64,000 nt of DNA. Origin: Candidatus Zhuqueibacterota bacterium (GTDB lineage: Bacteria > Zhuqueibacterota > Zhuqueibacteria > Residuimicrobiales > Residuimicrobiaceae). The notes below the pieces were generated by a model that searched no databases, was not told the DNA's origin, and saw nothing but the letters and a program-made list of their open reading frames with translations. Location: positions 1-64,000 of the forward strand of contig CAUJEL010000152.1 of the NCBI GenBank assembly GCA_963169875.1. The letters are read 5' to 3'. Made by a program: the position numbers and the translations under genes. Of this stretch, positions 1-64,000 are shown one piece after another; the stretch's first letter is position 1, and every line of letters starts with the position of its first letter.

Positions 1-1761
1 CCCAAACAGTTGGCGGATACGACGCCTTTTGCAGACGTGCAGCGCCAGATCATCGATGCGCTGTTGCTGCGCGAATGGATCGATCTGGCCCATGCGCGCG
101 CCGACTATGATAAGATGGATGAGGTCATCGCCTTTCTCGTCGGGGCGTGCGACAATGTCACCCTCGCCAATCTGGACGAACTCATCAACATGACCGGGAC
201 CGCTGCGGCCGGCGACCTGCTCGACAGCCTCAAAGTCGTGGCTTTTCAGGACACCCTGGCGCAGCGTCCGTTCGCCAGCCAGCGCATCAATTCGCAGCTG
301 CTGTGGTCGCATCCCCTTAACCCCGACAGCGCCGTGGCCGCTTCCTCGTTTCTTCTGCTCGGACAGCGCTTCATCGTGGATTCCTATGTCACCGGTCAGG
401 TCGTATTCGACAAGATAGAGTATGAAGGAGTTCGCGTCCCGCGTATGCTCCCCGACCCCCTGGATGTGCTTTTCGCCCTCGGCAACGACGCCGCCGCTCA
501 GCTGCTGCAGTCCGAGCTGGAGCAGTATCATTATGCGCCCAACCTCGCCGCGGTGCGCTATCTCGTCGACGGTTATGAGGATGCCTTCTGGAGGGAATCC
601 CTGTTCAATTATTGGCTCCAGGCGATTCGCGGACTGAATCCACCGGAAGACCGCAGCGGTCTGCCGTTCACCCTGCAGACGGCCGCCTGGTGGCAGCGGA
701 CCATGAATACGCAACTGGGTTCCTGGACCGAGCTGCGCCACGACAATCTGCTCTACGCCAAACAGTCTTATTCCTCCATGATTGTCTGCTCCTATCCCTA
801 TGCCTATCTGGAACCGGCGCCCGAGTGCTATGCGGCCTTGAGCGCCATGGCCACATGCGCCTATCAGAAATTCAGCGAATGGAATCTGGATTCCCGCACA
901 CTGCAATTCTACCATAGCGCGGCCGGGGTATACGACAATCTGGCGCAGATCGCCACCAGGATCCGTGAGAACAATACGGTCACAGAGGCGGACGCCCGGT
1001 ATTTGCGCGGCGCCCTCATCTCAGCCGGCATGTGCGATCCACGCGGATACGACGGCTGGTATCCTTCCCTTTACCTGACTACGTTTGATGGCGATATGGG
1101 GCTGGCGGATAACCTGTGGAAAAAAGATTTTCTGGTGGCGGATGTGCATACTGCGCCGACGGACGAGTTCGGCAATCTGGTTGGATGGGTACAGCATGCG
1201 GGCACCGGCCCCATCAACCTCGGCGTGATCGTGCTGCCGGTTGATGGCCAGAACGTCGCCTTTGCGGGGCCGATGTACAGCTATTATGAATATCTCAGCA
1301 CGGGATTCGAACGCTTGACGGATGAGGAATGGGCTGACCTGTACCAGTTTCCGCCATCAGTCCGGCCTGAATGGACCCGCAACTATTTGGCAGATATCCG
1401 GGGATATGCACAGGCCGGCGGACCAAGTCTGATGACAGGCATGAGGGCAGGGCGAGCAGATGTAAAACCGCCGGAAACCCCCTTGCTGGTGGCAAGCCAT
1501 CCCAACCCCTTCAACAGCAGCACCCTGATCCGGTTTGTGCTGGCGTCGGACGCGAAAGAGGCAATAACCGAACTGGTCATCTATGACAGCGCCGGCCGGG
1601 AAGTGGCTGCGCTTTACCGGGGGACACTGGCACAAGGAAATTATTTACTGCGTTGGGAGGGTACGGATAACGAGGGAAAGTGTCTCCCCAGTGGCGTCTA
1701 TTTCTGTCAACTCAGGCACGGAAACCAGGTGGCAAAGGGAAAGATGAGTCTCATCCGCTGA
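1..1761 (+). CDS. DUF3160-like secreted protein with C-terminal FlgD/T9SS-type sorting domain (5' partial)
   Basis: Frame is open to the window edge (PKQLADTT...). 'LPDPLDVLFALGNDAAAQLLQSELEQY...SLFNYWLQAIRGL' resembles DUF3160. C-terminus 'ASHPNPFNSSTLIRFVL...VIYDSAGREVAALYRG...YLLRWEGTDNEGKCLPSGVYFCQL' is a FlgD-Ig/T9SS type A-like module. Confidence 0.75.
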   Translation, partial: PKQLADTTPFADVQRQIIDALLLREWIDLAHARADYDKMDEVIAFLVGACDNVTLANLDELINMTGTAAAGDLLDSLKVVAFQDTLAQRPFASQRINSQLLWSHPLNPDSAVAASSFLLLGQRFIVDSYVTGQVVFDKIEYEGVRVPRMLPDPLDVLFALGNDAAAQLLQSELEQYHYAPNLAAVRYLVDGYEDAFWRESLFNYWLQAIRGLNPPEDRSGLPFTLQTAAWWQRTMNTQLGSWTELRHDNLLYAKQSYSSMIVCSYPYAYLEPAPECYAALSAMATCAYQKFSEWNLDSRTLQFYHSAAGVYDNLAQIATRIRENNTVTEADARYLRGALISAGMCDPRGYDGWYPSLYLTTFDGDMGLADNLWKKDFLVADVHTAPTDEFGNLVGWVQHAGTGPINLGVIVLPVDGQNVAFAGPMYSYYEYLSTGFERLTDEEWADLYQFPPSVRPEWTRNYLADIRGYAQAGGPSLMTGMRAGRADVKPPETPLLVASHPNPFNSSTLIRFVLASDAKEAITELVIYDSAGREVAALYRGTLAQGNYLLRWEGTDNEGKCLPSGVYFCQLRHGNQVAKGKMSLIR

Positions 1762-1798
1762 GCGCATCCTCATGCTTGTTATCAGTGGCAGCTCATCA

Positions 1799-2347
1799 TT
1801 ATATTGCTTCGCTGGTTGTCTCACGCATTGCAGATGATTCCGCAGCGGTGTTTTTTTCATTTGCACCCCCCAGCCATCCAGCCGCATGCAGCAGACACCA
1901 CAAAATGGGAATGGCACCGAGTAAAAGCACGAGCCATAAGCCGGAGAGGGATTTGCGCCTGTATGATTTAGTAACCACAGCGGCTACGGGGGGTGGGATA
2001 TGCTTTTGTGGCTCCGGCGTGCTCTTTTCTTTGATCCAAGATGGTTTGAGATGAGCATTGCGGCGATTCACCAGTTCGCGCAGCGATTTTTCCGGCGTAA
2101 ATTGCACATTATAGTGCGCCGGGATGACCAGGGCTTCTCCGGTGCGCGGATTTCTGCCAATGCGTTCCTCCACCCTCTTTGAGCGAAACAAGCCCAGCCC
2201 GCGCACCCGCACTTCGCCATCCCGCTCGAGTCCGGCGACGATGACATCGATCAACTCGCTCAGAAATTGGCGGCTGAAGGTCTTGCTCCAGGCTGTTGCA
2301 ACGGTCAGGGCATTCACCACTTCCATGGCGGTCATATTGTCTTGCAT
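1799..2347 (-). CDS. HU/IHF-family DNA-binding protein fused to a C-terminal transmembrane segment
   Basis: HU-like fold sequence 'VVNALTVATAWSKTFSRQFLSELIDVIVAGLERDGEVRVRGLGLFRSKRVEERIGRNPRTGEALVIPAHYNVQFTPEKSLRELVNRR', then a basic linker and TM 'LSGLWLVLLLGAIPILWCLLHAAGWL'. Start moved to 2347 (MQDNMTAM) because AGGAGGT lies just upstream; the ORF-track start at 2362 lies inside the upstream gene. Confidence 0.75.
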   Translation of the reverse strand: MQDNMTAMEVVNALTVATAWSKTFSRQFLSELIDVIVAGLERDGEVRVRGLGLFRSKRVEERIGRNPRTGEALVIPAHYNVQFTPEKSLRELVNRRNAHLKPSWIKEKSTPEPQKHIPPPVAAVVTKSYRRKSLSGLWLVLLLGAIPILWCLLHAAGWLGGANEKNTAAESSAMRETTSEAI

Positions 2348-2348
2348 G

Positions 2349-2628
2349 CTACCTCCTGCCATTGAGGGTTTCGCGCAGCTGTTTGCCCGGCCGGAAAGTC
2401 AAACGCATTTTCGGCGGTAACAGCAGGTAACGTTTTTGCGGGGGATGAAAAGCACGGCGTTTTACATTCCCTTACACGCCAGGGGCCGAATCGGGTGAGG
2501 GTGAATCCGCGGCCTTTATCAAAACCCCGGCGCAAAATGAGCATCGCTTCGCGCCATCCCTTTTGCAACTCGGCCTGCGGTCTGTCCAACCGCGCAGCCA
2601 ATTCAACCAAAACCTCTCTACTATTCAC
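2349..2628 (-). pseudogene. HU-family DNA-binding protein, apparent frameshift
   Basis: Frame 1 gives MNSREVLVELAARLDRPQAELQKGWREAMLILRRGFDKGRGFTLTRFGPWRVREC. A different frame from about 2465 downwards continues as VKRRAFHPPQKRYLLLPPKMRLTFRPGKQLRETLNGRR* (stop 2351-2349), the typical HU beta-arm and C-terminus. The track ORF runs out of frame after the shift. Confidence 0.65.
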
Positions 2629-2889
2629 CAGCAGCCCTCGATTTGCATATGGCCATCACGCTCAGACCGGGGATCCAGTGCCACCTGGTCAAATGACCCG
2701 ATTCCCGTGAAATAACCATATTGTTGCATGGCAATCGGATGCAAACCACTAACGTATTGACTGCCCCAATTTTAATATAATCAGCACGTTTGTCGTGCGC
2801 ATAATAACCATTATGCACCAGGGCGCAAACACCGGCATGTTTAATGCAAATTATGTGCCTTGAATGATAAACCGGGCAGGCGCAGGCGA

Positions 2890-4617
2890 TCAGCTTTGGA
2901 TGGCAGCCTGCGCGCGGAGGACGTCATGGAGGGTGATGATGCCGACGATGCGCCTCGTGTCGCGTGCGAGGACGACAAGAATATTGGCGGGTGAAGCGAT
3001 AAACTGGTTGCCCACTTCGCGTACGGTCTGGTCCGGATAGCAGCAGACCGCCTCCATCATTTCGGGCTCTCTATCCGCTGTGAGCGCCTTCAGGATCTCC
3101 ACACGGCCGACAATCCCTTTGAGTTCGCCGTCAATGACATACGGGAAATAGCCATAACTATAATTGTTCACGACTCTTCTCAGGGATTCCGGAGTCGTAT
3201 CGGTCAGGACAACAGGTTGAGGATTGGCGATCGCCGATACAGGCAGGCTTTGCCAGCTCTGCAGATCCACTGGCGGGCGAATTTTATGAAGCTCGTGGCC
3301 ATCCTGAACCAGGATAGCATCATAAAAATTCAGCGGACCAGAAAAGCGGGCCATTCTCTGACTGATAAGAGCACCGAGCAACAGACCTGGCACGAGCGTA
3401 AATTGATGTGTCATTTCGAAAACAATAAGCGTGCAGGTCAGTGGGGCATGGACAATGGTGCCCAGGCAAGCGCTCATCCCCACAGCGGAAAGAACGATGC
3501 AATCGGATGGTGTCAATGGTATCCACAGACTGAAGAGTCCGGCGACAAAATAACCGCTCATCCCTCCTAAAAAAAGAGAGGGGGCAAATATGCCGCCCAC
3601 TGCGCCAAAACTGTAACTCACAATGGTAGCAATGAGTTTGGCCAGCACCAGTATACCCGCAATACGCCAATCAAAGAGATTGTTGAGCGCACTGGAAAGG
3701 TCCTGGTAACCGAGGCCAAAGACGCCGAGTTTTCCGGTCGCCATAAACGCCATGACGCCGATGCTCCAGGTGAGCAAGCCGCCGCAAAGCGGCATCAGCC
3801 AAACGGGCATGCGCCGCTGATGTATGAAGCGGCCCCGCAGCCGCAGTGTTGTGGTCTTGAACAGATGACCGGCGAAAGAAGCGACCAGCGCGGCAACCGG
3901 AACAATGGCATAATGCAGCCAGCTGACATTTTCAACGGCGGGTAAACTGAATGCGGGCTGACGGCCGAGCGTGCCATAGACTACAAATGCGCCGAGGACT
4001 GCGCCCAGGACCACCCGGCCGAGGAAACGGCTGTTCATATCGCCGGTCACTTCTTCGATGGCAAAAGTGATGGCTGCCAGCGGTGTGTTGAAGGCGGCTG
4101 CCAGGCCCGCAGCGGCGCCGACGATGGCCGCGCCGCGCCGTTCACGCCGCGGCGTGCCCAGGGCGCCGCAGAGGTTGGAGGCGACGCCGGCGCCTATGAA
4201 GATGGAGGGGCCTTCGCGGCCGACACTGTGCCCCCCTCCTATGCTGAGAATCCCGCCCAAAAATTTGATCAACACGCTCCGCAGCGGCATCCAGCCCAAT
4301 TCTTTCCAGAACGCCGACTTGACTTGCGGTACGCCGCTGCCGGCCGCTTCAGAGGCAAATAATTTCAGCAGCAATCCGACCAGAAGCGACGAAATGACCA
4401 TCATTAGTAAACTGTAAATAATAAATTTGGACCTGGAAAGTGTCGCAAAAAAGAGATAGCTTCTGGAGAACAGCAGATGGGTGAAAAACATGAACGCCAC
4501 TGCGGATAGACCCGCAGCAAGGCTGACCAATACGGTTTGCACGCTAAGGCGCACATTCTCCGGCAGTCGCTGCAGCCGTGGTATGAGAGAGGAAATCAGA
4601 TTAAATTTGTTGGTCAA
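2890..4617 (-). CDS. clcA: ClC-family chloride channel/transporter with C-terminal CBS domains
   Basis: Signature segments 'GSGVPQVK', 'GGGHSVGREGPSIFIGAGVASN', 'GAVGGIFAPSLFLGGMSGY', then CBS-like 'PVSAIANPQPVVLTDTTPESLRRVVNN...GIVGRVEILKAL'. Confidence 0.93.
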   Translation of the reverse strand: MTNKFNLISSLIPRLQRLPENVRLSVQTVLVSLAAGLSAVAFMFFTHLLFSRSYLFFATLSRSKFIIYSLLMMVISSLLVGLLLKLFASEAAGSGVPQVKSAFWKELGWMPLRSVLIKFLGGILSIGGGHSVGREGPSIFIGAGVASNLCGALGTPRRERRGAAIVGAAAGLAAAFNTPLAAITFAIEEVTGDMNSRFLGRVVLGAVLGAFVVYGTLGRQPAFSLPAVENVSWLHYAIVPVAALVASFAGHLFKTTTLRLRGRFIHQRRMPVWLMPLCGGLLTWSIGVMAFMATGKLGVFGLGYQDLSSALNNLFDWRIAGILVLAKLIATIVSYSFGAVGGIFAPSLFLGGMSGYFVAGLFSLWIPLTPSDCIVLSAVGMSACLGTIVHAPLTCTLIVFEMTHQFTLVPGLLLGALISQRMARFSGPLNFYDAILVQDGHELHKIRPPVDLQSWQSLPVSAIANPQPVVLTDTTPESLRRVVNNYSYGYFPYVIDGELKGIVGRVEILKALTADREPEMMEAVCCYPDQTVREVGNQFIASPANILVVLARDTRRIVGIITLHDVLRAQAAIQS

Positions 4618-5004
4618 TGCAAAATACCATATATAGTTAGCGCAGTGGCCCCTGCCAGGCTGTCATATATCGCCGTTGTGCGAGTCCGCAACGGGAAGAT
4701 GGTACGAACAGCGTCCGCGCAGCGTACTATTTTAATCACTGCCTGATAAGGCCTATAACTTTCAACTGCGCGCAATACATTTTATGTGCAAATGCCGCAT
4801 AAACTCCAGGGGTACACAACACACAACCCCGGGAATTCATCCATGATTTTTTACAAAAGCGACACACCCGTTTTTTTCGCACAAATACGGCAAGATCCGG
4901 TGACTAAATTTTTTAACACAGTCGCTGCCACGTACGGCAGTGAATAGAAAAATCACTTCCTTTGACTTTGTTCCTGCCGTGTCTTTTTCACCCGATTGGA
5001 TTGC

Positions 5005-7137
5005 TCAGCTCCAACGGAGATCATTTTCAGAAACCGGCAATCTGCGCACGCGGACGCCGCACGCCGCAAAGATGGCATTGCACAGCGCCGGCGCAACCGG
5101 CGGCACGCCCGGCTCACCGACGCCGCCCGGCGGCAGATTGTTTTCGGCGATATAAACCTCGATGCGCGCCGGTATCTCATGGATGCGCAGAGGCTCGTAG
5201 GTATCAAAATTCTGCTGCACGACGCCGCCGTTTTGGACCGTGATCGCTTCGCGCATGGCAACGGAGAGGCTAAAGATCACCCCGCCCTCCATCTGCTGAC
5301 GGATGCCCTCCGGATGCACCGCCTGGCCGCAATCAATGGCGCAGAGGAAGCGATCCAGTGTCAGCCGGCCATCACGCGTCACCGTCACCTCGGCCACGTG
5401 CGCGGCATAGCTGCCAAAACAGGCGTGGCAGGCGATGCCGCGTCCCTTGCCCCTGGGCAGCTTTTCGCTCCAGCCCGCTTTCTCCGCCGCCAACTGCAGC
5501 ACACCGCGCAGGCGGTGGTCGGGCGGCAGCAGTGACAGCCGGAATGCCAGAGGATCCTGTCCGGCCGCGTGCGCCAGTTCATCCAGGAACGATTCGTTGA
5601 CAAAGGCATTGGCGGAATTGTACACCGAACGCAGCCAGGTGATGGGGAGCGCGGTATTGGCCATGACATAATCGACGAGCAGATTGCTGATCCGGTATGG
5701 CAGCTGGGCGGCGCCATCCACCAGATCGGGATTGCCGCGCGGCGGCTGCTGCGGATATAGTTGCCCGGAAATGGACGGCGCAGCGATACGGTGCTTCCAA
5801 ACCACGGGCTGATTTTGTGCGTCCACAGCGCCCTCGAGCACGTGAAAACTTCCGGGGCGGAAGTAGCCGTGCTGCAGATCGTCTTCACGGGTCCACACGA
5901 CCTTGACCGGCGCCTGCAACAGTTTGGAAAGCTCGACCGCCTCCTCGGCGTAATCCGCCATCAAGCGACGGCCAAATCCGCCGCCCATCAAGGTTGTGTT
6001 TACAAAAACCTGTTCCATGGCCACGCCTGTGAGCTCGGAAGCCATGCTCTGCACCGACTGCGGATTCTGCGTCGGCGCCCAGATCTCGACGCGATCGCTG
6101 CGAACATCGGCCACGCAGTTCATCGGCTCCATGGGTGAGTGCGAAATGAAAGGCACTTCGTATTGGGCTTCGATGCGTTTGACAGCGGTTTGCAGGGCGG
6201 CCGCCACATCGCCCTCGCTGCGCGCTGACTTGCCCGGCTCTTTACTTTTTTCGATAAAATATTGCCGGATAGCCGCGCTGTCGAGTTTCGCATTTTCCCC
6301 CTCATCCCATTCAACCACCAGTTTTTCGCGGCCTTGCAAAGCGGCCCAGGTGCTGTCTGCCACCACGGCGAGACCGTGAGAGACTTCTATCACCTGTTTG
6401 ACCCCTTGGATTGCTCCGGCCGCCTGATCGTCCCAGCGTTTGACTTTACCGCCCAGGACCGGCGGCCGCGCGATCACAGCAATAGCCAGTCCCGGCAGCA
6501 TGAAATCAAATCCGAACACAGCCTTGCCGGTCAATTTTTCCGGCGTATCCAGCCGCATTTTCTGTTTGCCGACAATTTTATAGTCTTTGGGATCCTTGAG
6601 TTTGACCTCTGCGGGCACAGGCAGATTTGCCGCTGTGGCCGCCAGTTCTCCATAGCCCAGCTTGCGGCCGCTTGGGACATGGATGACCATGCCGTTCTCG
6701 GCTTTGCAGCCGGCACGATCGACGGCCCAGATTTGCGCCGCCGCGGAGATGAGCATCTCGCGCGCCGCTGCCCCTGCTTTGCACAGCGGTTCCCAGCCGC
6801 GGCGAACGGTGGTGCTGCCGCCGGTGGACATGCTGCCATATTTGCTCGGATGAGCCACCGCCGGCATGATGCGGATTTTCTCCCAATCCGCTTCCAACTG
6901 TTCGGCCACCATCATCGGCACGGTAGTGCGGGCACCCTGCCCCATCTCGGAGCGCGCCACCCAGAGGGTCACGGTGCCGTCGCTATCAATGGAGAGGAAT
7001 TCGTTGGGTTTGAAGACCTGGCTGCCATCCTGAGCCAGCGCCGGAGCAAGGCGGAAAACCCCCAGGGTCAGGCCCGCGCTCCCCGCGCCCAATACCTGCA
7101 GGAATTCACGGCGATTGATGCGTAAGCGGTCGCTCAT
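5005..7137 (-). CDS. iorB: Molybdopterin-dependent hydroxylase large subunit (isoquinoline 1-oxidoreductase beta subunit-like), Tat-exported
   Basis: Twin-arginine leader '[20 protein letters not shown]'; xanthine dehydrogenase family segments '[23 protein letters not shown]', '[25 protein letters not shown]', '[24 protein letters not shown]'. Start placed at MSDRL (7137), ATGA overlap with the small subunit. Confidence 0.9.
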
Positions 7138-7604
7138 TGGCCGCCTCCTTTCAGTTGGGCCGCGCGATGGATTGCCTTGCGGATGCGCGGATAGGTGCCG
7201 CAACGGCACAAGACGCCGGACATGGCTTCGTCGATCTCTGCATCAGTAGGATTTGCCTTTTGCTTGAGCAGTGCGATGGCGGAGAGAATTTGCCCCGGCT
7301 GACAATAGCCGCACTGGGAGACCTCCTCTTCGAGCCATGCCTTGACCACCGGATGATCCTTTTCCTCCGCAATGCCTTCGATGGTGATGATGGATTTGCC
7401 GGCGGCGTCCGCCACCGCGAGGGAGCAGGAACGCACCGCTTCACCGTCCATGAGGACGGTGCAGGATCCGCACAGACCCTGGCCGCAGCCGTATTTGGTG
7501 CCGGTCAGGCCGAGGGTTTCCCGCAAAACCCACAGCAGCGGGGTGTCCGCGGCGACATCGACGACATGATCTTTGCGGTTTACATTCAAGGTATACTGGG
7601 GCAT
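7134..7604 (-). CDS. iorA: (2Fe-2S)-binding small subunit of molybdo-hydroxylase (IorA-like)
   Basis: '[26 protein letters not shown]' and '[17 protein letters not shown]...[18 protein letters not shown]' contain two [2Fe-2S] cysteine motifs. Confidence 0.95.
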
Positions 7605-7805
7605 AGGCAGTCCTTTATATGAAAGCGTTCATCAAAAGTCCACAAGAGTATAGCAGATTTTTCCATACAAATCAAGAAAAACAGACAGGAAATCGAAAAA
7701 AGTATCTATCCTGCTGCGGTGAATAATACAGTAATTTTCAAGGCAGCCGAGAATTATTGATGCCGCGAACGTTTCGGGCCAGCAGAATATCATCCGCTTT
7801 CTCGC

Positions 7806-7836
7806 CAGCGCTGCGAACCGTCTATTCGCAGCGCTG
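7806..7836. repeat. Perfect 12-bp hairpin CAGCGCTGCGAA-N7-TTCGCAGCGCTG
   Basis: Read directly: arms 7806-7817 and 7825-7836. Confidence 0.85.
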
Positions 7837-7888
7837 AGCAGTAGCTCCGGAGGGGGCGTGTTTGCTCGCGTGCCTGGTTCAGCCTGAG
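7824..7888 (-). repeat. Copy A of dispersed inverted repeat (partner 10506-10571)
   Basis: Reverse complement ctcaggctgaaccaggcacgcgagcaaacacgccccctccggagctactgctcagcgctgcgaat aligns along its length with 10506-10571. Confidence 0.75.
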
Positions 7889-8179
7889 CGAAGCCGAAGC
7901 TCAGGCACTCGATGCTCAGCGCCGCGATTCAGCCCTCGCTGCGCTCGAGCGTGCGCGCGCTCCAGCCCGCAGCTGATCCGCCGGTCTGTTGATGCACCTC
8001 ACACAATCCCTTAAAAACCAGTTGTTATCGAGGTTTGTCCTTGCTTTTGACCACCTGGTTCGTTATTATCCCTTGAGGGGACTAACCGTCCAATACACCA
8101 GAACTCTCCATCTGTTCCAGCGCAAAACTCCCAGGCACAAATCCATATCTTTTGTTGGTTTCTAACCAGGAGGTTCAGC

Positions 8180-9439
8180 ATGTTCACGAAACAAGCACTC
8201 GTCTGGTCTGGCATCCTGTTGATGCTGCTTTTGTTGTCCTGCAACAAGGAGGACTCCACCAAGCCCGTCAACCTCGACATGCAGGAAGCGATCAACAAAC
8301 TCACCAAGGAGATTTTGCCGGAGCAGGTATCCAAAAATGCCAACTATTTCTGTCTGCGCATGGATTCTGTGATCCAAAAGGGCGTCGTCATCGAGGAAGC
8401 AATTCCGAAGCAGGATCTGCGCAAAGGAGACGACGAAAGCGCCGTCGCCATCGTGCTGGATGAAGATTCGTATCTCTTTTATCTGGATCTCGAACCGGGC
8501 GCCATGTTCGCCCATGATCTCAAGTACATCATCGTCGGCCAAAGCGGCAAGTCGAAAGTAGTCGCCGCCCAGTGGTGGCCGCTGGTGAACGGCGCCATCG
8601 TGCCAGAATTCCAGAAACAGGTGCCGGAGCCCAGGCATGTCGTCGCAGGCACCGCGGTTTTCGCAAAGCCCATCGGCAAACGCTACCTGTACCGCTTTCC
8701 CGGACAACTTGTTATCAGAAATAACGAAGGGTTCATCGTCGTCGAAGGCTTGATGCCGGAAGAAAATCTTTATGACTGCGTGGTCGATACCTATCTGAAT
8801 TTACTGACTCTCTTTTTAGAGTACAAGAACAACTGTACCGGCGATGTAGAGGTGGAAGGACTGATGGAAAGTCAGGCGGACAATGTGCTCACGGAAATAG
8901 ATAACCAGGTCGCGGCGGGTAGAAATCCAATCACCATCCTGATAACCGCCCACGGCAACTCCAATTATGTGCGCCTCGGCGGCGTCGCCATGTACGCAAG
9001 CCAGTTCCAGGCCAAGATGGCCGCCTATCCCAGCACGCGTTTCAATTTCATCCTCTGCTCCTGCCACAGCGGCAGTTTCATGGACGAGATCACCACACTG
9101 GCCAATGTCTACACCGCCCATACCGCATCGCAGGCGGACGAGAGCGCCTGGCCGGATTGGGACACAGCCTGTGGCCTCAACGACCACAACCCGAGCGACA
9201 CCGGCGCCGAGTGGATGAGTTCGCTGTGCGAAGCGGCCAGCGCCATCGCGGGTGATGCCACTCACTGGGCATCCATTAAAACCATGGCGGCCACCTCCAA
9301 GGTGCCTGTGGCATCGATGTGGATGTACCACGCCTGCCTCGGCGGCATTGGCTTGACTTCTTCGATGGGCCTGAGCCAGGATCTTGATCTGGCCCATCGC
9401 TGCAATTCGGAGAATCCGATGAGTTTCAAGAACTGGTGA
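8180..9439 (+). CDS. Lipoprotein with clan CD (legumain/caspase-like) cysteine peptidase motifs
   Basis: Lipoprotein signal 'MFTKQALVWSGILLMLLLLSCNKED'. 'ITILITAHGNSN' (His258) and 'FNFILCSCHSGSF' (Cys295) match the hydrophobic-block-HG / hydrophobic-block-CxSG layout of clan CD peptidases. Confidence 0.6.
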   Translation: MFTKQALVWSGILLMLLLLSCNKEDSTKPVNLDMQEAINKLTKEILPEQVSKNANYFCLRMDSVIQKGVVIEEAIPKQDLRKGDDESAVAIVLDEDSYLFYLDLEPGAMFAHDLKYIIVGQSGKSKVVAAQWWPLVNGAIVPEFQKQVPEPRHVVAGTAVFAKPIGKRYLYRFPGQLVIRNNEGFIVVEGLMPEENLYDCVVDTYLNLLTLFLEYKNNCTGDVEVEGLMESQADNVLTEIDNQVAAGRNPITILITAHGNSNYVRLGGVAMYASQFQAKMAAYPSTRFNFILCSCHSGSFMDEITTLANVYTAHTASQADESAWPDWDTACGLNDHNPSDTGAEWMSSLCEAASAIAGDATHWASIKTMAATSKVPVASMWMYHACLGGIGLTSSMGLSQDLDLAHRCNSENPMSFKNW

Positions 9440-9617
9440 GTGCTGCTCCCGACTCGCATTGTTAGACGGGTAACAAATCCTTCCAGCAGCCCGTATATGA
9501 ATATGAAATGGATGCCTGCGCCAGGGATGGAAGATCTTCCCGGATGAACGAAGGATGTTACTTCCAGACCTGCGAGGCAGGACTGCGAGTCAATCCAAAA
9601 AGAAACAGGGAAACAGC

Positions 9618-10112
9618 ATGATGAGAAAAATTATCCTCCTGGCAGGCATACTCCTGGCAAGCATAATGGTGATCATTTCCTGCAAAAATGTGGCGGATCC
9701 CACACACCGGCAAACCGACTTGCAATTGGTCGAAAAGGCCATTCATAACAGCATCGGCTGGGCCAAGAACAAGGACATACAATTACTCTACAGCGTCATT
9801 GCCAATGACAGCAATTTCTGTGAAGTCCAGCCAGGCAAGCGGGTGGTCAAGGGGTTTGATAATTTTAAAAAGGGCGAAAAATTCTGGATGGATCCCCGTT
9901 TCAAGGCAGTCCGCTATGAGATCAGCGATTTGATGATTAATCTCTCCAAAAGCGGCGATGTCGCCTGGTATTGCTGCAAGCTGGATGACATCAACGAGTG
10001 GGAAGGCCAGCCCACCAATTGGGAGAACACGCGCTGGACCGGCGTGCTGGAGAAGCGCAGTGGCAAGTGGGTGATTGTGCAGATGCATTTTTCGTTTGCC
10101 AGTGAGGAATAA
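9618..10112 (+). CDS. Lipoprotein with SnoaL/NTF2-like domain
   Basis: 'MMRKIILLAGILLASIMVIISCKN' lipobox; 'AIHNSIGWAKNKDIQLLYSVIANDSNFCEVQPGKRVVKGFDNFKK...GVLEKRSGKWVIVQMHFSF' is typical of the NTF2-like/SnoaL_3 fold. Confidence 0.75.
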   Translation: MMRKIILLAGILLASIMVIISCKNVADPTHRQTDLQLVEKAIHNSIGWAKNKDIQLLYSVIANDSNFCEVQPGKRVVKGFDNFKKGEKFWMDPRFKAVRYEISDLMINLSKSGDVAWYCCKLDDINEWEGQPTNWENTRWTGVLEKRSGKWVIVQMHFSFASEE

Positions 10113-10505
10113 AGAGCTAATATTACGGGTTGGCAAAACCTCAGGTCGACGAGTCTCATCGACTTGCAGTGGTACGGCTGGCCGCATCTAAAGGTGTCAT
10201 CCATACCTGATACATGATATCCTCATTTGTATATTCATTGCATTTACAGACTAATTCAAAAATGCCGCTATTTTCAAGCGCCAGGTCAGTTTTTTGTCTA
10301 TATTTCAGAAAATTCGGAAGATGTATAATCATTTGTTCAGCCCTCGCGTTGAGCTTGTGTGAATACGCCAGAATATTTCCTGGCGCCGTGTTTCATGCAA
10401 CGACAGGGGTTCTCATGTTATTGTTTATATGGATGCAAAATACCGGTGTTGCCTCAAAAACCGCGGCAATATCCGGAAAAAATCTGTTTTCACACAGTCT
10501 CTCCA

Positions 10506-10571
10506 CTCAGGCTGAACCAGGCACTCGAGCAGATACGCCCCCTTGCGGGGGCTACTGCTCAGCGCTGCGAT
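10506..10571 (+). repeat. Copy B of dispersed inverted repeat, with hairpin GAGCAG-atac-GCCCCC-ttgc-GGGGGC-ta-CTGCTC
   Basis: Aligns with the reverse complement of 7824-7888; the internal stem-loop is read directly. Confidence 0.75.
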
Positions 10572-10597
10572 TGGTACTGCCAGGAGATGGGAGGAAT

Positions 10598-10882
10598 CTA
10601 TATCAGGAGTTTTTTTGAATGATGAACAGCGAGTATAGCGATCGTATCCATATCAACATCTATTTTATGGACTATTCTATATTGTCCTTTGATTATTTCA
10701 CGAATACTCTCATCTGAAAATTCGGGGACAATTCTGCCCAAATGGGGATAATCACTCAACTTTTGAACTGATTTTTTTAATTCACTGGTCCAATCAAGCG
10801 CGGCTTTCGGTTTGTCCTTTGAAATATATTTAATTGTATCGATCAAATCCCTTTGAGCACCTTTTGAAAAAACAATCTTCAT
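10598..10882 (-). CDS. parE: RelE/ParE-family toxin
   Basis: 'MKIVFSKGAQRDLIDTIKYISKDKPKAALDWTSELKKSVQKLSDYPHLGRIVPEFSDESIREIIKGQYRIVHKIDVDMDTIAILAVHHSKK'. ATG at 10882, preceded by a GCGAGGA ribosome-binding site. Confidence 0.88.
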   Translation of the reverse strand: MKIVFSKGAQRDLIDTIKYISKDKPKAALDWTSELKKSVQKLSDYPHLGRIVPEFSDESIREIIKGQYRIVHKIDVDMDTIAILAVHHSKKLLI

Positions 10883-10893
10883 ATGTTCCTCGC

Positions 10894-11169
10894 TCAACTT
10901 AACATTTGATCGATCTCTTTAAATACAGAATCAACCGGGACAGTGCGTCCTTCCCGGTAATCTTCAAGACCAAGCGTGATTTTTTTCATAAATTCTATTT
11001 GATCCTGCATCTCTTGGTATTTTTCTGCGTCCATAATCACAGCAGCACTCTTGCCATGTTGAGTTAAAATGATGGGCTTTTTATGAACACTGATTTCTTC
11101 AAGGTACTTTTTAATATTATTGCGAAAATCAGTCACTGAAGTAATGTTTCGGATGTCAATGTTGTACAT
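10894..11169 (-). CDS. Phd/YefM-family antitoxin
   Basis: 'VTDFRNNIKKYLEEISVHKKPIILTQHGKSAAVIMDAEKYQEMQDQIEFMKKI' is Phd/YefM-like; lies immediately upstream of the ParE gene. Confidence 0.88.
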   Translation of the reverse strand: MYNIDIRNITSVTDFRNNIKKYLEEISVHKKPIILTQHGKSAAVIMDAEKYQEMQDQIEFMKKITLGLEDYREGRTVPVDSVFKEIDQMLS

Positions 11170-11445
11170 AAAACCTCCCTTATTTAGATATTTTAATGTA
11201 CGTTATTATGTCGTTTATAGCAATATGTTTTTTCAATTTTAATGCCTCAGAGCGGGTTTCGTACCAATCCACGGCCGCACTGGATGCAGGGCTCTTATTT
11301 ACTATTAAAGTCTGTACTGAAAAGCTTAAAATTTAACCATAAAACTAAACCGGACGTTGCCCTGCATCGATGGGCCGTCTCGTTAGCTCTTGTATATCCA
11401 TAAGAGAGTGTTACGTTGTTTAAACCTACGAAAAAAGGAGAAAAA

Positions 11446-12081
11446 ATGAGAAAGATAGCATATCTTTATGTGTTTGATACGATGGCAGATTGGGAACCAG
11501 GTTATGTTATAGCAGAACTTCATTCAGGACGGTATTTTAAGGATAAAACGTTGAAATATGACGTGAAGACAGTTAGTTTAACACAGGAGCCGATTACGAC
11601 AATGGGAGGCATGACAATACTCCCAAATTTGACTATTCACCAATTGACGACTCATGAGGCTGGTGTATTGATCTTACCTGGGGGCGATACCTGGTTAGAA
11701 CCTCTCCATGATCCTGTTTTTAACTGCGTCAGCGAGTTTTTACAGGCGCACATTCCTGTTGCAGCGGTTTGTGGGGCAACGTTCGGTTTAGCAGCACATG
11801 GGTTTCTAAACAATCGTCAACACACCAGTAACGATCGTGACTATCTCAAAGCGATCTGTCCAACTTATGAAGGAGAGTCGTTCTATCTCCACGAACCGGC
11901 TGTCATTGACGGGGATCTGATTACGGCATCAGGGGTTGCGCCGCTTGATTTTACCTGTACGATCTTGGACAAGCTTGAGGTCTTCCTCCCAGCGACCCTT
12001 GAGGCATGGTATAAATTATACCAGACGCACGAAGCCAGGTATTTTTTTGCTCTGATGGCATCTTTACCACAGGTCTCATAA
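11446..12081 (+). CDS. DJ-1/PfpI family (type 1 glutamine amidotransferase-like) protein
   Basis: 'MRKIAYLYVFDTMADWEPGYVIAEL...ILPGGDTW...VAAVCGATFGLAAHGFLNNRQHTSND'; AAGGAG ribosome-binding site before the ATG at 11446. Confidence 0.85.
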   Translation: MRKIAYLYVFDTMADWEPGYVIAELHSGRYFKDKTLKYDVKTVSLTQEPITTMGGMTILPNLTIHQLTTHEAGVLILPGGDTWLEPLHDPVFNCVSEFLQAHIPVAAVCGATFGLAAHGFLNNRQHTSNDRDYLKAICPTYEGESFYLHEPAVIDGDLITASGVAPLDFTCTILDKLEVFLPATLEAWYKLYQTHEARYFFALMASLPQVS

Positions 12082-12244
12082 GAGAAACGGTGATGCGGTG
12101 CCTCAGTTACGATACACACTGCTGGAGACATCGCACATAAGATTCTTCAACATACATGCTCAATCTTTTGAGAAAAGATTATTAGCGAGTATGGGAAGGC
12201 TCAACAGATATAGAACAAGAGAATAGTCGAGCTAACACTGAGCA

Positions 12245-12487
12245 TCAAGCGCGTTGGCCTTGAAATCTCACGGTGTGCATATCACAAATGTGCGGTTTGG
12301 GTTCGTCGATGCAAAAATGGCAAAAGGTGATGTGAAGCCGTTTATGATGAGTGTCCAGAAGGCAGTCGACCATTTGGAGAACTGCATCAGAAAGAAGCCG
12401 GTCTGTTACACCGCACCCAAAATTTTGATACCGCTCATCAAGTTTCGTAAGCTGATAATGGCCGCACGCTGCACCGGCCTGCGCTGA
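12245..12487 (+). pseudogene. C-terminal remnant of a short-chain dehydrogenase/reductase
   Basis: 'ALALKSHGVHITNVRFGFVDAKMAKGDVKPFMMSVQKAVDHLENCIRKKPVCYTAPKILIPLIKFRK' matches SDR C-termini, but the Rossmann fold and YxxxK region are absent and a TGA stop precedes it in frame (12239-12241). Confidence 0.6.
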
Positions 12488-12523
12488 TCCTCTCCTTTCT
12501 GCAGAGCGCGCCTCCCTGCCAAC

Positions 12524-14335
12524 TCATTTTACCAGCACCAGTTTGATGCATTGCTGCAACGTCCCGGCGCGCATTTGGCAGATGTAAAGTCCGGCGGCCA
12601 CCGGAACGCCGTTATCATCGCGCCCGTTCCAGGAGATGCGATATACCCCGGCTGGCTGCTGCCCGTCGACGAGGCTTCGCACCCGCCGGCCAGTTCTGTC
12701 GTAAACGGCCAGCCAGACTTCGCCGGCGCGCGCCAGCTCATATTTCAGCGTGGTGACAGGATTGAAGGGATTGGGATAATTTTGGCTCAGATGATAATAA
12801 CGGGGCAAATCACCCGTGCTTGCGCCTGGTTTGATTCCAGTACCCATGGGTATGGAGAATGCCGACGTATTGCTCATGTAATCGGCGGTTGTCGCGGTGA
12901 TCTGCGGCAAGGCTGGAGGCACCGTCAGGTCTAGGGCAAAATGGCCGGATACATCGGCGAGTGCCATGTCAAGGTATACTTTTCCCTGTCCGTTTTCATC
13001 GGCAAAAAGTTCCACCAGTTGCCCCGGAACGGTCGTGCCCGATATTTGTGTCGCGGAGACTTGTGTCAAAACAGGCGGGGCGAGTTCCGCATTGCCGCCG
13101 CGGTAGTTTTTGATGCCGTCGGTGACATTGGCGAAGATGCTGTTGCCGGTGATGGTATTGCCGATGGTGCTGGTCAGACTGCCGCCGCCATCCACCAATA
13201 TACCGTATCTGCTGTTGAAAGCAATGACATTCTCCGGCCCGATGACGTTGTTGCACGGCCCGCTAAACAGGGCCACGCCGAATTGGGTGTTAGGGATGGC
13301 TGCTGTAGCCGTGATATCGGTGCCGACGCGGTTGTGGCGAATGAGGTTAAAGTTGGTGCCGGCATCCTTCAAGTGGATGCCGATATTGCTGTTGCCGGAA
13401 ACCAGATTTTCTTCAATGAGATTATACTTGCTGCCAGCTTCGATCATGATGCCGCCATCGCCATTGCCGAGGGCTGCATCACCGTCCCGATTGGTGCCAA
13501 TTTTATTTCCGCGAATGTTGTTGCTCGATGTCGAATCGCCGGAGATGAGAATACCGCTGAACAGGTTTCCGGAAATCAGGTTGCCCTCGATGAAATTGCT
13601 TTTGGCGTTGGCATGGATCGAGACGCCGTGGGACGTATTGGGGAGGGCGGCGCTGCCGTCGGCATTGGTGCCGATGCGGTTGTTAAAGACCGTGATGCAC
13701 GCGGTCGCGCTGCCGCTGATGCGGATGCCGCTGCTGCCGTTTCCGGAGATGAGATTATCGTGAACCGTCCCGTTTTGCGCGCCGTGAATAAAGAGCACGC
13801 CGTCGATGCCGTTGGGCCTGGCGGCCGTTCCACTCGCATTGGTGCCGATATGGCAATCGGAAATGGTGACATCGGATTGGGTAACCCAGATGCCGTAACC
13901 GCAGCTGTGGACAATGAGTCCGCGCAGCACCACACCTTGCTGCAAATAAATGCCGGTGCAGCCCGAAACTCCCAGAAGCGTGCCGTCCATTTCAATGCCC
14001 GGCCGCACGCCGCCGCCTTCACGCGCCACGCGGCCGTCGATGATCTTGCCCGCCGGCACGTGATACGGCGAGGCCGCTTTGATGACCCAGACGCGATTGA
14101 CCGGATCGTAACCGGGATCAGCCGTGGGAATATCGAAGAGGATGGTCGTGGCCGGGTCGCACAAACCGGCGCGGAGCGACCCGGGACCTTCATCATTGGT
14201 ATTGGTGACCGTGCAGGAGTCCTGTGTATGGAACGCATGTCCCCTGTCGGCGCCATACATGGGCCACACAGTCTGCGCCGGAAGCGTGCAACACAGCAAC
14301 AAAATCATTCCTGCGATAATCATGACGGTTCTCAT
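12524..14335 (-). CDS. Secreted right-handed beta-helix repeat protein with C-terminal sorting domain
   Basis: Signal peptide; 'CTVTNTNDEGPGSLRAGL'; repeated 'NLISGN..SGI.ISG', 'NRIGTNADGSAALPN' units; C-terminus 'LSQNYPNPFNPVTTLKYELARAGEVWLAVYDRTGRRVRSLVDGQQPAGVYRISWNGRDDNGVPVAAGLYICQM'. Confidence 0.9.
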   Translation of the reverse strand: MRTVMIIAGMILLLCCTLPAQTVWPMYGADRGHAFHTQDSCTVTNTNDEGPGSLRAGLCDPATTILFDIPTADPGYDPVNRVWVIKAASPYHVPAGKIIDGRVAREGGGVRPGIEMDGTLLGVSGCTGIYLQQGVVLRGLIVHSCGYGIWVTQSDVTISDCHIGTNASGTAARPNGIDGVLFIHGAQNGTVHDNLISGNGSSGIRISGSATACITVFNNRIGTNADGSAALPNTSHGVSIHANAKSNFIEGNLISGNLFSGILISGDSTSSNNIRGNKIGTNRDGDAALGNGDGGIMIEAGSKYNLIEENLVSGNSNIGIHLKDAGTNFNLIRHNRVGTDITATAAIPNTQFGVALFSGPCNNVIGPENVIAFNSRYGILVDGGGSLTSTIGNTITGNSIFANVTDGIKNYRGGNAELAPPVLTQVSATQISGTTVPGQLVELFADENGQGKVYLDMALADVSGHFALDLTVPPALPQITATTADYMSNTSAFSIPMGTGIKPGASTGDLPRYYHLSQNYPNPFNPVTTLKYELARAGEVWLAVYDRTGRRVRSLVDGQQPAGVYRISWNGRDDNGVPVAAGLYICQMRAGTLQQCIKLVLVK

Positions 14336-14924
14336 GTCGGCCTCCTGTCTGCTTTCACAACAATTCCCGGCGCCATTATTGACGCCCGAAATGAGTCAGT
14401 TCCAGTCATCAGCTGTTACCGGGGAATGCGGGAGCCACCGTCCAATATCCGCTAAAAATTATTGAGAATCAGTTAATGAGGTCCTGGTGCACTGAAACCA
14501 TAGTGACGGCAAGTCGGGACACACCTTGTTGTCATCATAAAAAAGCAACATGGCAAACGGTCACTGTACATCCGGGAGGAAGTGGTGGCGACACAGAGGG
14601 GATGGCATGCAGGTGTGATATTTCAGGCGACGCCTTTCCTTGCATGTGAGCAGCTGCGAGGCTGTCACAGCCGCAGGGTTTTTGGGGAAAATGGGAGGCG
14701 GCAAAAAGGTTGACTGTAGTTACCCTGTTTGTAATATAACCATCGCGATGAAGCAAGGCAAGTACTTTTATCAATTGGCACACGGTCTCCCGGTGATTTC
14801 GGTCTATCTCTTTGGCCAAAAATGACGAATTATTCGTTGGATATTTATAATTTTCTTCTTATACTAGTTTATCATTGGAATTGACCGTCCAATCAAAACA
14901 TAAATTACCTCAGCGGGGCCCCTC

Positions 14925-16313
14925 ATGAACCGATTCTTGCAGCTCCTGATCGCGTGTTCCTTCCCGTTCCTTTTTGCCGCTTTGCTTTTTTCCTTTTTTC
15001 AGCCCCATCCCCAAGAAGCCCAGGCGTTCAATAATAATAACGGCCGTAATATGCCCTTCTGCGATACGACGTGTACGCCTTCCTGGGATCCGCCTGGCGT
15101 ATGGTATGAATGGAGTGGGCGCAAATGGTTCGTACCTGACGGTGGCGGCAAACTGAACAGAACTTTTTATCTCAAAAGACAAAGACAGCAACAACTGGAA
15201 AATGGCTATCGTTCGACTTTGTCCCGCCTGAGCCAGGAATTCAGCCGCTCTCAATCCGTCAAGAACGCACAGCGAACTTTGGCTACAGAAATTACCTATC
15301 AGGATATGCTCAAGGCCCATGCGTACAATTCGGATTATATTGAAGGTTATGCGGTTCTGGAAAATATTCAGATGGATATGGGAACCTTTGACCCCTATTT
15401 CACCGCACCGCAGCATTGGACCATACCGGCAAATATAAAATTCGCTACCATCACGCGGAAAATACTCGATCCCGAAACCACGCCTTATAGCCAATTGGCG
15501 CCTGAAGCCACCCATTGCTTATATATAAAAACCCCGAATTCGGGGATCGATATTTACAGCTATTTCCTGCTGGACGAGGACGGCCTCTGGTCTTTGGGAG
15601 AGGAGATCGATGGCCGCGTCTATGCAGGAGGAGAACTGCGTACAATCGATTATTCCGAGTATGAAGAGGAAGAAATCATGCCCCTCCCTCTGGATGTCAA
15701 CACGGTATATTATTCCGGTTATGGGGAGGATACCACCTGGACTGCCATTGGAGACACAACCTGGTATGATGATACCTGCTATGGCGTGGATATTTGGTAT
15801 TACATGTCCGAGGCTTACGGTACATTGGAAACGCCGGATGACGGACCCGTCGAGGTCATCAAAATCGCTTATCAATGGATATGGTCGGAGTGGGAAGTGG
15901 ATGAGGAGTCCGAAGATGGCACCGATATTCTGTTGGATTATGAAAACGGCACGGAGATCTATTTCTACAGCAAGGACGGACATCAACTCATGCTCTCTCT
16001 GGATTCCCTGGGCATTGAAACCACAGGCATCGTGAAACCCGATATGGTCTATTATCAGAAAGTGCAAGTGCCGGAAACTTCCGTGACCACCCATCAATGG
16101 TCGAGTCCGGTCGCATTCAGCCTGTACCCCAATCCATGCCGTGGCATGCTCAATTTCAGCGCACCCTCCGATGTCGAGGTTGTTGATATTTTGGGGCGCC
16201 GGGTTTTTTCGCAGCAGAATGCACGGCAAGCCAACTTATCCCATCTGCCGCGTGGCACCTATTTCCTGCGGCCGCAAAACGGCAAACCACAAAAATTTAC
16301 CATCCAAAAATAG
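14925..16313 (+). CDS. Hypothetical secreted protein with C-terminal Por/T9SS-type sorting domain
   Basis: N-terminal signal peptide; C-terminus 'FSLYPNPCRGMLNFSAPSDVEVVDILGRRVFSQQNARQANLSHLPRGTYFLRPQNGKPQKFTIQK'. Confidence 0.75.
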   Translation: MNRFLQLLIACSFPFLFAALLFSFFQPHPQEAQAFNNNNGRNMPFCDTTCTPSWDPPGVWYEWSGRKWFVPDGGGKLNRTFYLKRQRQQQLENGYRSTLSRLSQEFSRSQSVKNAQRTLATEITYQDMLKAHAYNSDYIEGYAVLENIQMDMGTFDPYFTAPQHWTIPANIKFATITRKILDPETTPYSQLAPEATHCLYIKTPNSGIDIYSYFLLDEDGLWSLGEEIDGRVYAGGELRTIDYSEYEEEEIMPLPLDVNTVYYSGYGEDTTWTAIGDTTWYDDTCYGVDIWYYMSEAYGTLETPDDGPVEVIKIAYQWIWSEWEVDEESEDGTDILLDYENGTEIYFYSKDGHQLMLSLDSLGIETTGIVKPDMVYYQKVQVPETSVTTHQWSSPVAFSLYPNPCRGMLNFSAPSDVEVVDILGRRVFSQQNARQANLSHLPRGTYFLRPQNGKPQKFTIQK

Positions 16314-16347
16314 CCACAGATGAAAACCTATTGGGCACTCTTTTTTA

Positions 16348-16371
16348 CAGCCCCGTTCACGGACGGGGCTG
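16348..16371 (+). terminator. Probable intrinsic terminator of the 14925-16313 gene
   Basis: CAGCCCCGT-tcacgg-ACGGGGCTG, perfect 9-bp stem followed by ttgtgtt, about 35 nt after the stop codon. Confidence 0.65.
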
Positions 16372-16458
16372 TTGTGTTGCACCCTTGCATAATTTTTCTC
16401 CCTTGCATGATCTTGTTCCAAAGGTGCACGCATTGAGAGATCAGGTACATTTAACAAT

Positions 16459-18033
16459 ATGAAAATAAATACAGTTACAAAATTTCCGCTCTGGCTGGTT
16501 GGCGCCCTTCTCTATGGCATTTCCTGGCCCATGCCCTGGAATATCAATCTCTCTTTCCTCGCCTGGTTCGCGTTGGTGTTTCTCTTCATCTCGCTGAAAA
16601 ACAAAGAGTCCTTCGGCCGTTTCTTCGCTACCGTCTGGATTTTCTCCTTCATCACCCATACCATCTGTTCCGGCTGGTTTCTCGACATCCCGACCAATAA
16701 ATTTCTCATTATCGCTGGCGCCATCAATGAGTCCCTGGCTTTCCCACTCCCATTCATTCCATTTTATTTTATCCAAAAACGGGCGGGCTTCAATCGATCC
16801 ATCTGGGTTCTACCCTTCCTTTTTGTCCTCGGCGAGTGGATTTACAGCACCCTGCCTCATAATTTGGGATTTTTAATGGCGGTTCACTCTCAGACGGCCA
16901 ATACCTGGTTGATCCAATTCATCGATCTTTTTGGTTCTCTTTCGGTCTCTTTTTGGGTATTTTCCTTTAATGTGTTCATCTTTTCAGCGCTGGAAAAATA
17001 TCAATACCGGTTCAATTCACCCCGTTTCCAGTTGCGATTAGTCATCATCGTTTTTGTGATGATTGGCCTGCCTTTGATCTATGCTCAATTTCGAAATCAT
17101 CAACTCGCTCTGGAGAAATCGGATTCCATCACTATCACGATGGTCCATACTCTTTTCCCTCCCAATCAAAAGACAGACCAGCAAATTTTAAATAATTTGG
17201 ATCGGATTGTAGAAATTACAGACTCGACCAGCTACTACCACCATAAAACAGGTGTACACACCGATCTATATGTCTGGCATGAAGGCGCCATCCCATCCGG
17301 CAATACCAACGCTATCCGTCGATTCGTTCAGAGTGCCGTGAATGACTGGCACGCCCCGCTTCTCGCCGGCATGCAATATTATGAACCAGTCCCCGGCAGC
17401 GAACTCTGGAAACCGCTGAATCGGGTGATCCTATTTTCTCCTGATCCGGATACAACGCAGCCGATGCCATTTTACGACAAGATCAACCTGGCGCCGGGGT
17501 GGGAAAGCATACCCTATCTTTCATTTTTTCATAAATCAGGAATCCGGTTTCCCCATGAAAACAAGTTTCACAGGGCTGGGGAGAGCATGCGTCTTTTTAC
17601 AGTGTCTGCTGGGGATCGCCTGGTGAACATCGGCACGCCGATCTGTTTTGAGCAGAATGTGCCATCGATCTGGAACCGCATGGTTCTCATGGGCGCAGAT
17701 TGTTTTGTAGAAGTATCTTATGAAAGTTGGTTTGGCCAAACCTATTTCCAGAAGCAAGTCGCCTATATCACCCGCTTGCGGGCAATCGAAACCCGGCACA
17801 GCGTCGCGCGATGCTCCAATGGCGGTTTGACGTTTTTTGTTGATGCCTTCGGGAGGATTTATTCTCCTGCACCAGCTTGTGAATCCGTGACTACGGATTC
17901 GCTGACGCTTTCCAATAAGATCACATTTTATACACGGCATCAAAACTTCTTTCCCCTGCTTTGTCTGATTGTTTCCGCCGGTTATGCTGTCTTGGTGCTT
18001 TTATCGAAAAGTCGTAACTGCAAGCGCACCTAA
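16459..18033 (+). CDS. lnt: Apolipoprotein N-acyltransferase-like protein (membrane N-terminus plus C-N hydrolase domain)
   Basis: Multi-TM N-terminus, then nitrilase-superfamily E-K-C elements: 'YVWHEGAIPSG', 'FYDKINLAPGWE', 'NIGTPICFEQNVPSIW'. Confidence 0.8.
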   Translation: MKINTVTKFPLWLVGALLYGISWPMPWNINLSFLAWFALVFLFISLKNKESFGRFFATVWIFSFITHTICSGWFLDIPTNKFLIIAGAINESLAFPLPFIPFYFIQKRAGFNRSIWVLPFLFVLGEWIYSTLPHNLGFLMAVHSQTANTWLIQFIDLFGSLSVSFWVFSFNVFIFSALEKYQYRFNSPRFQLRLVIIVFVMIGLPLIYAQFRNHQLALEKSDSITITMVHTLFPPNQKTDQQILNNLDRIVEITDSTSYYHHKTGVHTDLYVWHEGAIPSGNTNAIRRFVQSAVNDWHAPLLAGMQYYEPVPGSELWKPLNRVILFSPDPDTTQPMPFYDKINLAPGWESIPYLSFFHKSGIRFPHENKFHRAGESMRLFTVSAGDRLVNIGTPICFEQNVPSIWNRMVLMGADCFVEVSYESWFGQTYFQKQVAYITRLRAIETRHSVARCSNGGLTFFVDAFGRIYSPAPACESVTTDSLTLSNKITFYTRHQNFFPLLCLIVSAGYAVLVLLSKSRNCKRT

Positions 18034-18572
18034 AAATTCGGGTCCAGTGGGAGCTGATCAAAAGGAACCGGCTCCTGGATTTTCATCGCTTCCATAATTT
18101 TCAGGGTTTGCTCATACGGATTAAACAGTTGGGCGATTGGCAGCGTGAGATCAATGGTCTCGACAATAGCAGCCTGGTATGGCATTTCCCATTTGGAGAC
18201 GATGATGATGACGCCCGTATCTTGCGCTAATTGCTTCCATGGCTCCTGAATTTGTGCGGTAATATGTGAAATTCCAGCCGTGGAAAAGACCTGCTGATGC
18301 ATGCGCACCCGGATCCAGGGCCCCTCTTTCTCGAGTTCTTTTATCTTATCCTGATTATTTTCACTCTTGGCTTTCATGTGTTCAGTCCGGATGGCCTGCA
18401 ATCTTTCCATCTGTTGCTCTGATCGATAATAAGCCAGGGCTATCACGCGTGAATCGTAAATGCCAATCTTGCAGACAGACGCGACGTGATTCATGTCAGT
18501 TGAATGGGCGACATGAGTCAGTACCGCCAACATTAGCAAGCTGGCGCACAAGTTCAGCGTGCGATTTATCAT
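18030..18572 (-). CDS. Secreted protein, possibly OmpH/Skp-like
   Basis: Signal peptide followed by 'VCKIGIYDSRVIALAYYRSEQQMERLQAIRTEHMKAKSENNQDKIKELEKEG...', resembling the OmpH family start and charged helix; 4-nt tail-to-tail overlap with lnt. Confidence 0.5.
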   Translation of the reverse strand: MINRTLNLCASLLMLAVLTHVAHSTDMNHVASVCKIGIYDSRVIALAYYRSEQQMERLQAIRTEHMKAKSENNQDKIKELEKEGPWIRVRMHQQVFSTAGISHITAQIQEPWKQLAQDTGVIIIVSKWEMPYQAAIVETIDLTLPIAQLFNPYEQTLKIMEAMKIQEPVPFDQLPLDPNF

Positions 18573-18703
18573 GTTAGACTCCTTTTCCTGTGCTTCTTAG
18601 ACGAAGACTTTTTTAATAGCTGTTTATTATTTATTTAGAATTAATCCGAAATTGGGCTTCTCCTCATGCCTCATTTTCCCGGCCGGACTCTGGCCGCAGG
18701 GTC

Positions 18704-18997
18704 TCATGACACATCGGCTGGTTTTAAATCGCTATTGTCCGGCACATACAGACACACCCCTGCAGTGAGCAACGGGATAGCTATGATAACAGCTGTTCCA
18801 ATTTGTCCCCAAGTGAATCCTTTGCTAAAAATGCCGAAAAGGAGTGCGATGGTTGCTATAAAGACCAGAATTGCCACTGCGCGTGGGTAGAATTTTGAAA
18901 TCCATCCACTCGCCACAATAGCCAAACCTGGCAGAAAATGCATGAGCATCCCCGGATTGAATCCTTCACTCGCGGTTTCCATCGCGACACCAACCAC
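18704..18997 (-). CDS. Small hypothetical membrane protein
   Basis: 97-aa ORF with three hydrophobic segments; no family recognised. Confidence 0.45.
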   Translation of the reverse strand: MVGVAMETASEGFNPGMLMHFLPGLAIVASGWISKFYPRAVAILVFIATIALLFGIFSKGFTWGQIGTAVIIAIPLLTAGVCLYVPDNSDLKPADVS

Positions 18998-19242
18998 AAG
19001 CTGACCTTCTTGAACGATTGGATCATATTGTGTAATTTTGCTTGATTTTCTGCCCTGTGGTAGATACTTTACCTGTGGTTTAGAGAAAGAATGTAATATA
19101 GCAGCCTCAGGGGCAAGACCCGGATATCACTGATTCTGCGAAGGATGAATTGCAAACCCATGAATGATCTAATAGTCTCATCTTTTAGAAAAAATGTACT
19201 GAATGAGAATAAAATCACAACTTGAAAAGCAGGATTATTGTC

Positions 19243-20910
19243 ATGGCAAATAAAACAACACGCCGCAGTTTTATCAAGACCACGGCTGCATTATCAGCAG
19301 GCTTGCTGACGGGTTGCAGATTCTCAAACAGATTTGACATCATCATAAAAAGTGGTTGGGTATACGATGGCACGGGTGCACCTCCTGTGCTAAAAGATCT
19401 GGGGATAAAAGGTGACCGAATTGCCGCCATCGCTGATTTGGAAAATTCTTCCGCCGATCTAATCATCGATGCGCACAATCTCGCCGTGGCTCCGGGTTTT
19501 ATTGATATACACGCCCATACAGATAGTCGATTATTGGTCTGTCCTGAGGGCGACAGCAAGATATATCAGGGCGTCACCACGGAGATAGGCGGCAATTGCG
19601 GTTCTTCTCCCTTTCCTCTGAATGATGAAGATTTTCATGAAATGCATACTTCCAGTGTCGAGAAATATGGTATTGAGTTTAACTGGCGTAAACTGGACGG
19701 ATTTTTCCAAGCCCTGGAAGAGAGAAAAATGGGGATTAATTATGCAACATTTACAGGGCATGGAGATTTACGCGCCTTCGTCGTGGGGAAAAATGATGTT
19801 CCCGCGACCCCTGAACAATTAAACCGGATGCAGGCTATCCTTGCCGAATCCATGGAACACGGCAGCTTGGGCCTATCGACCGGGCTGGAATATGCGCCGG
19901 GCAGTTATGCATCAGCAGAAGAATTGATCGAGCTGTGTAAAATAGTATCAAAGAGGAATGGCGTATACGCCACCCACATGCGCAATGAAGATGACCGGGT
20001 GCTCGAAGCCATCACGGAAGCATTACGGATTTGCACAGAAGCAGGAGTATCCACCGAATTGTCCCATTTCAAAGCGTGCAATAAATCGAATTGGCCCAAA
20101 AAGGAAAAAATGCTCGAGATGCTCCACAATGCCCACGACGCCGGATTGCCGGTACACGCGGACAGATATCCCTACATTGCCTATTCGACCGGCCTGGCGC
20201 AATTCCTGCCGCTATCCGTTCGACAGGGTAGCGATGAAGAGGTACTGGCGAGATTGAAGGATGCGGCTTTTCATAAGGTGATAAAGGAGTATGCGCAAAG
20301 CAGAAGCACCAAGATTGGCGGATGGGACCGCGTGGTCATTGCTTCGTGTAAAAATCCAGAGGATGTAGTTTTCGAGGGCAAGTCCCTGCTGCAATGTGCA
20401 GAAGAAAAAAAAGGGGATCCGCTGGATGTTGTCATCGAACTGCTGATCAGGAATGATAAAAATGTGGACATAGTCGGATTTGCCATGGATGAAGATAATT
20501 TACGAAAAACGCTGCAATCAAATTTGATGATGATTGGTTCCGATGGGAGTGTGGCCTCTGTGCACGGGAAATTATCGGCGGGAAAACCCCATCCCAGATT
20601 TTATGGCACCTTTCCGCGGGTGCTGGGACGCTATTGCCGCGAGGGAAAATGGTTCGATTTGCAAACGGCGTTGAAAAAAATGACCAGCATGCCGGCAGAA
20701 AAACTGGGATTGAAAGGGAGAGGGAAAATCCAAAAAAATTATTTTGCCGATATCACCATCTTTGATCCGCAAACCATTATTGATAAAGCCACCTTCAGCG
20801 AACCCCATCAATATCCTGCGGGAATTGAATATGTCCTTGTCAGTGGCCAGCTGACCATTGACAAGGGAAAACACCTGGGAAAATATGCGGGTCATGTTTT
20901 AAAAATTTAA
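19243..20910 (+). CDS. N-acyl-D-amino-acid deacylase / D-aminoacylase (amidohydrolase family)
   Basis: Tat/lipobox-like leader 'TRRSFIKTTAALSAGLLTGC'; 'DIIIKSGWVYDGTGAPPVLKDLGIKGDRIAAI', 'VAPGFIDIHAHTDSRLL', 'GLSTGLEYAPGSYASAEELIELCKIV', 'ATHMRNEDDRVLEAI'. Confidence 0.9.
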   Translation: MANKTTRRSFIKTTAALSAGLLTGCRFSNRFDIIIKSGWVYDGTGAPPVLKDLGIKGDRIAAIADLENSSADLIIDAHNLAVAPGFIDIHAHTDSRLLVCPEGDSKIYQGVTTEIGGNCGSSPFPLNDEDFHEMHTSSVEKYGIEFNWRKLDGFFQALEERKMGINYATFTGHGDLRAFVVGKNDVPATPEQLNRMQAILAESMEHGSLGLSTGLEYAPGSYASAEELIELCKIVSKRNGVYATHMRNEDDRVLEAITEALRICTEAGVSTELSHFKACNKSNWPKKEKMLEMLHNAHDAGLPVHADRYPYIAYSTGLAQFLPLSVRQGSDEEVLARLKDAAFHKVIKEYAQSRSTKIGGWDRVVIASCKNPEDVVFEGKSLLQCAEEKKGDPLDVVIELLIRNDKNVDIVGFAMDEDNLRKTLQSNLMMIGSDGSVASVHGKLSAGKPHPRFYGTFPRVLGRYCREGKWFDLQTALKKMTSMPAEKLGLKGRGKIQKNYFADITIFDPQTIIDKATFSEPHQYPAGIEYVLVSGQLTIDKGKHLGKYAGHVLKI

Positions 20911-20943
20911 ATGACATTCTGCATTGGAAACACGGGAGTAATC

Positions 20944-21204
20944 ATGCATACCTTCATCCTCATGACCTTGGCTTTGATGATTACCACTTCGCATCCGGTT
21001 ACTGCCCAATCGTAGTTTGAACTCAAACCTGTGACGCCCAACGTTTTTCTCGCAGCCGCAGCGGAGCAGATGTTTGTCAACTGCAACTCTGCAGTTATTG
21101 TCCTCGAGGATGGAGTGCTCGTCGTGGACTCACAGGCAACGCCTGCCGCAGCCCGGGCGCTGATTGAGGAGATCGGGAAGGTGACCTCCAAGCCGATACG
21201 CTGA
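20944..21204 (+). pseudogene. Truncated MBL-fold hydrolase N-terminal remnant with in-frame amber stop
   Basis: MHTFILMTLALMITTSHPVTAQS*FELKPVTPNVFLAAAAEQMFVNCNSAVIVLEDGVLVVDSQATPAAARALIEEIGKVTSKPIR*: signal peptide, internal TAG, MBL-fold first beta sheets, and a stop just before the expected HxHxDH metal motif. Confidence 0.65.
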
Positions 21205-21236
21205 ACCCTACTTAATGACAAAGATGAGGTGTAGAG

Positions 21237-22190
21237 ATGGATAATCTTCGCGTTGCAACAGCACAATTCGAAAACAGAAGTGGAGATAAAGCATATAATC
21301 TTAATAGCATCGAAAGGTTGACCCAGAAAGCAGCTGCAGAGGGGGCCGATGTTATTGCATTTCATGAATGTTCCATAACAGGTTATACCTTTGCTCGGAA
21401 TCTATCATATAGTCAACTGATTGATATTGCAGAAAATATACCTGACGGCAAAAGTACTGAAAAATTAGTGGAAATGGCTGCGCTCAATAATATTACTATT
21501 CTAGCAGGCTTATTTGAAAAGGACGTCAGCAACGATTTATATAAAGCCTATATTTGTGTGGATAAAAATGGCCTTAAAGCAAAATACCGCAAGATACATC
21601 CATTCATCAACCCGTATTTAAAACCAGGGCATGAGTATGTTGTATTCGACATTAAAGGATGGAAATGTGGCATTTTGATATGTTATGATAACAATATCAT
21701 TGAAAATGTTCGAGCCACGGCACTCCTTGGTGCTGAAATCATATTCATGCCACATGTGACGATGTGTACCCCTTCAACAAGACCAGGTGCAGGATTTGTC
21801 GATCCGAAATTATGGGAAAACAGGATCAATGATCCAACATCTTTACGAATAGAATTTGATGGATTGAAAGGACGCGCCTGGCTGATGAAATGGCTTCCGG
21901 CACGAGCCTATGACAATGGAATTTATGTAATATTTTCAAACCCGATAGGAATGGATCATGATCAACTCAAGAATGGATGTTCAATGATTATCGATCCATT
22001 TGGAGATATCATAGCCGAATGTCGAAGCTTTGATGATGAGTACGCAATTGGCAATTTATCATATGGCAAAATATCCGATTCCGGAGGATATAGATACAGA
22101 ATGGCCAGAAAGCCTGAATTATTCAGAAAAATAATTGGCCAGGAACACATGTCAGTCCAAAATGTCGTATGGATGAAAAAAGAGTCGTAG
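21237..22190 (+). CDS. Carbon-nitrogen hydrolase (nitrilase superfamily)
   Basis: 'LRVATAQFENRSGDKAYNLNSIERLTQKAAAEGADVIAFHECSITGY', 'KAKYRKIHPF', 'CGILICYDNNIIENVRATALLGAEIIFMPH': Glu, Lys and Cys catalytic positions present. Confidence 0.92.
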   Translation: MDNLRVATAQFENRSGDKAYNLNSIERLTQKAAAEGADVIAFHECSITGYTFARNLSYSQLIDIAENIPDGKSTEKLVEMAALNNITILAGLFEKDVSNDLYKAYICVDKNGLKAKYRKIHPFINPYLKPGHEYVVFDIKGWKCGILICYDNNIIENVRATALLGAEIIFMPHVTMCTPSTRPGAGFVDPKLWENRINDPTSLRIEFDGLKGRAWLMKWLPARAYDNGIYVIFSNPIGMDHDQLKNGCSMIIDPFGDIIAECRSFDDEYAIGNLSYGKISDSGGYRYRMARKPELFRKIIGQEHMSVQNVVWMKKES

Positions 22191-22277
22191 GGTGGGATTA
22201 AGCCTACCCCATTTTCAAAGAAGCAAGTCCTCTCTCCTCCTGGAAACTGACGAAAAGGGAGCGAATTTTTAACTTTT

Positions 22278-22493
22278 GTGTTTCCAAGCTCCAGCCCGGG
22301 AATAATAAACATCAGGCAGGCCGCAGGAGCGGCCGGATGGCTCCTGTCAAGAATCACTAATGAATGTCCAGCCTGGTCACCCGATGGGAACCGGCTTGCA
22401 TTTGCGAGTGGTCGAACAGGAAGAGGGGACATTTTCATCATGGAGATTGACAAAGAGAGAGTCAAGGCGGACTTGAAGTCACTCAATCAATGA
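22278..22493 (+). pseudogene. PD40/TolB-type beta-propeller remnant
   Basis: Single repeat 'SRITNECPAWSPDGNRLAFASGRTGRGDIFIMEI' in a 71-aa ORF without the rest of a propeller. Confidence 0.45.
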
Positions 22494-22963
22494 GCCGCAT
22501 GATTGTCGTCAACAGGACCATGAGGGAGACGGTCAAATTTCATGCGCACCACACCCTCCGAAACACGGACGACTGAATGGAACTGGTAGTACCCGCATCG
22601 AAAAGCCAGGGGCCGCCGCAACGCCGGACTGACCCATTGAGAAGAGGCTGGAGGCGCGCAGCAAGGCTTCCATGCCAGAATGGGAAAGGAGTGACTCATG
22701 TCTGGCTACTATAAATGACTTGATCTCGGATGCGTTATCAGTAACTACTGAATACCAGGCTTGGTCACTCACAGCAGACCAAGGCGCAGGTATTCAATGG
22801 AGTATCATATATCTGTTTCAGCCGCAGCTCTGGCTGCAAAAGGTCGCAGACGGCCGGAGTATCCTCCCACGCCTCGCATATTAGTGTGCTATTTTTATGT
22901 TTCGTGATTCACAAAACTGTGACCCGGGTCCTAAAAAACTCCTGCGGTGCATTTTGTCTGCGC

Positions 22964-25672
22964 TCACTTTTTTCTTCTCCGGGCCCATTTTTCCACCTCG
23001 ACAACGATGTAGCCGAGGAATCCCACGCCAACCGCCAGGCCCCAGTCGCGCAGCGATATGGGCGCGCTGGCCAGCGTGCTGTTCATGAACGGCACATAGG
23101 TGAACAGCAGCTGCAGCAGGATCATCACGGCGATGCCAATCACGATCCAGCGATTGCTGAACACCCCCAGATGCAGGAATGATTTCGTCAGGGAGCGGCA
23201 ATTCAACAGATAAAACACTTCGATCATCACCACGGTGTTTACAGCGATGGTGCGCGCCTGGGCGATGCCGGCACCGAGGTGTAACGACAATTTATACAAC
23301 GCAAAGGCGCCGGTGGTGATGATGCCGCCGACAAGGAGCAAGCGCACGATTAACTCATTGGTGAGGATGGGCGCATTGGGGGCCCGCGGCTGACGCCGCA
23401 TGATATCGGGTTCCTTGAGCTCCATGGCCAACGTCAGACCCAGGACGCTGGCGGTGACGGTGTTGATCCAGAGAATATGTACGGGCAATATCGGCAGTGC
23501 GACGCCGGCCAGGATGGCCAGCATGATGATCAGCCCCTCGCCGATATTGGTGGGTATCGTCCAAACGATGATTTTTGTCAGGTTGTCGAAAACGCCGCGG
23601 CCTTCTTCAACAGCCGCCTCGATGGTGGCAAAGTTATCATCGGTCAGGACCATGTCCGCGGCTTCCTTGGCGACATCGGTGCCGGTGATACCCATGGCGA
23701 TGCCGATATCCGCCTGTTTCAACGCCGGACCGTCGTTGACGCCATCGCCGGTCATGGCGACGACGTTGCCGCGCGACTGCAAGGCTTCGACAAGCCGCAG
23801 TTTTTGTTCCGGCGTCACCCGCGCGAACACTGCCACATCTCCCGCTGCTTCAATCAGCTGCTCGTCGGTATAGTCTGCCATTTCCCCACCACTCAGCACA
23901 CAATCCTGCGCCGGCGTGCCGTCCGCACAGGGTTGGGCGATGCCGATTTGCGCGCCTATGGCCGCGGCGGTCAGTGCGTGATCGCCGGTGATCATTTTGA
24001 CGTGGATGCCGGCAGCCTGACAAGCGCGCACCGCGCTGATGGCCTCCTGCCGTGGCGGATCGATCATCCCCTGGAGCCCGAAAAAGGTCAGACCGCCCTG
24101 GATCGATTCATGAGCCACTGTCATGGTGTCCGGCGGCACCACCAGGCCCGCAAAAGCCAACACGCGCAGGCCGCGTTTGGCCATATCGGCTACGGCAGCT
24201 TCAACCGTCCTGGCATCGAGCGCTACGGGTTCACCCGCCTCATCCAGCGCCGCGGTACATTTGTTCAATATGGCTTCAACCGCACCTTTGATGAATAGTA
24301 TCTTGCCGCCATCCGGCGCGGTATGCAGGGTTGCCATGTACTGATAGCTGGAGTCAAAGGGGATGGCATCCAGGCGCGGATAGCGGGCGGCGGCGTCTTC
24401 TGTCGCCAGGCCGGCCTTGTTCGCCGCCACGATCAACGCCACCTCCGTCGGATCTCCCTGCGCCTGCCATTGCCCGTCGCTCTGCACCAGAACGCTGTCG
24501 TTACACAGTAATCCCGCCTGCAGGCACTTCTCCACACCGCGAGACAAGGATATCGTTTGCCCCTGTCTCTGCAACTCACCCCTGGGCTCGTAACCGCTAC
24601 CGGTAATGTGGTACATCTCTGTACCAACGAAAATATTCTGCACCATCATCTGGTTCTGGGTCAAGGTGCCGGTCTTGTCGGAACAGACCACCGTCACGCT
24701 GCCCAGCGTTTCCACGGCCGGCAGCTTGCGGATGATGGCGCGACGCCGCGCCATGCGCGCGACGCCGATCGCCAGAGTCACCGTCAGCGCCGCAGGCAAG
24801 CCTTCGGGTATCATGGCGACCGCCAGTGCCACCACAGCTGAAAAGGTCTCCGCAGCCGATTGTCCGCGCAGCAAGCCGATGACAAAGGTCAGAACGCTTA
24901 AAGAGAGGATGGCGTACAGCACTATATGGCTGAAATGGGCGATTTTTCGCGTCAGAGGCGTTTGCAATTCCCGCGCTGCGGAGATCAGTGCGGATATGCG
25001 GCCGATCTCGGTGCTGTCTCCGACGGCTGTGACGATGCCTGTACCCTGTCCGAACGTGACCAGTGTCGACGCATAGGCCATGTTGCGCCGCTCCGCAAGG
25101 ACCGTATCGGAGGCCAGAGTGGTCTCCAGTGATTTTTGCACCGGCATGGATTCGCCCGTCAGGGACGCCTCGGCGATCTGGAGATCGCGCGCCCGCAACA
25201 GCCTCAGGTCGGCGGGCACTTTGCTGCCAGCCTGCAATTGCACAATATCTCCGGGCGTCAATTCGGAGGCCGGTATCCTCTGCACACGGCCGGCGCGGAC
25301 AACGGTCGCCTCGGTGGTCATCACCTGCGCCAGGGCCTCGATGGCCTTTTCTGCTTTGGATTCCTGCAGGTAGCCGATGACGGCATTGATGAGCACAACG
25401 GCAAAAATGATGGCGGCATCCAGCGGATCCTTGATCAAAAGGGTGATGATACTGGATGCAATTAAAATGAGAATGAGCGGATTGTTGAATTGCAGCAGAA
25501 ATCGCAGCAACGGAGATTTGCCTTTTTTCGGCGTCAACACATTGTCGCCAAAATGCTCGCGGCGATGCTTGATCTCAAAAATATCCAGGCCATCCTGAAG
25601 ATTGCTGCCTAATAGCTCGAGTACTTCCTCCTCCGGCAAATGGTGCCAGTGTTTGCCGATGATGGTCTGCAT
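22964..25672 (-). CDS. Cation-translocating P-type ATPase (Ca2+/SERCA-PMR1-like)
   Basis: 'TVVCSDKTGTLTQNQMMV', 'LTGESMPVQKS', 'AMTGDGVNDGPALKQADIGIAMG', 'VAMIPEGLPAALTVTLAIGVARMARRRAIIRKLPAVETLG'. Confidence 0.96.
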   Translation of the reverse strand: MQTIIGKHWHHLPEEEVLELLGSNLQDGLDIFEIKHRREHFGDNVLTPKKGKSPLLRFLLQFNNPLILILIASSIITLLIKDPLDAAIIFAVVLINAVIGYLQESKAEKAIEALAQVMTTEATVVRAGRVQRIPASELTPGDIVQLQAGSKVPADLRLLRARDLQIAEASLTGESMPVQKSLETTLASDTVLAERRNMAYASTLVTFGQGTGIVTAVGDSTEIGRISALISAARELQTPLTRKIAHFSHIVLYAILSLSVLTFVIGLLRGQSAAETFSAVVALAVAMIPEGLPAALTVTLAIGVARMARRRAIIRKLPAVETLGSVTVVCSDKTGTLTQNQMMVQNIFVGTEMYHITGSGYEPRGELQRQGQTISLSRGVEKCLQAGLLCNDSVLVQSDGQWQAQGDPTEVALIVAANKAGLATEDAAARYPRLDAIPFDSSYQYMATLHTAPDGGKILFIKGAVEAILNKCTAALDEAGEPVALDARTVEAAVADMAKRGLRVLAFAGLVVPPDTMTVAHESIQGGLTFFGLQGMIDPPRQEAISAVRACQAAGIHVKMITGDHALTAAAIGAQIGIAQPCADGTPAQDCVLSGGEMADYTDEQLIEAAGDVAVFARVTPEQKLRLVEALQSRGNVVAMTGDGVNDGPALKQADIGIAMGITGTDVAKEAADMVLTDDNFATIEAAVEEGRGVFDNLTKIIVWTIPTNIGEGLIIMLAILAGVALPILPVHILWINTVTASVLGLTLAMELKEPDIMRRQPRAPNAPILTNELIVRLLLVGGIITTGAFALYKLSLHLGAGIAQARTIAVNTVVMIEVFYLLNCRSLTKSFLHLGVFSNRWIVIGIAVMILLQLLFTYVPFMNSTLASAPISLRDWGLAVGVGFLGYIVVEVEKWARRRKK

Positions 25673-25857
25673 GATACCTCCGGGTATGATGTTAGTGAGA
25701 AAGATCCGGATTCTGCCGGAGAACCCATCTCATCCCATCGCCCCTGTTGGCAGAGGCGTCGATGGTAGAACAATTGTCATAGCAGGATCCGGCATCCTCT
25801 GATACGCACATGACGCTGGCTGGATCTTGGCGATCATTCTTTGCTAAACCTGTGCGC

Positions 25858-26280
25858 TCAGCCATCACTCAACGACTTGTTGCGATGCATTACCTTGATC
25901 ATATAATGAGCGCCCGATAAAGCGGCGATGATCGCGGCAATACCCAACAGTTGCAGAGGATGATATTCCTTGACGTCGAGAATGATGACCTTGCGCGCAA
26001 TGGCGATGATGGCCACTTCCACCACGACCTCGACATGGACGACATGCTCGATTACATACGCCTTGATGGTCTCCAGCAGTTCCACCCCGATCAAGACCAG
26101 CAGAAAGAAACCGAATATGTCCAGCAATTCATTGATGTCGAGCAACGCGATGGGCGGCGTGATGATATCCTTGACGATGATATAGCCCAGTTCAAGCGTA
26201 GCCAGGAGGACGATGAGCACCATCAACATCACCAGGGTGATAATGATGGTTTTTTCGAAATATTTGAGCGAGATATTCAT
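25858..26280 (-). CDS. PsiE-family membrane protein (phosphate-starvation-inducible E-like)
   Basis: 'IALLDINELLDIFGFFLLVLIGVELLETIKAYVIEHVVHVEVVVEVAIIAIARKVIILDVKEY' is the conserved PsiE core. Confidence 0.85.
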   Translation of the reverse strand: MNISLKYFEKTIIITLVMLMVLIVLLATLELGYIIVKDIITPPIALLDINELLDIFGFFLLVLIGVELLETIKAYVIEHVVHVEVVVEVAIIAIARKVIILDVKEYHPLQLLGIAAIIAALSGAHYMIKVMHRNKSLSDG

Positions 26281-26863
26281 TTTGGCTGTTTTCCCGTTAT
26301 GCGCAAAACAAAGACTGATTCGATATCTTCAGGATAGTTCGGCAGCCTGGAGACGCCACAACACCCTTCAAATTTTCCAGCTAACGCCGAACTTGCCTAA
26401 TAAATGAATTTACAAGATTAACTTTTAAATTCAAGGTTTATTTCACCGATGAGCAAAGAGGGGGTGGCAAGAAATGGGGAAGACTAAATTAATAGCCTGA
26501 AGTATTCACCGCTGAGAAAGCAGAGACGGGCAAAGAAAAGAAAAACAAATAACAGCAATGATAGCAACTGTTTTGATTGAGATTATATTCATATCATGAG
26601 CATTCTATAATCCCAACGTAAACAGCCCGGCCACTCCGGCGCACCCGGTGGTTTATGAACAGAGCAAGGTTAGACAGTTATTTATGTAATATGTGTTTTT
26701 TCATAAAAAATGCCGTTGCAATCCACCCAGCCCCTTTTTTTATCCGAAGCAACCTCATGTATCCGATTTGGGATCACTTGGAAAAGGGCTATCTCCGCGG
26801 ACCACTGACGGCCTTTTCGGGTACAGGGGGGGGCGGCTGCGGTTCTCGCGGAAGTGACTGTCA

Positions 26864-26973
26864 CCTGGCCGCATTCAGTTCCAACTACCAGCGATTGCTG
26901 ATCCGCACCTGGCGCACCTGCCAGCTCTCTTTAGCAGCCGCCTGGCCGCATTCAGTTCCAACCACCGGCGATG
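26864..26973. repeat. Short imperfect direct repeat, two copies of cctggccgcattcagttccaac[t/c]acc[a/g]gcgat 77 bp apart
   Basis: Copies start at 26864 and 26941, read directly. Confidence 0.8.
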
Positions 26974-27209
26974 GCGACGGAAACGGTGTCATGTGGGTGG
27001 CCCTTCTTCAGGCATCGCCCTTTCAGGAATTCTGCTTGTTTTTCTTTGTGCTATTGTTTATTTTCATTCTTTAAGCACCAATCAAACTGCAACATCACAA
27101 CCTGCGTTGTTTTGCCATCCAGCAAAAGCTGCGCCGGTTGATCAAAACCATTCATTGAGAAGTACCGGTTCGGCAAAAACAGATTATTTAAACAAGGGAT
27201 GACATCATC

Positions 27210-29837
27210 ATGCTCAGGCCCACAAAGCGATATCTTCGAAATCTGGGATTGTCCTACAAGCTGATTCTTTATTTGTTTCCGAGTATCGGCATCATTTATC
27301 TGGTCGCGTTTGTATACACCTACCATAATTCCCGAATCATTGTTGAAAAAAACCTTAAAGTGAACGCTGAATCTGTGACAATGGCCAAGGCGATCGAGAT
27401 CGATAACGCATTGACCGCCATACGCAGAATCCCGGACAATTTCGCGAAAATCATCGAATCCTACGATTATTCCAAAGAAGAGTTGATCAAACTTTTACGC
27501 CAGATCGTGGAGAACAATCCGGAAATCTACGGCACGGCGTTAGCATTGCAGCCGTCGGGATCTCAGGACATGGCAGAACATTTTGCCTGCTATCTCTATC
27601 GCAAAGAGGCTGAAATCAAACTGAAAACGATTGAAAACGACCATTTGGGCGATTTCGGCAGTGATTGGTATCGCGCGGCCAAGGAAGCCAATGGCCCCAT
27701 CTGGAGCGAACCTTTTCAGGAAAAAAACAGCGAGATGATGATAACCTACGCGCTGCCGCTCTATCGCTATGTCGCGGGCGAAAAAAGTTTTATCGGCGTA
27801 TTAATGGTCGACATCCTGTTGAACTGGCTGCAGCCGTACTTTGACGCCATCAGACTTTACGAGACCGGGTATGGTTTCCTCATCTCGTCCCAAGGGACTC
27901 TGGTCGCGCATCCGGACTCGGCGCGTATTCTCAAGCAAACCATTTTCAGCATCGCCAAAGCACAGAGATCTGAACAATTGCGCATCATCGGCGAAAATAT
28001 GGTACGCGGCAACAAGAGTTTCGCGGAAATTGAATACCATAACCTGATGACCGGTAAATCAAGCTGGATCGCCTATGCACCGGTGCCGGTTACCGGCTGG
28101 TCCATTGGTATGGTCTTTCCGGTCGATGAATTCATGTCCGACGTCAATAAATTGAACATCAACTTGATTTATCTTGGATTCGGCGGGCTGATCATCGTTT
28201 TAGCGGTGGTTGCCATGATTTCGCGATCCATCATCAGACCGCTGCGGCAGTTGACGCGCGCCGCCTCTCAACTGGCTGCCGGCAACTTTGATATGCAGCT
28301 GCCGTCCCGGCGGGGCATGGATGAAATAGGCCGCTTGAAAGAGGCATTCATCACCATGCAACAGGCGCTGGCCTCGACGATTCGCGATCTCAGGGAAGCG
28401 TCCGCCAAACTGGAAGAGTACAGCCACACGCTGGAGCAGAGGGTTCAAGAGCGGACCGAAGAGCTCAGGATTAAAAACGATGAACTGGACATTGCCTTTA
28501 ATAATGTGAGCACCCTGAATGAAATCGGCAAGAAAATTACCTCCACTTTAAACATCGACGAGTTCCATGAACTGGTCTATCAACAGGTGAACTCGCTCAT
28601 GGATGCTGCCAGCCTGCTGATTATGGTGTATAATGAAACAGAGCAAAAACTCGAGTGCAAACTATCCATAGAAAAAGGGGTGCGCCTGGAAAATTTTTCC
28701 ATTTCCATGGAGGAAAAAGACCGTTTTGCGGTTTGGTGCGTCGAACATGCGCAGCCCATTTTTATGAATGATGTTGCAAACGAATGGCACAACTATGTCA
28801 GCCATCGCGCCAAGCCCAAAGTCGGTGAGGCCGTTGCCTCGCTCATCTATATTCCCTTGATGATGGAAAACCGGGTGTTGGGCGTTCTTTCCGCGCAGAG
28901 TTTTAAGAAAAACGCCTATAAGGAATATCAATTCAACATGCTGAGCAGTCTGGCCAATTTTGTCGCCATCGCGCTGGAAAACGCGCTGGCCTATGCCAGG
29001 ATTAATCGGGCGAACGCGGACTTGAAGGCGGCGCAGGCGCAGCTGGTGGTGTCGGAAAAAATGGCATCGCTGGGACAATTGACCGCCGGCATAGCGCATG
29101 AAATCAAAAATCCACTGAACTTTGTCAACAATTTTGCCGAATTGACGGTGGGACTCTCCGACGAACTGAACGCAGAAGCGGCCAAGTGGTCCGCTCGCCT
29201 ATCGGAAGAGGAACGGCAATATCTGGACGAGATCATAAGCGACATCCGTTCCAATGCACAACGCATCAACGACCACGGCAAACGCGCCGACAGCATTGTC
29301 AAAGGCATGTTGCTGCATTCGCGCGGCAAATCCGGCGACCGCCAGCTGACGGACATCAATGCACTACTGGCCGAATATATTAACCTCGGCTATCACGGCA
29401 TGCGCGCGGTTGACAGCGGATTCAATATTGAAATCGATGCCGAGTACGATACGTCCATCGGCGAAATCATGATGGTTCCTCAGGATATCGGCCGGGTTTT
29501 TCTCAATATCATCAACAACGGCTGCCAATCGACCACGCTGAAAAAACATCAGCAGCAACAGGCTTATGCTCCCAAACTGATCGTCCGAACCAGACTGATC
29601 GGCGACCAGGTCGAAATACGCATACACGATAACGGCCTTGGTATCCCGCAGGAGATTCTCGACAAGGTTTTTGAGCCGTTCTTTACCACCAAGCCGCCGG
29701 GACAGGGAACCGGGCTGGGGCTTTCGATCAGTTACGAAATCATCGTACAGCAACACGGCGGCAAATTAATGATTGAATCCAAGGCCGGAGAATATGCCGA
29801 ATTCATCATCCAGCTGCCTCACGCGGCGGGAGCCTAA
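27210..29837 (+). CDS. Sensor histidine kinase (dCache-like sensor, HAMP, GAF, HisKA/HATPase)
   Basis: Two TMs around an extracytoplasmic '[25 protein letters not shown]...[15 protein letters not shown]' sensor; HAMP '[23 protein letters not shown]'; GAF; '[28 protein letters not shown]'; '[34 protein letters not shown]'. Confidence 0.95.
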
Positions 29838-29895
29838 ACCATCGTTTTCGCCATGTCTCCTCACGCAGCGCCGCATCAACCTTGATAACATGAAT

Positions 29896-29920
29896 GTCTC
29901 TGTTTCAGAAATACAGAGAC
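29896..29920. other. Hairpin between convergent genes (possible terminator)
   Basis: GTCTCTGT-N9-ACAGAGAC, perfect 8-bp stem between the histidine kinase stop and the antiporter stop; no clear T-tract. Confidence 0.4.
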
Positions 29921-29927
29921 CGCATAA

Positions 29928-31004
29928 TTATTTCTTCCGCAGCCGGCGAATTTCCAAAAGCGCGACCACAATGAGCGTGACCGCAGTCAGCGGCACGACA
30001 AAGTAGAGCATCACCGCGCTATAGTGCGGCAGCGCATCGTGACTCGAAGCAGCGAGCACAAGATAGAGCGTATAGGCGGCGTAGTAGAGCAGCAAAAAGA
30101 CGCCCTCGACGCGGCTGATGACGCCGCCGGTGAAAAAGATGGGCAGGCAGGCGAACGAAACGATGATCATGACGGGCAGATCAAAACGGACGACCGCCGC
30201 CGATACCAGCAGTCCTTCCGGCGCCACCACAGCGCCACAGCCGAGCACAGCCATGATGTTGAATAGATTGCTGCCGACGATGTTGCCGACGGCGATATCG
30301 CGTTCACCTCGGATGGCGGCGATGGTTGAAGTGACCACCTCCGGCAAAGAGGTGCCGGCGGCGACGATGGTCAGCCCGATCACCAGTTCGCTGACGCCCA
30401 GATACTGTGCAAAAGCCACCGCGCTGTTGACCAGCCAGCGGGACCCCAGAACCAGCAGCCCCAGGCCGAGTACGATCAGCACCACCTGGATCACCCAATT
30501 TGTTTTGCGCGTCGGCGGCAGGCCAAACTCGTTTTCGTATTCTTTTATGATTTCTGCTTTTTCACGGCGGCTCTGGATGATCAGGAACAAAATGTACCCG
30601 GCCAAGGCGATGAGAAGAAAAATTCCCTCCTGACGGCTGATGAAGCTGTCGAACGAAAAAAGATGGACCACCAGCGTCAAAACGATCATCAATGGCACAT
30701 CGATCCGCACCAGCTGTTGCGCCACCACCAGCGGCACAATCACTGCGGAGAGGCCGAGGATGAAGAGGACATTAAAGATGTTGCTGCCGACAACATTGCC
30801 GACGGCGATGTTGGCCTGGCCGGCGAGCGCGGACTTGATGCTGACTGCCAGCTCCGGTGAACTGGTGCCCAAAGCCACCACCGTCAATCCGATCACCAGC
30901 GGCGACAGGCCCAGGAGTGCTGCCAGCCGCGAGGCACCCCGAACCAGGGCCTCTGCGCCGACAATCAATGAGATGAGGCCAAGAATGAACAGGAATATCG
31001 TCAT
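29928..31004 (-). CDS. Calcium/sodium antiporter (CaCA family, YrbG-like)
   Basis: Duplicated alpha repeats 'GLTVVALGTSSPELAVSIKSAL...NIAVGNVVGSNIFNVLFILG' and 'GLTIVAAGTSLPEVVTSTIAAIRGERDIAVGNIVGSNLFNIMAVLG'. Confidence 0.95.
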   Translation of the reverse strand: MTIFLFILGLISLIVGAEALVRGASRLAALLGLSPLVIGLTVVALGTSSPELAVSIKSALAGQANIAVGNVVGSNIFNVLFILGLSAVIVPLVVAQQLVRIDVPLMIVLTLVVHLFSFDSFISRQEGIFLLIALAGYILFLIIQSRREKAEIIKEYENEFGLPPTRKTNWVIQVVLIVLGLGLLVLGSRWLVNSAVAFAQYLGVSELVIGLTIVAAGTSLPEVVTSTIAAIRGERDIAVGNIVGSNLFNIMAVLGCGAVVAPEGLLVSAAVVRFDLPVMIIVSFACLPIFFTGGVISRVEGVFLLLYYAAYTLYLVLAASSHDALPHYSAVMLYFVVPLTAVTLIVVALLEIRRLRKK

Positions 31005-31079
31005 ATTGTTCCGCGTTAGTTTTGTTCAGTGTTTAATGTTTCCATCGCATAATTCGATTTGGTACATGAAATAGATTCA

Positions 31080-31195
31080 CGCGGATCTGCTGCGGAGCTG
31101 TGACGAGGGCTTGTCCCTCGTCACAGAATCACCTGCAGCACTCGCTTGTTCTCGAACGCTTGCGCGAGCGAACGAGTGCTGCCAGCAGATCCGCG
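31080..31195. repeat. Three-way-junction-like inverted repeat structure
   Basis: Outer stem CGCGGATCTGCTG (31080-31092)/CAGCAGATCCGCG (31183-31195); hairpin 1 CTGTGACGAGGG-cttgt-CCCTCGTCACAG (31098-31126); hairpin 2 GCAGCACTCG (31135-31144)/CGAGTGCTGC (31173-31182). Confidence 0.85.
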
Positions 31196-31362
31196 CAATT
31201 CCCATGACGCGCAAGCGTCTCGGGAACAGTCAGATTATTACCCCGCTATCATGCATGCGGGGCACCTGCGTTTGCGAACCATTCAAACGGTTCGTCTTCC
31301 TCCCCCCTCCATCATCCCGGAAAAAATGCGGGGGCGGTGATCCTGCTTTGGATGCAAAACTT

Positions 31363-32802
31363 CTATAGACTCCAGTTCCCCTCATAAGCCCGTTTGATCT
31401 GGCTGTTGGCTTCCTCCAGATTGGTGACCTTCATTTGCACACTGTCGTATTCCAGCCGTTGATTGGGATATCGGATCGCCACATTGCCCAGCAGGACAAT
31501 TTCCGTCAATGGACCGGAGACGTCAAAATTGGAACTGGCCGGGCCTTTGCCGAGGATGGCGTCGACCCATTCGCGATAGATACCCTGTGTGCGCGGCAAC
31601 GTCCTGGGCGGTTGTTTGAACTTGTGCATGGCGGTTTCAGGGATCAGCCGCGGATTGCCGCCGTAGCAGCCGCACATGAGTGTCGCTTTGCTGCCAATGA
31701 GCAGCACGCCGCCGTCCTTGTCGCCCATACGCCGTCCCGCTTCCAGCGCCTTGGGCCGGAAGGGGGTCAAACCGCCGTCATACCAGGTCATGGTCACTGC
31801 CGGCTGATCCCCCTGTTTTTCAAATTCATAGCGTACGATGCTGGCCACCGGAAAAGTGGCCTCGGTGCGCGGCGTATTACAGACGGCTTCGATGGCGCTG
31901 GGATGCCTCAGGGAAAGCGCCGTGACCGGCGTATCCATGATGTGGCACCCCATATCCCCCAGAGATCCGGTGCCGAAATCGCGGAAACCGCGCCAGCGGA
32001 AAGGCATATATATCGGATGATAGGGACGGTCCCTGGCGGGACCGAGCCACAAATTCCAGTTGAGCACCCGCGGCAGCGAAGGGGTCTCTTCGGGTACCTC
32101 AACGCCCTGAGGCCACAAGCCCGCAGGCCGGTCGGTCCAGCAAATGACCTCACGGATATCGCCGATGGCACCGGCTGCAATCCACTCCTGGACCAGCTTG
32201 TTGCCCTCCATGGCATGCCCCTGGTTGCCCATCTGAGTTGCCACTTTATAATGCTGCGCCGCTTCGGTGAGCGCCCGGGCTTCGAAAATATCATGGGTCA
32301 ATGGCTTCTGGCAATAGACATGCTTGCCCTTCTTGATGGCGGCCATCGCCGCCAGCGCATGCAGGCTGTCGGTGGTCTCGATTGTGACGGCATCCATATC
32401 TTCGCGGTCCAGCATCTCGCGAAAATCTTCATAGACCGCACAGCCATTGTAGGTCTCCTGGCCGCGTTCCTGGGCATAATATTCTTCAACCCGGCGCTTG
32501 ACCGCGACGCGGCCGGCGTCACCGCCAAAGTAGAACTCACGATAGTCCCAGATTTCCACCGGATCAGCGGCGGCCACATACTGGATTTCCGGAAAGGGGA
32601 TAAGGTTCTTCAGGTCAACCAGACTCTGACCGCCGGCGCCGATGATCCCCACGGTGATTTTGTCGCTGGGCGCCACATGCCCCGGCCCGCCAAGGACCCG
32701 GCGCGGCACAATGGTGAATCCGGCGGTCACGGCCGTCGCTGTTTTCAGAAATTCCCGGCGTGTGCTTCCCGCGGCTCCGGCATCCGCTGTATCCTGTTTC
32801 AT
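31363..32802 (-). CDS. Gfo/Idh/MocA-family oxidoreductase, Tat-exported
   Basis: 'STRREFLKTATAVTAGFTIVPRRVLGGPGHVAPSDKITVGIIGAGGQS', 'DAVTIETTDSLHALAAMAAIKKGKHVYCQKPLTHDIFEARALTEAA', 'GNQGHAMEG'. Confidence 0.93.
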   Translation of the reverse strand: MKQDTADAGAAGSTRREFLKTATAVTAGFTIVPRRVLGGPGHVAPSDKITVGIIGAGGQSLVDLKNLIPFPEIQYVAAADPVEIWDYREFYFGGDAGRVAVKRRVEEYYAQERGQETYNGCAVYEDFREMLDREDMDAVTIETTDSLHALAAMAAIKKGKHVYCQKPLTHDIFEARALTEAAQHYKVATQMGNQGHAMEGNKLVQEWIAAGAIGDIREVICWTDRPAGLWPQGVEVPEETPSLPRVLNWNLWLGPARDRPYHPIYMPFRWRGFRDFGTGSLGDMGCHIMDTPVTALSLRHPSAIEAVCNTPRTEATFPVASIVRYEFEKQGDQPAVTMTWYDGGLTPFRPKALEAGRRMGDKDGGVLLIGSKATLMCGCYGGNPRLIPETAMHKFKQPPRTLPRTQGIYREWVDAILGKGPASSNFDVSGPLTEIVLLGNVAIRYPNQRLEYDSVQMKVTNLEEANSQIKRAYEGNWSL

Positions 32803-32924
32803 GATAACCTCCTGGGATTTGAACAGACCAATCTATACACTACGAACAGACTTTCTTTCTTACGCCATGCGGACGGATTGTCCGTCACGCCCGCTGCTGA
32901 CCCGCGTAACGCTCGATGGAGTAT

Positions 32925-35774
32925 TTATTGAACCACCCATTGCGTTTTCACCAGATTGTATCCTTCTGCCGACAGGGCGATCGGGGACTGCATCGCCTGC
33001 ACCCATTCCACCATCAATTGCTTTCGTTCACCGGGCAGCAGATTGAAATAACCATCAGAAAAATAGGCCGGCAGAATCGGACCGCCGTCCGCCGGGTGGA
33101 CCAGATTCAATTTCAGCGCAACCGCCACCGCTGCCCCGCGATTGCTCACTTCAAAATGCAGCCGGGTCTTTTCCTTCGCCACCCATTTAACCCGGACGTC
33201 CGCCTGCGGCAATCCATTAAAGGCCTCAAAGTCGCTGTGGTCGGCGCTCTGCCAGTAATCGTTGCATGAGAGCAGGCGTTTTTTGTCCCGAAGCGTCAAC
33301 CGGATCAGGTAAACATCTGGCAGGGAGGCCGGGAGTTGGGCGGTAAAGCATGCGCTCAGCGCATTGGCCGCCGCATCCACCGTTCCCTGTTGACTGTGCA
33401 AGAGCACGCCGCTGAGATCGTAAACCTGCAGGACCGCCATCAGGCGGGCGTATCTTTTCAGCGTCGTGTTCAAGACGATGATCTGGCAGTCATGTAAATT
33501 CATCTGGATATGCACCGGTTCACAGGCTTTTTTCGCTCCGAAGAACGAACCGAAGGCCTCATAGTCCCAGGAATAAGTTTGCCACACCGTGCTCGGCCAG
33601 GCCGGATGGGTCATCCACAGCAGAATGCCGCTGGCATGGTTCCACATCCTGCTGTTCCAGCTCTCGAACATGGCCCGATGACTGTCATAATTCACCAACT
33701 GCGCCTTGCGGCAAAAGGCATCGAGGTCCGCGCTGGTCCCGTAGCGCGTCGCGATGGCGTTGCAATACTCTTTTTGTCCATCATGGAAATCATGATAATG
33801 CCAGGTATCGCTAATGGGCCACTGATCCTCCAGCGGCATGAATGAGCGGATGGTGGCGGCCGTCGGCAGCGAAGGCGTGCCCAATTCCGTGTTAAATCCT
33901 TCGGCAATGGCGCGGTAGTAATCGGCCGGATCTTTCAGGTAATGCCAGGGCCCGCTGGGGCGCAGATTGAGATTTCGCGAGTTAGGAGAATAGAACCGGG
34001 TGCCGTCCACTTCGGCGATAAGTTTTTGCAGCCGCGGCTCCATCGCAGCAGGCGCGTATCCTTCATTGCGCGGGCACCAGACGGCAATGGAGGGGTGGTT
34101 GCGAAAGCGCCTCACCACCTCGGCCGCATTGGCCATGAAGAGGTCATTATCGTTCACATCGAGGTTATAGCCCTCGGTCGACAGCCAGAAATCGTTCCAA
34201 ACCAGCATGCCGTATTCGTCGCAGAGGGTGTAGAACACCTCCTCCGTGCTCTCCCCGGTCCAGTTGCGCACCATATTGAAATGGGCATCGCGATGGAGAC
34301 GGAAATAGGGCTCCAGCCGTTCCCGCGAGACCCGTTTCATGCCATCGTCCATGCCCCAATTGCCGCCTTTGCAGAATACGGGCACGCCGTTGACGCGGAT
34401 GGTCAGAAACGGATTGCCGGAGGCGCGGTCGATGGATGTGAGGCAAACGGAATCGCCCGCCGCGGCCAGTCCGGGCAGAAATGTGCCCTGGCCCGCATCC
34501 ACCCTGGTCAATGTATTGAACAGGATCCTGGCGCCGGCCTGCAGCGGGTCGAACAGGACCCGCCACATGCTGCTGTCCGGTTGGGCCACGGCCAGTTCAT
34601 AGGAAAATTCACGGACGCCAAACCGCGTAGCGATCCGGTCGGAAACCAGGGAACCCAGTCTGGCTTCCAGCTCCAGGTCATACAACTCCGGCCGGCCATA
34701 TCCGTTCGGCCACCACAGACGCGGCCGCGACAGGTTGAGCGCCGGGAAGGCCTCTGGGGTTAAAGTCAGCAGACGCGACTCACCAGGGCCCAGATCGACG
34801 GATTGGGAGAAGACCAGGGTGCCGATCCGGCCGGTCACCATTGTCTGCTGCCGGGTCATTGCATGATTTTTCACCGTGGTTTTGACGGTGATGGCCGCGC
34901 GCAATGTATCCGGCAAGGGCAGGTCGGTGATCACCTGCGGATCTGCCAGGGTCACCGCGCCGGTCAGACGCAGACGCACATCCTGCCACAGGCCGATGTT
35001 GCGGTCCCGGATACCCGGCACCCAGTCCCATCCTTCCGAAGAGATGAATGTGGGGCCATCCAGACAGAGCTGGCCGCCGTTCGGACCGGCGGGTGTTCTT
35101 GATGATTCCTCGTGCGGAATGCCAGGATTAGGCGGTGGATGAATCTGCACCGCCAGCACGTTTCCACCGCGTAGATCAAGGTAAGGGTTGATATGGTACA
35201 GACCGCGCACGAATGCGCCATCCATGCGGCCGAGCAGATGCCCGTTCAGCCAGATATCGGCGCGGTAATTGATGCCATTGAAGAGCAGCCAGACCTCTTT
35301 GCCCGCGATGCCTTGCGGCAGTGGCAGTTCCAGGCGGTACCACCACGCCGTGCGGCATAACGAATCGGGGATTAAAAGATTGTTCAATCCATAATAGGGA
35401 TCCGGATAAACTCCCTGCTCGACCAGGGTCGTGAGCACGGTGCCGGGGACAGTCGCCGGATACCAGCCAAAGGTGTTGTTCCCGGCCGCGAACAGCGACG
35501 ACCGGGACGCTGTGACGGTGTGGGCATCGGCCAGTTGCCACCCGGTGGTGAGCAGATATTCATTTTCGGTCAGTTTTTGCAGCGCGGGCTTGACCGCGAT
35601 CCCGGCCTTTCGCATCGTCTCTGGCGGCGCAGCCCCGGAAAGCGGCAGCGTGGCCGGATCCTGAGGCTCACGCAATCCGAAATTCAATCGGTAACCTTGC
35701 GCATAAGCGGCGTGACCGGCACAGAGCGCGGCCACCAGGACGATGATAAAAGTGTATCGTCTGTTACTACTCAT
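32925..35774 (-). CDS. Glycoside hydrolase family 2, exo-beta-D-glucosaminidase/mannosidase-like
   Basis: Signal peptide from MSSNRRYTF; GH2 sugar-binding 'GKEVWLLFNGINYRADIWLNGHLLGRMDGAF'; 'FCKGGNWGMDDGMKRVSRERLEPYFRLHRDAHFNMVRNWTGESTEEVFYTLCDEYGMLVWNDFW'; 'IAVWCPRNEG'. Confidence 0.9.
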   Translation of the reverse strand: MSSNRRYTFIIVLVAALCAGHAAYAQGYRLNFGLREPQDPATLPLSGAAPPETMRKAGIAVKPALQKLTENEYLLTTGWQLADAHTVTASRSSLFAAGNNTFGWYPATVPGTVLTTLVEQGVYPDPYYGLNNLLIPDSLCRTAWWYRLELPLPQGIAGKEVWLLFNGINYRADIWLNGHLLGRMDGAFVRGLYHINPYLDLRGGNVLAVQIHPPPNPGIPHEESSRTPAGPNGGQLCLDGPTFISSEGWDWVPGIRDRNIGLWQDVRLRLTGAVTLADPQVITDLPLPDTLRAAITVKTTVKNHAMTRQQTMVTGRIGTLVFSQSVDLGPGESRLLTLTPEAFPALNLSRPRLWWPNGYGRPELYDLELEARLGSLVSDRIATRFGVREFSYELAVAQPDSSMWRVLFDPLQAGARILFNTLTRVDAGQGTFLPGLAAAGDSVCLTSIDRASGNPFLTIRVNGVPVFCKGGNWGMDDGMKRVSRERLEPYFRLHRDAHFNMVRNWTGESTEEVFYTLCDEYGMLVWNDFWLSTEGYNLDVNDNDLFMANAAEVVRRFRNHPSIAVWCPRNEGYAPAAMEPRLQKLIAEVDGTRFYSPNSRNLNLRPSGPWHYLKDPADYYRAIAEGFNTELGTPSLPTAATIRSFMPLEDQWPISDTWHYHDFHDGQKEYCNAIATRYGTSADLDAFCRKAQLVNYDSHRAMFESWNSRMWNHASGILLWMTHPAWPSTVWQTYSWDYEAFGSFFGAKKACEPVHIQMNLHDCQIIVLNTTLKRYARLMAVLQVYDLSGVLLHSQQGTVDAAANALSACFTAQLPASLPDVYLIRLTLRDKKRLLSCNDYWQSADHSDFEAFNGLPQADVRVKWVAKEKTRLHFEVSNRGAAVAVALKLNLVHPADGGPILPAYFSDGYFNLLPGERKQLMVEWVQAMQSPIALSAEGYNLVKTQWVVQ

Positions 35775-36000
35775 GAAATTTCCGTTGATTCTTAACAACG
35801 CGCGCGTGCTTGCTTTTCGCGATGGATTCGCTGTCGCCTGGCAACTGGATCTGGTCATAGCACTCCCGCCGGCTTGCTGGACACACCCGACCATAGCAAA
35901 TCAGGGTTCATCACTTCAGATAGTTTCGCGAATGTGCGATCCGGGACAGCCCAGTCTCACAGTATTGTTTGCGATAAAGCCGGATCCACCCGGGCCGTCC

Positions 36001-37323
36001 TCACACTTTCAGTTCCCATCCTTTCTCATAGCGGCGCTGGCGCATCGCCCGCGCTTTTTTGTCGCCGATGATATCGCCGTTGTCCGGATTGATCGACAGC
36101 GACCGCTTCAGTTTCCAGGCAATATTGGCAGTCTGCAGCATGGCCACGCCGATGTTGCCGTTGCTGATGGGCGCATGCAGTGGCGCGCCGCTACGGATAC
36201 CGGTTACCAGGTTGGCGAAATGGTCGTTGGTCATGGCATCCCGGCTTTGCAGATCCTGGGTGGTGGAGACGCGCTGAACCACGAACTCGTCGATTTTTTT
36301 ATCCTTGAGATCATACAGTTCCCAGCCATCGCGGTCCAGCAGCACTGTGCCCCCGGTACCGTGAATGGTGACACCGCGGCCACGGCCGAAATGCTGCTTG
36401 CCCTGACAGCTCAGGCACTCCCAGGTGATCATTTTATCGCCGTAATCGAAATTGGCCACCAGGGTATCGTAAAACTCCCAGTCGTCCTGATAATGATAGC
36501 GGCCGCCGTCCGCGCTTATGCGCTGCGGATACCCGGCCTGCAGCGCCCAGCGGCTCAAGTCGATTTCATGGGTGCCGTTGTTGAGGGTCTCGCCGGTGCC
36601 CCAGTTCCAGAACCAGTGCCAATTGTAGGGATGAATATTGTCCTTGTAGGGCCGCCGCGGCGCCGGTCCCTGCCACAGCTCCCAGTCCAGATAGTCGGGC
36701 ACCGGCACCTCGACGCCGGCGCCAATCGACGTGCGGGTATTGATGTACCATGCCTTGGCGAAGTAGGGCCGGCCGATGAGTCCGGCGTGAATCTTCGCAA
36801 TGATCTCCTGCGAATGCTGTGAGGAGCGCTGCTGGGTGCCGAGCTGCACCAGTTTGCCGTATTTTTTTTGCGCTTGTACCAGGAGTTCGCCTTCGTGCGG
36901 ATTGTGGCTGCTCGGTTTTTCCACATAGACGTGCTTGCCCGCCTGCAATCCCATCACTGCGGCATGGGCCTGCCAGTGCTCGGGCGTGGCGATGGTGATG
37001 GCATCCACCTCCTTTGATTCCAGCGCCTTGCGGAAATCGCCCATTTTTACCGGGGTGTAACCGCACAGTTTCTCAACCTCAGCGGAAAACTTGTCGAGTT
37101 CGCGACGGTCGACGTCGCAGACGTGGGTGATGGCGCAATTTTCGGCAAATCGGACGCCGTCGAGATGGGCGTAGCCCCTCCCATGCAGGCCGATGATGGC
37201 AAAATTGAGCCGGTCGTTGGCACCGGGGATGCGGCTGTAGCTTTTGGCGGTCGATCCCAGGGTCAGCGCAGCGGCGCCGAGGCCGGCCAGTTTGATAAAA
37301 TCTCTTCGCGTTTGTTCCATCAA
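36001..37323 (-). CDS. Gfo/Idh/MocA-family oxidoreductase, Tat-exported
   Basis: 'QTRRDFIKLAGLGAAALTLG', 'RLNFAIIGLHGRGYAHLDGV', 'DAITIATPEHWQAHAAVMGLQAGKHVYVEKPSSHNPHEGELLVQAQ'. Confidence 0.93.
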   Translation of the reverse strand: MMEQTRRDFIKLAGLGAAALTLGSTAKSYSRIPGANDRLNFAIIGLHGRGYAHLDGVRFAENCAITHVCDVDRRELDKFSAEVEKLCGYTPVKMGDFRKALESKEVDAITIATPEHWQAHAAVMGLQAGKHVYVEKPSSHNPHEGELLVQAQKKYGKLVQLGTQQRSSQHSQEIIAKIHAGLIGRPYFAKAWYINTRTSIGAGVEVPVPDYLDWELWQGPAPRRPYKDNIHPYNWHWFWNWGTGETLNNGTHEIDLSRWALQAGYPQRISADGGRYHYQDDWEFYDTLVANFDYGDKMITWECLSCQGKQHFGRGRGVTIHGTGGTVLLDRDGWELYDLKDKKIDEFVVQRVSTTQDLQSRDAMTNDHFANLVTGIRSGAPLHAPISNGNIGVAMLQTANIAWKLKRSLSINPDNGDIIGDKKARAMRQRRYEKGWELKV

Positions 37324-37392
37324 GTCGTCCTTTCAATAATAAAAGGGTTGCTTCGAGAAATCGTACGGTTTCATTTTTTATCTTACCTAAAT

Positions 37393-37462
37393 TGAGCGAT
37401 TGGTGCACAAAAGGCAACCTTGCGAAGGGTGGGAACCTTCGCAAGGTTAAGGCAATCGCTCA
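37393..37462. repeat. Nested inverted repeat / MITE-like palindrome
   Basis: Inner perfect 13-bp stem AACCTTGCGAAGG (37416-37428)/CCTTCGCAAGGTT (37436-37448); outer perfect 9-bp TGAGCGATT (37393-37401)/AATCGCTCA (37454-37462). Confidence 0.85.
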
Positions 37463-37879
37463 GTTCAGGTCTTATTATAAAAGAACCATACTGAGGCACA
37501 TTATATATACTCCCGGCCGACGTTGTGCACCGGGTTGGAGAGCGTCCGGATAAGCCGTTGGCACTTGCTGTTTGCAAAAGTATTGTACGCGTTATTCAGC
37601 AGTGAAGTCAATGCACTCTGTTACAAATACGAAAATTCTCTAATTAACACAAGTAATTTTTTTCGCTCGATTTTGTACCGCAAAAATTATCCCTTGTGAG
37701 AACTTGAACGCCGCCAGCCTTCTCAACGATATATCAAATTATTACCTTGCTTTCTGCATCCCAAACCGCTATTTTTCAATACATGAAGGATGAAGCCATC
37801 CCTCTATAACTTGTGAATAATGAATTCGCCCCGGTAAATCTAAAACTCTGGAAAACAAGTAAAACGGAGATCAGATTAT

Positions 37880-39031
37880 ATGCAGGATCTTGAACTCTCC
37901 ATCGTCATGCCCTGCCTTGATGAAGCCGAAACAGTGGCCGTTTGCATCCGCAAAGCCAGACAGTTTCTCACGATGGCGAACGTGCGGGGCGAAATCATCC
38001 TCGCGGACAATGGCAGCGGGGATGGTTCCCCTGAGATCGCTGCAGCGGAAGGCGCCCGGATTGTTGCTGTAGAAGCAAAGGGGTATGGAGCCGCTTTGCT
38101 GGGTGGCATCCAGGCGGCTAAAGGCACTTATGTGATCATGGGAGATGCGGACGACAGTTACGATTTTTTCGATTTAAGCGCTTTTCTGGACAAACTGCGT
38201 CAGGGCTACGACCTTGTGGTTGGCAATCGCTTCAAGGGCGGGATTCGCCGGGGCGCGATGCCTTTCTTGCACAGATATTTGGGCAATCCAATTTTGAGTG
38301 CTTTGGGGAAATTGTTCTACCGGGTATCGATCCAGGATTTCCACTGCGGGCTGCGCGGCTTCAAACGCCAGGCTATTCTCGATTTGAATTTGCGCATGAC
38401 GGGCATGGAGTTCGCCAGCGAGATGATCGCCAAAGCGGCCATGCATGGTCTCAAGATCACTGAAGTCCCCACCACATTATATCCTGACGGCAGAAGCAGG
38501 CCTCCGCATCTGCGGACGTGGCATGACGGCTGGCGCCATCTGCAATTTTTGTTGCTGTTCAGTCCGCGCTGGCTGTTCTTCTATCCCGGGGTATTTCTGG
38601 CGCTGGCCGGCCTGTCTGCCAGTCTATGGCTCCTGCCCGGGCCAAGAATGGCTGGGGCGGTTGAACTGGATGTGCATACGCTCTTCTATGCGGCGCTCGC
38701 CATCATCCTCGGGACGCAATCCATCAGTCTGGCGGTATTCACCAAAGTATTTGGCAGCACAGTGGGATTGATGCCGCCGAATCAATGGACCAATTGGATA
38801 CTACGGCACCATACTCTGGAAAAAGGATTGATGATCGGAGCGGTAATGATTCTCTGCGGTCTGGGCGCTTCCCTGTGGGCCTTTGGATTCTGGGAGCGCC
38901 AGGCTTTCGGCCACCTGGCTGTCTCCCAAACGCTGCGCTGGGTCATCCCGGGTGGCATGCTGCTGGTACTGGGATTTCAGGTGATCATTTCGAGCTTTTT
39001 CCTGAGCATATTGCAATTGAAACGGCGATAA
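37880..39031 (+). CDS. Glycosyltransferase family 2 (dolichol-phosphate mannosyltransferase-like, membrane-anchored)
   Basis: 'ELSIVMPCLDEAETVAVCIRKA', 'ADNGSGDGSPEIA', 'GAALLGGIQAAKGTYVIMGDADDSYDFFDL', 'DFHCGLRGFKR', C-terminal TM helices. Confidence 0.93.
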   Translation: MQDLELSIVMPCLDEAETVAVCIRKARQFLTMANVRGEIILADNGSGDGSPEIAAAEGARIVAVEAKGYGAALLGGIQAAKGTYVIMGDADDSYDFFDLSAFLDKLRQGYDLVVGNRFKGGIRRGAMPFLHRYLGNPILSALGKLFYRVSIQDFHCGLRGFKRQAILDLNLRMTGMEFASEMIAKAAMHGLKITEVPTTLYPDGRSRPPHLRTWHDGWRHLQFLLLFSPRWLFFYPGVFLALAGLSASLWLLPGPRMAGAVELDVHTLFYAALAIILGTQSISLAVFTKVFGSTVGLMPPNQWTNWILRHHTLEKGLMIGAVMILCGLGASLWAFGFWERQAFGHLAVSQTLRWVIPGGMLLVLGFQVIISSFFLSILQLKRR

Positions 39032-39465
39032 TATCAAGCGGGACGGATGATTTCCATCGGCGGGCAAACGCCTTCCCCGGGCGAAAGCAATACTGCCGCG
39101 CCTCTGCCGGCAAGTCAGTCAAGCAAGTGATTGCCCCCTTAAGAGCGAGGGGGATTGGCGCATCTCGGCAGCCTGATAACACGCCGCATACCGGCTGGTT
39201 CGCGCTCTGGCAAACGTTCCGTTAAATGCATTTTCCAAAAAAGCGCGCGCAACAACAACCCGCCTCTGCGGCTCCGAGCCTTCGTGGTCATCAGGATTGA
39301 CACCAGGGTGACAGCGGTAAAATACGTTCGTGCGCCAGATGCAGCCCGGGACTGCCAGCCGGCATTGTTCAGCCCTCGCAGCGCTCGAAACAGAGTCCTT
39401 TCGTCCACGGGAATGTGTCCCGGAACATGACTGCAAATACCCCATAGACACAATCCCATCCGTAA

Positions 39466-39864
39466 TCAAGTCATTCTTTCCCTGAACAACAACGGCACGG
39501 GGATGATGCGCTCCTGATCATTCACCCAGGCAAATTTCACATTGGCCAGGGCTGATAACTTTCCTGTGGTGCGATTGTGCACTTCATAACTGAGGACAAA
39601 GCTGCTGCGTCCCCATTCACTCACCCAGCCGATCAATTCCAGCTCATCTCCTGTGCGCGAGGAAGCCTTGTAATCGATGTCCACATGCACCACATAGGGA
39701 AAAGCGCCCCATGCGTGAAAATCGTTAAACGTGAGTCCCTGCTGCGCCATGAATTCGCAGCGCGCATATTCCAGGTACTGCAAATAGACTGCATTGTTGA
39801 CGTGACCGAAAGAATCCAGTTCATAACTGCGCACCGACAGCGTCGCGCTGAATTTTGTCGCCAT
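39466..39864 (-). CDS. Acyl-CoA thioesterase (4HBT, YbgC/FcbC-like)
   Basis: 'VRSYELDSFGHVNNAVYLQYLEYARCEFMAQQG' is the hotdog-fold DxxGHVNN(A)xY motif. Confidence 0.9.
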   Translation of the reverse strand: MATKFSATLSVRSYELDSFGHVNNAVYLQYLEYARCEFMAQQGLTFNDFHAWGAFPYVVHVDIDYKASSRTGDELELIGWVSEWGRSSFVLSYEVHNRTTGKLSALANVKFAWVNDQERIIPVPLLFRERMT

Positions 39865-40069
39865 GATATGCCTCATCTAAAATTAGCGTGCAAGAGCCTC
39901 TCCTGAGGCCGATTCCTGCGAGGGTGGGCTCCGCCTGCTTTTGGTGGGGCACACCTTAATATCGTTCCAAGTTGGGCCCCACCTGCAAGATGGAGCCCAA
40001 CAGGATCGTGCTCGGAAGAGCGCTCCTGCAAATGCACCTCCCGAAAAATTCAGGCTGCAGAAAAGGTCC

Positions 40070-40130
40070 CTCTGTGTCTCCGTGCCCCGGTGGTTTAAAG
40101 AACTAACCACCGGGACACCGAAACACAGAA
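40070..40130. repeat. Long imperfect palindrome
   Basis: CTGTGTCTCCGTGCCCCGGTGGTT - taaagaact - AACCACCGGGACACCGAAACACAG, with a perfect 10-bp core 40086-40095/40105-40114. Confidence 0.8.
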
Positions 40131-40241
40131 AAAAGCAGACGGACCATCTGCAAGGGTTGCGATCTGTTGATGGAACAGGTCCCCCCCAAAAAAAGGCTGT
40201 CGGCATCACTTCAGGCCGCAACCACGCTCCCCCAAAAGCAC

Positions 40242-42539
40242 TTAAAACGTCACCGTCACCCCGAACGAAGGCAAAAAGGGCAGCATGTAGACAACACTGC
40301 GGCGGGCATAGCCGCCATTGCCGTTGCTGCTCTCAAAACGCCAGTCGTACATGTAGATATTTTTGCGGTTGAGAATATTGATCAAATCCACATAGGCTGA
40401 AAACGTCCGCCGCGGCGATTCGTACAGATAGCTGATGCGCACGTCCAGTCTCATATAGGGGTCATATCGGGCCGAATTCTTGGCCCCCTTTACCACTCTC
40501 CATCCCTCGAGGCTGCCGCTGTCCGCGCTGAGGTCGCGCTGTAATGCGAGCACGGGCGTATAGGGAAAACCGCTGCCGTATTGACACAAACCGCTGACCT
40601 GCCAGCGCCGGCTCAGACGCCATTCGCCGCCGCTGCTGGCCTGAAAGGGCTGATCATAATCAAAATAACGCCAGGCGTCACTTGCAAATCGTTTGTATTG
40701 CGCTTCAGCGAGGGCGAAATTGATCCAATAGCCAAAACGGTCCCTGGACTGCCGCAGCCGCTGAAAGGAGAGCTCGACGCCTTGTGCCCGTCCGGTGCCG
40801 CTGTTCTCCGGCACGAACAGCTCATCATTGGGATTGACCAACAGATGATCCAGTTCTTTGCGGTAGAGCTCCAGCTTGAAGTGGTGGTTTGAATCCGTCG
40901 CCCATAACAGTCCGGCGATATAGTGCCGGGCGCGTTCAGCGCCAATGGCATCGGCATTGGCACTGATATCCAGGGGCTCGCCGCGGCCGATCACCGTGAG
41001 AAAATCCGGATATTGGGAATAGGTGCCGTAACTCACCCAGGCGCTCACCGGGCCCTGCGGATTGTACAACAGTCGTGTGCGCGGATGCCAGTGACTCTCA
41101 CCGTATAATCTGGAATGGTCATAGCGCACGCCCGCGGTCCATTCCCACCATGGCATGGAACGCAGGCGCATCTGCACGTAGGCGCTGTTATCCGTGGAAG
41201 AGGAAGTGAAACGGATCGAATCCGGCAGATCCAGGGCATTGCGCCACTGCAGATCCCAGAGCAGATCCGTCTGATGCTGCAGCGATTGGCCGCCGAATTT
41301 AAAAGCCAGCCAGCTTTTCGGCGTATACATCATATCCACTTTAGCGGTGGAGCGGCGAATGGTATAATTGAGCTGCGCATGATAGCGGTAGTTGTAGGTA
41401 TCATAGACCTGGACATCATTGTCATCATGGTAATAGCCGAGCAGCGCGATCAACGAAAACCGCGGCGTGAGCAGACTGGCCAGGCGCAAACCGCCGATAT
41501 GCCCTTTGCCGGCGTTGAGAAGATCCAGCTGTTCCTGCTCCACATCCATCATTTTGGCGCCTTCGCCCAAATGGGTATAAAAAGCAGTGAGGCGCGTGGT
41601 GCGTTTGAGATCGTAAGCGACCTTGGCATGAAAATCATAATAGAAGGGAAAGATATAATCCTGCTTGTAGAATTGATTCGCCACGATGTCATAGAAACTG
41701 CGGCGTCCGGCGATGATCCAGCTGCCGCGGTTGCGGCCGATGACGCCTTCAGCCACCGCCCGCGTGGTGAGCATGGCGATACTGAGCCCGATGGCAGGAC
41801 GCTCTCTCTTTCCCTCACGATTGGCGATCTGCAGCAAAGCGGATACCTTGCCCCCCTGGCTCACATCAAATCCCGCAGGTTCCAGATCGATGCCCTGGAT
41901 GATATCGGGATTGACCAGACTGATGCCGCCGCCCATCATGATGAAGAGCCGCGAAGGGGTGGTTATTTCCAATCCATCATAGAGGATCAGGTTTTGATCA
42001 GGGCTGCCGCCGCGTATGTAAAGCTGCGTATTGAGATCGCTGCGCGTGACCACGCCGGGAAGGATTGCAATAGCCCGGTACGCATCCTCGAGCGCGCCGG
42101 CTCGGCGGGCAACAAATTTGGGCGTGATGATCTCGTGTCCGGCGATGGCTTTCTCATAGTCAAAAGATTGCGTCTCCCGCTTGGCGCGCACCTGCACATT
42201 TCCCATGTTGATGGTCTGGCGATTGAGACGAATCCGCACGACCTGTGGCTGGCCGGTGCTGACGGTCACGCCATTGATCACCATTTTGCGATAGCCCAGC
42301 AGGGTGGCAATGATACGATAGGTCCCCGGCGGCACGCGATCGATATTGAACACACCGTTTGTCCGCGTCACCGCGCCCAGGGTGGTTCCCTCCAGGAGCA
42401 CATTGGCGCCCGGCAATGGCGCGTTATTGACGGCATCCATGACCATGCCGGTCACCCGCCCGGTTGGCTTTTGTTCCGCCCCCGCAACAAAGGCGAGCGC
42501 CAAAAGGACGAGCCAACTTGTACACACCCGCCTACTCAT
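40242..42539 (-). CDS. TonB-dependent receptor with N-terminal carboxypeptidase-regulatory-like domain
   Basis: 'GRVTGMVMDAVNNAPLPGANVLLEGTTLGAVTRTNGVFNIDRVPPGTYRI'; plug 'QLYIRGGSPDQNLILYDGLEI'; C-terminal barrel ending in aromatic 'LPSFGVTVTF'. Confidence 0.92.
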   Translation of the reverse strand: MSRRVCTSWLVLLALAFVAGAEQKPTGRVTGMVMDAVNNAPLPGANVLLEGTTLGAVTRTNGVFNIDRVPPGTYRIIATLLGYRKMVINGVTVSTGQPQVVRIRLNRQTINMGNVQVRAKRETQSFDYEKAIAGHEIITPKFVARRAGALEDAYRAIAILPGVVTRSDLNTQLYIRGGSPDQNLILYDGLEITTPSRLFIMMGGGISLVNPDIIQGIDLEPAGFDVSQGGKVSALLQIANREGKRERPAIGLSIAMLTTRAVAEGVIGRNRGSWIIAGRRSFYDIVANQFYKQDYIFPFYYDFHAKVAYDLKRTTRLTAFYTHLGEGAKMMDVEQEQLDLLNAGKGHIGGLRLASLLTPRFSLIALLGYYHDDNDVQVYDTYNYRYHAQLNYTIRRSTAKVDMMYTPKSWLAFKFGGQSLQHQTDLLWDLQWRNALDLPDSIRFTSSSTDNSAYVQMRLRSMPWWEWTAGVRYDHSRLYGESHWHPRTRLLYNPQGPVSAWVSYGTYSQYPDFLTVIGRGEPLDISANADAIGAERARHYIAGLLWATDSNHHFKLELYRKELDHLLVNPNDELFVPENSGTGRAQGVELSFQRLRQSRDRFGYWINFALAEAQYKRFASDAWRYFDYDQPFQASSGGEWRLSRRWQVSGLCQYGSGFPYTPVLALQRDLSADSGSLEGWRVVKGAKNSARYDPYMRLDVRISYLYESPRRTFSAYVDLINILNRKNIYMYDWRFESSNGNGGYARRSVVYMLPFLPSFGVTVTF

Positions 42540-43419
42540 CGATCACCACCCAGATCTTGTCCAGCATCAGATTATTGCCGTTGATATATGCCAGGCTCGT
42601 CCCGTCCGGCGACCAGGCGGGCATTTTTCCGCTGGAAACGATGGTCGTCTGGCGCTCGTCTCGTGGTGCATAAAGCGCCAGACCGCCACCTTCCTCAAAG
42701 ACGAAATAGGGACCGGGGGATTCTCCCTTGTTCCAATCTGCGGCAACCGGCCAGGCGCCCATCAGCCCTGATGAAACAATGGGCTTCACGCGGCTGCTGT
42801 CCAGGACAAAGCGATAGAGCATTTCGTCGAAAGCTTCCATGCCGGAAAAAAGCAGCGATTTGCCGTCCACATCCCAGCTCAGCGAAAAAACGAGCTGGTC
42901 CGCGATGGGGAGGTAGGCAACACGGTTGGCGGCCAAGTCCAGAAGCGCAATGCGATATGCGGTTATATAGGCGATTGTGTGGCCATCCGGAGACGGCCGC
43001 ACGAACGTCTCATCCCCCGATTCCGAACTCAACCGCGACCAGGTAGAAATAGAGGGTTTATATTTCCAGACATCGTGGTCGCCCAGGCGATTGGTGATGC
43101 AATAGAATTCAGTGGAATCAGCGCTATAGGTGGGAAAGGTGAGCACCCCCTTGACGCCGAAAAGCGTGCGCATCCGTTTTGTAGCCACATCCACTTCCCT
43201 GACCAGGGTGCTGTCCTTGGCGCTGGACCAGGCCGCATAGAGGATACGCGCACCGTCCGCGCGCCATACAGGATGGCGGTTTTGCCAGCCATCTTTGACC
43301 AGTATTTGCTGTCGGGGAATGGTGGTCTCAAAATCGACGCTGCTCTGCTCCGTGCACGCCGAGCATAGCAGCAGAAGGAGTAAAACCCCACATCGAATAT
43401 GTGATAAATGCCTGACCAA
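42532..43419 (-). CDS. PD40/TolB-like beta-propeller lipoprotein
   Basis: Lipobox 'LLLLLLCSACTEQ'; repeats 'HPVWRADGARILYAAW', 'VRPSPDGHTIAYITA', 'MPAWSPDGTSLAYING'; overlaps the receptor gene by 8 nt. Confidence 0.85.
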   Translation of the reverse strand: MVRHLSHIRCGVLLLLLLCSACTEQSSVDFETTIPRQQILVKDGWQNRHPVWRADGARILYAAWSSAKDSTLVREVDVATKRMRTLFGVKGVLTFPTYSADSTEFYCITNRLGDHDVWKYKPSISTWSRLSSESGDETFVRPSPDGHTIAYITAYRIALLDLAANRVAYLPIADQLVFSLSWDVDGKSLLFSGMEAFDEMLYRFVLDSSRVKPIVSSGLMGAWPVAADWNKGESPGPYFVFEEGGGLALYAPRDERQTTIVSSGKMPAWSPDGTSLAYINGNNLMLDKIWVVIDE

Positions 43420-43624
43420 AATTTATCCGTCACACGATGTTCATTGCAAAAGGTGCATAACTGTATCGGACAATATATGCAATTGGTATGCCAAGGCCTC
43501 GAATATTTGAACGTCTTAATTGTTTGTTTTTACGTATACATTTCCGGTGCGAACGGCTGCCGCCGGTCAGAGTGTAGGAAAATGAGTCACTTTGTCTCAC
43601 CCTGTGCGCACCTGAACCGGCTGC

Positions 43625-46030
43625 TCATTTGCCGGCCGGGTGAATGGTTTGCCATTGCCAGCCGCGGTTGCGGGATTCAAGACTGTTCAGGTTCAAGGTG
43701 ATGAGTGCACCCTGCCGCCACAACGGCGTCATATCTTTATAATGTGGACTGAACGGGTGGCTGCTCTGTCCCGCCGGGATGATGACATGGTACTCCGGCG
43801 TTGACATATCCGCAATCTGCCGCACGCACGGGCCGATGAATGCGGCGTAGGGTTTGGATAGCAAATAGGTGCTGTTATTAATCGTAAAATTGCCTCCGGC
43901 CGTCGGGTAGGGCCCAATGTTGAAGTAGCGCCGGAATGGTGCATGTGTGCCAAAAGGGTGAGGCTGCGTGAGGGTGTGTACATCTCCCCATGTCCATAAC
44001 CCTGGATTATTTCCATATTGGATGGTCAGTTCCTCGATGGCGGTGTAAAAACTGGCCTGCATCTGAGTTTGCAGCGTCTCCACCTGCCTGGTGCGCTCAT
44101 CATCGAACCAGGCGGAATCGTTTGCGGCGATCAGGCGGTCGAGCGTGCTGATGTTGAAATGGGGCATTTCCAGAAATCGTCCATAAAGTTCATCGCCCAT
44201 TTCATCAGAAAACGTCCGGCGCATCAGCTCCAGGCAGGTGGCTTCATACACGGTTGCGGCCACGCTGCTGCTGCTCTGATGAAAATCCCAGACGGATAAC
44301 AATTCGCGGCCAAAATCAGCGGGGGAGTTCTGCGGCAACGAAAGTGGCGCGAGCACTTTTAGCAGTTGGGGCACAAACCGCGCCGCATGCTCAGAATAGA
44401 CATCATTTTGCAGCGCCCGAAAACTGGCGACATCGGCAACGCGAAGGGTATCCAACAAGTGATGAATGCGCCGGTAGCGGTAATCCGGTTCCCAATAAGC
44501 GGAGAGATAAAAAGCATAACTGGAATCGACCAGGCATTGATTGGCATTGACAATACGATCGTTGAGCGGCTGATAAATTTTCGGCAGCAATTCATACGGC
44601 ACAGCGCCCAGCCAATCGGCCCGGTACAGGGTATCCGAAACAGGATGCCAGGCGTTTTGAAAATTCCGCAGGGGGATTTCCGCGGCCAGCTGCATGCCGA
44701 TATTTCCCCTGGCGTCGGCATAGATAAAATTTTCACCCGGATTTTTGCAGTTCTCCAGGGCGCGCCGGAAATCGCTCCAATCACGGCTTTGCAGCAGTTT
44801 TTGCCAGGAAGTGAGCGGATCGTCCGGGTTGAATCCGGTCCAGCGCAAAACTAAAGGCTCGCTATCGCGAATGCCGAGTATGGGTGTTTGTGAATTCACG
44901 ACCGGCCCGGCGAGTGTGCGGGTGACGCGGAATTTATGCGGCGCCTTGTCTTTGATCTGGATGGTTACATCTTGACGGGTTAAGGCAAATCGCTGACCGT
45001 TATAGAGGTAATGATCCGTATCGATGCTGTCCGGCTGCAGAGCCATGAAATCGACGTCATCGATCATGCCATGCGTCACGCCCCAGGCGATGGATTCATT
45101 GCGTCCCACCACCAGACCGGGGAGGCCGGGAATGCTGGCGCCCACCGCGTTGATTTTGGGAGAGCGCAGGTGACAGAGATAATAGATCGATGGGGCTGTG
45201 AAAGGCAAGTGGGTGTCGTTGGCGAGAATGGCTTGTCCGCGCTGTGTGTGACGTCCGCTGACCGCCCAGGCATTGCTGCCCAATCCGGTCACCGGACTGT
45301 TGAGCAACGCGCGCAGATCGGATTCGCCGCGCAGCAATCCCCGGCTGGCGTTTGAAACGGGCGCAGGCGGAGCAGGTGCCATGCGTTGGCCAGGATAAGC
45401 TTGCGGCATTATTTGCGCAAACTTGGCCGAGTCGACCTTGCTCAAGAGGTCGCCGTACACCAGATCAACATGCCATCCCATGCTGAGGAGCCAACCGATG
45501 AGGCGCTGACTGGCCAGACAATCATCCGGTTTCCAGGGATCAGGCTGGTAGCGTAAAACCGTGAATTCAATGGGCAGCTGCCGGGCGGAACGGATATAGG
45601 CATTGATGCCGGCGCAATAGGACTGCAGTTGGGTGAAATTCTCCGGAGGCAGAATGGCGAGGAGATTGCCGGCCAGGTTTTCAAAGCCGATGGTGCGGGC
45701 GAAGACGTCGGCATCGAGAAAGCGCTCGCCGAAGACCTCGCAGAGCCGTCCCTGGGCAGCCCGCCGCATCAAGTCCATTTGCCAAAGCCGGTCCTGGGCT
45801 GCGACATAGCCCTGCATAAAGTAGAGATCCGCTTCCGAGCGCGCGCTGATATGGGGGATGCCCCATTCATCCCATCCGATCTCCACCGGTTGCTGCAGTC
45901 CGGCTGCATAAAAATGGCCGGTGGTGGAAGGCACGGAGCGGCGTAGGGAAAAATGGCCCAGCGTCAAGAATGCGGATGCAAAAAAAATGACCAAAAAAAG
46001 GATAAAATAAAGTCGCCGTTTGAGAGACAT
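43625..46030 (-). CDS. Penicillin acylase family protein (Ntn hydrolase)
   Basis: 'VEIGWDEWGIPHISARSEADLYFMQGYVAAQDRLWQMDLMRRAAQGRL'; autoprocessing site 'GLGSNAWAVSGRHTQRGQAILANDTHLPF'; 'GVTHGMIDDVDF'. Confidence 0.95.
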   Translation of the reverse strand: MSLKRRLYFILFLVIFFASAFLTLGHFSLRRSVPSTTGHFYAAGLQQPVEIGWDEWGIPHISARSEADLYFMQGYVAAQDRLWQMDLMRRAAQGRLCEVFGERFLDADVFARTIGFENLAGNLLAILPPENFTQLQSYCAGINAYIRSARQLPIEFTVLRYQPDPWKPDDCLASQRLIGWLLSMGWHVDLVYGDLLSKVDSAKFAQIMPQAYPGQRMAPAPPAPVSNASRGLLRGESDLRALLNSPVTGLGSNAWAVSGRHTQRGQAILANDTHLPFTAPSIYYLCHLRSPKINAVGASIPGLPGLVVGRNESIAWGVTHGMIDDVDFMALQPDSIDTDHYLYNGQRFALTRQDVTIQIKDKAPHKFRVTRTLAGPVVNSQTPILGIRDSEPLVLRWTGFNPDDPLTSWQKLLQSRDWSDFRRALENCKNPGENFIYADARGNIGMQLAAEIPLRNFQNAWHPVSDTLYRADWLGAVPYELLPKIYQPLNDRIVNANQCLVDSSYAFYLSAYWEPDYRYRRIHHLLDTLRVADVASFRALQNDVYSEHAARFVPQLLKVLAPLSLPQNSPADFGRELLSVWDFHQSSSSVAATVYEATCLELMRRTFSDEMGDELYGRFLEMPHFNISTLDRLIAANDSAWFDDERTRQVETLQTQMQASFYTAIEELTIQYGNNPGLWTWGDVHTLTQPHPFGTHAPFRRYFNIGPYPTAGGNFTINNSTYLLSKPYAAFIGPCVRQIADMSTPEYHVIIPAGQSSHPFSPHYKDMTPLWRQGALITLNLNSLESRNRGWQWQTIHPAGK

Positions 46031-46118
46031 GATCGTTTCCGTGAATGAAAAAGGCAAGAACAGAATGTCTTGCCTGATAAACAGTTATTGGGTCAAATAA
46101 ACATCCGCACTTGAATTA

Positions 46119-46679
46119 TTACTTCCTCTTGACCTGCTCTCTGCCGCCGGGTTTTGCTGCGGGTGCGGTAGTTGTGGTGGAGGATCTCGGTGTTGTGTCC
46201 TGCTGCGGTGGCGGGGTGCTGTTCACGCCCGCTTGCGTGCTGGTGGTATTTCCGGTGGAAAACGTCCGGCGATCGCCGGACGATTGGGATGCGGATGAGT
46301 CCGGATTATCGGCTGATCCCTTACCCAAAGCCGGGGCGACAACCGTCCCGCCGCCATAGCCGCCCGAAACGCTTGGATCGTAGGACGGATCATTTGGAAA
46401 TCGTTGCCGGTATCCTTCCGGCGCATAGCCTCTGCCTGTATTTTCATAATTCTCGTACTCGTCCATCCACCAGGCGGAATCATAATAGTAGAGCCAGCCA
46501 TAATTTCCGGCCAGCGTCTGCGGAATGGTCGGATTCAATGGCGCGGAGATGGCCTGGACCGGTTCATCATACGCCTCGTCCGCTCCATCCGCGGTGTGAG
46601 GAGCACGAAAAGTCGTATAGCAGGAGACCATGATCAGTGACATCAAGACAGCCAGTGCGAGAAGCAAAAAGCGATTCAT
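46119..46679 (-). CDS. Hypothetical lipoprotein
   Basis: 'MNRFLLLALAVLMSLIMVSCYTTFRAP' lipoprotein signal; low-complexity Gly/Thr/Ser C-terminus. Confidence 0.6.
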   Translation of the reverse strand: MNRFLLLALAVLMSLIMVSCYTTFRAPHTADGADEAYDEPVQAISAPLNPTIPQTLAGNYGWLYYYDSAWWMDEYENYENTGRGYAPEGYRQRFPNDPSYDPSVSGGYGGGTVVAPALGKGSADNPDSSASQSSGDRRTFSTGNTTSTQAGVNSTPPPQQDTTPRSSTTTTAPAAKPGGREQVKRK

Positions 46680-46694
46680 GAAAAACCTCTTGAA

Positions 46695-47561
46695 TTAGCG
46701 CTCCAGAATGCGCGCATAATAAACAATGCGCAAAATGCGCATGAAATCACGATTGCCGTAATTATCCGCGAGAATATTTTTAACACTGAATTCAATGAAC
46801 ATATTCGGCTGAAAAGCCCAGCGCATGGCCGCATTGAGATAGCCTTTGGCGCTGTTGGCTGTTTTTAAGCGATCATCGTTCAGGGCGAAGTCGTACTCCC
46901 AGACCGTCGAGAGATCCCGGGTCAGCTGCACATCGATGCCGAGAAATATATTGGGGTCCGCGTCTTTATCGGAACGTTCAAGACTGTAATTGGCGCCAAT
47001 ATGCAGACCGGCTTTCCACAGTGATTCGTACCCTTTGGAGGCGACAATATAGAGACCGCGAGATTTTATCGAGTAACGGTCCAGCATATAACGCGCCGGA
47101 TCCAGATCGGACTGCAAGCTGTCCGCATAATCGGAACGCCGCCAGTATTTCCCGTACCCCTGGGTTTCGATCCCGATGACGATTGCCGGCATGACCAGGT
47201 TTTCTTCAATGGCGCGGTATGCAAAATGGACGCCCGGCGTCTCGTTCCAGCGCACATCTTTGCCGCCGATGATATAATCGCCTCCATAGGAGACCCCGAA
47301 CATCATTTTGTGGGAAATGCCCACCGACAACCGCGCCAGCAGGCCGCCTTCTTCATACATGCGAATGCTGGCATTGAGATCCCCGGGCCAGAGCATGCTG
47401 GCAGTCGGGACATCGATCAGTTGAACCGGTTTGGAAAAATAGGATTGCGGCTCCTCATCGGCCGGCTGCGGACCTTTTGAAAAAGAACGTCGATTGATCT
47501 GGCTCCACAACGGTGTCGCCAAAAAGGCTAACCCTGCCAACAGGATAATAGTTTTTCGCAT
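46695..47561 (-). CDS. Outer-membrane beta-barrel protein, YjbH-like
   Basis: 'MRKTIILLAGLAFLATPLWSQ' signal; 'VPTASMLWPGDLNASIRMYEEGGLLARLSVGISHKMMFGVSYGGDYIIG'; amphipathic strands to the C-terminus. Confidence 0.6.
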   Translation of the reverse strand: MRKTIILLAGLAFLATPLWSQINRRSFSKGPQPADEEPQSYFSKPVQLIDVPTASMLWPGDLNASIRMYEEGGLLARLSVGISHKMMFGVSYGGDYIIGGKDVRWNETPGVHFAYRAIEENLVMPAIVIGIETQGYGKYWRRSDYADSLQSDLDPARYMLDRYSIKSRGLYIVASKGYESLWKAGLHIGANYSLERSDKDADPNIFLGIDVQLTRDLSTVWEYDFALNDDRLKTANSAKGYLNAAMRWAFQPNMFIEFSVKNILADNYGNRDFMRILRIVYYARILER

Positions 47562-47650
47562 GCCTGTTTCCCTTTTCCCATTCACAAGTTTATTAAATAT
47601 AATGAAAAGGGCTTTCAATGTCAACATCAAATACCGCAAGCGCATATTGA

Positions 47651-48253
47651 TCAAGAGCGAATAAAAATTCCAAAACCTACGCCGATTTGCACCATGCTGC
47701 GCTGCTTGGTGTATACGGGGCCAGCCGGAAGCATCTGCACATACTGCAACTTGATGCGCAGGGTAGAAAAACGCCCGAAACAGGACTGGGTGCCAATGCC
47801 CGCCATGACGGCAAGCCCTGAATAATTTTCAGCGGGCTGATTGGTCACCGTAACACCTTCTGACCACACACCCACGCCCAAATTGGCAAAGACCGATGAG
47901 CTGATGCCCATATCCATCCGTCTGACATCGGACTTTCGGAATTGAGAGGGTGACATATCCAGCAGCCGGACGCGCAGACTGCCCATGAACAACATGGAGA
48001 CGGACACGGAATCCGGGTAAAATCCGAAGCGAATGCCTGGCTCCAGATCGACGCCCACCGTGCGGCTGAAATAGTAACTGACGAGTGGTTCTACCCCCAG
48101 TTGTCCGATTGATCTCTGGGCCGCATCGGTATAAGAATGAAAATTGAATCCCCCGCCGATTTCAGTGGAACCCCGCCGCTGGGCAGTCGCAGCGGTCGCC
48201 AGCAACACAACCAGCATCACCGTAACAGATAACCGGCGCATCACACCTCCCAT
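47651..48253 (-). CDS. Outer-membrane beta-barrel family protein
   Basis: Signal peptide; 'RRGSTEIGGGFNFHSYTDA...GVEPLVSYYFSRTVGVDLEPGIRFGF' beta-barrel-like. Confidence 0.6.
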   Translation of the reverse strand: MGGVMRRLSVTVMLVVLLATAATAQRRGSTEIGGGFNFHSYTDAAQRSIGQLGVEPLVSYYFSRTVGVDLEPGIRFGFYPDSVSVSMLFMGSLRVRLLDMSPSQFRKSDVRRMDMGISSSVFANLGVGVWSEGVTVTNQPAENYSGLAVMAGIGTQSCFGRFSTLRIKLQYVQMLPAGPVYTKQRSMVQIGVGFGIFIRS

Positions 48254-48259
48254 AATAAA

Positions 48260-49066
48260 TCATTCTCCGATCGGCAGCATGCCTTGCTGCAGGGCAGCCA
48301 ATCTTTTTTCAATCAGTTCGATATAGGAATTGGCCATTCGCGATATGCGCCGCGAACGCAAAGCATCCATGCGAATCTTCGTTTCCATGTCCATGAGCAT
48401 GCGAATGAGATCCTGGCGCGCCTGAAAAGTGATGGCGGATTCAGGATAGCGGTTGAGAAAATCATCGAACAGAACAAATGGCGCAGCATAATTTGACCAG
48501 AACAACGACCACTGCTTCTCGCTTTCCTTGTCGATGACATTGCGGATGAGTGAATTGATGACCGTATCGTCATTATGCTCCACATAGTTGACACAGCCCA
48601 TATAAGTCGTATAAAGACGTTTCAGGACGGTTTCGCGCGCCAGACTGTCCGATGCCTGGGCGATTTCCTTCTGCAAATTATGGACATCGGCCAGCCAGCG
48701 ATTCTGTTCGAACGCCTGCTCGGTCAGCCGGTAACGCAGCACCAGCCTGGTCCAGGCGCTGACCGGTTTGTCATCCAGGGTGCCGGGGTTGAAATCGAGT
48801 TTTTTGACAAAACTCATCGCGGCTTCATCGAGCACGTCATAACCGGAAGAATTGCTCAAATTGACCTGTTCCGCTTTGCCCTGCGGATTGACAAAAACGG
48901 TCAGAACGACCTCACCCTCGATCCGCTTCAGCTGTGCCGAAAGCGGATAGTCCAGAGGGAGATCTGAAGCGACCCGCGGCGGTTTGAGCCGCGCCTGCGA
49001 AGCGCAGTCGAGCGACATCAAGGCAGCCAGTAACAAGACGCCCAGAAAACCACGATATCTTTTCAT
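48260..49066 (-). CDS. TonB C-terminal-domain (energy transducer-like) protein
   Basis: 'YPLSAQLKRIEGEVVLTVFVNPQGKAEQVNLSNSSGYDVLDEAAMSFVKKLDFNPGTLDDKPVSAWTRLVLRYRL' is a TonB-CTD. Confidence 0.85.
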   Translation of the reverse strand: MKRYRGFLGVLLLAALMSLDCASQARLKPPRVASDLPLDYPLSAQLKRIEGEVVLTVFVNPQGKAEQVNLSNSSGYDVLDEAAMSFVKKLDFNPGTLDDKPVSAWTRLVLRYRLTEQAFEQNRWLADVHNLQKEIAQASDSLARETVLKRLYTTYMGCVNYVEHNDDTVINSLIRNVIDKESEKQWSLFWSNYAAPFVLFDDFLNRYPESAITFQARQDLIRMLMDMETKIRMDALRSRRISRMANSYIELIEKRLAALQQGMLPIGE

Positions 49067-49081
49067 AAGGACCTCTCGCCC

Positions 49082-49116
49082 TAATAAAAAGTGGGAGCGA
49101 TTGACGCACTCCCACT
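49082..49116 (-). terminator. Intrinsic terminator (minus strand)
   Basis: On the minus strand AGTGGGAG-N11-CTCCCACT followed by TTTTATTAG; downstream of the 49208 stop and about 16 nt before the start codon at 49066. Confidence 0.8.
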
Positions 49117-49207
49117 AAAAGCGATGTGAATTCACATAACTGATCCGCTCATCGGAGCCAGACTCCATAATCAGAACAGTAAAAAAAGCGTTGCGGTCAT
49201 TTCAGCA

Positions 49208-50629
49208 CTAGAAACGCAAAGAAACCGTGCCGATTATTTTGTTCAAGCTGCGATCAACCAGACTCGATTCCGCGCTGAGATTATCCGTGACCTTGTCCTC
49301 CCAGCTGCCATGCACATAGGTCAGATCCAGCATCACCTGTTTATCCAGCATCATACTGGCGCCCGCGGAAATCCAGGTTCGATCCGGGCGGATGGCTGTA
49401 TCCACATACGGAGAGGGATCGTAGAAATAGCCGCCGCGCAATCGCATGCCGATGGGAGTGACATAGATTTCCGCGCCCGCACGCAACTTGGTGGTGCTCT
49501 GCATCTCCTTCTTGATGGCGCGGTTCAGCACCGATTCATACATGCCCTCGATGGGACCGTCCGATTTGAATTTGGCCTGGGTCCAGTCCTTGAAATCCAA
49601 ATCACCGGTGACCAGCACATTCAGCAACCGCACAGAGCCGCCGACGTTGAACGAATAGGGTTCCTGGTACTTGTATTCCTGTTTTCCGGCGTCCTCGAGA
49701 ATGGCGGCATCTGTAGCCCCGTCATAGTATTCGGTCTGTTTCCAGCTCCACGACTCGTTGATTTTATAGGTGGTCGGTGTGGTCATGGACGCGCCAAAGC
49801 GCCAGTTCTTCTCGGAACGGTAAAATAGTCCCAATTTGAAATTCGTGGCATCGATATTGGATTCGACATCCTGGGTGTATATCCAGTTTTTCAAATCCGA
49901 CATATTCAGAGCGGCTTCATCAAAATAGCTGTACAAATTATAGATATCTTCTTCTGCGAATTCGAAGGAACGGTTGATCTTGCCGCTGATGAAATTCATG
50001 GTGGCGCCGAGAAAAAAGTTCTCCTGCACTTCCATGGCGCCCGAGAGCGAAAACATATTGGCGCTGCCATCATCGAGCACGGATTTGGATTGGAATAAGG
50101 AATCGCTTACATCCGTGGTCCAAATCTCCGGCGGATTGACCGTATAGTTATCATAGGTTGGCACCACGTACCAGGGGAACGCCGTGCCATTGGGATCGAG
50201 CACCAGACCGCCCATGTCGAGCGACTGATTATAGTCGCGGACTTTTTGGTAGCCCACGCCAAACACGAGGCTGCCTTGATAGGTCGGAATGGGAAAGACA
50301 AAGCCCAGCGAATTCAACCGGGTGAAAGTATCCTTGGATGAATTAATGCCGCCGAGGAAATCCGCATCCGCATTGAAGCTGTTGTGGGAAAAGCCGATAT
50401 TCATTTCCATGCGGCGCATCTGTGCGAGGCCCGCCGGATTCCAGTAGATGGCGGAATAGTCATCGGCTATGCCGGTGAACGCACCTCCCAGACCGATGGC
50501 GCGGGCGCCGACGCCCAATTCGGTGCCCATATTAAACAGATCTTCACTGATCACCTTGTCCTGTGCCGGGGCGGTCATGAATAACCCTGACAACAAGAGC
50601 AGGGCGATACTTCTTTTCATCATCCACAT
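49208..50629 (-). CDS. OmpP1/FadL-like outer-membrane transport protein (UPF0164/PorV-like)
   Basis: 'NMGTELGVGARAIGLGGAFTGIADDYSAIYWNPAGLAQMRRMEMNIGFSHN'; C-terminal 'KIIGTVSLRF'. Confidence 0.85.
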   Translation of the reverse strand: MWMMKRSIALLLLSGLFMTAPAQDKVISEDLFNMGTELGVGARAIGLGGAFTGIADDYSAIYWNPAGLAQMRRMEMNIGFSHNSFNADADFLGGINSSKDTFTRLNSLGFVFPIPTYQGSLVFGVGYQKVRDYNQSLDMGGLVLDPNGTAFPWYVVPTYDNYTVNPPEIWTTDVSDSLFQSKSVLDDGSANMFSLSGAMEVQENFFLGATMNFISGKINRSFEFAEEDIYNLYSYFDEAALNMSDLKNWIYTQDVESNIDATNFKLGLFYRSEKNWRFGASMTTPTTYKINESWSWKQTEYYDGATDAAILEDAGKQEYKYQEPYSFNVGGSVRLLNVLVTGDLDFKDWTQAKFKSDGPIEGMYESVLNRAIKKEMQSTTKLRAGAEIYVTPIGMRLRGGYFYDPSPYVDTAIRPDRTWISAGASMMLDKQVMLDLTYVHGSWEDKVTDNLSAESSLVDRSLNKIIGTVSLRF

Positions 50630-50676
50630 ATCATATTCTCCTTAAGAAATCCGGAATCATTTTTTTCAACCGCGGC

Positions 50677-51933
50677 TTATCGCCTGCGAGAACCGCTGGA
50701 CGATGAGCTGCCGGATGATGAACTGCTCCGGCCACTGCTCGAACTGCCCGAGCTGCCACTCGAACTGGAAGAATGTCCACTGCTGCTGCGGCTGCCGGAA
50801 TAGCTGGAACCACTGCGCGAAGAACTGCTGCTTCCGGAGGAAGAACCGGACTGCGATCCCGAGTTTTTCGCGCTGCTCGAAGATTTTCTGGAGCCGCTGG
50901 AATTGCTGCTGCGACTGCGCGTTGGGGTTTCTCGCGGCGCGGACTCTTTCTTTCTTTCCACCTGAGGTGCGGGTTTACTACCCGAATCAGCTGGCGGCGT
51001 CACTTCGGGCGCCTGCTGTGGCCGCACCGGTGTGGATCGGGTGTCCGGCCGGGTTGTTGCAGAAGTGCCCGACCGCCGTGTGGTGTTGCTGCGACGCGTT
51101 GTTGACTGGCGCTGCGCATCACTGCTGCCGGCATTCTCGCTGCTGCCGCTGCGACTGCGGTTCGTCGGACGCACAACGGTATTGTCAGTGGCCGTCCGGT
51201 CGACTTGTCCGCGTCTGGTGTCCTGATCATACCAATTATCCACCGGATTGTCGCGCCGGGAGACTCCTCGCTGGCCTGAGCCCGTTGAGGTACGTGGAAC
51301 GACTTCACGGCCGCCCGAAGTACGGGTGATGGCGGGTTGCCCGCCCTGACCGCCACGCTGGTCTGTGTCGATGGCGCGCACGCCGGGCGCCTTGCCAAAG
51401 GCGAAGGGCCGCTGGCGCGGTTGCAAGGCCGGGCCGTCATCGTAGTAGTGATGGTTGTGATGGCCGCCCCCATACCATGAATCATAGTAGCCATGTCCCC
51501 ATCCCCAACCGGAGTAGAACGGATCATAAAAAGCCCAGCCGCCATAATAGCTCATGGGGCGCCAATACCATGGATCACCCCAGTAGGAACTATAACCCCA
51601 CCAGGGATCCCAGCGGTGATGATGCCGCCACCAGTAAGATGAACTGTAATACCAATAGGGCTGATACCACCAGGCATCGATATACACGTCAGGATACCAA
51701 TCATTCACATACACATCGTATCGATCCGATTTGTGTATCACAATCGTATCCGCATCCGTGTACTCTTCCTGTTCAATGTATGGCTGTTCCTCTTCGTTGA
51801 CGGGCTCCTGCTCATCTTCGTAATAGGCATAGTGCCCGCCCTTGCTGAGTTGGGTGTAACACCCCGATAACCCGGCAGAGAGTGCCGTGACAAGTCCGAG
51901 GATCATTGCGAATTTTAACCATTTGTGTGCCAT
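50677..51933 (-). CDS. Lipoprotein with extreme Trp/Tyr/His-rich segment and Ser-rich low-complexity tail
   Basis: 'MAHKWLKFAMILGLVTALSAGLSGCYTQ' lipobox; 'WWYQPYWYYSSSYWWRHHHRWDPWWGYSSYWGDPWYWRPMSYYGGWAFYDPFYSGWGWGHGYYDSWYGGGHHNHHYYDDG'; tail 'SSSSGRSSSSSGSSSSSGSRRR'. Confidence 0.75.
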   Translation of the reverse strand: MAHKWLKFAMILGLVTALSAGLSGCYTQLSKGGHYAYYEDEQEPVNEEEQPYIEQEEYTDADTIVIHKSDRYDVYVNDWYPDVYIDAWWYQPYWYYSSSYWWRHHHRWDPWWGYSSYWGDPWYWRPMSYYGGWAFYDPFYSGWGWGHGYYDSWYGGGHHNHHYYDDGPALQPRQRPFAFGKAPGVRAIDTDQRGGQGGQPAITRTSGGREVVPRTSTGSGQRGVSRRDNPVDNWYDQDTRRGQVDRTATDNTVVRPTNRSRSGSSENAGSSDAQRQSTTRRSNTTRRSGTSATTRPDTRSTPVRPQQAPEVTPPADSGSKPAPQVERKKESAPRETPTRSRSSNSSGSRKSSSSAKNSGSQSGSSSGSSSSSRSGSSYSGSRSSSGHSSSSSGSSGSSSSGRSSSSSGSSSSSGSRRR

Positions 51934-52171
51934 AAAGGCCTCCTGCGTTACCATCTCGCAGTTAAGTGTAACTTGCATCTTTATCCAATTTAGCAACCGG
52001 CGAACCTAAATGCAATCAAAATCGCCGTGATCTTGTTGTTTCCAAGCCTGTCTATCCATTTTATCTAACGATGGACAGAACCATTTGTTCCGGACATGCT
52101 TGGCAATTTTTCTCTTCATCTGTAAAACACCGGAATCAGCATGAACTTGCGGCCCTTTTCAGGGACAAAAC

Positions 52172-52202
52172 AAAAAGCAGAGGAGCCGATCCTCTGCTTT
52201 TT
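52172..52202 (-). terminator. Bidirectional-looking intrinsic terminator at the end of the Bat operon
   Basis: AAAAAGCAGAGGA-gccga-TCCTCTGCTTTTT, perfect 13-bp palindrome with A/T tracts, 42 nt after the batE stop. Confidence 0.92.
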
Positions 52203-52243
52203 TACCGCTTCCGTCCCTTGTAAAAGGATGATTTCCGCGACTG

Positions 52244-52993
52244 CTATATTTTTTCGATTTGGCGCACGTTCATCCATCCCACTTTACCATCCGGCAGGGA
52301 GATCTTTTGAAAGCCGCCCGATTGTTCCTCCATACGCACTTTGGTTCCTTCATGCAAAGAAAACACTTCGGTGCCATCGCCGGACGGCGCGCTCAAAACA
52401 CCCGCTTTCTGTGCCATGATGATGCCGTAGCGTAAATGGACCGCTTCCTGACGATTGGCCCAAAACAGCAACGTGCTGAGCAAAGTGATGATCAACAGCG
52501 GCAGGAAAAGATACCCCGCCAGCGAACGCAAACGTCCGCCTGAAATCAATAACCGCACCATCAACAGGATCACCACAAGATTAAAGCCCGCCACACTGAG
52601 AAGAGCCCATTGATTGACGCTCAAAACATGTTTGACGCCGTTCCATACTTTGTCCAGGAAAAAAGGCGGCGGGATGATCAGCTTGTCAACGACCTGCAGT
52701 TGTGCCAGTTCCAGATTGAAGGTGACATCTGCATCATGCGGCAAAAGTCGATGGGCGCGTTCATAATTGACAATGCTTTTGCCCAGCTGATCGGATTTAA
52801 AATAGGCGTTGCCGAGGTTGAAATAGAGTTCGGCGCTTTCATATCCCGTTGCCAGGGCGTTTTCATAGGCGGCGATGGCTTCGGCATAGGCAGCTTTCTG
52901 AAAATGATCATTGCCCTGCTGAAAATAGGTCTGGGCCGGTTGACCATTGACTGCAAAAGCCGCCAGTGTAAGTATAAACGCGAGTCTCCGCAT
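52244..52993 (-). CDS. batE: BatE-like TPR protein with C-terminal SH3-like domain
   Basis: 'TYFQQGNDHFQKAAYAEAIAAYENALATGYESAELYFNLGNAYFKSDQLGKSIVNYERAHRLLPHDADVTFNLELAQ'; two TMs; 'GIIMAQKAGVLSAPSGDGTEVFSLHEGTKVRMEEQSGGFQKISLPDGKVGWM'. Confidence 0.88.
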   Translation of the reverse strand: MRRLAFILTLAAFAVNGQPAQTYFQQGNDHFQKAAYAEAIAAYENALATGYESAELYFNLGNAYFKSDQLGKSIVNYERAHRLLPHDADVTFNLELAQLQVVDKLIIPPPFFLDKVWNGVKHVLSVNQWALLSVAGFNLVVILLMVRLLISGGRLRSLAGYLFLPLLIITLLSTLLFWANRQEAVHLRYGIIMAQKAGVLSAPSGDGTEVFSLHEGTKVRMEEQSGGFQKISLPDGKVGWMNVRQIEKI

Positions 52994-52995
52994 AG

Positions 52996-54807
52996 TTATA
53001 TCGCTTTTTCCAGGTTAATGATGGCCTCTTTGGCGTTTTTGTACATTTCTTCCATTTGCGTCGCCGTGCCATCGGCGGGCGCAAAACGCTGAAAATCGCA
53101 TTGTTGCAGCAGCCGCATATAGGGCTGAATGATGGCATCCTCAACACCCCTGTTGCGCAGTTTTGCCTCCATTTCATCGGAAACGATGCCGGCTTCAGAG
53201 ATATTCAATTTGTCCGCTGCAAACCCCAGCAAGGCGCGCGATACCTCGGCATAATATTCTTTCTGAGATGCGGGTTTGAGCAGATCCGCAGCGCGCGCCA
53301 GGCGCTTCATGGCCATGCGGTTGGCACGGCGGCTGCGCGCATACGCCACATCGCCGCTCAATTTATCGAGATGGCGACGATAGGCAAAGGCACCCGCCAA
53401 CGCCAAAAGCGGCAGTATCCACAACGCCGTCAGCAGGCTGCTGCGATAAAAACCGCCACCCTGTCTGCGCCACTCCGGCGTGTTGAGCTTGATAAAACGA
53501 ATATCCTGGCCTATGAACCGCACCTCTTCCTTGCTCAGCCCGGATGGCACGGTGGAGACATCGCCACTGCCTTTTGTCACGCGGATGGTGAGCTCCGGCG
53601 TACTCTTGGTCTGGAAGCGCCGGTTGCGCAAATCAAAATAGCTGAAGAGAACAGGCCGGATGCGCTGCTCGCCGGGAAAACGCGGCACCAGCAGGTATTC
53701 AAAGGTTTTGCTGCCGCTGATGCGGTCCCCGCTGCGCTGGATATTTTCACTGACTTTGGGTTCATACTGCTCAAAATCCCGCGGCAGCAGCACATTCGGC
53801 CGCGGAATAGTCTTGATATTCCCTTCCCCTGAAATGGTGACTTTAAGCGTGATGGCTTCATTGGTCGTCACCTCATTTTTATCCACGCTGGCCTGAATGG
53901 AAAAATCTCCGGCCAGACCGGAAAATGGCTCGGGTTTTCCCTCCGCCGGGAAGGGCAGCACGTCGATGGCCACGGGTTTGGAAAGCACTGTCTTGCGCAC
54001 GGTGCGGCCGAAGAACGGATCATCGAAAAAATTATCAAAGATATCGTTGCTGCGGCGACGGTTTTGTACGCGGACATCGCAATCCACGCCCAGACTGCCG
54101 ATCTGCATCTTGCCCGGAGAGGCCGGAAATATGGCCATCTTTTTGATATCCGCGACAATATATTTGCGGCCGTTGATAATATCCTCCCGCGTCTGCGGCT
54201 GCCCCTGCAGGGCAAAATCTTCAGTCCAGAATCCGGCCGTTTCCGGCATCTTGCTCAACGCGTAGCCCGACACATTGACGCGCGTGAAAATCCTGAATGT
54301 GACAATCACGGGCTCATTCTGGTAGACCTGGCGTTTGTTGACGATGGCACGAATGAAGAGATCTTCGTCCGAGGCATCTCCGGGCGCCAGATTCGATGAC
54401 TGCGCCGTCGCCGCTGCGGGCGCCGCCCCTTTGCTGATGGCGATGGTGATGGGTTGACTGCTGTAAACCTGTCCCTTGTAATTAACTGAAATGGCCGGAA
54501 TGGTGCAGGTGCCCTCCTGAACCGCTTGATAGAAATAGGTGAAATTTTTCTGCACCGACATCTTGCCATTGACGATCTGAATGTTCTGCGACGAACCACC
54601 GGAACCCAATAAAGCCAAATGACTGCTGATATCGGGCAAATTGATCTGCCCAATGCTGTTGGCGCCCTCACCCGACAGCTCTATGGTCAATGCCAATTGT
54701 TGATTGATGGCCAAAGAGGTACGATCAACCGAAGCCGTCACCTTGAAGGTTTGTGCGGCGCCCAGACTGATCAGCAGTAGGAGTAAAATGGAACAACGTC
54801 GTAACAT
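52996..54807 (-). CDS. batD: BatD protein
   Basis: 'FKVTASVDRTSLAINQQLALTIELSGEGANSIGQINLPDISSHLALLGSGGSSQNIQIVNGKMSVQKNFTYFYQAVQEGTCTIPAISVNYKGQVYSSQPITI' is the BatD N-terminus; TM and helical C-terminus. Confidence 0.93.
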   Translation of the reverse strand: MLRRCSILLLLLISLGAAQTFKVTASVDRTSLAINQQLALTIELSGEGANSIGQINLPDISSHLALLGSGGSSQNIQIVNGKMSVQKNFTYFYQAVQEGTCTIPAISVNYKGQVYSSQPITIAISKGAAPAAATAQSSNLAPGDASDEDLFIRAIVNKRQVYQNEPVIVTFRIFTRVNVSGYALSKMPETAGFWTEDFALQGQPQTREDIINGRKYIVADIKKMAIFPASPGKMQIGSLGVDCDVRVQNRRRSNDIFDNFFDDPFFGRTVRKTVLSKPVAIDVLPFPAEGKPEPFSGLAGDFSIQASVDKNEVTTNEAITLKVTISGEGNIKTIPRPNVLLPRDFEQYEPKVSENIQRSGDRISGSKTFEYLLVPRFPGEQRIRPVLFSYFDLRNRRFQTKSTPELTIRVTKGSGDVSTVPSGLSKEEVRFIGQDIRFIKLNTPEWRRQGGGFYRSSLLTALWILPLLALAGAFAYRRHLDKLSGDVAYARSRRANRMAMKRLARAADLLKPASQKEYYAEVSRALLGFAADKLNISEAGIVSDEMEAKLRNRGVEDAIIQPYMRLLQQCDFQRFAPADGTATQMEEMYKNAKEAIINLEKAI

Positions 54808-54854
54808 ATGGTATTCTCTTTTTCAGGGTTGCTCATAACTACAGACACTGGTTC

Positions 54855-55607
54855 TCACCAGTCTTTGACCACTGTGATGGATCCGCGCGATTTGATCTTG
54901 CGCTGATCCTTCTGGTTTCTTTCATTTTGTTTGAGAGCTTCCAGAATGCGCGCAGCATCCTCCTTCGACATCTCATCCTTCTGTTCCTGACCTTGCTGCT
55001 GTTGCTGCTGCTGTTCCTGCTGCTCCTGTTGATCCTGGTTCTGATCTTGCTGCTGCTGATCTTGCTGATCTTGCTGATCTTTTTGATCCTGTTGATCCTG
55101 CTGCTGTTGTTGCTGTTGCTGTTGTTGTTGTTGTTGTTGCTGTTGCTGCTGTGGATTCTGCTGTTGTTTCTGCGCTTCGTCCTTCAGCTTCTTGCGCACA
55201 AACTCGAGGTTGTATTTGGCGTCTTCATCATCGGGATTGATTTCCAAAGATTTTTTATACGCCATGATGCTCTCCGGCAGTTTCCCGAGCCGAAAGAGCG
55301 AATTACCCATGTTGTAATACGCCTTGGCCTGGACGTCGGGCTCGTCGCTCTTGAGCGCCGCTTCGGTTTCTTTGAGCGATTCTTCGTATTTGTTCTTTTT
55401 GTATTCGGCCGCGCCGATGTTGAACGGCGCAATGGCCGACTCCGGCGCTTGCACCTGCGCATCGCGGTACTTGGTCAGGGCTTCATCGTATTTTTCCTCC
55501 GTGTACATCTTGTTGCCCTGAATGATTTTCCCGCGTCCGGGCTGAGCCTGAACCCATGAACTGATGCACAGGCAGACCAATAATCCGATCAACCACTTGT
55601 TTGACAT
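54855..55607 (-). CDS. batC: BatC-like TPR protein with long poly-Gln/Asp tract
   Basis: TPRs '[50 protein letters not shown]...[42 protein letters not shown]', then a Gln-rich tract. Confidence 0.88.
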   Translation of the reverse strand: [250 protein letters not shown]

Positions 55608-55621
55608 GTTCATTCCCATGA

Positions 55622-56665
55622 CTAAAAAAAACGTCCTGTCCAGAATTTGCGCGTGCGATTTCGCCGCTCGGATACAAAAACTTCAAGGGCCAATAACGCG
55701 ATGGCAAAAATCAACAGATATTGAAAACGGTCTTCGAATTGAGAAAAGCGCATGGACCCCAATTCTTTCTTGTCCATTTTCCCGATTTCGTCATAAATTT
55801 TTCGCAGTTCCTCTTCCCCGCTGGTGGCGCGGAAATATTTACCATTGGTCTGCAAGGCAATTTTTTCCAGGGTCACCTCATCCAGTTTGGTGATCACCAC
55901 CTGGCCTTCGCGGTCTTTTTTAAAGCCGGCATTGATGCCATAGTCGGTGGCCATCGGGATCGGATCGCCCTTGGGAGAGCCGATGCCCACGGTATAGATG
56001 ACCACGCCCTGGCGTTCGGCTTCTTCGGCATACTTCATGACGTCGCCTTCATGATCTTCGCCATCGGTGATGATGACCAGAACTTTGTGCTTGCGCTCCT
56101 TTTGCACAAAAGCTTCCAGCGCCTTGGCAATGGCCTGGCCGATATTGGTTCCCGGGGTGGGAATGAGGCCCGGTTCGAGGATATCGAGAAAGAGTTTGGC
56201 GGCGCCATAATCGAGCGTGAGCGGGCACTGCACAAAAGCGATCCCTGAAAAGGCGATCAGTCCAACGCGGTCGCCCTGCAAACGGTTGATAAAGCTCTCC
56301 ACTTCGTGTTTGGCTTTTTCCAGCCGGCTCGGCGGCATGTCTTCAGCCAGCATGGAGGCGGAGACATCGATGGCCACGATAATATCCACGCCCTCGCGTT
56401 TGACCTCTTCCATCCGCGTGCCGATCTGCGGACGCGCGAGCGCCAGGATGGCAAACAGAATGGCCGTGAGGATCAGGGCCGCCTTGGTCACCTGACGGCC
56501 GCGGCTGGCATTCCGGGACAGTTTTTTCATTAATTCCAGATTCCCGAATCGCTGCAGCGCCTGGGTCTTGGCGCGAAAAACGAAATAATAAAAAAGGATC
56601 AGGACCGGGATCAGCCACAACAGATGTAACAGATAATAATTTGCAAATCGCAGCATAGTAAGCAT
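55622..56665 (-). CDS. batB: BatB, VWA-domain membrane protein
   Basis: MIDAS 'VDIIVAIDVSASMLAEDMPPSRLEKAKHEVESFINRLQGDRVGLIAFSG'; 'PGTNIGQAIAKALEAF'; 'VLVIITDGEDHEG'. Confidence 0.94.
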   Translation of the reverse strand: MLTMLRFANYYLLHLLWLIPVLILFYYFVFRAKTQALQRFGNLELMKKLSRNASRGRQVTKAALILTAILFAILALARPQIGTRMEEVKREGVDIIVAIDVSASMLAEDMPPSRLEKAKHEVESFINRLQGDRVGLIAFSGIAFVQCPLTLDYGAAKLFLDILEPGLIPTPGTNIGQAIAKALEAFVQKERKHKVLVIITDGEDHEGDVMKYAEEAERQGVVIYTVGIGSPKGDPIPMATDYGINAGFKKDREGQVVITKLDEVTLEKIALQTNGKYFRATSGEEELRKIYDEIGKMDKKELGSMRFSQFEDRFQYLLIFAIALLALEVFVSERRNRTRKFWTGRFF

Positions 56666-56671
56666 CCAGAC

Positions 56672-57664
56672 TTAAGGAATTTTACGAAACACCGTATTGG
56701 CGAGCACAATCTCCGCCGCCAAAAGAAGGAGCGCCACGACCAGGTAATTCACAAACAATTCACGATAGCGCGTGTATTGTTTGACCTCGATTTTGGTCTG
56801 CTCCATATCGCTGATTTCCTGATAGATCTTTTCCAGACTGGTTTTGTCGGTGGCGCGGAAATACTTGCCGCCGGTGATATTGGCGATGCGCTGCAGCAGA
56901 TCCTCATCGATGTTGACGGGCATGCGCACATAACGCCTTCCAAACAGGGGATCATCCACCGGGTAGAGCGCCTCGCCGCGGCTGCCGGCGCCGATGGTGT
57001 AGACGCGAATCTTGTACGTCTTGGCGATGCGCGCCGCGGTGATGGGATCAAGTTCGCCGCGATTGTTTTGCCCGTCCGTGAGCAAAATGACCACTTTGCT
57101 CTTGGCCTTGCTGTCGCGCAGCCGGTTGACGCAAGTGCCCAGCGCCATGCCGATGGCAGTGCCGTCTTCGATCTGACCGATATGGATCTCCTCGAGAAAG
57201 CGCAGCACGATGCCGTAATCGAGGGTGAGCGGGCACTGTGTGAAACTCTGGCCGGCAAAAACCACCATGCCGATGCGATCGTTGCTGCGGCCCTTGATGA
57301 AATCCGCGGCTACCAGTTTGGCGGCTTCCAGCCGGTTTTTCGGCTGAAAATCTTCGGCCAGCATGGAGCTGGAGATGTCCATGGACAATACGATATCGAT
57401 GCCTTCGGTGATCATCTCCTCTTCGCGGCTGCCCGCCTGCGGACGTGCAAAAGCGATGATCAATAAAGTGATGATGGCAACGCGCAAGATGAACAGGATA
57501 TGACGCAGACGTTTACGCCGTGAGCCGCCCACCTCTTTGATCAGACCAATGTCCGAATAGCGCAGGGTGGACTGGCTCTTGTGATTGCGCTTCAGATACC
57601 AGTAGATCATCAGAGGTATAATCAGAAGGAGGAACAAAAACTCAGGGTTGGCGAATCGAAACAT
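56672..57664 (-). CDS. batA: BatA, VWA-domain membrane protein
   Basis: 'IDIVLSMDISSSMLAEDFQPKNRLEAAKLVAADFIKGRSNDRIGMVVFAGQSFTQCPLTLDYG'; 'VVILLTDGQNNRGELDPITAARIA'. Confidence 0.94.
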   Translation of the reverse strand: MFRFANPEFLFLLLIIPLMIYWYLKRNHKSQSTLRYSDIGLIKEVGGSRRKRLRHILFILRVAIITLLIIAFARPQAGSREEEMITEGIDIVLSMDISSSMLAEDFQPKNRLEAAKLVAADFIKGRSNDRIGMVVFAGQSFTQCPLTLDYGIVLRFLEEIHIGQIEDGTAIGMALGTCVNRLRDSKAKSKVVILLTDGQNNRGELDPITAARIAKTYKIRVYTIGAGSRGEALYPVDDPLFGRRYVRMPVNIDEDLLQRIANITGGKYFRATDKTSLEKIYQEISDMEQTKIEVKQYTRYRELFVNYLVVALLLLAAEIVLANTVFRKIP

Positions 57665-57665
57665 T

Positions 57666-58658
57666 TCAGCGTCCCTCCTCTATGACCGTCACAGATTCCG
57701 CGGTGTCAGCAGGGGCGGGCGCCTCCCATACCAGTTTGGTGCGCTCGACAAATTCAACGGCTGAACGGGAAACGCGTTCTGTCTCCGCGGCTGAGGGCAC
57801 ATATTTTGCAAACTTTGCCATATCGCATAGCAAGAGGATATCCTGCATCTGTTGAACCAGATCATCTTGAATGTCGTGTTTTCTCATGGCTGAGAGCAGC
57901 TCGCGGCTGGTCATTTCCAGAGCATCGATATAATAACGGCCGTTGCAGTAACGGCGCAAAATATCCGCCAATTCGCTGTGGTAGTCCTTGACGCGTCCTG
58001 TCGCCAGCCAATCGCCGGCGAACAGGGCGTTCAATTCCTCCAGCGCGATTTCGTGCGCCGGCCGGGGTGGCTCCTGGCGCACCGGGAGAATGCTTTTCCC
58101 CTGCCGTTTCCGCTGCACATACCACCACGCCGCCAGTGCCGCGGCGATCAAGGCAACGACGCCCAATCCAATGAGCACCAGGGAACGGATATCCCGCGGC
58201 GGCGTCATCGGCGGTTTGATATCGCGGATGTCACCCGCTTCACTGGGATTCAGGCTCTGCACCAGAATCTTGATGGGTTCGCTCTTGAGGAGATGCTGCG
58301 TGGTATCTCCCGGCATGCGGTAGCGCACCGTCAGTGGCGGAATTTCATATTCGCCGGTATCAAAGGTCGAAATGAGATAATCGGTTCCTGTGGTGATCTT
58401 GCCCTTTTCTTTTTTGGGCCCGATCACCTCGTAACTGCGCAGTTCGAACTGTCCGAGATTGGCGCCCTGGGATGGCATCTCGACGGTTATCTTTTCTCCG
58501 TGGGTGACGCGCAGGGTATAGCGCACCACATCGCCGATGAGGATTTTAGCCTTATCCACCTGAGAGACGATTGAAATATCATCCTGCGCCTGAACCGGAC
58601 CGAGCAAAGCGGTCAGGAGTGCGCCGGTCAAAAACAGGGTATGCTTCCGTGATGTCAT
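57666..58658 (-). CDS. BatD-like membrane protein (N-terminal Ig-like domain, TM, helical C-terminus)
   Basis: 'DISIVSQVDKAKILIGDVVRYTLRVTHGEKITVEMP...TGEYEIPPLTVRYRMPG'; single TM; same layout as BatD. Confidence 0.75.
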   Translation of the reverse strand: MTSRKHTLFLTGALLTALLGPVQAQDDISIVSQVDKAKILIGDVVRYTLRVTHGEKITVEMPSQGANLGQFELRSYEVIGPKKEKGKITTGTDYLISTFDTGEYEIPPLTVRYRMPGDTTQHLLKSEPIKILVQSLNPSEAGDIRDIKPPMTPPRDIRSLVLIGLGVVALIAAALAAWWYVQRKRQGKSILPVRQEPPRPAHEIALEELNALFAGDWLATGRVKDYHSELADILRRYCNGRYYIDALEMTSRELLSAMRKHDIQDDLVQQMQDILLLCDMAKFAKYVPSAAETERVSRSAVEFVERTKLVWEAPAPADTAESVTVIEEGR

Positions 58659-58677
58659 TCAGCTGATATCCAATAAG

Positions 58678-59601
58678 TCATTGCACCTGATCATTTAAAA
58701 ACTGCACATTTTCGCTGAGCATGGTTCTTGAGATCATCTCCTGAAACGCCTGCTGGTATTTTTGCCGGTAGAGATCCTGGGCAACCTGCTGACGCACCTC
58801 ACTGAGCGGCTTTTCCCGTTTCACCTTGCCCTTGTCGTCTTTTTCAGCATAATCGGTTTGATGGGCTTGATAATAGAGATCGATATCCCCGTCATTGATT
58901 TGGATGCGATCGGCGATTTTGTCCTGGAGCAGGCGCCGCACCATTAACATTTTTTTGGCCTGAAAAGCGCCCTCAACCACCTGCTGATCGTTGTCCAGTC
59001 CGGCACGTTTGGCGGTATCGTACAAGAGTTCCGTGGCCACATATTCCTGCAGAAAAGCGACCTTTTTTTCTCGGTCGCGGAACTGATCGCGGACGCTGGG
59101 CGGCAGCTGATCGATCTCGAAGTTGAGATCGCCCAGGGTGATTTCACGGGTGCCGATGCGCGCCACCACCGCGCCCGGCCGTTTTTTGGCGACCTGCGCG
59201 GGGTCCAGCTGCACGGTCTCGTCCAGGGCCTGACGCGCATCCGCGCTGCGGTCGAGGCGTTCCAGACAAGCGATAATTTTCTTGTTGACCTCGGGAATGA
59301 GGGTATTTTCCGGATAAAAATGTTTTATTTTGAGGTAATAGGCCAAGGCTTCCTCATAGTTGCGCAGCCGGTCGAAGTAGAGATTGGCGACCGTGTAATA
59401 GAGATTGGCGGTCTCGCGTTCATCCAGGCGATAATCGCGCAGATAGGTCTCATAGGCCGCCACCGCCTGTTTGTAGAGCGAACGATTGACCAGATCGCCG
59501 GCGTATTCGCGCAGCTTTTCGCCATCAACCGCGGAGGGTTTGTTGCCACCGCAGCCGAGGGCGAGAAGGAGCAAGGGGAAAATCAGGAATTTTTTGTTCA
59601 T
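58678..59601 (-). CDS. TPR lipoprotein with SurA_N/parvulin-chaperone-like C-terminal half
   Basis: Lipobox 'LLLLALGCGGN'; TPR 'YKQAVAAYETYLRDYRLDERETANLYYTVANLYFDRLRNYEEALAYYLKI'; 'VVARIGTREITLGDLNFEIDQLPPSVRDQFRDREKKVAFLQEYVATELLYDTAKRAGLDNDQQV' is SurA_N-like. Confidence 0.75.
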   Translation of the reverse strand: MNKKFLIFPLLLLALGCGGNKPSAVDGEKLREYAGDLVNRSLYKQAVAAYETYLRDYRLDERETANLYYTVANLYFDRLRNYEEALAYYLKIKHFYPENTLIPEVNKKIIACLERLDRSADARQALDETVQLDPAQVAKKRPGAVVARIGTREITLGDLNFEIDQLPPSVRDQFRDREKKVAFLQEYVATELLYDTAKRAGLDNDQQVVEGAFQAKKMLMVRRLLQDKIADRIQINDGDIDLYYQAHQTDYAEKDDKGKVKREKPLSEVRQQVAQDLYRQKYQQAFQEMISRTMLSENVQFLNDQVQ

Positions 59602-59685
59602 AATGATTTGCATGTTTTGTATTTAGTGGTTTGCGTTTTTTTATTCTTTTGCTTCTCTTGGCGCCTTTGCGCCTTGGCGCGATTA

Positions 59686-60564
59686 CTAGCGAAATCTTTT
59701 CGCGCGCATCCGGAAGAATTTGATCAAAGGCTCGACATAGGAATGGGCCGTGTTGATATCAACGTAATCCACATTCAAGGATCGCAGCAACTTTTCGCGC
59801 GCATCCTTGCCCTGATAGGCTTTTTTGCTGAATGCGCGCCGGATGATCGGGTCGTTGGTATCCACCAGGAACGATTCGTGCGTCTCCGCATCTTCCAGTT
59901 CGATGAATCCGACGCCCGGCAAATCGAACTCGCGCGGATCTGAGAGCGAAATGGCGACAATATCGTGGCGTTTGTTGGCGATCTGCAACGCCTTTTCATA
60001 TCCGGTCGAGAGAAAATCGGAGATCAAAAAGACCACACTGCGCCGCCGCGTCACCTTGCTGAGATACTCCAGGGCCTGACTGATGTTGGTTTTGCGCCCG
60101 CGCGGCTCGTGATAGAGCACCTCGCGCACCACCCGCAACACATGCGACTTGCCTTTTTTGGGGGTGACGAATTTCTCCACATCCTCCGAGAAAATGACCA
60201 GCCCCACTTTGTCATTGTTTTTGATGGCGGAAAAAGCCAGCAGGGCGCAGATTTCTGCGGCGATCTCGCCCTTCATCTGCGCCACAGTGCCAAAGGCGCC
60301 CGAAGAACTCACATCGACCACCAGCATCACGGTCAATTCGCGCTCTTCCTCGAATATCTTGACAAACGGATGCCCCATTCGCGCGGTGACATTCCAGTCA
60401 ATGGTGCGCACATCATCTCCAAGTGTGTACTCACGGACTTCGGAGAACTCCATGCCCCGTCCCTTGAAGACCGAATGGTACTCGCCGGAAAAAACATCAT
60501 TGACCAGGCCGCGCGTCTGAATTTCGATCCGCTTGACCTTTTTTAGTATCTCTTTTGGTATCAT
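59686..60564 (-). CDS. DUF58-domain protein of the MoxR/Bat operon
   Basis: 'KKVKRIEIQTRGLVNDVFSGEYHSVFKGRGMEFSEVREYTLGDDVRTIDWNVTARMGHPFVKIFEEERELTVMLVVDVSSSG'. Start at MIPKEIL (60564). Confidence 0.94.
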   Translation of the reverse strand: MIPKEILKKVKRIEIQTRGLVNDVFSGEYHSVFKGRGMEFSEVREYTLGDDVRTIDWNVTARMGHPFVKIFEEERELTVMLVVDVSSSGAFGTVAQMKGEIAAEICALLAFSAIKNNDKVGLVIFSEDVEKFVTPKKGKSHVLRVVREVLYHEPRGRKTNISQALEYLSKVTRRRSVVFLISDFLSTGYEKALQIANKRHDIVAISLSDPREFDLPGVGFIELEDAETHESFLVDTNDPIIRRAFSKKAYQGKDAREKLLRSLNVDYVDINTAHSYVEPLIKFFRMRAKRFR

Positions 60565-60816
60565 GAATAGAATCTGGCTCGCAATTATCACGTTCAATTC
60601 TTAAACCGCCGCACGCGCCGGGCTGTTTTTATTGGAATCAAAAAAATATAATGAGTTGCAATTCATCTGAACCAAAAAATTGCCCTCGATGCCATTCTTA
60701 GGTTTTTTGCGCGTCTCTGCGTTTTTGGCGGTGAATAAGTCAAGTCGACTGACAAAAGTAAGAAACTGAAAAATCAGTTATACTTTTTTTAAGTCAGGGT
60801 AAATATTTTTCTCGCA

Positions 60817-61806
60817 TCAAGGCACTTCGACCTTGTTGATGATTTTGCGCACCACATCTTCCGCGGTGATCTCTTCAGCTTCCGCCTCGTAGGTGATGAT
60901 GACGCGGTGGCGCAGGACGTCCATGGCGATGGAGCGAATGTCCTCGGGCGTCACGTATCCGCGGCGGCGCAAGAAGGCATGCGCTTTTGCCGCCATGCTG
61001 AGGTAGATCGATGCGCGCGGCGAGGCGCCATAAGCAATCAGATCCGCCAGTTCATCGAGTCCGTATTCCCTGGGCTTGCGTGTGGCGAAAACAATATCAA
61101 CAATGTAATTTTCAATCTTGGGATCGATATACACTTCATGAACCGCCTCGCGCGCCTTGATGATATCCTGCGGCGTCACCACCGGTTTGGCAACCGGCAA
61201 GTCCGTGCGCGTCATGCGGCGCATGATCTCCAGTTCCTCCTCGCGATCCGGATACCCGATGGAAAGTTTGAGCATGAAGCGGTCGACCTGCGCTTCCGGC
61301 AGCGGATAGGTCCCTTCCTGTTCGATGGGATTCTGCGTGGCCAGCACCAGAAACGGCGTGGGCAGCACAAACGTCGTATCGCCGATGGTGACCTGCCGTT
61401 CCTGCATGGCTTCAAGGAGCGCGGATTGCACCTTGGCCGGCGAACGGTTGATTTCATCGGCCAGGACAAGATTGGAAAAAATGGGGCCCTTTTTCACGCT
61501 GAAGCCGCCGCTCTTCTGATCGTAAATCATGGTGCCGACGATGTCGGCTGGCAGCAGGTCAGGGGTGAACTGGATGCGTTGGAACTGGGTTTTAATGGCG
61601 GCTGACAAGGTCTTCACGGTCATGGTTTTGGCCAGACCAGGAACACCTTCGAGCAGGATGTGGCCATCGGCCAGCAGCCCGATCAGCAACCGCTCCACCA
61701 TGTATTTTTGTCCGACGATAACGCTGCTGATCTCCGTCGTGATCTTTTCGACAAAAGCGCTTTCGCGTTCGATTTTCGCCTGAATGGCTTGAATATCGAT
61801 ATTCAT
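60817..61806 (-). CDS. moxR: MoxR-family AAA+ ATPase
   Basis: 'VIVGQKYMVERLLIGLLADGHILLEGVPGLAKTMTVKTLSAAI', 'RIQFTPDLLPADIVGTMIY', 'LVLADEINRSPAKVQSALLEAMQERQVTIG', 'VLATQNPIEQEGTYPLPEAQVDRFMLKL'. Confidence 0.97.
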   Translation of the reverse strand: MNIDIQAIQAKIERESAFVEKITTEISSVIVGQKYMVERLLIGLLADGHILLEGVPGLAKTMTVKTLSAAIKTQFQRIQFTPDLLPADIVGTMIYDQKSGGFSVKKGPIFSNLVLADEINRSPAKVQSALLEAMQERQVTIGDTTFVLPTPFLVLATQNPIEQEGTYPLPEAQVDRFMLKLSIGYPDREEELEIMRRMTRTDLPVAKPVVTPQDIIKAREAVHEVYIDPKIENYIVDIVFATRKPREYGLDELADLIAYGASPRASIYLSMAAKAHAFLRRRGYVTPEDIRSIAMDVLRHRVIITYEAEAEEITAEDVVRKIINKVEVP

Positions 61807-61852
61807 TACTCCTCCACTGAAACGATGTCTGAAATGGGTTTACAGAAAACTC

Positions 61853-62782
61853 TTAAATTTCACGCTCTGTTTTGGGCGCCGTCAACCACGATTCGAATAG
61901 CGTATACATGCGCTCCAGCTTGTCCCGGCTGACCGCGGTACCAGAAAATTTGACCACATCCGCGGTATTGAGGATCTCTTCGGCATCGGCGGCGAGCCGT
62001 TCATCACCGCCGCTGCTCTTCAGTACAGAGATGAGTTCAGACGTGGTCTGACCCAATGGCCCCCCGGTGAACTTTTCCGCCAGGTAGAGCCGCACCAGTC
62101 TGGAGAGCTGTGCAAAGGCCGTCTCGACATCGAGGTCGAGCGAACGCAGATCGATCGCACCCCTGAGTTGGCTGTGAAAACGCTGCTCAACGGTCTGCAC
62201 CGCTGCTTTTTGCGCTTCCGCGGCCAGCTTGGCCGCGCGCTTTTTTTGACGCTGCTGCCAAAAAAGATAAGCACCCCCGGCAACCACCATCGAACCGGCT
62301 GCAAGCCAAAGAATCCAGGCGTACTGACCGGGCTCTGGCAATGGATCAATGGCCTTGGCTTCAAGACGATTGGCAAAAAGCCGGTATTCCTTGCCAGTGG
62401 CTGAGTCGGTGTAACGCGCCACCAGGCCGTCCACATAGGCCATGCCGAGCACTTCCGGCTTTAAAGTAAAATAATATTCCTGAACCGCAACCTGACGTCC
62501 ATTGATCACCTGAACCCGGTTGGCGCTCGACGTGGTGAGGATATTGAAATTCTCCATCAATGGATTATCAAACCGCTGCACTTCATAGCGATCCAGATCC
62601 CCGGTCCATTCCAGCCGCACCGTCAGCGTCGCCGTACGGTTCAAGGGCACCTGGCGCGGTTCGACCTGGGCAGAGATGCGTATGCCTTCCGCATCTCCGG
62701 CAGCGCCAGACACGGGGGTCTGCGGCAAAACAGCACCCGCTAAACACAGGACATAGACAGCCAGTTGCAGGAACTTGGCCAT
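61853..62782 (-). CDS. BatD-like membrane protein (Ig-like N-terminus, TM, helical C-terminus)
   Basis: 'IRISAQVEPRQVPLNRTATLTVRLEWTGDLDRYEVQRFDNPLMENFNILTTSSANRVQVINGRQVAVQEYYFTLKPEVLGMAYVDGLVARY'; TM 'YAWILWLAAGSMVVAGGAYLFW'. Confidence 0.7.
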   Translation of the reverse strand: MAKFLQLAVYVLCLAGAVLPQTPVSGAAGDAEGIRISAQVEPRQVPLNRTATLTVRLEWTGDLDRYEVQRFDNPLMENFNILTTSSANRVQVINGRQVAVQEYYFTLKPEVLGMAYVDGLVARYTDSATGKEYRLFANRLEAKAIDPLPEPGQYAWILWLAAGSMVVAGGAYLFWQQRQKKRAAKLAAEAQKAAVQTVEQRFHSQLRGAIDLRSLDLDVETAFAQLSRLVRLYLAEKFTGGPLGQTTSELISVLKSSGGDERLAADAEEILNTADVVKFSGTAVSRDKLERMYTLFESWLTAPKTEREI

Positions 62783-62896
62783 TGTTACCCTCCATGCATC
62801 AAAAAGCCGATAAAAAGGCTTGGTTGAAAATGGTACGCCCGTCGATCGGCTTTGGATTCCGCAGTTACACGAGAACTCGGGAAGATATGATCACAC

Positions 62897-63406
62897 CTAC
62901 TTTGAGACGGTAGAATCCTGAGGAGTTCCCAAATTTAAATCCAGCTCGCTGATATCTTTGCCGAGGTTGTTCAATTCCCAGGTGACCGAGGGCGCCAATT
63001 CATGGTTCGGCCATTTGGCGAGAAATTCCTCATAATATTTTTTGGCACTTTTCAGGTCCTTGATATCATTGGCATAGCGGTAGCCAATCATAAAGCTGGA
63101 TTGAATGACGAGATTGCTTTTGGGGTATTTTTTGATCAGCCGCTGGTAGGCATCGACCGACTTTGTAAATTCCTTGAGATTGTTGGCGTAGAGCACGCCT
63201 AATCTGTAGAGGGTTTCATCCGCTTTAACGGACTTGGGGTAGGCTTTTACCACTCTTTCATACATATTGGCAGCTTCCTGCCACTGCTCCCGACTCTCGA
63301 AATCCTGGGCATTGGCGCGCAACTGCTCTTCGGTCAGTTTTTCTCCGCAGCCCACGAGAAACGCCACGAGAAGTAAAGATAAAATCCATCCGATCCACTG
63401 CTTCAT
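62897..63406 (-). CDS. TPR lipoprotein, YfiO/BamD-like
   Basis: 'LLLVAFLVGCGEKLTEEQLRANAQDFESREQWQEAANMYERVVKAYPKSVKADETLYRLGVLYANNLKEFTKSVDAYQRLIKKYPKSNLVIQSSFMIGYRYAN'. Confidence 0.82.
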   Translation of the reverse strand: MKQWIGWILSLLLVAFLVGCGEKLTEEQLRANAQDFESREQWQEAANMYERVVKAYPKSVKADETLYRLGVLYANNLKEFTKSVDAYQRLIKKYPKSNLVIQSSFMIGYRYANDIKDLKSAKKYYEEFLAKWPNHELAPSVTWELNNLGKDISELDLNLGTPQDSTVSK

Positions 63407-63489
63407 AAAACATCCTCCGATTATCTTCCCGATTCCTTAATTGCCTCTTCAACGTATCCGCAAATGAAAAAGTTCCCCAATTTTGTAAC

Positions 63490-64000
63490 TTAGACACTTT
63501 TTTGCTTAAAATCAAGGGATTTGTCCCGCAGCACCACCTCAACGGTCTTTCCTGCCATGAAATCACCCTGCAGCAAACGCACGGCAAGGGCATTGACCAG
63601 TTCTTTCTGAATCAAACGCTTCAACGGCCGGGCGCCGAGAGCGGGATCATAGCCATGTTCAGCCAGATAATCCTCAGCCTCAGGCGTCATTTCCAGCGTG
63701 ATCTCCTGGCGCAGCAGCAAGCGCTGCAGATGACGCATTTGCAGCTTGACAATCTGGCGGATGTCTTCTCGCCGCAGAGCGTGAAAGACGACGATATCAT
63801 CAATACGGTTGAAGAATTCCGGACGCAACTGACTTTTCAGCGCATCGCGAACATGTGCCTTGATCTCTTCATGTATCTTTTCGCGGTTTTTCTCTGTGAT
63901 CTCCTGAGAACGTTCCATGATATAGGGCGCACCCAGATTGGAAGTCATGATGATGATGGTATTCTTGAAATTGACCGTGCGGCCCTGATTGTCAGTGAGC
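63490..64000 (-). CDS. clpB: ATP-dependent chaperone ClpB, C-terminal part (runs off the window)
   Basis: 'LTDNQGRTVNFKNTIIIMTSNLGAPYIMER...LRPEFFNRIDDIVVFHALRREDIRQIVKLQMRHLQRLL...GYDPALGARPLKRLIQKELVNALAVRLLQGDF'. Confidence 0.94.
   Translation of the reverse strand, partial: LTDNQGRTVNFKNTIIIMTSNLGAPYIMERSQEITEKNREKIHEEIKAHVRDALKSQLRPEFFNRIDDIVVFHALRREDIRQIVKLQMRHLQRLLLRQEITLEMTPEAEDYLAEHGYDPALGARPLKRLIQKELVNALAVRLLQGDFMAGKTVEVVLRDKSLDFKQKSV

Follow-up and report, generated by a model that had tools for sequence, protein, structure and literature searches.

A predicted lipid-anchored C13-type cysteine peptidase with an undescribed N-terminal module in Candidatus Zhuqueibacterota

The window, that is, the whole stretch of 64,000 nucleotides analyzed here (contig CAUJEL010000152.1, assembly GCA_963169875.1), contains a gene whose product is probably an envelope-anchored lipoprotein; its C-terminal half would be a C13 peptidase (clan CD), and its N-terminal module most likely a regulatory prodomain, an inhibitor or a folding partner of the enzyme. 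The protein is predicted to be a divergent bacterial C13 peptidase rather than the founder of a new peptidase family. Export, lipid anchoring and the presence of a C13 domain are well supported predictions from the sequence. The features of the gene are listed in Table 1.

Table 1. Coordinates of the features assigned to the C13-type peptidase gene in the window.
Feature	Position	Strand	Basis
C13-type cysteine peptidase gene, 419 aa, exported (putative)	8180..9439	+	ORF; PF01650 above cut-off; ortholog with low dN/dS
Type II signal peptide and lipobox (...LLLLSC)	8180..8242	+	Sequence; Cys21 invariant in the ortholog
N-terminal module, residues ~31-152, motif FAHD..YI....G....AQWWP..NG	8270..8635	+	Profile searches of 82 genomes; hhalign
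Linker, residues ~153-183, PIGKR(Y/F)LYRFPGQLVIRNNEGF	8636..8728	+	Motif identical in the ortholog except for one position
C13 / clan CD catalytic domain and C-terminal tail, residues ~184-419 (predicted)	8729..9436	+	Pfam match to residues 250-326; PDB profile matches
Catalytic His258 codon (TAHG), predicted	8951..8953	+	Invariant in five aligned proteins; aligns with legumain HG
Catalytic Cys295 codon (SCHSG), predicted	9062..9064	+	Invariant in five aligned proteins; aligns with the legumain catalytic Cys

Gene, export signal and selective constraint

The open reading frame starts with an ATG codon, and the gene is present in one copy in its own genome. The three elements of a bacterial lipoprotein, namely a signal peptide, a lipobox and a conserved cysteine, were found at the N-terminus (LLLLSC21), and the lipobox lies where the earlier note on this DNA had placed it. 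The predicted lipidated residue is Cys21 (codon 8240-8242). It is retained in the ortholog from the metagenome-assembled genome UBA2214 (locus L002), in which the lipobox, FIDC, is atypical, with Asp at the -1 position.

In a search reaching close relatives, this ortholog, 76% identical, was the sole full-length relative detected. Whole-protein relatives were also sought in phages, plasmids and viral contigs, and none were found; the NCBIfam and PADLOC searches gave no match. Overall, the two orthologs differ by a dS of 2.4 and a dN of 0.16, which indicates strong purifying selection on a real gene and argues against gene decay. The most conserved part of the protein is the catalytic core (residues 224-349), with a dN of 0.06.

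The next gene (9555-10112, +) has a lipoprotein-like N-terminus, as noted earlier, and encodes a SnoaL_3 domain (PF13474, E 4e-16). A functional link between the two genes was considered and rejected: no equivalent of the SnoaL gene was found downstream of the UBA2214 ortholog among the listed ORFs of at least 120 aa, so the SnoaL-like lipoprotein is probably unrelated to the protease. Further along, at 10598-11169 (-), two adjacent small ORFs resemble, by eye, a RelE/ParE-type toxin and a Phd/YefM-type antitoxin.

Membership of peptidase family C13

The Pfam model Peptidase_C13 (PF01650, curated gathering cut-off 22.8 bits) matched the window protein over residues 250-326 with 27.5 bits (E = 2.8e-6) and the UBA2214 ortholog over residues 215-326 with 31.1 bits. 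The PDB search with the single sequence returned a plant legumain alone (E 0.32). With a three-member profile (A5), 28 chains were matched (best E 1.9e-5), 27 of which were legumains, asparaginyl endopeptidases, related ligases or GPI transamidases; in these matches the HG and C-x-x-G motifs were aligned with those of legumain and GPI transamidase. A five-member profile of the catalytic domain reached an E-value of 5e-7. The earlier assignment to clan CD was thus right and the family is C13, so that the accompanying view of a protein outside any recognised family is not supported.

The predicted dyad residues, His258 within ITILITAHGN and Cys295 within FNFILCSCHSGSF, are separated by 37 residues, all three details being as first described. 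Conservation of the dyad in homologues had been proposed as a check: neither residue is lost in any of the five proteins bearing the module, among which identity falls to about 16-22% (alignment A9). When the five divergent catalytic domains were aligned, just nine columns were invariant, and His258, Gly259, Cys295 and Gly298 were among them. The earlier proposal, an exported and lipid-anchored protein with the His-Cys dyad of clan CD, is supported by this conservation and by the alignment with legumain and GPI transamidase. The AlphaFold2 model of the full protein, built from a two-sequence alignment, had a pLDDT of 41 and, at this low confidence, an alternating order of strands and helices that would be plausible for the caspase-like alpha/beta/alpha fold of clan CD; Foldseek with this model gave no meaningful match.

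The protein resembles legumain (C13, PF01650) in being exported, in the HG and CxSG motifs located on predicted strands, and in an alignment that runs on through NVY...TAS....ES. It differs in its lipoprotein anchor, in its N-terminal module and in the confinement of the PF01650 match to the core. Legumain ends in an activation peptide and an LSAM prodomain of ~110 residues; the tail of the window protein (residues 350-419) is shorter, and no PDB legumain match reaches it, though divergence could hide one. The Asn/Asp pocket of legumain requires Arg44 and His45 on helix alpha1, together with Ser216 and Asp231 (PMC4357240). The segment of the window protein matching alpha1 (residues 184-222, the exact alignment being uncertain) contains neither Arg nor His, which makes specificity for Asn at P1 doubtful and another specificity likely. 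The catalytic subunit of the GPI-anchor transamidase provided the best single match of the A5 profile (9ub7_C). Unlike this subunit of an ER membrane complex, the window protein is a predicted bacterial lipoprotein, and no partner subunits were seen.

Bacterial C13-like proteins are not exotic in the phylum: PF01650 matched in 12 of the 82 genomes at E <= 0.001, and in 10 of these the match was above the cut-off. A separate conserved PF01650 family was observed in other genomes of the phylum (L006, L007, L010, L011 and L014; 41-84% identical to L006). Its members keep GHG and have Ser or Ala at the position of the catalytic Cys (SASG/AASG); a conserved HPLLDDNGDG motif and an apparent coiled coil come after it. 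They are possible pseudo-C13 proteins. The motifs YYSGHG and DACFSGGSQ.GM occur in caspase-like proteins (L009, L012, L013 and L015) that are conserved in several families of the phylum.

The N-terminal module and its relatives

The N-terminal ~230 residues had been described as unfamiliar. This is real, with the refinement that roughly 115 of these residues form a recurrent module, for which the Pfam search gave no match. The module was found in five of the 82 genomes of this one phylum, in four architectures, and a clan CD peptidase domain was fused or adjacent to it every time. The profile built from the window and UBA2214 modules had a single further match among the 82 genomes, in genome G068 (E 1.3e-5; E-values of the module searches are per genome). 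Extending the profile with this sequence added G025 (E 1.6e-5) and then G072 (E 1.5e-8), and the iteration converged at five genomes. As a non-circular check, the profile of the window, UBA2214 and G068 modules was compared with that of the G025 and G072 modules using hhalign, which gave a probability of 95% (E 3.7e-8) over 100 columns. AlphaFold2 on the module by itself gave a pLDDT of 38.

A single lipoprotein contains both the module and the peptidase in the window and in UBA2214. G068 instead encodes the module as a separate protein of 159 aa with a signal-like N-terminus and no evident anchor of its own; 10 nt separate its stop codon from the ATG of a following C13 gene, with a ribosome-binding-like AGG in between. 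The C-terminal domain of this C13 protein resembles an outer-membrane (OMP) barrel, with 27.9 bits against a Pfam cut-off of 28.7. The locus (L028:1598-4340, -) therefore consists of the small module gene followed by an unusual protease-barrel fusion. In G025, the module belongs to a protein of 769 aa, where it follows an N-terminal region and precedes a C13-like domain (22.3 bits, just below the PF01650 cut-off); the protein ends in a Por_Secre_tail. The module is fused in the same way in G072 (L052, G072:C156), where a similar sorting tail continues in another frame, so this gene copy is frameshifted or broken, or else misassembled. Its catalytic domain scores slightly higher with C14 than with C13, and neither score reaches the cut-off. 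The relatives appear to be built for the cell surface, judging from the barrel-like domain in G068, the sorting tails in G025 and G072, and the lipid anchor in the window protein. With hhalign, the catalytic domains of the window protein and its UBA2214 ortholog had no significant match to those of G025 and G072; the suggested link between the two pairs rests on the common module, domain order and motifs. The plasmid matches of the G025 protein were all general caspase-family proteins.

PepSY domains are prodomain or inhibitor modules of peptidases, and a strand of the G068 module, YIFIDANTGEYEV, is reminiscent of a PepSY end. The relationship has no significant support: the module had no Pfam match to PF03413, and the hhalign probability was 12-37% over about 22 columns, so this identity is not supported. 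The linker between the module and the catalytic domain might, speculatively, be a processing site. A literature search of incomplete coverage turned up neither bacterial C13 lipoproteins nor the module.

Predicted function and alternatives

Peptidase activity is predicted from the conserved dyad, in which His258 would be the general base and Cys295 the nucleophile, with exposed proteins being cut. The module would regulate the peptidase or assist its folding, covalently in the window protein and three relatives and in trans in the fourth; we infer a role as a secreted prodomain, inhibitor or chaperone. As a tentative extension, which we hold to be somewhat short of an even bet, the FAH/WWP module may define a family, not described before, whose members are exported and act specifically on C13-like clan CD peptidases as prodomains or inhibitors, either covalent (in lipoprotein and sorting-tail forms) or free and encoded immediately upstream (G068). 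The logic of such a dedicated family would parallel that of gingipain prodomains or staphostatins.

Gingipains are exported with a T9SS sorting tail. The inhibitory prodomain of gingipain (C25) is situated at the N-terminus (PMC4357240). The G025 and G072 proteins are similar, by analogy only, in having an export signal, an N-terminal region, a clan CD catalytic domain and a C-terminal sorting tail. They differ from gingipains in that no Pfam C25 or C25-propeptide match was obtained, and the window protein is lipid-anchored and has no sorting tail.

A possible reading of the module, though a rather doubtful one, is that of a substrate-recruiting or adhesion domain merely accompanying surface proteases, which would be compatible with the C13 assignment. 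In favor of this reading, all the relatives look exported or surface-displayed, and G068 retains the module as a protein of its own. However, it is always paired with a protease and always comes first, and the G068 form is small, free, devoid of an evident anchor and encoded immediately upstream; an inhibitor or chaperone therefore fits better than an adhesin.

The GPI transamidase and the plant asparaginyl ligases are transpeptidase or ligase members of the same family, C13. It is accordingly conceivable, but improbable, that the catalytic domain works as a transpeptidase or ligase, attaching or trimming cell-surface proteins, rather than as a hydrolase. The anchoring of the protein in the membrane would suit this activity, as would the GPI transamidase as the best A5 match (E 1.9e-5) and the peptide asparaginyl ligases among the weaker PDB matches of the five-member catalytic-domain profile. 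Nevertheless, C13 motifs do not separate ligases from hydrolases, no substrate bearing a sorting signal was identified, and one of the relatives carries its own Por_Secre_tail, which makes it cargo itself and not evidently an enzyme of sorting. A pseudo-peptidase, with the fold kept for binding and a dyad that turns over no substrate, is very unlikely: the Cys-less C13 homologues of the phylum (SASG or AASG replacing CxSG) indicate that degenerate forms are tolerated, but His258 and Cys295 persist throughout the five module-bearing proteins despite their divergence, and the core has changed least.

A C13 peptidase governed or assisted by its N-terminal module thus remains the preferred interpretation. 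C13 peptidases have been studied mostly in animals, plants and parasites (PMC4357240), and little has been written on the bacterial ones. Being small, single-copy and exported, a C13 protein of this kind would be a tractable model of how the legumain / GPI-transamidase fold works when the prodomain and S1 pocket of the eukaryotic enzymes are missing. Should the module regulate the enzyme, its separate version in G068 would permit a direct test with two purified proteins. The enzyme family itself is known; the novelty resides in the module in front of it, and the pairing of a C13 peptidase with this undescribed module, possibly regulatory and possibly new, places the protein modestly above the ordinary.
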